Shown here piece after piece: positions 1 through 32,245 of a stretch of DNA of 32,245 nt. The notes under the pieces were generated by a model. That model saw only the letters and a list, made by a program, of their open reading frames with translations. It ran no database searches and was not told where the DNA came from. How positions within the stretch are numbered: position 1 is the first letter of the stretch; every line of letters begins with the position of its first letter. Position numbers and translations under genes: made by a program. The stretch is from positions 2,047 to 34,291 of the forward strand of contig CAIFEU010000008.1 of the NCBI GenBank assembly GCA_903789505.1, in the 5' to 3' direction. The stretch is from an uncultured Coriobacteriales bacterium. Lineage in GTDB: Bacteria; Actinomycetota; Coriobacteriia; Coriobacteriales; UMGS124.

Positions 1-201
1 CGGGTGCCGTCCCGCGCGCCGCGGCCCTCTTTGTGCAAGCTCTGGTCATTGCGCCCCCGCTCCGACCGCAGACGGCGATTGCGGGACGCGACGATACAAT
101 GGCGGGACGCGTGCGGCGACCCGTCGCCCGGGCGGGGGTCGCCCTGCCCGCCGCCGGCTCCGCGCGACATCCCGACACGCTTGCGAGGGGAGTGGCGACA
201 C

Positions 202-834
202 ATGGCCGACACGCAGCAGGAAAGTACCGCCCGGGAGGCGGGCGCGGAATCGCCGGGACGCATCCGCACGATCGTGGAGTGCGCCGCCGCGATCGCGCTC
301 ATCGCGATAGGCGCGCAGATTACGATTCCCCTGGGCTTCCTCAAGTTCACGCTTCAGGTGCTCGTCGTCATGCTGGTGGCGCTGGTGTTCAAGCCGGTGC
401 CCGCGCTCGTGACGTTGGCGTGCTACATCCTGCTGGGGGCCGTCGGCGTCCCGGTGTTCTCCTGGTCGGGCGCCCCGGGGCTCGCGCGGCTGGTGGGGCC
501 GTTCGGGGGCTACCTGTTCTCCTACGTGCTCGCCGCCCCTCTCGGCTCCCTCGTGCGTCGCGCGATCTGCCCTCCTGCGCGCCGGGCGCAGGCGAGGTCG
601 CGCGGGGTCGTCGCCGACGTCGCCGCGCTGCTCGTCGTCGCCGTGACCATCTATCTGGTCGAGACCGTCTACTTTGTCGCGATCGGCGCGCCGGGCGCCC
701 CCTCGACGGGCATCGTCGGCGTGCTGCTGTTCACGACGATTCCCTACATCCCTGCCGAGGCGCTCAAGGCGGTGGCGGCGTTCTTCATTGCGCGGTCGCT
801 GCGCCGGGCGATTCCCTCGCTCGCCGAGCGATGA
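202..834 (+). CDS. bioY: BioY-family biotin transporter substrate-binding (S) component
   Basis: ORF 4..834; likely start ATG 202 (MADTQQEST...) after GAGGGGAG; hydrophobic BioY-like sequence 'ALIAIGAQITIPLGFLKFTLQVLVVMLVALVFKP...YILLGAVGVPVFSWSGAPGLARLVGPFGGYLFSYVLAAPL'. Confidence 0.9.
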   Translation: MADTQQESTAREAGAESPGRIRTIVECAAAIALIAIGAQITIPLGFLKFTLQVLVVMLVALVFKPVPALVTLACYILLGAVGVPVFSWSGAPGLARLVGPFGGYLFSYVLAAPLGSLVRRAICPPARRAQARSRGVVADVAALLVVAVTIYLVETVYFVAIGAPGAPSTGIVGVLLFTTIPYIPAEALKAVAAFFIARSLRRAIPSLAER

Positions 835-1099
835 GCCGCTCCGCCCGGGCGGTCCTCGCGGGCGATGTTGTGCTTTTTCTGCCCTCCGCCGGTGCGCACC
901 GCGACAATATATGGCATCCTACCTGCCCAAATAGAGAACAAACATTTCTGCCAGTACTCATATCCGCGTCGCGGCGCTATGACAGAATGCGTGTCTGTGT
1001 GCCCGGGCGCCCGTTTCGGCGCACCGCAGCAAGGGTCCGGAGTCGTGCGCGGTGGGCGCGCCCGCTCCGGTGCCATCGAGCGTAGAGGGAGAGTCTTCG

Positions 1100-1777
1100 A
1101 TGAACTCATCTGCCAAGAGGCGGCTCACGATCGTCGGGCTCGTCATCGTCGTCGTCGCGATTCTGCTGTTCGTCTTTCTGGGCTCGGGCAGCAACGCCAA
1201 GGCGATCAGCGTGACCGACGCGGCGTCGGGCTCGTATGACGGGCGCAAGGTCCAGGTCTCCGGCGCCATCGCCGACGACTCCTACACCACGCAGGGCTCC
1301 GAGACGACGTTCACGATCTGCGACGAGGGTGACCCCGACACGACCCTGACGGTCAAGTACGACGGCGCCCTGCCCGCGACGTTCGGCAACGGCGTCACCG
1401 CCATCTGCACCGGCACGGTCAGCGGCGGCGAGCTCGACGCCTCGGAGATGGTCACCAAGTGCCCCTCCAAGTACGAGAGCGCCGAGGGTTCGCTCACGGT
1501 CGGCCTGATGCTGCAGAACGCTTCCACCTACAAGGGGACGCAGATCAAGGTGGCGGGGTACGTCACCGAGGGCACGTTGGCCGACGCGACCGCCGACGTG
1601 CGGTTCGTCCTCAACTCGCAGGGCAGCAGCGTCGACGTCGTCTACGACGGCGCGCTGCCCGACGGCATCGCTGACGGGTCCGCAGTCGTCGTGACCGGCA
1701 CCCTCTCGGACGACGCGTCGCAGTTCGTGGCGACCGACGTCGCCCTGGACAGCAGCATCAGCTCCGCTCAGGACTAG
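1100..1777 (+). CDS. ccmE: CcmE-like heme chaperone with two tandem OB-like domains; CXXXY (CPSKY) motif at the end of the first domain
   Basis: Start ATG 1100 (MNSSAKRRLTIVGL + TM). CcmE-like 'LTVKYDGALPATFGNGVTAICTGTVSGGELDASEMVTKCPSKYE'; similar second block 'VDVVYDGALPDGIADGSAVVVTGTLSDDASQFVATDVAL'; first gene of a ccm cluster. Confidence 0.85.
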   Translation: MNSSAKRRLTIVGLVIVVVAILLFVFLGSGSNAKAISVTDAASGSYDGRKVQVSGAIADDSYTTQGSETTFTICDEGDPDTTLTVKYDGALPATFGNGVTAICTGTVSGGELDASEMVTKCPSKYESAEGSLTVGLMLQNASTYKGTQIKVAGYVTEGTLADATADVRFVLNSQGSSVDVVYDGALPDGIADGSAVVVTGTLSDDASQFVATDVALDSSISSAQD

Positions 1778-1809
1778 ACGGCTCGAGAGCAGCACGAGGA
1801 GAGGAAGAC

Positions 1810-4092
1810 ATGGTTTCCTACGGAATGGTCACGTTCGGCGCGGCGATGCTGTGGCTGTGCTTCATCATCGCCGCCGCCTCCGCGGTGTTCCTCGCCGTCG
1901 GTCACTTCGCGAAGAGCGCCGACTCGCGCACCTGGGGATTCCGGCTGGTGTACGGCTCCTGCGCCACGGCGCTGCTCGCCTGCCTGACGATCGTCGTCGG
2001 GTTCTTCACGCACAACATCGCGATTGAGTACGTGGCGCAGAACTACCCCGTCGACACCGGCTCGCTGTTCTGGCTGTACAAGCTCTCCGGCCTATGGGCG
2101 GGGCGCGCGGGCTCGCTTTTGCTGTGGGGCTTCCTGATCTCGGCGTTCGCGGCGTTCATCGCCTGGAAGCGCCGCAGCGAGCGCGACTCGCTCACGACCG
2201 TTGCCCTGATGGTCATCCAGGTCGTCCTGGTCCTGTTCACGGCCACGATGCTGTTCTCGTCGTCCAACAACCCCTTCCTGGCGACCGACTCCAGCTACAT
2301 CTCCGACGGTAAGCTCACCGGGACGGCGATGCTGTGGGGGATGAACATCCTGCTCGAGCACTGGGCGATGGTCCTCCATCCGCCGATGCTGTTCATCGGC
2401 TACGCCGGCATGACCGTCCCGTTCGCGTACGGCCTGGCGGCTCTGATCGTCAACGACCCTTCCAGGCGTTGGGTCGACCTGTGCCAGCGCATCGCCCTGT
2501 TCGCGTTCATCTTCCTGACGATTGGCATCGGCCTGGGCGCCGTGTGGGCATACGTCGTTCTGGGCTGGGGCGGCTACTGGGGCTGGGACCCGGTCGAGAA
2601 CGCGAGCCTGCTGTCGTGGCTCACGTCCGTGGCGATGCTGCACAGCTTCAACGTCTACCGCCGCCGCTCGATGATGCACGGCTGGGCGCTGCTCTCCGCG
2701 ACGCTGACGTTCGTGTTCGTCGTGCTGGGCACGTTCATCACGCGTTCGGGGCTGGTGCAGTCGGTCCACGCGTTCTCGAACGACAACGTCTCGACGGCGA
2801 TCTTCCTCATCATCATGATTGCCGCCTTCGCGGCCTTCGCCATCCTGTGGTTCGTGCGCCGCAAGGACTTCGCCAACCTCGACGACATAGAGTCGGTCGC
2901 CTCAAAGAACGGCTCGTACTACCTGACCTGCCTGATCATGGTGTTCGCCGGCATTCTGCTGGCCTACCTCACCGTCTGCAGCGCCCTCCCCAGCTGGATG
3001 CCCGCCGGCGGCACGTCGATCGGTACCGGGGCGTATGAGACCATCTCGCGCCCGCTCGGCATCCTGGTGTGCCTGCTCGCCGCCGTCTGCCCGTTCCTGT
3101 CGTGGAAGCGCACCGACGGCGCGGAGTTCTGGAGGAACCTGCGGGCGCCGCTGGTGGTGGCTGTCGTCATCTTCGTCGCCCTGCTGGTCGAGTTCTTCGT
3201 CAACCTGCTCCCCGCCTACAACGAGGTGATGGCGTCCGGTGGCACCGCCGCCGACGACCTGGCGTCGATGGGGCCGTCGTGGTACTACAACGGGCTAGCG
3301 GTCGTCGGTCTGTTCGTCGCCTCGCTGCTCGCCTGCAACTCGCTGTACCTGCTCGTGCGCGGCGTGCGCGGCAGGATGGAGAGCAAGGGCGAGGGCTTCG
3401 GCACCGCCCTGGGGCATCTGGTCACCAAGTCGCCGGCGGCGTTCGGTGGGTATCTGACGCACCTCGGCCTGGGCATCGTCCTGGTGGGCCTGATCGGCTC
3501 GAGCATGTACGTCACCGAGTACACCTACGACGTGACGACCGCCTCGTCGGGGACGCTCGAGATCGGCGACTACAGCATCGAGTACGGCGGGCTCTCCACC
3601 TCGACCGATGACCTCGGCTTCTCCAACATCTCGGCGAACCTGTCGGTCTCCTCGGATGGCAGCTATGTGACGACACTCGACCCGACGATCAGCATCGCCA
3701 ACTCCGGCAGTTCGATGGGCTCGGTGCGCTCCACCGCGAAGGTGCATTCGACGCCCGCGGGCGACCTGTTCGCCGCCCTCTCAGCCCAGCAGAACAGCTC
3801 CACCGGCCAGATCGTGGCGCTGTACCTGAGCGTGCGCGAGAACCCGCTGATCTCGTTCGTGTGGGTGGGCTTCGCCGTCATGGTCGTGGGCATCGTGATG
3901 GCCACGGCGATGCGTCGCGGGTCCGAGCAGGGCGCCGTTGCCGCGGGAGCGAAGGGCGGGGTCGCCCCGGTCGTCGCGGGCGGCGCCGGCAAGCGCGCGT
4001 TCCAGCCCCTCCCCAAGTCCAAGGCGGGCGCCTCTGGTGCCGGCTCCGCGGCACGGCCCAAGAAGTCGTCGCGCCCGCGCAAGTCGCACTAG
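1810..4092 (+). CDS. ccmF: Cytochrome c maturation protein CcmF / heme lyase
   Basis: 760 aa, multi-TM, WWD motif 'WGGYWGWDPVENASLLSWL', 'FITRSGLVQSVHAF'; basic C-terminal tail. Confidence 0.95.
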   Translation: MVSYGMVTFGAAMLWLCFIIAAASAVFLAVGHFAKSADSRTWGFRLVYGSCATALLACLTIVVGFFTHNIAIEYVAQNYPVDTGSLFWLYKLSGLWAGRAGSLLLWGFLISAFAAFIAWKRRSERDSLTTVALMVIQVVLVLFTATMLFSSSNNPFLATDSSYISDGKLTGTAMLWGMNILLEHWAMVLHPPMLFIGYAGMTVPFAYGLAALIVNDPSRRWVDLCQRIALFAFIFLTIGIGLGAVWAYVVLGWGGYWGWDPVENASLLSWLTSVAMLHSFNVYRRRSMMHGWALLSATLTFVFVVLGTFITRSGLVQSVHAFSNDNVSTAIFLIIMIAAFAAFAILWFVRRKDFANLDDIESVASKNGSYYLTCLIMVFAGILLAYLTVCSALPSWMPAGGTSIGTGAYETISRPLGILVCLLAAVCPFLSWKRTDGAEFWRNLRAPLVVAVVIFVALLVEFFVNLLPAYNEVMASGGTAADDLASMGPSWYYNGLAVVGLFVASLLACNSLYLLVRGVRGRMESKGEGFGTALGHLVTKSPAAFGGYLTHLGLGIVLVGLIGSSMYVTEYTYDVTTASSGTLEIGDYSIEYGGLSTSTDDLGFSNISANLSVSSDGSYVTTLDPTISIANSGSSMGSVRSTAKVHSTPAGDLFAALSAQQNSSTGQIVALYLSVRENPLISFVWVGFAVMVVGIVMATAMRRGSEQGAVAAGAKGGVAPVVAGGAGKRAFQPLPKSKAGASGAGSAARPKKSSRPRKSH

Positions 4093-4105
4093 GGCGGCGC
4101 TGACC

Positions 4106-4885
4106 TTGCCCACTGCGAACGACACGCCCCCGAAGGTCACCGGGCCCGCCGGCGCGGGCCCTGCCATCCGGGCACGCGACATCACCAAGGCGTTCGGCTC
4201 GAGGCGCGCCCTCGACGGGGTCGACGTCACGGTCCCTGCCGGCGCGTTCCTCACGGTGTTCGGGCCCAACGGCGCCGGCAAGACGACGCTGCTGCGCATC
4301 CTCTCGACGCTCGCCCGTCCCACGTCCGGCACGCTCGAGCTTCTCGGCGCGGACGCCCTGCACGACGATCCCAACGCGCTGCGCGGGCGAATCGGCATGA
4401 TCTCTCACCGGTCCATGGCGTACGCCGACCTGTCCGCCCGCGAGAACCTGCTGCTGTTCGCCCGCCTGTATGGCGTCGCCGACCCCGACCGGCGCGTGAC
4501 GGAGCTGCTCGAACTGGTCGAGCTCGGGCACCGCGCCAACGACCAGGCCGGCACGTTCTCGCGCGGGATGTCGCAGCGCCTCTCGATCGCACGGGCCCTG
4601 GTCAACGATCCCGAGCTGATTCTGCTCGACGAGCCCTACGCGGGCCTTGACCCGCACGGCATGCGCCTGCTCGATGACCTCATCGAGCGCATTCGCCCCG
4701 GGCGGACGTTCGTGATGGTCTCGCACGACCTCGAACGCGGCTACGCGCTGTGCACGCACGCGCTGATCCTCGCGCGCGGCAGGGTCGTGCTGCAGGGCGC
4801 GCGCGACGAGCTTGACGCCGACGACTTCCGGGACACCTACCTGTCGGTGGTCGGGTCGCTGACGTCCGACGTGGAGGCGGGGTGA
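4106..4885 (+). CDS. ccmA: Heme exporter ABC transporter ATP-binding protein CcmA
   Basis: Walker A 'GPNGAGKTTLLRIL', signature-like 'FSRGMSQRLSIARALVNDPELILLDEPYAGLD'; probable TTG start 4106 (LPTANDTPPK...); the longer ORF start at 3938 overlaps ccmF. Confidence 0.88.
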   Translation: MPTANDTPPKVTGPAGAGPAIRARDITKAFGSRRALDGVDVTVPAGAFLTVFGPNGAGKTTLLRILSTLARPTSGTLELLGADALHDDPNALRGRIGMISHRSMAYADLSARENLLLFARLYGVADPDRRVTELLELVELGHRANDQAGTFSRGMSQRLSIARALVNDPELILLDEPYAGLDPHGMRLLDDLIERIRPGRTFVMVSHDLERGYALCTHALILARGRVVLQGARDELDADDFRDTYLSVVGSLTSDVEAG

Positions 4886-5685
4886 TCGCGATGGGGAAGG
4901 GGGACTCGAAGCCGGAGGGCACGCTCGCCGACACGGCCTCGGGCGCGCGTGACGCCGGAGCTGGGAGCCCCGCCGCGTCGCCGCGCCGGGCGTCGGCGTG
5001 GGCGCAGTACCGCGCCCTTCTGGCGAAGGACCTGCGCATCGAGGCGCGCACCCGGGAGATGGTCGTCTCGATGGGCGTCTACGCGGTGCTCGTCCTGACC
5101 GTATACGGTGCGACGCTGTCTCAGACCGGGGACGCCCTTGACGTCCTCAACGTCGCCTCCGGCCTGCTGTGGGCGATGGTGGTGTTCACTTCGCTGCTCG
5201 GTCTGAACCGGTCCTTCTCGCACGAGAGGGCCGATGGCTGCATGGAAGGGGTCCTGCTCGCCCCGGTGAGCCGCTCTGCGATGTTCTTCGCAAAGGCGAC
5301 GAGCAACTTCCTGTTCATGCTTGTCGTCGAGGTCATCGCCGTACCGCTCTTCTTCCTGTTCTTCCTTGCCGGGGCGCAGGTGGGGCCCAGCGCGTGGCTC
5401 ATCGTCCCGCCCCTTCTGCTCGGCACCGTCGGCATGGCGGGCATCGGCACGTTCATGGCGACGATCACGATGGATACGCGCGGCAAGGACGTGCTGCTCG
5501 CGATTCTGCTCATCCCGGTGATTTTCCCGCTGCTGTACGCCTGCGTGAGCTCGACCTCGATCGCCCTGCTCGACGTTGTCGGTCAGATGGGGACCTACCT
5601 GCGATCGCTCGCGCTGGCGGGGGGTTACGATGTCATCATGCTCGCGGCCGCCTGGGGGCTGTACGAGTTCGTCGTTGGGTCGTAG
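4882..5685 (+). CDS. ccmB: Heme exporter permease CcmB
   Basis: GTG start overlapping ccmA stop (GTGA); CcmB-like 'YRALLAKDLRIEARTREMVVSMGVYAVLVLTVYG' and six-TM-like pattern. Confidence 0.88.
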   Translation: MIAMGKGDSKPEGTLADTASGARDAGAGSPAASPRRASAWAQYRALLAKDLRIEARTREMVVSMGVYAVLVLTVYGATLSQTGDALDVLNVASGLLWAMVVFTSLLGLNRSFSHERADGCMEGVLLAPVSRSAMFFAKATSNFLFMLVVEVIAVPLFFLFFLAGAQVGPSAWLIVPPLLLGTVGMAGIGTFMATITMDTRGKDVLLAILLIPVIFPLLYACVSSTSIALLDVVGQMGTYLRSLALAGGYDVIMLAAAWGLYEFVVGS

Positions 5686-5771
5686 CGGCGCCGCGCGCGA
5701 CGCCGGGCGACGGTGAGCGCACGGGCCATGTGCCGGGGCGGCGAGCGAACGAGACGAAAGGAGACTGAATC

Positions 5772-6572
5772 GTGGCGAACGAAAGCGCAAACGAGCGGGA
5801 GGCGGGGGGCGGTCGCCGCTGGTCCAGCGGGCGCTGGACGACCGTCGCGATCGTCGCCGTCGTCCTGGGGTGCGCACTGACGACGCTCGACTTCCTGTGG
5901 GCGTTCCTGCGCGCCCCGATGGTCAGCGGTGCGAACCTCTCTGACGGTCAGGCCGCCATCATCAACGGCACGGTCGTGAGCACGAGGCTGCTCTTCTCGC
6001 AGAAGATCTTCTACTTCCACGTGCCGGTGGCCATCGTGTCGTTCTGCTTCATCATCGCGGCCGCGGTCTACGCGGTCATGTTCCTCGCGCGGCGCCGCGA
6101 GTCGTATGACCTGCGCTCGAGGCTGTGCATGCTCGTGGGGCTGGTCTTCATCGTCGCGACGATGATCTCGGGCGACCTGTGGACGCGCCATGACTGGGGC
6201 GTCTGGTGGGTGTGGGAGCCGCGCCTGACCACCTACTTCATCCTGATGCTGCTCGTGATTGCGTACTTCATCCTGCGCGCCGCCGTCGAGGATCCCGAGA
6301 CCCAGGCGCGCTTCGCCGCCGTCTTCGCAATCGTCGCCGCGATTGACGCCCCGATATCGTTCTTCATCACGCGTCTGGTCCCCTCCTCGATCCACCCGGT
6401 GGTCATCCGCACCGACTCGGGCCTCCCCCCGGACATGCTGGTCCCGTTCCTGGCGGGCATCTTCGGGATGGCGCTGGTGGGATTCGGCTTCTTCCGCCTG
6501 CGCCTGACCTTGGAGGAGCAGGCCATGGAGGTCGAGAGCCTCAAACGCTCCTACGAGGAGCTCCTCGACTAG
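5772..6572 (+). CDS. ccmC: Heme exporter/heme handling protein CcmC
   Basis: GTG start; 'QKIFYFHVPVAIVSF', WWD-type motif 'WGVWWVWEPRLTTYF'. Confidence 0.9.
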   Translation: MANESANEREAGGGRRWSSGRWTTVAIVAVVLGCALTTLDFLWAFLRAPMVSGANLSDGQAAIINGTVVSTRLLFSQKIFYFHVPVAIVSFCFIIAAAVYAVMFLARRRESYDLRSRLCMLVGLVFIVATMISGDLWTRHDWGVWWVWEPRLTTYFILMLLVIAYFILRAAVEDPETQARFAAVFAIVAAIDAPISFFITRLVPSSIHPVVIRTDSGLPPDMLVPFLAGIFGMALVGFGFFRLRLTLEEQAMEVESLKRSYEELLD

Positions 6573-6623
6573 GGCCTGTCGCCCGCGCACCTCGTACCCG
6601 CACCAAGAAGAGAGGATGTCACC

Positions 6624-6854
6624 ATGGATCCGGTTCTCGAGGAAGTCTATTCGACGGTCCTGTCGGGCGCACCCTACGTCATCGGCGCCTACGCGCTGAT
6701 CTGGGTCGTCCTGATGGTCTTCGTCATCATGATGCTGAACAGGTCGCGCAAGACGCAGAAGGACATCGACGCTCTGCGCGAGTCGATCGAGCGCCGCAAG
6801 GAGCGGACCTCCCGTCCCGACGACGTCCCGACTGAGGGGCGGAGCGAGGACTAG
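6624..6854 (+). CDS. ccmD: CcmD-like small single-TM protein
   Basis: 76 aa, one TM then charged coil 'LNRSRKTQKDIDALRESIERRKER'; position directly after ccmC. Confidence 0.6.
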   Translation: MDPVLEEVYSTVLSGAPYVIGAYALIWVVLMVFVIMMLNRSRKTQKDIDALRESIERRKERTSRPDDVPTEGRSED

Positions 6855-6918
6855 GGCCGTCAACGGGGTCATCGCCCGTCGTCGCCTGCCGGGCGTCGGA
6901 CGGGGAATGGAGGGACGC

Positions 6919-7884
6919 ATGCTTGACGAGGTCGTGTTCGAGCCGCAGATGGACAAGGGGCTGTACCACGAGCGCCGCGACCAGCTCGGCGAGCGCCTCA
7001 TGGTCCTGCAGCAGCAGGCCAAGGCTGCCAAGCTCGGTACGGTGATCATCTTCGAGGGATGGCACGCCGCGGGCAAGGGTGCCTGTATCTCGAACCTGGT
7101 CGTCAACCTCGACCCGCGCCTGTACAGCGTCCACAACATCGCCGACCCCGTCGGCTACGAGGCGCGCCTGCCGTTCATGGCGCGGTTCTGGAGCCGGCTG
7201 GGCGCGCACGGCACGATGACGATCTTCAACCGCTCGTACTACGACGCCCTGTCGCGGTCCTACGTAGACGAGGTGCGCGAGGGCAACATCACCGCAGACC
7301 GCGCCACGCGCGAGGCGCTGACCGAGCGCGCGATGCGCCGCATCAAGGAGCATGTCGGCAGCGCCCGCGCGTTCGAGACCCAGCTGGAGGCCGACGGCTA
7401 CCTGATCGTGAAGCTGTTCCTGCACATCACCAAGCAGGAGCAGACGCGCCGCACGATCGACCTGCTGCTCGACCAGAACTCCTCATGGAAGGTCGACGAC
7501 CGCGACATGAGCCAGCTGCGCCACTACGAGGACTACTACCGGGTTTTCGACCGGTGGCTGAGCGACCCCAAGTTCATGACGACCGGCGTCTGGCACGTCG
7601 TCCCCTCGCAGTACAAGCGCAACGCCACGATCCAGGTCATGCAGACCATCGCCGACGAGATGACCCGCGCCCTCGAGGCGCGCGGGTTCGACACGTCCCA
7701 GCCGATACCCGCGGGCGACGAGCCGGTCGTGACCGTCACCCCCGCGCAGCGGGCGTTCGCCGAGCTCGAGGCCGCCCAGGTGGCGGAGGAGCGCGCCCCC
7801 CGGGAGTTCGAGGACGGCGCCTCCGATGCCGACCCAACCGCGGCGAACGGGGGACGGCCCCTCACTGCGGCGATGGCGACCTAG
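6919..7884 (+). CDS. PPK2-family polyphosphate:AMP/nucleotide phosphotransferase, N-terminal PPK2 domain (ORF ends at in-frame TAG)
   Basis: 'VIIFEGWHAAGKGACISNLVVNLDPRLYSVHNI...FNRSYYDALSRSYVDE'; ATG 6919 preceded by GGAGGG; ATG 6907 is the alternative start. Confidence 0.82.
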   Translation: MLDEVVFEPQMDKGLYHERRDQLGERLMVLQQQAKAAKLGTVIIFEGWHAAGKGACISNLVVNLDPRLYSVHNIADPVGYEARLPFMARFWSRLGAHGTMTIFNRSYYDALSRSYVDEVREGNITADRATREALTERAMRRIKEHVGSARAFETQLEADGYLIVKLFLHITKQEQTRRTIDLLLDQNSSWKVDDRDMSQLRHYEDYYRVFDRWLSDPKFMTTGVWHVVPSQYKRNATIQVMQTIADEMTRALEARGFDTSQPIPAGDEPVVTVTPAQRAFAELEAAQVAEERAPREFEDGASDADPTAANGGRPLTAAMAT

Positions 7885-8025
7885 CAGGCGCGCCAGGAGG
7901 CACAGGCTGCCGCCGTCGAGGCGGCGGGCGGGGCTCGCCAGGCGGTCGCCCGGGCGGCGCGGGACGGCACGCGGCTCGCCGACGATACCGGCGAGGTCCA
8001 CTACACCGAGAAGCAGGCGCGCCGT

Positions 8026-8800
8026 GTGGTCGGCTCGGTCAAGGGGCTCACCTCGCGATTCAGGCTCGTCGACGTCCCGGACCTCGACGACGTTCGCCAC
8101 GACCTGTGCTTGAGCAAGGAGGAGTACCACGAGCGGCTCGACGAGGAGCAGCGCCGCCTGCGCGAGCTCTCGCTGCAGCTGTATCGACACAGGATTCCGA
8201 TGGTCATCGCCTACGAGGGATGGGACGCCGCCGGCAAGGGAGGCAACATCAAGCGCGTCGCCTCGGCCCTCGACGCGCGCAACTACCAGGTGTACCCGAT
8301 CGCGTCTCCGAGCGCTGACGAGCTGGCGCACCCGTTCCTATGGCGCTTCTGGAACGACCTGCCGCGCACTGGGCACGTTTCGGTGTTCGACCGCACCTGG
8401 TACGGGCGCGTGCTGGTGGAGCGCATCGAGGGGTTCGCCAAGCCGTGGGAGTGGCATCGCGCCTTCGAGGAGATTAACGAGTTCGAGGACGATCTGCGCG
8501 TCTGGGGCGCCGTCCTGGTCAAGTTCTGGGTCGACGTGTCGGCGGGGGAGCAGCTGCGGCGCTTCCAGGACCGCGAGTCCGACCCCGCCCGTCGCTGGAA
8601 GATCACGCAGGAGGACTGGCGCAACCGCTCCAAGAACGACCTGTACCGCGTGTGCGTGAACGATATGCTGCACCTGACCTCGACCGAGTACGCCCCCTGG
8701 GTCGTGATAGAGTCCGACGACAAGCGCTATGCCCGCGTGAAGGCCCTGCACGAGATCAACCGCGCGATCGAGCGTCGCCTCAAGCTGGGAGCCGCGCGGG
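8026..8800 (+). CDS. PPK2-family polyphosphate phosphotransferase, C-terminal PPK2 domain (same frame as the upstream ORF; 3' end approximate because no stop precedes the tRNA)
   Basis: 'MVIAYEGWDAAGKGGNIKRVASALDARNYQVYPIASPSADELAHPFLWRFWNDLPRTGHVSVFDRTWYGRVLVERIEGFA...'; PPK2-like sequence ends near 'INRAIERRLKLG'; ORF formally runs to 9606 through tRNA-Glu. Confidence 0.75.
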
Positions 8801-8884
8801 CCCCCCGGCCCGGGCGGGGGCGGACGGCGGCGCAGGCGCGGCGGGGGCGGGCTTGGCGAAAAACGCACATTTTGCGTGCGCCTC

Positions 8885-8913
8885 TTGTGCTGCGCCGCCA
8901 AGTTCCCGATAAT
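8885..8913 (+). promoter_or_regulatory. Candidate sigma70-type promoter for tRNA-Glu
   Basis: TTGTGC (8885-8890) - 17 bp - GATAAT (8908-8913), about 80 nt upstream of the tRNA. Confidence 0.5.
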
Positions 8914-8993
8914 GATAAACCGCTTTTGTGCTGCGTCCCGGCACGCGGCGCGCCATCAGAGTGCGCCCGCCGAGGCCTCGCAGGCGTTCGTGA

Positions 8994-9069
8994 GTCCCCA
9001 TCGTCTAGCGGTCTAGGACACCGCCCTTTCAAGGCGGGAACACGAGTTCGAGTCTCGTTGGGGGCACCA
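8994..9069 (+). tRNA. tRNA-Glu (anticodon TTC), CCA encoded
   Basis: GTCCCCA acceptor pairing with TGGGGGC, anticodon arm CCGCC-CTTTCAA-GGCGG, T-arm CGAGTTCGAGTCTCG, 3' ACCA. Confidence 0.95.
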
Positions 9070-9310
9070 TCTCCGTCACATTTCAGTTCGAGGCACCCGC
9101 CTTGCGGCGGGAGCTGCCTCCCGTACCGGGCGCGCCTCGCGCGGCCCACCCTCGGGCCGTCCCGGCCCGCGCCCGGGGATGTAGCAAGGCAGAAGGAGGG
9201 GGGCGGTTCGCACGGCGTCGGTCGCCCCCGAGAGCTCCGGCCTCACCTTCCCTTTCGCCCTCATCGCCTCGGGGTCCGCCTCGAGTGCGCTGCTCGCCCT
9301 CGCGGCCCTG

Positions 9311-10186
9311 GTGGCGGTCGCCGCCGTCGTCGCGCTGGCGGCTCTGGCTGCGCGCATCCGCCTGCGCGCGTCGTTCTCTGCCCGGTTCGGCCGCGGGGTG
9401 CTCAGGCGTGGCGTGCGCCTGTCGCGCCAGCGCGGTGCCGAGCGGGGGACCAACGCGTTCGGGCTTGCGTTCCCCGTTTGGCAGCATGCGGCCCGCGACG
9501 GCTCGGCCGACCGGCGGTATCGCGGCAACTCCCTGCTGTGGGGCAGGTGCGTCCTTTTGGTCGACGGCTTCGCCGTCTCGTGCAGGAACCCACTGGTGAT
9601 GATTGACATGGTGAGCGACCTGCGTGCCCGCGGGGTCGACGTCGGGCTGTGCGACATCGAGCTCGCGCGCTATCGCGAGCTGGTGGACGGCGCCGCACGT
9701 GCCGCGCGGCTCACCTCGGTCGCGGAGATATACCGGCAGTTCGTGTCGGATCCCGCGCGGTTCGAGCGCTTCGTGGCGCGGGTCTGGGAGGGGCTGGGAT
9801 ACGAGACCAGCGTGACGCCTGCGACCAATGACGGTGGCTACGACGTGGTCGCCCGCGCGGCGGGCCGCATGCAGATTGTCGAGTGCAAGTGCTTCGAGCC
9901 GTCGCGCAGCGTCGGGCGCCCGCTCATCCAGAAGCTCGTCGGCGCAAACGAGGTCGTGGGGGCCGACGAGATGGCGTTCGTGACCACGGCGGGCTTCTCG
10001 CGCGCGGCGCTCTCCTACGCGCGGGAGTCGGGGGTGACCTGCGTCGACGGGACGCGCCTGCTCGAGCTGTGGGGACGCGTGAGGGGCGGCGCGCCTGCCG
10101 ACGCCCGCTCGCAGCCGGTTGACGTCTCACGCGCCTGGCTGACGCGCGAGGACGCGCTGGCGTACTTTCCGCCCGACGTGAGGTAG
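9311..10186 (+). CDS. Membrane-anchored Mrr-like restriction endonuclease-domain protein
   Basis: N-terminal hydrophobic helix; C-terminal PD-(D/E)XK-like 'FERFVARVWEGLGYETSVTPATNDGGYDVVARAAGRMQIVECKCFEPSRSVGRPLIQKLVGA'; likely GTG start 9311. Confidence 0.8.
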   Translation: MAVAAVVALAALAARIRLRASFSARFGRGVLRRGVRLSRQRGAERGTNAFGLAFPVWQHAARDGSADRRYRGNSLLWGRCVLLVDGFAVSCRNPLVMIDMVSDLRARGVDVGLCDIELARYRELVDGAARAARLTSVAEIYRQFVSDPARFERFVARVWEGLGYETSVTPATNDGGYDVVARAAGRMQIVECKCFEPSRSVGRPLIQKLVGANEVVGADEMAFVTTAGFSRAALSYARESGVTCVDGTRLLELWGRVRGGAPADARSQPVDVSRAWLTREDALAYFPPDVR

Positions 10187-10326
10187 CGCGCGGCGGCCGA
10201 CGCTTCGGGTCTGCCGTGCCCGTCCGACGGGGACGTCCCCGCTGCGAGCGGGTTGCCCCGCGCGTAAGCGCCCGGTCAGACCCCGCGCGAAAAGGGGTAA
10301 GCCCGTTCGGAGAATTCCGTTCACAA

Positions 10327-10356
10327 TCGTACACGAATCGTTCATAGTGTGTACGA
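10327..10356. promoter_or_regulatory. Perfect 8-bp inverted repeat (TCGTACAC-N14-GTGTACGA) overlapping a candidate promoter
   Basis: Arms 10327-10334 and 10349-10356; promoter-like TTCACA (10319) - 18 bp - CATAGT (10343). Confidence 0.45.
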
Positions 10357-10428
10357 GTAGCGTTGGGCCGCGAGTGGCGGCGGCGACGGTGCCTGCACGC
10401 CACTCCCTTCAATGGGAAGGAGCTCGAG

Positions 10429-10731
10429 ATGGGTAAGAAGGCTTCCGATCCGATTGACCTGCAGGGTGAGGCACTGGCGAACTACCTGCGCACGAACCAC
10501 TCCATCTACATGGACCTCGTTGGTGCCTCCTACTACCTCACCGACGTGAACGACCACTACTGGCGCGTCCAGGACACCGCCCAGCTCAACGACAAGGGCC
10601 ACTACGTCGACGTCTCCGAGCCCGTCGCGACCGTCTCCGAGTTCATGGCCGCCCCCGCGTTCGACGGGCGCTCGCTCGCCGAGGTCGCCGAGCAGGCGAC
10701 GTTCTTCCCCTCGATCAAGGAGGACGCGTAG
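10429..10731 (+). CDS. Small conserved-looking protein of unknown function (100 aa)
   Basis: Start ATG 10429 preceded by GGAAGGAG; 'MGKKASDPIDLQGEALANYLRTNHSIYMDLVGASYYLTDVNDHYWRVQDTAQLN...'; soluble, acidic, well-formed composition. Confidence 0.7.
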   Translation: MGKKASDPIDLQGEALANYLRTNHSIYMDLVGASYYLTDVNDHYWRVQDTAQLNDKGHYVDVSEPVATVSEFMAAPAFDGRSLAEVAEQATFFPSIKEDA

Positions 10732-10796
10732 GACCCGTCCCGCGCAGTTGCCCTGTCCGCCGCGCGCCGAGCCGGCGGGCGGGGCCGTGCTTCCAC

Positions 10797-10841
10797 ATGC
10801 CCGCCGTCGGCCCGCCCCGAGCGCTGCCGACCGGCGGGCAT
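10797..10841 (+). terminator. Strong hairpin downstream of the 10429..10731 gene; terminator or structured RNA
   Basis: ATGCCCGCCG-TCGGC...GCCGA-C-CGGCGGGCAT (10 bp + 5 bp with one bulge); followed by GCTGCCCTTT, not a clean U-tract. Confidence 0.4.
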
Positions 10842-10964
10842 GCTGCCCTTTCGGCGACGCCCATCCCGCATGGGGCGAGCGTCGCCACCGCGGCGCACGA
10901 TGGCACCCGGCGCAGGGGCCGTCTGCGCAGACTGTGAAGCGGCCGTATCCGTTCGAAATGCGCG

Positions 10965-10993
10965 TTGACTCGGCGTTCAAGCCCTTTTAAACT
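10965..10993 (+). promoter_or_regulatory. Candidate rplM-rpsI promoter
   Basis: TTGACT (10965-10970) - 17 bp - TAAACT (10988-10993), about 80 nt upstream of the rplM start. Confidence 0.6.
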
Positions 10994-11073
10994 CAAAAAG
11001 TTCACTTCCACAGAGCCCCGTGAAACCTCTGTATTAGTGACATACTGCGAGAAATGAGTTGGAGGAGTTTTAC

Positions 11074-11511
11074 GTGAAGACCACGTACTACGCCAAGAAG
11101 GGCGAAGTCCAGCGTGACTGGGTTCTCGTCGACGCCGACGGCATGGTCCTGGGTCGTCTGGCCGCACAGGTCGCTTCCATCCTGCGTGGCAAGAACAAGC
11201 CCCAGTTCACTCCTCACGTCGACTGCGGCGACTACGTCGTCGTGATCAACGCCGAGAAGGTTCGCGTCACCGGCAACAAGGAGAACGACAAGGCCTGGCA
11301 CCACTACACCGGCTACCCGGGCGGTCTGAAGACCGAGACCTGGAAGCAGGCCATGGCCAAGCACCCCGAGCGCATCATCGAGCGCGCCGTGAAGGGCATG
11401 CTCCCCAAGTCGACGCTGGGCCACGAGCAGCTTCTCAAGCTCAAGGTGTTCGCCGGCCCCGAGCACACGTACCAGGACAAGAATCCCCGCAAGATTGAGC
11501 TGGAGGCCTAG
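11074..11511 (+). CDS. rplM: 50S ribosomal protein L13
   Basis: '[63 protein letters not shown]'; GTG start 11074 after GGAGGAG. Confidence 0.97.
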
Positions 11512-11516
11512 GTCCC

Positions 11517-11912
11517 ATGGCAAACAACGAAGTCATCTACTGGGGCACTGGCCGCCGCAAGAACGCCGTCGCCCGCGTCCATCTCGTTCCTGGCACAGGC
11601 AAGGTCACCGTCAACAAGCGTGACGCCGAGGAGTACTTCGGCCGCAAGCAGCTCGTCGACATGGCCTGCATGCCGCTGAAGATCACCGACACCCTTGGCC
11701 ACTTCGACGTCATCGCCCTGTGCGACGGCGGCGGAATCTCCGGCCAGGCGGGCGCCCTGCGCCTGGGCATCGCCCGCGCCCTGCTGGAGGCAGGCGACTA
11801 CCGCGCCGAACTCAAGAAGGCCGGGTACCTCACGCGCGACTCCCGCGTGGTCGAGCGCAAGAAGTACGGCCTGAAGAAGGCTCGCAAGCGCCCGCAGTTC
11901 TCCAAGCGCTAA
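11517..11912 (+). CDS. rpsI: 30S ribosomal protein S9
   Basis: '[36 protein letters not shown]...[17 protein letters not shown]'. Confidence 0.98.
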
Positions 11913-11925
11913 TCTCGCCTTTGGA

Positions 11926-11969
11926 GGCGGGCACACCGTGTGCGAATGCCTCGGTGTGCCCGCCTTTTT
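11926..11969 (+). terminator. Rho-independent terminator of rplM-rpsI
   Basis: Perfect 13-bp stem GGCGGGCACACCG / CGGTGTGCCCGCC followed by TTTTT. Confidence 0.93.
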
Positions 11970-12095
11970 GTGTATCTGTCGTCGGCAGGCGCGGTACGCT
12001 CGCCGCGTCTCGCGCCTCGCCGCGGCGGGCGGTCCGGGCGGAGGGGAGGCGACTCCCGCGCCTGTGCCCGAGGGCATCGGTAAGGAGAGGCACGA

Positions 12096-13430
12096 ATGCC
12101 AAACAGACTTTTCGGTACTGACGGCGTGAGGGGTGTCGCGAACGACGACCTCTCGTGCGAGCTCGCGTATCACCTGGGCATGGGGGCAGTCGGCGTGCTC
12201 GGCCCGCACATCGTCGTCGGCCGCGACACGCGCAGGTCGGGGACGATGCTGGAGAGCGCCCTGACTGCCGGCATCATGGCGGCGGGGGGCACGCCGGAGT
12301 GCTGCGGCATCATCCCGACGCCGGCGGTCGCCCTGCTGACGGTGCGCCATCACGCCGACGCGGGCGTCGTGATCTCGGCGAGCCACAACCCGCCCGAGTA
12401 CAACGGCATCAAGTTCTTCGGCCCCGACGGCATGAAGGCGTCCGATGAGGCCGAGGACGCGCTCGCCGACTTCGTCGACGGTGGCTGGCGCGACCTGCGG
12501 CTCGGCGTGGGCGAGGGGGTCGGTGACATCCGCAAGGTCAAGACCGCGCGCGAGGAGTACGTCAGCCACGCGATCTCGACGATCGACTGCGACCTGTCCG
12601 GCATCAGGATCGCGCTGGACTGCGCGCACGGGGCGTCGTGCCGCACCACCCCCGAGGCGCTCGAGCGCCTGGGCGCCGAGGTGCACGCGATTAACCTCGA
12701 CCACGACGGCATGGACATCAACGTGGGCTGCGGCTCGACCCACCTCGACAAGGTGCGCGAGCTCGTGCTCGCCACCGGCGCCGACGTCGGCATCGCCCAC
12801 GACGGGGACGCCGACCGCGTGCTGTTCGTTGACGCAGAGGGCAACGATGTCGACGGCGACTTCGTGCTTGCGATCTGCGCCGCCGACCTGCAGGACCGCG
12901 GCATGCTCGCGGGCAACGAGGTCGTGTCCACGGTGATGTGCAACCTGGGCTTCGTGCGCGCGATGCAGGCGCGGGGCATCGACGTCGTGCAGACGCCGGT
13001 GGGCGACCGCTTCGTCCTGCAGCGCATGCTCGCCGATGGCGCGGTGATCGGCGGCGAGCAGTCCGGTCACATCATCTTCCTCGAGCACAACACCACCGGC
13101 GACGGTCTGGTGACCGCGCTGCAGCTGCTGGGCGTCATGAAGCGCACGGGCAAGCCGCTCGCGGAGCTTGCCAGCGTCATGAGGCGCTTCCCGCAGTCCC
13201 TGGTCAACGTCCGCACGCCGCGCAAGGCGGAGTGGTCCACCAACGAGGCGATCTCCGCAGCCGTGGCGCGTGAGACCGGCCTGCTCGGCGACTCCGGCCG
13301 CGTGCTCGTGCGTGCCTCTGGGACCGAGCCGCTGGTTCGCGTGATGGTCGAGGCGGCGCAGGAGGCGCAGGCGCTGGAGTGCGCCGAGCGCATCGCCGAC
13401 GTCGTGCGCTCGGAGCTCGACGGGCAGTGA
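12096..13430 (+). CDS. glmM: Phosphoglucosamine mutase
   Basis: 'LFGTDGVRGVAN', active-site 'VVISASHNPPEYNGIKFFG', 'AHDGDADRVLFVD', 'VRASGTEPLVRVMVEA'. Confidence 0.97.
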   Translation: MPNRLFGTDGVRGVANDDLSCELAYHLGMGAVGVLGPHIVVGRDTRRSGTMLESALTAGIMAAGGTPECCGIIPTPAVALLTVRHHADAGVVISASHNPPEYNGIKFFGPDGMKASDEAEDALADFVDGGWRDLRLGVGEGVGDIRKVKTAREEYVSHAISTIDCDLSGIRIALDCAHGASCRTTPEALERLGAEVHAINLDHDGMDINVGCGSTHLDKVRELVLATGADVGIAHDGDADRVLFVDAEGNDVDGDFVLAICAADLQDRGMLAGNEVVSTVMCNLGFVRAMQARGIDVVQTPVGDRFVLQRMLADGAVIGGEQSGHIIFLEHNTTGDGLVTALQLLGVMKRTGKPLAELASVMRRFPQSLVNVRTPRKAEWSTNEAISAAVARETGLLGDSGRVLVRASGTEPLVRVMVEAAQEAQALECAERIADVVRSELDGQ

Positions 13431-13442
13431 CGCCGCGGACGA

Positions 13443-13482
13443 CCCCCGGCCCCGCCGGGCGTCGCCCGCCTGCGGCCGGGGG
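13443..13482 (+). terminator. GC-rich hairpin between glmM and glmS (possible terminator, no U-tract)
   Basis: CCCCCGGCC ... GGCCGGGGG perfect 9-bp arms. Confidence 0.35.
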
Positions 13483-13543
13483 ATAGGAGTTACGTGCAAG
13501 TCTCCGCGCGCCGGGGTATGCGTGCGGGGACGGGCTGCGCCGC

Positions 13544-13552
13544 TGGTACAAT
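13544..13552 (+). promoter_or_regulatory. Candidate extended -10 promoter for glmS
   Basis: TGGTACAAT about 100 nt upstream of the glmS ATG; no clear -35. Confidence 0.4.
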
Positions 13553-13654
13553 GGACGGGCCCAAGCCTGCGACGGCCCTTGAGGCCTACGAGATGACGGG
13601 ACGCCCGACGGTTTCGCCGAGCGTCCCTCGCGTTTGTGGAAAGGCAGCCTGCGC

Positions 13655-15483
13655 ATGTGTGGAATCATTGGCTTTACCGGGAGCGACCAGGCGCAGCCGT
13701 ATCTGATCGGCGGGCTGAAGGCGCTCGAGTACCGCGGCTACGACTCGGCGGGCGTCGCGATCGAGGGACCCGACGGCCGCATCAGGACCACCAAGCGCCT
13801 CGGCAAGGTCAAGGCGCTCGAGGGCGCGCTCGCCGACCGCCCCACGCCCGGCACCTGCGGGATCGCTCACACGCGCTGGGCCACCCACGGCGTCCCCTCC
13901 GAGCGCAACGCCCACCCCTTCTGCGACTGCACCGGCCAGATTGCGCTGGCGCACAACGGCATCGTGGAGAACTACGCGGAGCTGCGCGACGAGCTGCGCG
14001 CGGCGGGCCATGTGTTCACGAGCGAGACCGACACGGAGGTCGTCGTCCACCTGGTCGAATCGCTCTACGAGGGCGACCTGGCGCTGGCGCTGCGACGCGC
14101 CTGCAAGCGCCTGCGCGGGGCGTGGGCGTTCCTGGCGATCAGCTCCCGGGAGCCGGGCGTGATCGTCTGCGCGCGCAAGGGGTCCCCGCTCGTGGTCGCC
14201 TCCACCGAGGCGGGCGCGATGGCTGCCAGCGACATCACGCCGCTGGCACCCTACGCCTCCGACGTCGTCTCGCTGCGCGACGGCCAGTTCGCGACGCTGC
14301 GCCCCGACGGCTCGGTCGAGGTCACCGACATCGAGGGGGAGCCGAGCGAGCAGGACCACATCGCCGTCGACTGGGAGGTCTCGAGCGCGACGCTGGGCGG
14401 CTACCCGGACTTCATGCTCAAGGAGATCGCCGAGCAGCCCGAGGCGCTCACGCGCCTGCTCTCGGGGCGCGTGCAGTCCGGCATCGTTGACCTGGACGAG
14501 ATCTCGATGAGCGTCGAGGAGCTGCGAAGCGCCGACCGCGTCGTCGTCGCGGCGTGCGGCACCAGCTACCACGCGGGCCTGGTCGCCAAGAGCCTGATCG
14601 AGTCGTGGGCGCACATCCCCTGCGAGGTGGACGTGGCGAGCGAGGTGCTCTATCGCGAGGTGCTCGCGGACGACCGCACGCTGTGCCTGGTCATCACCCA
14701 GTCGGGGGAGACGGCCGAGACGCTGCTGTGCGCGCGCAAGCTGCGCAGCCAGGGCGCGCGCGTCCTGGCTATCACCAACGTCCTGGGGTCCACCGCCGCG
14801 CGCATGGCGGACGGGGTCATCTACCTGCAGGCGGGCCCGGAGGTCTCGGTCGCCTCGACCAAGGCGTACACCTCGATGCTCGTCTCGGTTGCGATGATTG
14901 CCCTGTTCCTGGCCTACCATAGGGGCCGCATGAGCGAGGACCAGGTGGCCGACAGGCTCTCCGAGCTGGAGCGCGTCCCTGCGGCGGTCAGCATGGTCCT
15001 GGACCGCCAGGGGCTCGCGACCTCCGCGGCGCGGGCGTTCGAGGGCGCCGACTCCGCCCTGTTCCTGGGGCGGCGGGCAACGCCACCTCCGCCAAGGAGG
15101 GCGCCCTCAAGCTCAAGGAGGTCAGCTACCTGCACGCCGAGGCGTACCCGAGCGGCGAGATGAAGCACGGCCCCATCGCGCTGGTCGACGAGGGCTACCC
15201 GGTCGTCTTCGTCGTGCCCGACGACGCGGTGCGCGACAAGACGATTTCCAACATGGCGGAGGTCAAGGCGCGCGGCGCGCACATCATCGCGGTCGCGACA
15301 GAGGGCGACGGGCAGGTGGAGTCGCTGGCAGACGACGTGATGTGGCTGCCGCCGACCGCCCCGTGGTGCACGCCGATCACCGCCGCGGTCTATCTGCAGC
15401 TGATGGCGCGCGACGTGGCGATAGCCCGCGGTTGCGACGTCGACAGGCCGCGCAACCTGGCGAAGTCGGTCACGACCGAGTGA
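13655..15483 (+). CDS. glmS: Glutamine--fructose-6-phosphate aminotransferase (isomerizing), frameshifted as presented
   Basis: N-terminal 'MCGIIGFTG' and SIS domains in frame 2 up to about 15077; continuation '..NATSAKEGALKLKEVSYLHAEAYPSGEMKHGPIALVDEG..LAKSVTTE' is in frame 1, ending 15483. Confidence 0.9.
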
Positions 15484-15557
15484 GGGGCGGCCTCGGCGGG
15501 CCCGGGTGCGGCGTCGCCGCCGCGGCGCGGCGTAGGGCGGAAGAGACGGGAAGGTGC

Positions 15558-16046
15558 ATGTGCGTGGCGGGTGTGGGCGTCGACATCGTCGAGATCGGAC
15601 GGATGAGGGAAACGCTGCTCCGCACCCCGCGCTTCCGCGAGCGCGTGTTCACCGAGGACGAGCGCGCCTGGTGCGACCGGCGCGCCGACCCCGCGGCTTC
15701 CTACGCGGGGTGCTTCGCGGCGCGCGAGGCGGTGCTCAAGGCGCTGGGCGTGGGCTTCTCAGAGGGTGTGGGCTATACCGACGTCTCGGTCACGCACGAC
15801 GACCGCGGCAAGCCCGAGGCGCTGCTCTCGGGACAGGCCGCGCGCTTAGCCGAGGAGCAGGGCGTCAGCGAGGTGTTCATCTCCATCTCGCACACGCGCG
15901 AGGTCGCGGTCGCCAACGCGGTGGCCTCAACCCCCGCCTCGGTACCCGCGCGCGAGGAGCGTCGCGACGAGCGGGCGATCCTCGCGGCGCAGTTCAAGCG
16001 GGCCCGGTCGCTTCTTGACGACCTGGACAGCGGAAAGGATGCGTAG
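15558..16046 (+). CDS. acpS: Holo-[acyl-carrier-protein] synthase
   Basis: 'GVGVDIVEIGRMRE', 'FAAREAVLKALG', 'ISISHTREVAVANAVAS'; ATG 15558. Confidence 0.92.
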   Translation: MCVAGVGVDIVEIGRMRETLLRTPRFRERVFTEDERAWCDRRADPAASYAGCFAAREAVLKALGVGFSEGVGYTDVSVTHDDRGKPEALLSGQAARLAEEQGVSEVFISISHTREVAVANAVASTPASVPAREERRDERAILAAQFKRARSLLDDLDSGKDA

Positions 16047-18515
16047 ATGGAACCTGTGATGAGCGTCCAGGAGACCCGGGACCTCGAGAGGTCCCTCGCC
16101 GAGCGCGGCGTCGGCCCCGACGAGCTCATGAAGCGCGCCGGGGCGGTCGTCGCGATGCAGGCGGCGCGTCTGGTGAAGCAGGGCTCCGTCGTCGTGATGT
16201 GCGGGACCGGCAACAACGGCGGGGACGGCTGGGTGTGCGCCGACCACCTGGCGCGCCACGGCTACGACGTGAGCGTCGTCGCGGCGGCCACCCCTGCCGA
16301 CATGGGCACCGAGACCTCCCGGCGCATGGCGCGGCGCGCCTCGGAGATGGGCGTGCCGATCTTCGTCACGCCCGACGACGACGCCCTCGCCCGCCTGCTG
16401 GGCGACGCCGACGTCGTCGTCGACGCGTGCTTCGGCACCGGCTTCCACGGCGAGCTGCCCCAGCCCTTCGCGGGGTGGGTCGAGACGGTCGAGGCCACCT
16501 TTCTCGGGCAGGTCGTGAGTGTCGACGTTCCGAGCGGCGTGGACGCGACCACGGGGGCGGCGCCGGGCGCCCACTTCCGGGCTGACTACACGGTGACGAT
16601 GTTCAGCGCGAAGCCGGGGCTCCTCGGCGGCGTGGGCCGCGCCGCCAGCGGGACCGTCGTGGTGGCGGGCCTGATTTCCGAGCGGGAGGGCCTCACCGCG
16701 ATCGCGGAGGACGCCGACACGTTCGCCCTCGAGGAGCGTGACTACCTCGACGCTCTGCCACAGCCCGATCCCGCGCAGGACAAGTACACGCACGGGCGCG
16801 TCCTGGTCGTCGCGGGGTCGCGGCGCTATCCCGGCGCGGCGGTCATGGCCGCGATGGCGGCGGCGCGCTCGGGCGCGGGCTACGTCACGCTTGCGGTGCC
16901 CGAGCCCGTCGTCCCCATCGCCCAGGCGCACCTGCTGAGCGTGCCGGTCGTGGGGCTGCCCGCGGACAAGGGCGGAGCGCTGGGCGTGAGCGCCTGCGAC
17001 GAGGTCGCGGAGCTCGCCGGGCACGCGGACGCCGTCGTCGCCGGCCCGGGCCTGACGCTGTGCGACGGCGCGTGCGAGGTCGTGCGTACGCTGCTCGCCT
17101 CCGACGCCGCCCTGGTGCTCGACGCGGACGCACTCAACGCGGTCGCGCGCATCTGCGCCGGCTCCGCCGACGCCAACCCGCACGCGCTGCGCCGGGAGGC
17201 GCCCCTGGTGCTCACGCCGCATCGTCGCGAGCTCGCGCGCCTGGTGGGGGCCGAGCCCGGGGACGTCGCGAGCCTGTCGGCTGCCGTCGAGGCGAGCAAG
17301 CGGCTCGTATGGGCGGTGGGCTCCTCGAACCTGGTTGTGGTCGCCAAGGGGGACGTCACGGCGGTCACCTCCGTCGAGAGCTCGCTGATAGTCGCCCCCG
17401 GGCCCGAGGCGCTCGCGACGGCGGGGACGGGGGACGTGCTGGCGGGCGTCTGCGCGGGGGCTCTCGCGCAGCTCGCCGCCGCCGGTCCCGAGGGTGCCGA
17501 CCCGTCGGACGTGCTGTTGTGCATGGCAGCCGCCGACCGCGCGCACGCGATTGCCGGGGAGCTCGCCTGCGAGGCGCACGGCTCCCACGGCATCGTCGCC
17601 CCCGACGTCGCCGAGTCCGTCGGCCTGGCGTTCGACGAGCTCGCCGCCCGCTCCGAGCGCGAGTATCTGGAGTACGAGGGCGGCGCCGGCGCGTCCCTGC
17701 AGGACGAGCTGGACTTCGAGGACGAGAGCCGCGTCGAGCCGTCGGCGGAGGCGAGCGCCGAGATGCACGCTGCGGCGACGGCGGGCAAGCTCGGGCAGGA
17801 TGACGAGCCGCTCGAGGAGCCCGAGGCGCCCGAGCGCCAGCAGGCGCGCCTGGAGCGCGCGCAGCGGGCGGCGGAGGTGCGGCGCGCCAAGGTCGCCGCA
17901 CGCGAGGCCCCCGTCCCCTCGGCAATCGAGATTCCCGGCCTGACGGGCGCGCCCGTCCCCGCGAAGGCGTCGGGCGAGGCCGCCTGCGAGGAGCCGCAGG
18001 CAGACGAGGCCGCCGCGCCCGAGGGGCCGATTGCCGGGGCGGACCGGACGACCGCGATGCCGCCGGTGGCCGACGCAGGCTCCCCTGCCGCCGATGCGGC
18101 CGAGCCCTCCCCCGAGGGGGAGGGGGGCGCCCCGGAGGGCGGCGAGGCGCGGGACGAGGCGGTCGACGCCCCCGACGTCGAGGCGGCGCGGGAGGGCGGC
18201 GCCGAGGGGGAGCGCCCCCGCTCGCAGGGCGCGGACGCCCCTGCGGCGTCGGAGACCGGGGCGGTCCCGCCCTTCCTGGCGCAGGCGATCGAGGCGGAGG
18301 CGGCGCAGGCGTGCCGCGACGCCGAAGAGGCACCCCAGCCAGAGGACGAGCAGACGGGCGGCGAAGCGCAGGGCCGCTTCGTCGACGAGCCGATCGACCC
18401 TGAGCACGTCGCGCTCGAGGAGTTCCACAAGCGCGCCACCAAGCACGCCGGCGTGAGGCCCAAGATCCCCCCGAAGGACCGCCCCTCGGGCAGGCGCGGC
18501 AAGTCGGGCGAGTGA
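16047..18515 (+). CDS. nnrD: Bifunctional NAD(P)H-hydrate epimerase / ADP-dependent NAD(P)H-hydrate dehydratase with an extra disordered C-terminal region of about 280 aa
   Basis: Epimerase 'VVMCGTGNNGGDGWVCADHLARHGYDV', dehydratase 'ATAGTGDVLAGVCAGALAQ', 'VVAGPGLTL'; E/A/P/G-rich tail from about residue 535. Confidence 0.92.
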   Translation: MEPVMSVQETRDLERSLAERGVGPDELMKRAGAVVAMQAARLVKQGSVVVMCGTGNNGGDGWVCADHLARHGYDVSVVAAATPADMGTETSRRMARRASEMGVPIFVTPDDDALARLLGDADVVVDACFGTGFHGELPQPFAGWVETVEATFLGQVVSVDVPSGVDATTGAAPGAHFRADYTVTMFSAKPGLLGGVGRAASGTVVVAGLISEREGLTAIAEDADTFALEERDYLDALPQPDPAQDKYTHGRVLVVAGSRRYPGAAVMAAMAAARSGAGYVTLAVPEPVVPIAQAHLLSVPVVGLPADKGGALGVSACDEVAELAGHADAVVAGPGLTLCDGACEVVRTLLASDAALVLDADALNAVARICAGSADANPHALRREAPLVLTPHRRELARLVGAEPGDVASLSAAVEASKRLVWAVGSSNLVVVAKGDVTAVTSVESSLIVAPGPEALATAGTGDVLAGVCAGALAQLAAAGPEGADPSDVLLCMAAADRAHAIAGELACEAHGSHGIVAPDVAESVGLAFDELAARSEREYLEYEGGAGASLQDELDFEDESRVEPSAEASAEMHAAATAGKLGQDDEPLEEPEAPERQQARLERAQRAAEVRRAKVAAREAPVPSAIEIPGLTGAPVPAKASGEAACEEPQADEAAAPEGPIAGADRTTAMPPVADAGSPAADAAEPSPEGEGGAPEGGEARDEAVDAPDVEAAREGGAEGERPRSQGADAPAASETGAVPPFLAQAIEAEAAQACRDAEEAPQPEDEQTGGEAQGRFVDEPIDPEHVALEEFHKRATKHAGVRPKIPPKDRPSGRRGKSGE

Positions 18516-18517
18516 GG

Positions 18518-18552
18518 CCCCGGCCCCGCCCCGCGCCGGGGCGGGGCCGGGG
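18518..18552 (+). terminator. Extremely GC-rich 16-bp perfect hairpin after nnrD (possible terminator or structural element)
   Basis: CCCCGGCCCCGCCCCG - CGC - CGGGGCGGGGCCGGGG, no U-tract. Confidence 0.4.
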
Positions 18553-18625
18553 GGGGCGCGCGGGCGTCGCGGGGCGCGGACGCGCCAGCGCGCGGACATG
18601 ACGACAACGAAAGGCAGGCTGCACG

Positions 18626-19825
18626 ATGGCGGCAGAGACGCAGGACGCGACCCGGGACGTGGTCACCAGGTGGGCGTGGGTCGAGGTCGACCTGGAGGTG
18701 ATTCGCCAGAACGTCCGCGCGTTCAAGGCGTTCACCCGCCCGCCCACCAAGATGATGGCGGTCGTCAAGGCAGACGGCTACGGCCACGGTGCGGTTGCGA
18801 CTGCCAAGGCCGCGCGCGCCGCCGGCGTCGACGCGTTCGCGGTGGCGACCGTCGACGAGGCGATTGCGCTGCGCGAGGGCGGGATTCGCGAGCCCGTTCT
18901 CATCCTGGCACAGCCCCCCGCCTCCTCGGTCCCCCTGCTCGCCAGGTACGGCGTGATGCCCGCCGTCTACGACCTCGAGTTCCTGGCATGCCTGGGGAGG
19001 CAGGCGGAGGAGAGCGGCGTCGAGGCGCGCTACCACCTCGCCGTCGACACGGGCATGGACCGGATCGGCGTGCCCTGGGACGGCGTCGCGGAGTTCATGC
19101 GGGTGGCGGAGCGGCTCAGCGGCCTGCGCCTGGACGGCACGTTCACTCACTTCGCGACCGCCGACCGCGTCTCGGACTGGGACTTCACGCTGCAGCTCAA
19201 CCGCTTCAAGAAGGCGGTCGCCGCGCTGCGCGAGGCGGGGGTCAACCCCGGCGTCGTCCACTGCGCGAACACCGCGAGCATCGTGCTGCACCCCGACGCG
19301 CACTTCGACATGGTGCGACTGGGGGTCGGCATGTACGGCCTGCATCCCAGCGAGGCCACCGTGGGCCGCATCGAGCTGACGCCGGCGATGAGCGTGCGCG
19401 CCCGCGCGACCCGCGTCGTCCGCCCCCAGGTGGGGGAGGGCGTGGGCTACGGGATGACCTACCGCGTCGCCCGCCCGTCGATCCAGATCGCGACGCTGCC
19501 CCTGGGGTACGCCGACGGCCTGTCTAGGCGCCTGTCCAACAAGATGGAGGTCCTCTACGACGGCGCGCGCTGGCGCCAGGTGGGTAACATCTGCATGGAC
19601 CAGTGCATGGTCGAGGTCGAGCCCGAGATCGCGCGGCTGCGCGGGCGCGACGTCAGGCCGATCGAGGCGGGCGACGAGGTCACGGTCGTGGGCAGGCTCG
19701 GCGACGATGAGATCACCCTCGACGAGCTCGCCGACAAGCTGGGGACGATCAACTACGAGCTCGCCTGCGACTTCGGGATGCGCCTGCCCAAGCGCTACGT
19801 GAACGCGGGCTCCCTGCTCGATTAG
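18626..19825 (+). CDS. alr: Alanine racemase
   Basis: PLP lysine motif 'MMAVVKADGYGHGA', 'VDTGMDRIGV', 'RLGVGMYGLHPS', 'LPLGYADGLSR'. Confidence 0.96.
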   Translation: MAAETQDATRDVVTRWAWVEVDLEVIRQNVRAFKAFTRPPTKMMAVVKADGYGHGAVATAKAARAAGVDAFAVATVDEAIALREGGIREPVLILAQPPASSVPLLARYGVMPAVYDLEFLACLGRQAEESGVEARYHLAVDTGMDRIGVPWDGVAEFMRVAERLSGLRLDGTFTHFATADRVSDWDFTLQLNRFKKAVAALREAGVNPGVVHCANTASIVLHPDAHFDMVRLGVGMYGLHPSEATVGRIELTPAMSVRARATRVVRPQVGEGVGYGMTYRVARPSIQIATLPLGYADGLSRRLSNKMEVLYDGARWRQVGNICMDQCMVEVEPEIARLRGRDVRPIEAGDEVTVVGRLGDDEITLDELADKLGTINYELACDFGMRLPKRYVNAGSLLD

Positions 19826-19889
19826 GGGCACGTGCCGGCTCGTCGGCGGGAGGCGCCTGTGACGCGCTCGCCGCGGACGATGCCGTCCA

Positions 19890-20594
19890 GTGATGGTGGG
19901 GATGGTGGGGCAAATGCCCATGCTGAAGATTCCGGGCCACGAGCGCCAGCGCGCCCGCGAGGTCTCGCTTGACGAGATTCGCGCCGTCCTGGGCGACTGC
20001 CGCCTGTGCGGCCTGTGCGAGACGCGCACGAACATCGTGTTTGGCGTGGGTTCCCCCAACGCGCGCGTCGTGCTGGTGGGCGAGGCGCCCGGCGCCAACG
20101 AGGACGCCCAGGGGGAGCCGTTCGTCGGCCAGGCGGGCCATCTTCTCGATCGCATGCTCTCGGAGCAGACGCGCATCGAGCGGTCGGAGGTCTACATCGC
20201 CAACGTCCTGAAGTGCCGCCCGCCGGGAAACCGAGCCCCTGCCCCCGACGAGGTCATGGCGTGCTCGCCGTTCCTGCGCGAGCAGATTCGCAGCATCTGG
20301 CCAGACTTCATCATGACGATGGGCAACCCTGCGACGCACTTCATCCTGCAGACCGAGGTGGGCATCACGCGGCTGCGCGGCAAGGTGCACCGCGCCGGGC
20401 ACTTCGCGGTGCTTCCGACGTTCCACCCGGCCGCCGTCCTGCGCGACTTCGGCAAGCTCCCCGACCTCGAGCACGACTTCTACCTGCTCGGCCAGCTGCT
20501 TCGCGGCGAGGTTGACCCGGACGACCCCACCGCGGGCTCCGCCGAGAGCATGCCGGGCTTCCGCCCCAGCGCGCCCGGCGAGGTGCTGCGATGA
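19890..20594 (+). CDS. Uracil-DNA glycosylase, family 4-like (Fe-S type)
   Basis: 'DCRLCGLCETRTNIVFGVGSPNARVVLVGEAPGANEDAQGEPFVGQAGHLLDRML', 'CRPPGNRAP', 'LPTFHPAAVLR'; several alternative starts (GTG 19890 to ATG 19920). Confidence 0.93.
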   Translation: MMVGMVGQMPMLKIPGHERQRAREVSLDEIRAVLGDCRLCGLCETRTNIVFGVGSPNARVVLVGEAPGANEDAQGEPFVGQAGHLLDRMLSEQTRIERSEVYIANVLKCRPPGNRAPAPDEVMACSPFLREQIRSIWPDFIMTMGNPATHFILQTEVGITRLRGKVHRAGHFAVLPTFHPAAVLRDFGKLPDLEHDFYLLGQLLRGEVDPDDPTAGSAESMPGFRPSAPGEVLR

Positions 20595-21148
20595 GCGCCG
20601 CGGACGTCCCGGGCGCCGACGCCGCCGGCCTGTTGGAGCGCGTCGACAGGGGCAGGTACCGCTCGCGTTCGCCGGAGGCCACCGCTGCTCTGGGCGGCTG
20701 CCTGGGAGGCGTGCTGCGCGCGGGGGACCTGGTCATACTCTCCGGCGACCTCGGGGCGGGCAAGACCCGCTTCACCGGGGGCGTCAGCGCGGCGTTGGGC
20801 GACGTGCGGCCGGTAACCAGCCCCACGTTCACGATTATGGCGGTGCACGACTCCGGGCGCATGCCGCTGTACCACTTCGACCTCTACCGCCTGGACGACC
20901 CCGAGCAGCTCGACGACGTCGGGATATTCGACGCCCTCGAGGGCGAGGGGGCGTGCCTGGTGGAGTGGGGCGAGCGCTTCGCCGACGAGCTGGGCGACGA
21001 CCGGCTCGACCTCGCGTTCAGGCGCGAGGAGGGGCGCGACGCCGACGGCGAGCCTGCCCGCCTCGTCGTCGCCACGGCGCTCGGCGCGCGCTCGGCGCAC
21101 CTGCTCGACGACTTCGACGCGCGGGTGCGGGCGCTGCTCGCACCTTAG
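20591..21148 (+). CDS. tsaE: tRNA threonylcarbamoyladenosine biosynthesis ATPase TsaE
   Basis: 'LSGDLGAGKTRFTGGV', 'SPTFTIMAVHDSGRMPLYHFDLYRLDDPEQLDDVG', 'LVEWGERF'; overlaps the UDG stop (ATGA). Confidence 0.93.
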   Translation: MSAADVPGADAAGLLERVDRGRYRSRSPEATAALGGCLGGVLRAGDLVILSGDLGAGKTRFTGGVSAALGDVRPVTSPTFTIMAVHDSGRMPLYHFDLYRLDDPEQLDDVGIFDALEGEGACLVEWGERFADELGDDRLDLAFRREEGRDADGEPARLVVATALGARSAHLLDDFDARVRALLAP

Positions 21149-21234
21149 CGCCGGCGCGAGCGCCCGCGCGCGGGCGCCCCGACGCGCAGGCGGCCTGCCG
21201 GCCGCCGATTCGGCACGATCGAACTCACGTAAGG

Positions 21235-23757
21235 ATGGACTCACTGCTCATGGCTACTCTCGGCGAAACCACTGCGACCGGTCCCGGACCTGCCCCCTTC
21301 CCGCGCGGGGGCGACCGGGGGCGCGGGGGCACCCGCACGGTCGTCGCGATCGACACGTCCACGGACATGCTCGCCTGCGCCGTGGGGGTCGTGGGGGAGG
21401 GCCGCTCGCTGGAGGTCGCGGCGAGCCTCGACCACGTGTGCCGGCGCCAGGCCAACGTGGAGCTGGTCGGTTGCGTCGGGCAGGCGCTGGCCAGGGCGGG
21501 CGTCGCACGTGCCGACGTGACGGACGTGGTCTGCGGGACCGGGCCGGGGTCGTTCACCGGGGTGCGCATAGGCGTCGCGGCAGCCAAGGGCCTGGCGTGC
21601 GGCCTGGGGGTGCCTCTGCATGCCGCTTCGACGCTCGACTCGGTGGCATGGGCGGCCTGGGCGGCGGGGACGCGCGGCCTGCTCGGCGTCGTGGGCGACG
21701 CGATGCGTCGCGAGGTGTACCCGGGGGTGTACCGGCTCGACGACGTCGGCGCGCATCGTCTGTTCGCGAGCGAGACGGTCATGAAGGCCCCCGACGCCGC
21801 GGCGCTGTGGGCTGGCCGGCCCGACGCCGGCGAGCTCACGCTCACCGGCGACGGCCTCAGGAAGTACCGCGAGGCTTACGAGGGGGCGGGGTTCGCGCGC
21901 TTCCTGGACGAGGACCTGTGGCGTCCGAGCGGCGAGGGGCTGCTGCGCGCGTGGCTCGCGCGCGGCGGAGCCGACCCGGCTCACGCCCCCGCCGACAGCG
22001 ACGAGGCGCGCAACCCGCAGGGAGACCCCGCGCTGGTCCTACCCGTCTACACGCGCCTCTCGGACGCCGAGGAGAACGAGCGCAAGCGACTGGGGATCGC
22101 GGAGCCCGCGAGCGTGCGCGTCACCGGGGTCGACGACGCCCTGGGCGACATCCACGTGCAGCAGCGGCCGATGTCCGTCAACGACCTGCCCGCCGTGGCT
22201 GACCTGGAGCGCCGAGCGTTCGGCGAGGGGACGGGCCACGCGTGCTGGACGCGCGAGATGTTCGCTGACGAGTACGAGGCGCCCGACTCCACCTGGTGGG
22301 TCATCCACGACCAGGGCAGGGTCATCGGCTTTGCGGGGGGCAGGGTCATCGACGGCAACCTCGAGGTGCTCGACGTCGCAGTCGACCCCTCCCGCCGCCG
22401 TCAGGGGCTCGCGACGCGCCTGCTGTCGCGCATCGCCTACGACGCGCAGATGCTCGGGGCGCGCACCTCCACGCTCGAGGTGGCGCGCGACAACGATGCC
22501 GCCCGGCGCCTGTACGAGCTCGTGGGCTACGAGCAGGTTGGCGTGCGCCGCGACTACTACGGCCGCGGCAGGGACGCGCTGACGTGCAAGGCGACGCTGC
22601 CCCTGCGCATAGACGTCGAGAGTGACGAGCCCGAGCCCCGGCCCAGCGAGCGCAGCTGGCCGCCCCGGCGCGCCTCGCGTGACGGTGCCGGCCTCGAGGC
22701 ACTGCGCGCTGCGGGCGACCTCATCCTCGCGGTGGAGAGCTCCTGCGACGAGACCGCGATGGCCGTCATCGACGGCGCTGGCAGGCTGCGCGCGAACGTC
22801 GTGTCCACCCAGATCGACTTCCACGCGCGCTTTGGCGGGGTCGTCCCCGAGATCGCCTCGCGCAAGCACGTCGAGGCTATCGTCGGGGTGTACGAGGAGG
22901 CGATGGCGCAGGCGGGCGAGAGCCTGGGGCTGCAGGGGCCGCTCGAGCCGACCGAGCTGGCGGCGGTCGCTGTCACGCAGGGCCCGGGCCTGGTGGGCGC
23001 CCTGGTGGTGGGGGTGTCGTTTGCCAAGGCGCTCGCGTTCGCGACGGACAGGCCGCTCGTGTGCGTCAACCACCTCGAGGGGCACCTGTACGCGAACCTG
23101 TTCGAGACCCCCGACCTCACGCCCCCGTTCGTGGCGAGCCTGCTGTCGGGCGGCCACACGATGCTGGTCCTGGTGCGCGACTGGGGGGACTACCGCATCC
23201 TGGGCGAGACGCTCGATGACGCGGTGGGGGAGGCGTTCGACAAGGTCGCCAAGGCGCTCGGCCTGGGTTACCCCGGTGGCCCGGTCATCAGCCGCCTGGC
23301 AAAGACGGGCAACCCGCGCGCGATAGACTTCCCGCGCGCGATGCTGCACAGCCACGACTACCGCTTCTCGCTGTCGGGGCTCAAGACGGCGGTCATCACG
23401 TACATCCACGACGAGAACGCCGCCGGCAGGCCGATCAACCTCCCGGACCTCGCCGCCTCGTTCGAGGCAGCGGTCATCGAGGTGCAGGTGAAGAAGGCGG
23501 CGCAGGCGGTCCGCGAGTACGGGGTCAGGGACTTCTGCGCGGGGGGCGGCGTGACGGCCAACCCCGAGCTGCGCGAGGCGTTCGAGCGGCGCTTCCGCCG
23601 CATGGGCGTGCGCGTGACGCTGCCCCCGACCTCGGCATGCACCGACAACGCGGCGATGATCGCGCTGGTGGCGAAGGGCAAGCTCGAGCGCGGGGAGACG
23701 AGCCCGCTGACCGTCGACGCAGACCCGAACCTCGAGCTGCCCGGGACGCGCGGCTAG
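21235..23757 (+). CDS. tsaD: Single-ORF TsaB-RimI-TsaD fusion
   Basis: Continuous ORF: TsaB 'VVAIDTSTDMLACAVG..GTGPGSFTGVRIGVAAAKGLA' (about 21.34-22.1 kb), GNAT 'LEVLDVAVDPSRRRQGLATRLLSRI' (about 22.15-22.6 kb), TsaD 'ILAVESSCDETAMAVID..GGVVPEIASRKHVE..NHLEGHLYAN..LSGGHTMLVLV' (about 22.72-23.757 kb). Confidence 0.95.
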   Translation: MDSLLMATLGETTATGPGPAPFPRGGDRGRGGTRTVVAIDTSTDMLACAVGVVGEGRSLEVAASLDHVCRRQANVELVGCVGQALARAGVARADVTDVVCGTGPGSFTGVRIGVAAAKGLACGLGVPLHAASTLDSVAWAAWAAGTRGLLGVVGDAMRREVYPGVYRLDDVGAHRLFASETVMKAPDAAALWAGRPDAGELTLTGDGLRKYREAYEGAGFARFLDEDLWRPSGEGLLRAWLARGGADPAHAPADSDEARNPQGDPALVLPVYTRLSDAEENERKRLGIAEPASVRVTGVDDALGDIHVQQRPMSVNDLPAVADLERRAFGEGTGHACWTREMFADEYEAPDSTWWVIHDQGRVIGFAGGRVIDGNLEVLDVAVDPSRRRQGLATRLLSRIAYDAQMLGARTSTLEVARDNDAARRLYELVGYEQVGVRRDYYGRGRDALTCKATLPLRIDVESDEPEPRPSERSWPPRRASRDGAGLEALRAAGDLILAVESSCDETAMAVIDGAGRLRANVVSTQIDFHARFGGVVPEIASRKHVEAIVGVYEEAMAQAGESLGLQGPLEPTELAAVAVTQGPGLVGALVVGVSFAKALAFATDRPLVCVNHLEGHLYANLFETPDLTPPFVASLLSGGHTMLVLVRDWGDYRILGETLDDAVGEAFDKVAKALGLGYPGGPVISRLAKTGNPRAIDFPRAMLHSHDYRFSLSGLKTAVITYIHDENAAGRPINLPDLAASFEAAVIEVQVKKAAQAVREYGVRDFCAGGGVTANPELREAFERRFRRMGVRVTLPPTSACTDNAAMIALVAKGKLERGETSPLTVDADPNLELPGTRG

Positions 23758-23759
23758 CT

Positions 23760-23783
23760 GGCGCCGGCAGACGCCCCGGCGCC
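23760..23783. terminator. Hairpin between convergent tsaBD and the TetR gene (possible bidirectional terminator)
   Basis: GGCGCCGG - N8 - CCGGCGCC; weak T content downstream. Confidence 0.35.
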
Positions 23784-23787
23784 TTCG

Positions 23788-24624
23788 CTAGTCCCGACCC
23801 TGCCTGCCCTCCTGGCGCCCCGCGACCGCGCGCGTGCGGACGCACTGCGCAGCGAGCGCGTTGATTCGCTCGACCGGGATGTCTCCGTACTTGCCCAGCA
23901 GCCATGCCTTGTAGATTCCCACGAGCCCCCCGGCGATGAACTCGGCTGGCACCAGCAGCGACACGTCCGCGTGCCCGTCGCTGCCCATCCGGGGGCTCTT
24001 GCGCACGCGCGCCAGGATGGCGTCGTGCACGCCGTTGCTGAACGTCTCCGCGTTGCTGGATGAGAGTATCGCCCGATAGAACTTGCGGTCTCGGTCGAGG
24101 TAGGCGCCGATGTAGGCGAGGACGGGCTCGGGATTGGCGAGGAAGTCCTCGTCGAGCGTGCGGTCGACGACGGCGTACAGCTTCTCCGTCAGGATTCCGA
24201 CGACGTCGCGCAGCAGCGCGTCGATGTTCTCGTAATGGGTGTAGAAGGTCCCGCGGTTCAGGTCTGCCCGCCGGGTCACGTCGGAGACGGTGATCTTGTC
24301 GAGCTCCTTCTCCGACAGGAGGCTGACGAAGGTCTCGCGCAGCAGTCTCTCCGACCTCAGCGAGCTGCGATAGCGCTTGCGGCTGGTCGGCCGCCCGGAC
24401 CGCCGGGCGCCGGTGCGCCCGTCGCCGTCTGCGCGCGCGTCGCCCGGACGGCGCGCGTCCCCGGCGGGCTCGGGCGCGGCATCGCGCGGGACGGCTCCGC
24501 CCCTTTCCGGCACCGCGCGGGACTCGCCCCCGAGGCGCTCCGCCCCGGTCCCCATCGGGCGCCCCGCCGGGCGCGTCGTGTTCCGCTGCTCGGACTGGCC
24601 CTCTTCCGTCCCCATCCCGACCAT
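23788..24624 (-). CDS. TetR/AcrR-family transcriptional regulator with a low-complexity N-terminal extension
   Basis: HTH 'LLRETFVSLLSEKELDKITVSDVTRRADLNRGTFYTHYENIDALLRDVV'; Gly/Arg/Pro-rich N-terminus suggests an uncertain start. Confidence 0.85.
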   Translation of the reverse strand: MVGMGTEEGQSEQRNTTRPAGRPMGTGAERLGGESRAVPERGGAVPRDAAPEPAGDARRPGDARADGDGRTGARRSGRPTSRKRYRSSLRSERLLRETFVSLLSEKELDKITVSDVTRRADLNRGTFYTHYENIDALLRDVVGILTEKLYAVVDRTLDEDFLANPEPVLAYIGAYLDRDRKFYRAILSSSNAETFSNGVHDAILARVRKSPRMGSDGHADVSLLVPAEFIAGGLVGIYKAWLLGKYGDIPVERINALAAQCVRTRAVAGRQEGRQGRD

Positions 24625-24957
24625 CCCCTCCCATCGGCCCCGCGCGGGAGCCCTCGCGCGGCACTGCGCCGCAGCATGTCATCAGACGGGATTTTCCTCT
24701 ATAGCTGGCCAAAATACAACAATTTAAGGAAGTACTGTTCCATAGCTCACATAAACGGGGCATTAGGGCTGAATTTTATCCAATTTACCAGGGAATACTA
24801 TGAAGCAGTCCAGTAACGAACACACGTCGTTTATTGAACGTCAAACGAAATCAGATGCAAATACATGGAGGCCGGTCGCGACTGTCGACAATTCACCGAA
24901 CGGGGGGTCGGCGCGGCATCAGCTGGCGCGGGGCGGCCGCCGAGAGGGGAGAGGGAC

Positions 24958-25146
24958 ATGAAGGTGTTCGGCATGGGGCTGCCCGAGCTGCTCATCATCC
25001 TGGTCGTGGTGCTGCTCATCTGGGGGCCCAAGAACCTGCCCAAGCTCGGGGCGATGGTCGGCCGCGGCGTGAAGAGGATCCGGAGGCGCAACGACAAGGA
25101 GCTCGAGGACTTCGACGAGGACGGAGAGTGCGTGAGCGAGGCGTGA
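24958..25146 (+). CDS. tatA: Twin-arginine translocase TatA/TatE-family subunit
   Basis: 62 aa 'MKVFGMGLPELLIILVVVLLIWGPKNLPKLGAMVGRGVKRIRRRNDKELEDFDED'; RBS GAGAGGG. Confidence 0.88.
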   Translation: MKVFGMGLPELLIILVVVLLIWGPKNLPKLGAMVGRGVKRIRRRNDKELEDFDEDGECVSEA

Positions 25147-25153
25147 TGTCTCG

Positions 25154-26827
25154 TCAGCGCCGCAGGCGCCGGACGAGGTCCTTGAGTCTGCGGGGGACCC
25201 ACGTCATGAACCTGCCCACCTTCCATGCGGTGGAGCCGCGCGCCTCGTCCAGCTCGCGGCGGGCGGTGGCGAGCTGCCCGGCGAGCTCGGCACGCTGCCG
25301 CTCGGCGAGCTCAAACCGCGCCTGCAGGTCGTGGGCGGCCATCTCCGCGTACGCCTGGCTGCGCGGGTAGGAGGGGCGGGACGCCAGGTAGGGCTCGTGG
25401 CCGTCCACGACCGAGAACAGCTCGTCGAACGCCTCCTCGGCAAGCCTGCGGTTGCCGGCGACCGCCTCGGCAGTCACCTGCCTGGCGCGGGGGCCCTCGT
25501 CGAGGGCGGCGAGGACGGCGGAGGCGATCTCGTCGCTCGTGCTGCCGGGCTCCAGCAGCAGATGCTCGCGTCCCAGCTGGCGATAGACCTGTGCCACCTT
25601 GACGTTGTAGTCGATGCCCACGCACGGGACCCCCTGGGCCGAAGCGACGATGCTGCAGTGCAGTCGCATCGCCAGGCATGCCCGCGCACCGCAGATCAGC
25701 TCGACGGTCCGCGCCACGGACGCGTTCGCGACGTGCGTCGCTGCCGCCGCCCCGGCCCCCATGAGCCCGATGACGCGACGGTTCGCCCCCTCGTCCTCGG
25801 GCGCGGCATCCAAGAACAGCGCGCGCACGCGGCGCCGCTCCCACACGAGGTCGAGCGCCTGCGCGACGCGCCCCGCCAGCCCCTCGTCGGCCGACTCGTG
25901 GTCGCGCAGGGAGACCACGACGTACGCGTCCCCGTCGGGGTCGTCCCCAGGCAGCGGAGCCCCCGCGCCCGGGAGAGGCCCCTCCGGGGCGATCGAGAAG
26001 GCGAGGTCGGCCTTGCGCGTGACCAGCCCCGCGTCGACGCCGCAGGCGAGGAGCAGGTCGCGGGTGGCGTCGTCGCGAGCGACGTAGCGGGGGCGCGTCA
26101 GCGACGCGAGCCTGACGATGCGCCGTGCGTCGGGGTTCTCCAGCGGCCCCGCCCCGACTCCCAGGTAGACGACCGGGACGTGGTCGATGTAGGCGAGCTC
26201 GGTGAGGGCGGCCTGCCCCGCGATCTCCGAGTGCGGGTTGAGGAACAGGTCGACGCGACCGGCGGTGTTCGAGAACGGCCCGTCGAACATGATGCCCGCC
26301 ATCAGGATCAGCGCGCTCGCCCCGTACAGGGCGGCGTCGATGTCTGCCTTGTCGAACGGCGTCACCGAGGCGACGCCCCAGTCCCGAAGGCTGTTCTGCG
26401 GGTCGTGGCCCACCAGCGTCACGAAGCAGCCCGGGTATCTCCGGCGCAGGCGCTCGCAGATGACCGAGAAGATGAGCTCGTCGCCGAAGTTGTGCTTGCC
26501 GACGTAGCCGAAGACGACGAAGTGGCGCGGGCGGAGCTCCGCGGGGACGCCCTGGCCCTCCGGTGCCCCGAGGGTCGCGAGCACCTGCTCGCACTCCTCC
26601 TCCCCGCAGGCGACGATGTCGGGCCGAAACGTCGCGCGGAACGCGCCCAGCGCCTCGTCGTCGGGCCTGCCCTTCCCGTCGAGGATGCCGGGGACGCGCT
26701 GCGGGTCGAGCAGCTCGACGGCATGCCCCTGCCGGCGCAGCGCGCAGCATGCCGACCATAGCCCGTCGTCGCTCGCGTACGTGCAGTGACCGATGGCCAG
26801 GATGCGATGGGGACGGCAGGGCGCCAT
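25154..26827 (-). CDS. Polysaccharide pyruvyl transferase-family protein with a C-terminal coiled coil and basic tail
   Basis: 'VVFGYVGKHNFGDELIFSVICERLRRRYPGCFVTLVGHDP', 'CGARACLAMRLHCSIVASAQGVPCVGIDYNVKV', tail 'RRELDEARGSTAWKVGRFMTWVPRRLKDLVRRLRR'. Confidence 0.87.
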   Translation of the reverse strand: MAPCRPHRILAIGHCTYASDDGLWSACCALRRQGHAVELLDPQRVPGILDGKGRPDDEALGAFRATFRPDIVACGEEECEQVLATLGAPEGQGVPAELRPRHFVVFGYVGKHNFGDELIFSVICERLRRRYPGCFVTLVGHDPQNSLRDWGVASVTPFDKADIDAALYGASALILMAGIMFDGPFSNTAGRVDLFLNPHSEIAGQAALTELAYIDHVPVVYLGVGAGPLENPDARRIVRLASLTRPRYVARDDATRDLLLACGVDAGLVTRKADLAFSIAPEGPLPGAGAPLPGDDPDGDAYVVVSLRDHESADEGLAGRVAQALDLVWERRRVRALFLDAAPEDEGANRRVIGLMGAGAAAATHVANASVARTVELICGARACLAMRLHCSIVASAQGVPCVGIDYNVKVAQVYRQLGREHLLLEPGSTSDEIASAVLAALDEGPRARQVTAEAVAGNRRLAEEAFDELFSVVDGHEPYLASRPSYPRSQAYAEMAAHDLQARFELAERQRAELAGQLATARRELDEARGSTAWKVGRFMTWVPRRLKDLVRRLRR

Positions 26828-27144
26828 GATGCTCCTTGGGTATGCGCCGCGCCTTCGTGGCGTCGGCTCGTGACGGGATGTCGTCCGTCCAAGGGCGGTG
26901 CCCGGCGTCCCGGCGACGCACGGTGCGCCGCCGCTCGTGCCGCGGGCGCCTCGGGCGCGGCTTCGGGTGGGAAGTATGTGGAAGCAAGCTTAAACATGAT
27001 AGCCGATGGCGGGCGTGCGACGGCTATGATAGAGCGAATCGGACACGGAATCGGGCGTCTGGCGCGAATCGGTCGTCGGGCAGGGAGGGCGCCTACGCCT
27101 CCCTCCCGCGCCGCGGGCCGCCACGTGAGGCATGGGGGGTCGCA

Positions 27145-28491
27145 ATGGCGGAAGACGTTGGGGGTCGGGACGCGGGCGAAGGTTGCGGGAAGGCCGAGTC
27201 CCGCGGCGACGAGGGCGGGCCGGAGGGCGTCGAGCTCTCGGTCGTCGTCCCCATGCACGACTCCGCGCGCTACCTCGACGACCTCATCGACATCCTGCTC
27301 GACCAGGGGTTCCCGCTCGTCGCGCCTGCCGTCAGCGCCAGCGGTCCCTGCCCGGAGCCGGCGGAAGCCTCCCCGTCGGGAGCCCCCTCGGGGGAGGGTC
27401 CCGCGCCTTCCGGGCGGTGTCGCTACGAGGTCATCTTCGTCGATGACGCCTCCGCCGACGAGAGCGCGCGGATCGTCGCCCGCGCTGCCGCCCTGCACCC
27501 CGAGGTGCGCCTCATACGCAGGGAGCGGAACGGCGGGGCGGGTGCGGCGCGAAACGCCGGCATGGACGCCGCACGCGGGGAGTACCTGTACTTCGTGGAC
27601 TCCGACGACTGGGTCGAGCGCGGCTGCCTCAGGGGGCTGTGCGAGCGCATGGAGTCCGAGGGTCTGGACATGCTGCAGTTCTCGGGCGACGTCCTGTACC
27701 AGGACGAGGCGGCGCGCGAGCTGAACCCGATTGACCCCGCCTACCTGACGCGCACGCAGGCGCCGGGCGTGCGATCGGGGCGCGAGCTGCTGATACAGCA
27801 GGTCAACGAGGTCAAGTTCTGCGTGCAGCCCTGCGTGCTGATGACGCGCACCTCCTTCGTGCGGGCCCATGCCGACATTCGCTTCCCCGAGGGCATCATC
27901 AACGAGGACAACGTGTTCGTGATGGCCGCGATCATCCATGCGGCCAGGGTCGACGTCGACCCCGCCGTCTACTACCACCATCGGGTCTACGCCTCCTCGG
28001 TCACCTCGCGCTCAGACCACGGCCTGGCGCGCCACGACTCCCACGCGCACATCTCCGACGTCACGCGCGGGTATGCCTACGCCGCCCACGAGCGGGGGGA
28101 CTCCGAGCTGGAACGCGTCCTGTGCGGGCTCGACTACTACTTCACCCAGGTGGCGACCGACGCGCTGTGCGAGGCCTCGCCGGACCTGGCGCGCAGCTTC
28201 GAGCTGACCTACCCCACGTTCACGGCGCTGGTCAACGAGCGTTCGTTCTACCTGCCGCTGTGCGAGGGGCGCCACCGGATCGAGGGCCTCGAGGGCGAGG
28301 GCGCTCGCCTGCGGGGGGAGGTGGGCCGGCTGCAGGGCGAGCTCGCGGACTCCTCCGCCAGATGCGAAGAGCTCGGGGGGCGCATCGACGAGGTGTACCG
28401 GTCCCACACCTGGCGCGCCGGCCGCGCGCTCGTCTGGCTCCCCGGCAAGGTCAAGGCGCTCGTGTGCCGCCTGCGCGCGCGGCGCGGCTGA
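27145..28491 (+). CDS. Family 2 (GT-A) glycosyltransferase with an inserted loop and a C-terminal coiled-coil tail
   Basis: 'ELSVVVPMHDSARYLDDLIDILLDQGF', 'EVIFVDDASADES', 'RNGGAGAARNAGMDAARGEYLYFVDSDDWVE'; probable start ATG 27145. Confidence 0.9.
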   Translation: MAEDVGGRDAGEGCGKAESRGDEGGPEGVELSVVVPMHDSARYLDDLIDILLDQGFPLVAPAVSASGPCPEPAEASPSGAPSGEGPAPSGRCRYEVIFVDDASADESARIVARAAALHPEVRLIRRERNGGAGAARNAGMDAARGEYLYFVDSDDWVERGCLRGLCERMESEGLDMLQFSGDVLYQDEAARELNPIDPAYLTRTQAPGVRSGRELLIQQVNEVKFCVQPCVLMTRTSFVRAHADIRFPEGIINEDNVFVMAAIIHAARVDVDPAVYYHHRVYASSVTSRSDHGLARHDSHAHISDVTRGYAYAAHERGDSELERVLCGLDYYFTQVATDALCEASPDLARSFELTYPTFTALVNERSFYLPLCEGRHRIEGLEGEGARLRGEVGRLQGELADSSARCEELGGRIDEVYRSHTWRAGRALVWLPGKVKALVCRLRARRG

Positions 28492-28564
28492 GGGCGGGGG
28501 CTGCCGTCCGATTCGAACGCCGCCTCGTGCCTGCTGCCCCGCGCGCCGTCGGCGGATGCCGCCG

Positions 28565-28592
28565 TTGCGACCCCGCGGGAAGCGCATATAAT
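28565..28592 (+). promoter_or_regulatory. Candidate promoter of the SLH-amidase gene
   Basis: TTGCGA (28565-28570) - 16 bp - TATAAT (28587-28592). Confidence 0.55.
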
Positions 28593-28687
28593 CTTTCGTT
28601 CGGCGCGTCCACGCGCTTCGCACCGCCGCGCCCGGCGCGGGCGACACCCGCACCCGATGGCAACCCATGGCTGAAAGGCTGGTCCCC

Positions 28688-30946
28688 ATGAAACGGTCAG
28701 ATTCGCGCGAACGCCGCCCGCGGCGCCTCGCGTCCCTTGCGTGCGCGGCGCTCGCCGCACTCGCGCTCTCCCTCGCGTGCGTCACGACCGGGCCCGTCCC
28801 GGGCGCCCTCGCCCAGGAGGGCGCCCTTCCCGCGGCGAGCGCGTCGCAGGAACAGCCGACCCCCTCCTCGGGCCAGTCCACCGACGCCGCGCCCTCCGAC
28901 GGCGTCGATCAGGTCGCCGATGGCGTCGACCGGGCGGTCGCGGGCGCCGGCGATCCCGCCGCTGGCGCCTCCGCCGCCGCGGGCGACGCGGACGCCTCCG
29001 GTTCGCCCTCCGGCTCCGACGCGGCGGCGACCTCCTCGGGCGAAGCCGCCGATGCCGCCTCTGTCGCGTCTGCCGTCTCCGCAGGCGAGGACCAGGGGGA
29101 GGGGGGCTCGCAGGCCCAGGACGCGGCTGCACAGGCGCCCGCCGTCGGCCTGGTCTACGTCGAGTCCTCCTCGGTCGAGCCCGGCGCGACCCAGACCGTC
29201 GCCGTCCTGTTCGACGGCGAGCCCGAGCTGGCTGGCGCCACGCTGGACGTGGCGTTCCCCGACGGGTCCGTCCGGACCTTCGACGCGTCGCGGCTCGCCG
29301 ACGGCGCCGCGGGGTTCACGTTCGCCGTCCCCGACGCCGGCACGTACTCGATCGTCGCCGGGACGGTCACGCTTCAGGGCTCGAGCCAGGCGCTCCCCAT
29401 CGACCTCACCGGGGAACAGACGGGTGAGGCATGCACGTTCGAGGCGGGCTCCTCCGATGGGACGGGCGCTTCCGCCCAGGCGGTGTCGCTGCTCGCGTTG
29501 AGCGCCGCGTCGGGCGACGCCTCCTCCGAGGCGACGACGACCGCGAGCACGCAGGACGCCTCCGGCAACGAGGTCAGCACCGACTCCATAGCCGACGCGA
29601 TCGGCACCTCGCTCGCGGCGACCGCGCTCTCGACGAGCCTGGCGAGCGCCGACTCGACCGGCTCGAGCGGAAAGATCGTCATCGTCATCGACCCCGGCCA
29701 CGGCGGCATCGACCCCGGCGCGTCAGACAACGGGCTGGTCGAGTCCGACCTCAACTGGAAGATCTCGATGGCGTGCAAGGCGAGGCTCGAGGAGGACCCC
29801 CGCTTCGAGGTCATCCTCACGCGCGGCGAGAACGAATGCCCCTCGATTCGCGAGCGCGCCCAGGTCGCGATCGACAACGACGCCGACCTGCTGCTGTGCC
29901 TGCACAACAACGAGGCGGAGAGCTCATCTGCCAGCGGCTGCATGGTCTTCTATCCCAACGAGACCAGCACGTGGTATCGCGACCAGACCTACGCCGTCGG
30001 CGTCGACGTCGCCCAGAGGATCGAGGACAAGCTCGAGGCGCTCGGTCTCAACGGCAACGGCATCAAGACCCGCCTGATCTACGGCGAGGAGGGATACCTG
30101 TACCCGGATGGCACCGGGGTGAGCGACTACTACGGCATCATCCGCTACGCCCGCCAGGCGGGCGTCCCCGCGGTGCTGGTCGAGCACGCGTTCATGAGCA
30201 ACCCCGGCGATTCCGCCCTGCTGTCCGACGACTCCTTCCTGACGAGCCTCGGCGTCGCCGACGCCGAGGCGGTCATCGAGTACTACTCCAGCGTCGACAG
30301 CTGGAGGGACGTCGGCGCTTCGGACTGGTATGTGGTCGAGGGCGTCGAGGACGGGCAGGGGTACTTCCAGTACGCGGTGAGCCACGGCATCGTGACCGGC
30401 GACACCGACGCGCAGGGCAACCCCACCCACTACTTCCGCCCGCTCGACGCGGTGACCCGCGAGCAGGCGATCACGATGCTGTACCGCATCGCCAACCCGG
30501 ACTCGCAGGCGACCACCGACCCCAGCCAGTACCTCGCCGACACCGACTTCACCGACGACTCCGCCTACGCCTACTCCAACGCCGCGATTCAGTGGGGCAA
30601 GGACAACGGCATCCTCACGGGCGACACCGACGCCGCCGGCAACCCGGTCGGGACGTTCCGCCCGACCGAGTCCGTCACGCGCGAGGAGCTCGCCGCCATG
30701 GTGACGCGCTTCGCCGAATGGAAGGGTGTCTCGGTCGCCGCCGACACGTCCCTGCTCTCGAGCTTCCCCGACGCGGCGGACGTCTCCGGCTTCGCGCGGT
30801 CGAGCATGGCGTGGTGCGTCGCGAACGGGCTGATCACCGGTGACCGCGCCTGGGACCCGGCGCACCTCGACCCGCAGGGGGAGGCGCAGCGCTGCCAGGC
30901 GGTCAAGATTCTGACGGTCCTGTCGCGCGACGTGCTGGGCAACTGA
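28688..30946 (+). CDS. Secreted N-acetylmuramoyl-L-alanine amidase (Amidase_3-like) with C-terminal S-layer homology (SLH) repeats
   Basis: Signal peptide; 'IVIVIDPGHGGIDPGASDNGLVESDLNWKI', 'LLLCLHNNEAESSSASGCMVFY', 'AVLVEHAFMSNPGD'; SLH-like repeats 'YAVSHGIVTGDTDAQGNPTHYFRPLDAVTREQAITMLYRI', 'WGKDNGILTGDTDAAGNPVGTFRPTESVTREELAAMVTRFA', and a divergent third. Confidence 0.93.
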   Translation: MKRSDSRERRPRRLASLACAALAALALSLACVTTGPVPGALAQEGALPAASASQEQPTPSSGQSTDAAPSDGVDQVADGVDRAVAGAGDPAAGASAAAGDADASGSPSGSDAAATSSGEAADAASVASAVSAGEDQGEGGSQAQDAAAQAPAVGLVYVESSSVEPGATQTVAVLFDGEPELAGATLDVAFPDGSVRTFDASRLADGAAGFTFAVPDAGTYSIVAGTVTLQGSSQALPIDLTGEQTGEACTFEAGSSDGTGASAQAVSLLALSAASGDASSEATTTASTQDASGNEVSTDSIADAIGTSLAATALSTSLASADSTGSSGKIVIVIDPGHGGIDPGASDNGLVESDLNWKISMACKARLEEDPRFEVILTRGENECPSIRERAQVAIDNDADLLLCLHNNEAESSSASGCMVFYPNETSTWYRDQTYAVGVDVAQRIEDKLEALGLNGNGIKTRLIYGEEGYLYPDGTGVSDYYGIIRYARQAGVPAVLVEHAFMSNPGDSALLSDDSFLTSLGVADAEAVIEYYSSVDSWRDVGASDWYVVEGVEDGQGYFQYAVSHGIVTGDTDAQGNPTHYFRPLDAVTREQAITMLYRIANPDSQATTDPSQYLADTDFTDDSAYAYSNAAIQWGKDNGILTGDTDAAGNPVGTFRPTESVTREELAAMVTRFAEWKGVSVAADTSLLSSFPDAADVSGFARSSMAWCVANGLITGDRAWDPAHLDPQGEAQRCQAVKILTVLSRDVLGN

Positions 30947-30957
30947 GCGTGGTGATG

Positions 30958-30987
30958 CGGCGGGGGCGGGCGCGCCCCCGCCGTTTT
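30958..30987 (+). terminator. Rho-independent terminator after the amidase gene
   Basis: CGGCGGGGGCG - GGCG - CGCCCCCGCCG then TTTT. Confidence 0.88.
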
Positions 30988-31212
30988 GTCTTTCAATCCT
31001 CCCTTGGCCGGTCGACGATGTCGACCACCCATCCCCATGATGAAATTATCTAAGCAGAGGAATATTAGATTTTTTCATCCGCCCGAGAATAACTCCCGGG
31101 AGGTTGGGTAGATTACCCGTTGTCAAACAAGGGTCCCCGTGCGCGCCACGTGCTGCCGTGCGGGGGCGAGGCCCCTCGGACGGGGGCCGCTCATCTTAGG
31201 AGGCAGAGTCAT

Positions 31213-31503
31213 ATGCAGTTGAGGCCGCTGGGTGATCGCGTCCTGATCAAGCCTGACGAGGCGGAGGAGAAGACCGCATCGGGTCTGTACATCTCCAAGG
31301 GCGCCCAGGAGAAGCCGCAGCGCGGCACCGTCGTCGCGGTGGGCGCGGGCAAGCTCGACGACGACGGCGATCGCATCCCCGTGGACGTCAAGGAGGGCGA
31401 CGTCGTCATCTACGGCAAGTACGGCGGCAACGAGGTCAAGATCGACGGCGAGACCTATCTGCTGATGCGCGACTCCGACATCTACGCGATCGTCGAGCAG
31501 TAG
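31213..31503 (+). CDS. groES: Co-chaperonin GroES
   Basis: 'MQLRPLGDRVLIKPDEAEEKTASGLYISKGAQEKPQRGTVVAVGAGKLDDDGDRIPVDVKEGDVVIYGKYGGNEVKIDGETYLLMRDSDIYAIVEQ'; RBS AGGAGG. Confidence 0.98.
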   Translation: MQLRPLGDRVLIKPDEAEEKTASGLYISKGAQEKPQRGTVVAVGAGKLDDDGDRIPVDVKEGDVVIYGKYGGNEVKIDGETYLLMRDSDIYAIVEQ

Positions 31504-31594
31504 GGCGCGCTTCGCCCGAGTCGTGCGACCGGTCGCGTCCCGCTCCCCAGAGGCTGCGGGGACGCCTCCCGTTGCGTGACGCTTCCTGAACTGA

Positions 31595-32245
<651 letters not shown>

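Follow-up and report, generated by a model that had tools for sequence, protein, structure and literature searches.

The window considered here, the whole stretch of 32,245 nucleotides, contains a ccmE gene whose product of 225 residues is an N-terminally anchored CcmE with two CcmE domains, the second of which has no heme site. This tandem is the rule of the class Coriobacteriia and is fixed there. The sequence-only reading had taken the architecture for the curiosity of one protein and offered no mechanism for the second block; the architecture is a property of the class as a whole. Among the possible roles of the second domain (D2) we favour, with a probability of about 0.45, that of a docking or lid module beside the heme, probably used at the hand-over to CcmF. 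The apparently new features are the fixed tandem and a D2-like insert in CcmF, whereas the Cys motif is known. Neither of the two was found described in the open-access literature, to which the search was confined.

Two CcmE domains, one heme motif

The ccmE open reading frame starts with the ATG at 1100 and ends with the stop codon at 1775–1777; a Shine-Dalgarno-like stretch, AGGGAGAG, lies just 5′ of the start. In the Pfam family scan, the whole protein scores 113.1 bits against PF03100 (curated cut-off 24.6), and the two halves, run individually, each score far above the cut-off. The match of the first domain (D1; E = 1.4e-16) covers positions 9–98 of the 99-position profile and thus reaches its end, the heme motif KCPSKY included. 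The match of D2 (E = 5e-15, positions 6–89) stops before the motif, and the D2 chain ends about where the motif would start. The direct comparison of D1 and D2 yields 30% over 74 residues (E = 3.6e-9), and the comparison of the D2 profile with Cys-type CcmEs gives a probability of 98.7% (E = 1.7e-16). The coordinates of all features are listed in Table 1.

Table 1. Features of the ccm locus, in window coordinates.
Feature	Position	Strand	Basis
ccmE, tandem-domain Cys-type heme chaperone, 225 aa	1100..1777	+	ORF and translation; PF03100 twice; NCBIfam CcmE models below equivalog cut-offs
N-terminal transmembrane anchor, residues ~3–27	1106..1180	+	AlphaFold2 helix 3–27; hydrophobic stretch by direct reading
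D1, canonical CcmE OB domain, residues ~38–125	1211..1474	+	PF03100 61.0 bits; strands E50–57, E68–74, E82–88, E100–108, E111–119 (AlphaFold2)
CPSKY, predicted heme-attachment motif	1460..1474	+	C121 codon 1460–1462, Y125 codon 1472–1474
Linker Y125 to V134, residues 126–134, 9 aa, constant length	1475..1501	+	75/75 distinct tandem proteins
D2, CcmE-derived OB domain without heme motif, residues ~131–217	1490..1750	+	PF03100 56.1 bits; AlphaFold2, Foldseek; PDB profile search
ccmF, heme lyase, 760 aa	1810..4092	+	PF01578, PF16327
ccmA, ATPase; longest ORF, true start probably 3′ of ccmF	3938..4885	+	TIGR01189, PF00005
ccmB	4882..5685	+	PF03379
ccmC	5772..6572	+	PF01578, TIGR01191
ccmD-like ORF, 76 aa	6624..6854	+	PF04995 E 1.3e-4, 22.4 bits (below cut-off 25.6)

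The AlphaFold2 model of the whole protein, built with 35 class sequences as input, features the N-terminal helix followed by two OB barrels (mean pLDDT 92.4), and CcmE structures are among its top Foldseek matches; with a pTM of 0.61, the mutual arrangement of D1 and D2 is predicted but loosely defined. The model of D2 alone has pLDDT 85.4 and pTM 0.72, and its top Foldseek matches are the CcmE structures 1lm0, 8ce8 and 1sr3. The possibility that D2 is an unrelated OB domain was rejected, as the CcmE chains retrieved in the PDB profile search have E values between 2e-8 and 1e-7, whereas no other match falls below 0.2. The description of both blocks as CcmE-like, OB-type domains, made from the letters only, is thus borne out by profile comparison and structure prediction, the second block included.

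The H/CXXXY motif at the barrel end is present in D1 (C121-P-S-K-Y125), and this segment aligns in sequence with the heme motif of Desulfovibrio vulgaris CcmE (2kct). C121, P122 and Y125 are unchanged in all 51 class proteins of the first alignment and in 74 distinct proteins, which agrees with the earlier suggestion of a putative Cys-type heme site. The motif itself was read correctly, but the interval 1460–1474 given for KCPSKY holds CPSKY, the preceding lysine codon being at 1457–1459. In an earlier review, CPSKY is the most frequent variant, with 25 of 36 bacterial genomes (PMC3601427), and four CcmEs with phenylalanine replacing the motif tyrosine are mentioned in the same paper. We also observed this replacement (CSSKF, CPSKF, CASRF) in single-domain CcmEs of the loci L060, L063, L069, L070, L072, L214 and L217.

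The second block had been described as lacking any such motif, and indeed [CH]xxx[YF] is present in none of 85 D2s. Hence D2 is derived from CcmE but is not a heme chaperone on its own. In the alignment of 74 distinct proteins, the lysine preceding the heme residue is not retained in D2, and the columns of the motif hold either gaps or unrelated residues. Further, a phenylalanine found in 100% of D1s, in 86% of single-domain Cys-type CcmEs and in 100% of His-type ones, is replaced by valine, methionine or isoleucine in most D2s. A second heme site formed by other residues was also rejected, since 62 of the 85 D2s contain neither cysteine nor histidine.

Conservation in the class and the operon context

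CcmE was found in 220 of the 400 Coriobacteriia genomes searched, and the tandem in about 215 of the 400. All CcmE-bearing class genomes but ten have exactly two CcmE matches. The ten exceptions, inspected individually, comprise tandems accompanied by redundant or additional copies, fragments at contig edges, the insert in CcmF and one unrelated weak match. Several of them were considered as single-domain candidates and dropped: the genes of G092 and G150 are cut off by contig ends, G132 and G104 have tandems by the class-specific HMM, the sole match in G134 is the CcmF insert, and the weak match in G312 falls in an unrelated-looking secreted protein. No confirmed single-domain CcmE remained among the exceptions checked. 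In the opened class loci both domains are in one frame, and the alignment across the class comprises 85 proteins with the same tandem. The architecture had been called unusual, which holds outside the Coriobacteriia and fails inside. The genome of the window is a draft of 286 contigs, and the tandem might be ascribed to an assembly or gene-calling artefact such as a frameshift; this is refuted by the same one-frame tandem in complete single-contig genomes and in named isolates, type strains among them (Collinsella stercoris DSM 13279, Collinsella intestinalis DSM 13280, Parvibacter caecicola DSM 22242).

Outside the class but within the phylum, 145 genomes were found to carry CcmE, and none of the located matches is an in-frame tandem. 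We also scanned named bacterial and archaeal genomes with the CPSKY pattern, to which tandems of the HXXXY type are invisible, and considered the best 80 of 360 loci. The tandems among these 80 are labelled as Coriobacteriia (Collinsella, Enorma, Gordonibacter, Slackia, Parvibacter, Eggerthellales) or as Actinomycetota MAGs with no finer useful label. Single domains in the same set come from the Acidobacteriota, Chloroflexota, Bacillota, Desulfovibrionia, Nitrospirota, Planctomycetota, Latescibacterota, Bathyarchaeota, Thermoleophilia and Aquicultoria. As the scan needed the Cys motif and covered the best 80 of 360 loci, restriction of the tandem to the Coriobacteriia is a statement about the sampled genomes.

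Two complete tandem ccmE genes on separate contigs were observed in one class genome (G326, loci L167 and L174). The listed genomes of the class family f2 have no CcmE and gave zero matches in the CcmF search, which suggests loss of the Ccm system in this family.

The operon order ccmE-F-A-B-C-D(-like) is mostly the same in the class loci that reach far enough, and most class operons have a homologue of the ccmD-like frame at this position. CcmH (PF03918) was found in none of 100 class genomes, that of the window included, while the control was positive in four named genomes. The Cys motif together with the absence of CcmH identifies the system as System I* in the sense of PMC3601427; Cys-type CcmE, CPSKY and a missing CcmH have all been described before (PMC3601427, PMC9084895). 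Another contig of the same genome encodes an NrfA-family protein in which CXXC[HK] occurs five times, hence the Ccm system has at least one client. No NapC/NirT cytochrome was found in this genome.

The gene directly 5′ of ccmE (196–834) encodes a BioY biotin transporter, and BioY adjoins ccmE in several more class loci (L041, L044, L093, L100, L146). The two frames just 3′ of the operon (6907–7884 and 8026–9606, that is, 6907–9606 of the window) resemble, by eye, polyphosphate kinase 2-type genes.

Possible roles of the second domain

The known function of CcmE would be retained by D1, which would accept heme from CcmC onto C121 of CPSKY and pass it on to CcmF, with Y125 as the likely iron ligand. 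D2, presumably derived from CcmE long ago and no longer able to bind heme, would order the heme loop, shield the exposed heme on one side and offer a contact surface to CcmF. The contact of D2 with heme or CcmF is what we infer from two observations, the geometry of the junction and the insert in CcmF.

The distance from Y125 to L137 is 12 residues in all 75 distinct tandem proteins, with no indels; by contrast, the length of the later loop as far as G153 differs by up to three residues between proteins. An unvarying linker implies a fixed geometry at the D1–D2 junction, and since the next OB domain starts nine residues past Y125, the heme must sit near this junction. In E. coli CcmE, the same region is a flexible C-terminal tail (PMC6204919, PMC10457321), whereas residues 121–130 here have a mean pLDDT of 82. 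The short fixed linker between two OB domains would thus replace the free tail, and the heme would hang where the domains meet.

The second observation comes from CcmF of two genomes, G110 (L180:214–2667, + strand) and G134 (L171:565–2730, − strand), which contains an additional domain some 90 residues long. The inserts match the CcmE model with E of about 1e-13 and 1e-12, respectively. The insert score is 46.5 bits with the D2 profile, compared to 36.6 and 26.1 with D1 and 27.2 and 30.0 with single-domain CcmEs. The domain is situated in a loop between NIWTPGG and LARPIGIL, flanked by two transmembrane stretches, and the helix count from the WWD motif places this loop on the predicted periplasmic side. 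G110 carries the insert in addition to the D2 of its own CcmE. The insert suggests that a D2 module is useful at the lyase. However, full-length insert matches occur in these two genomes only, both of one genus, out of about 220 in the class-wide search, so this is a hint rather than a pattern.

The fixed junction and the CcmF insert are the reason why docking or covering at the CcmF hand-over is the favoured role. It is also consistent with the two domains seen by both profile and fold, the loss of the heme motif in a D2 that is one clade under selection, the lack of CcmH and the NrfA-family client. The points against it are the pTM of 0.61, which makes the domain arrangement and the reach of D2 to C121 tentative, and the faster evolution of D2. 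Moreover, single-domain CPSKY CcmEs work in CcmH-less lineages (PMC3601427, PMC9084895), thus System I* chemistry as such can proceed without D2. A stronger version, which seems to us rather unlikely, is a heme clamp made of both domains and the rigid linker between them. D2 would then be a dedicated lyase-docking module compensating for the missing CcmH/CcmI, and the copy in CcmF would be this module transferred to the opposite side of the interface.

A less probable alternative is that D2 mainly docks to CcmC or CcmABCD, anchoring the chaperone to the exporter during heme loading of D1 and joining the ATP-driven release. The loop of E. coli CcmE that contacts CcmC contains Asp101 and Glu105 (PMC6204919), and the matching loop of D2 is mostly acidic, with 48% Asp and 27% Glu at the first place and 81% Asp and 10% Glu at the second; D1 has mainly Ala/Ser at the first and Asn/Asp at the second. 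On the other hand, single-domain CcmEs dock with no D2, D1 retains the loop type of other Cys-type CcmEs, and the D2-like insert is in CcmF, not in CcmC.

Lower in the ranking is the reading of D2 as a passive spacer or a stability domain, inherited from a duplication and retained because it aids folding, without a direct role in heme transfer. The dN/dS ratio of D2 has a median of 0.33 and a maximum of 0.54 over 185 pairs, compared to a median of 0.23 for D1, the values being rough because synonymous sites are close to saturated in many pairs. The domain thus evolves under purifying selection, and a decaying relic is ruled out by these ratios and by the class-wide retention. D2 does change faster than D1, and its conserved positions are largely OB-core residues, as a spacer would have it. 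However, purifying selection, the linker without one indel across the class and the retention in about 215 genomes with zero confirmed single-domain cases argue against a purely passive domain.

The last functional alternative, which we consider the least probable of these, is that D2 replaces the missing CcmH/CcmI at the lyase, the chaperone bringing along its own subunit for binding apocytochrome or CcmF. The absence of CcmH from the 100 class genomes and the presence of a D2-like domain within CcmF of one genus would fit, as would the fact that features compensating for the loss of CcmH were sought and not found (PMC3601427). However, the archaeal and desulfovibrio System I* manages with a single-domain CcmE and no CcmH (PMC3601427, PMC9084895), and D2s devoid of Cys and His allow no thiol chemistry.

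A second barrel with no heme site throughout the class suggests an unrecognised accessory part of cytochrome c assembly in common gut anaerobes. How System I* manages without CcmH is an open puzzle, for which the 2011 review saw no bioinformatic sign of compensation (PMC3601427). The class-wide extra CcmE domain by the heme site, together with its copy within CcmF of one lineage, is a concrete, testable candidate answer in the Coriobacteriia, although other System I* lineages do without it. There is a practical side as well. Heme loading of Eggerthella lenta Cgr1, a cytochrome linked to digoxin inactivation, failed in heterologous hosts, and the authors suspected incompatible maturation factors (PMC5953540); co-expression of the native operon including the two-domain CcmE would be sensible in this case.

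Relation to other CcmE proteins

The System I* CcmE of Desulfovibrio and archaea (CXXXY) has one OB domain and a short free tail, whereas in the Coriobacteriia the heme motif is followed by the fixed linker and the second OB domain. The System I CcmE of E. coli (HXXXY; 1sr3, 8ce8) shares the OB fold, the anchor and the role between CcmABCD and CcmF. It differs in having His instead of Cys, a flexible C-terminal tail and no D2, and it works with CcmH.

Two CcmE units also stand side by side elsewhere in the phylum, where other classes have adjacent ccmE genes of the Cys type (L073, L074, L080, L212, L213, L158). Unlike the tandem, these pairs are unfused, and each gene has a Cys motif: VRCP[DE]NY, VKCPSKY or IQCPDKL (with Tyr lost) in the upstream gene and AKCPSKY in the downstream one. 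The D2s form a single clade across the class (SH-aLRT 100). As for the origin of D2, fusion of a neighbouring ccmE gene was considered. In one tree, a branch with SH-aLRT 93 separates D1 and D2 together from the other CcmEs, but the grouping of D2 with the upstream genes of the L073/L074/L080-type pairs is likewise not rejected by the AU test (p = 0.53). A lone D2 was observed in G337 (L179), in an 82-aa frame beside an ambiguous base, about 16 kb from an intact tandem ccmE on the same contig.
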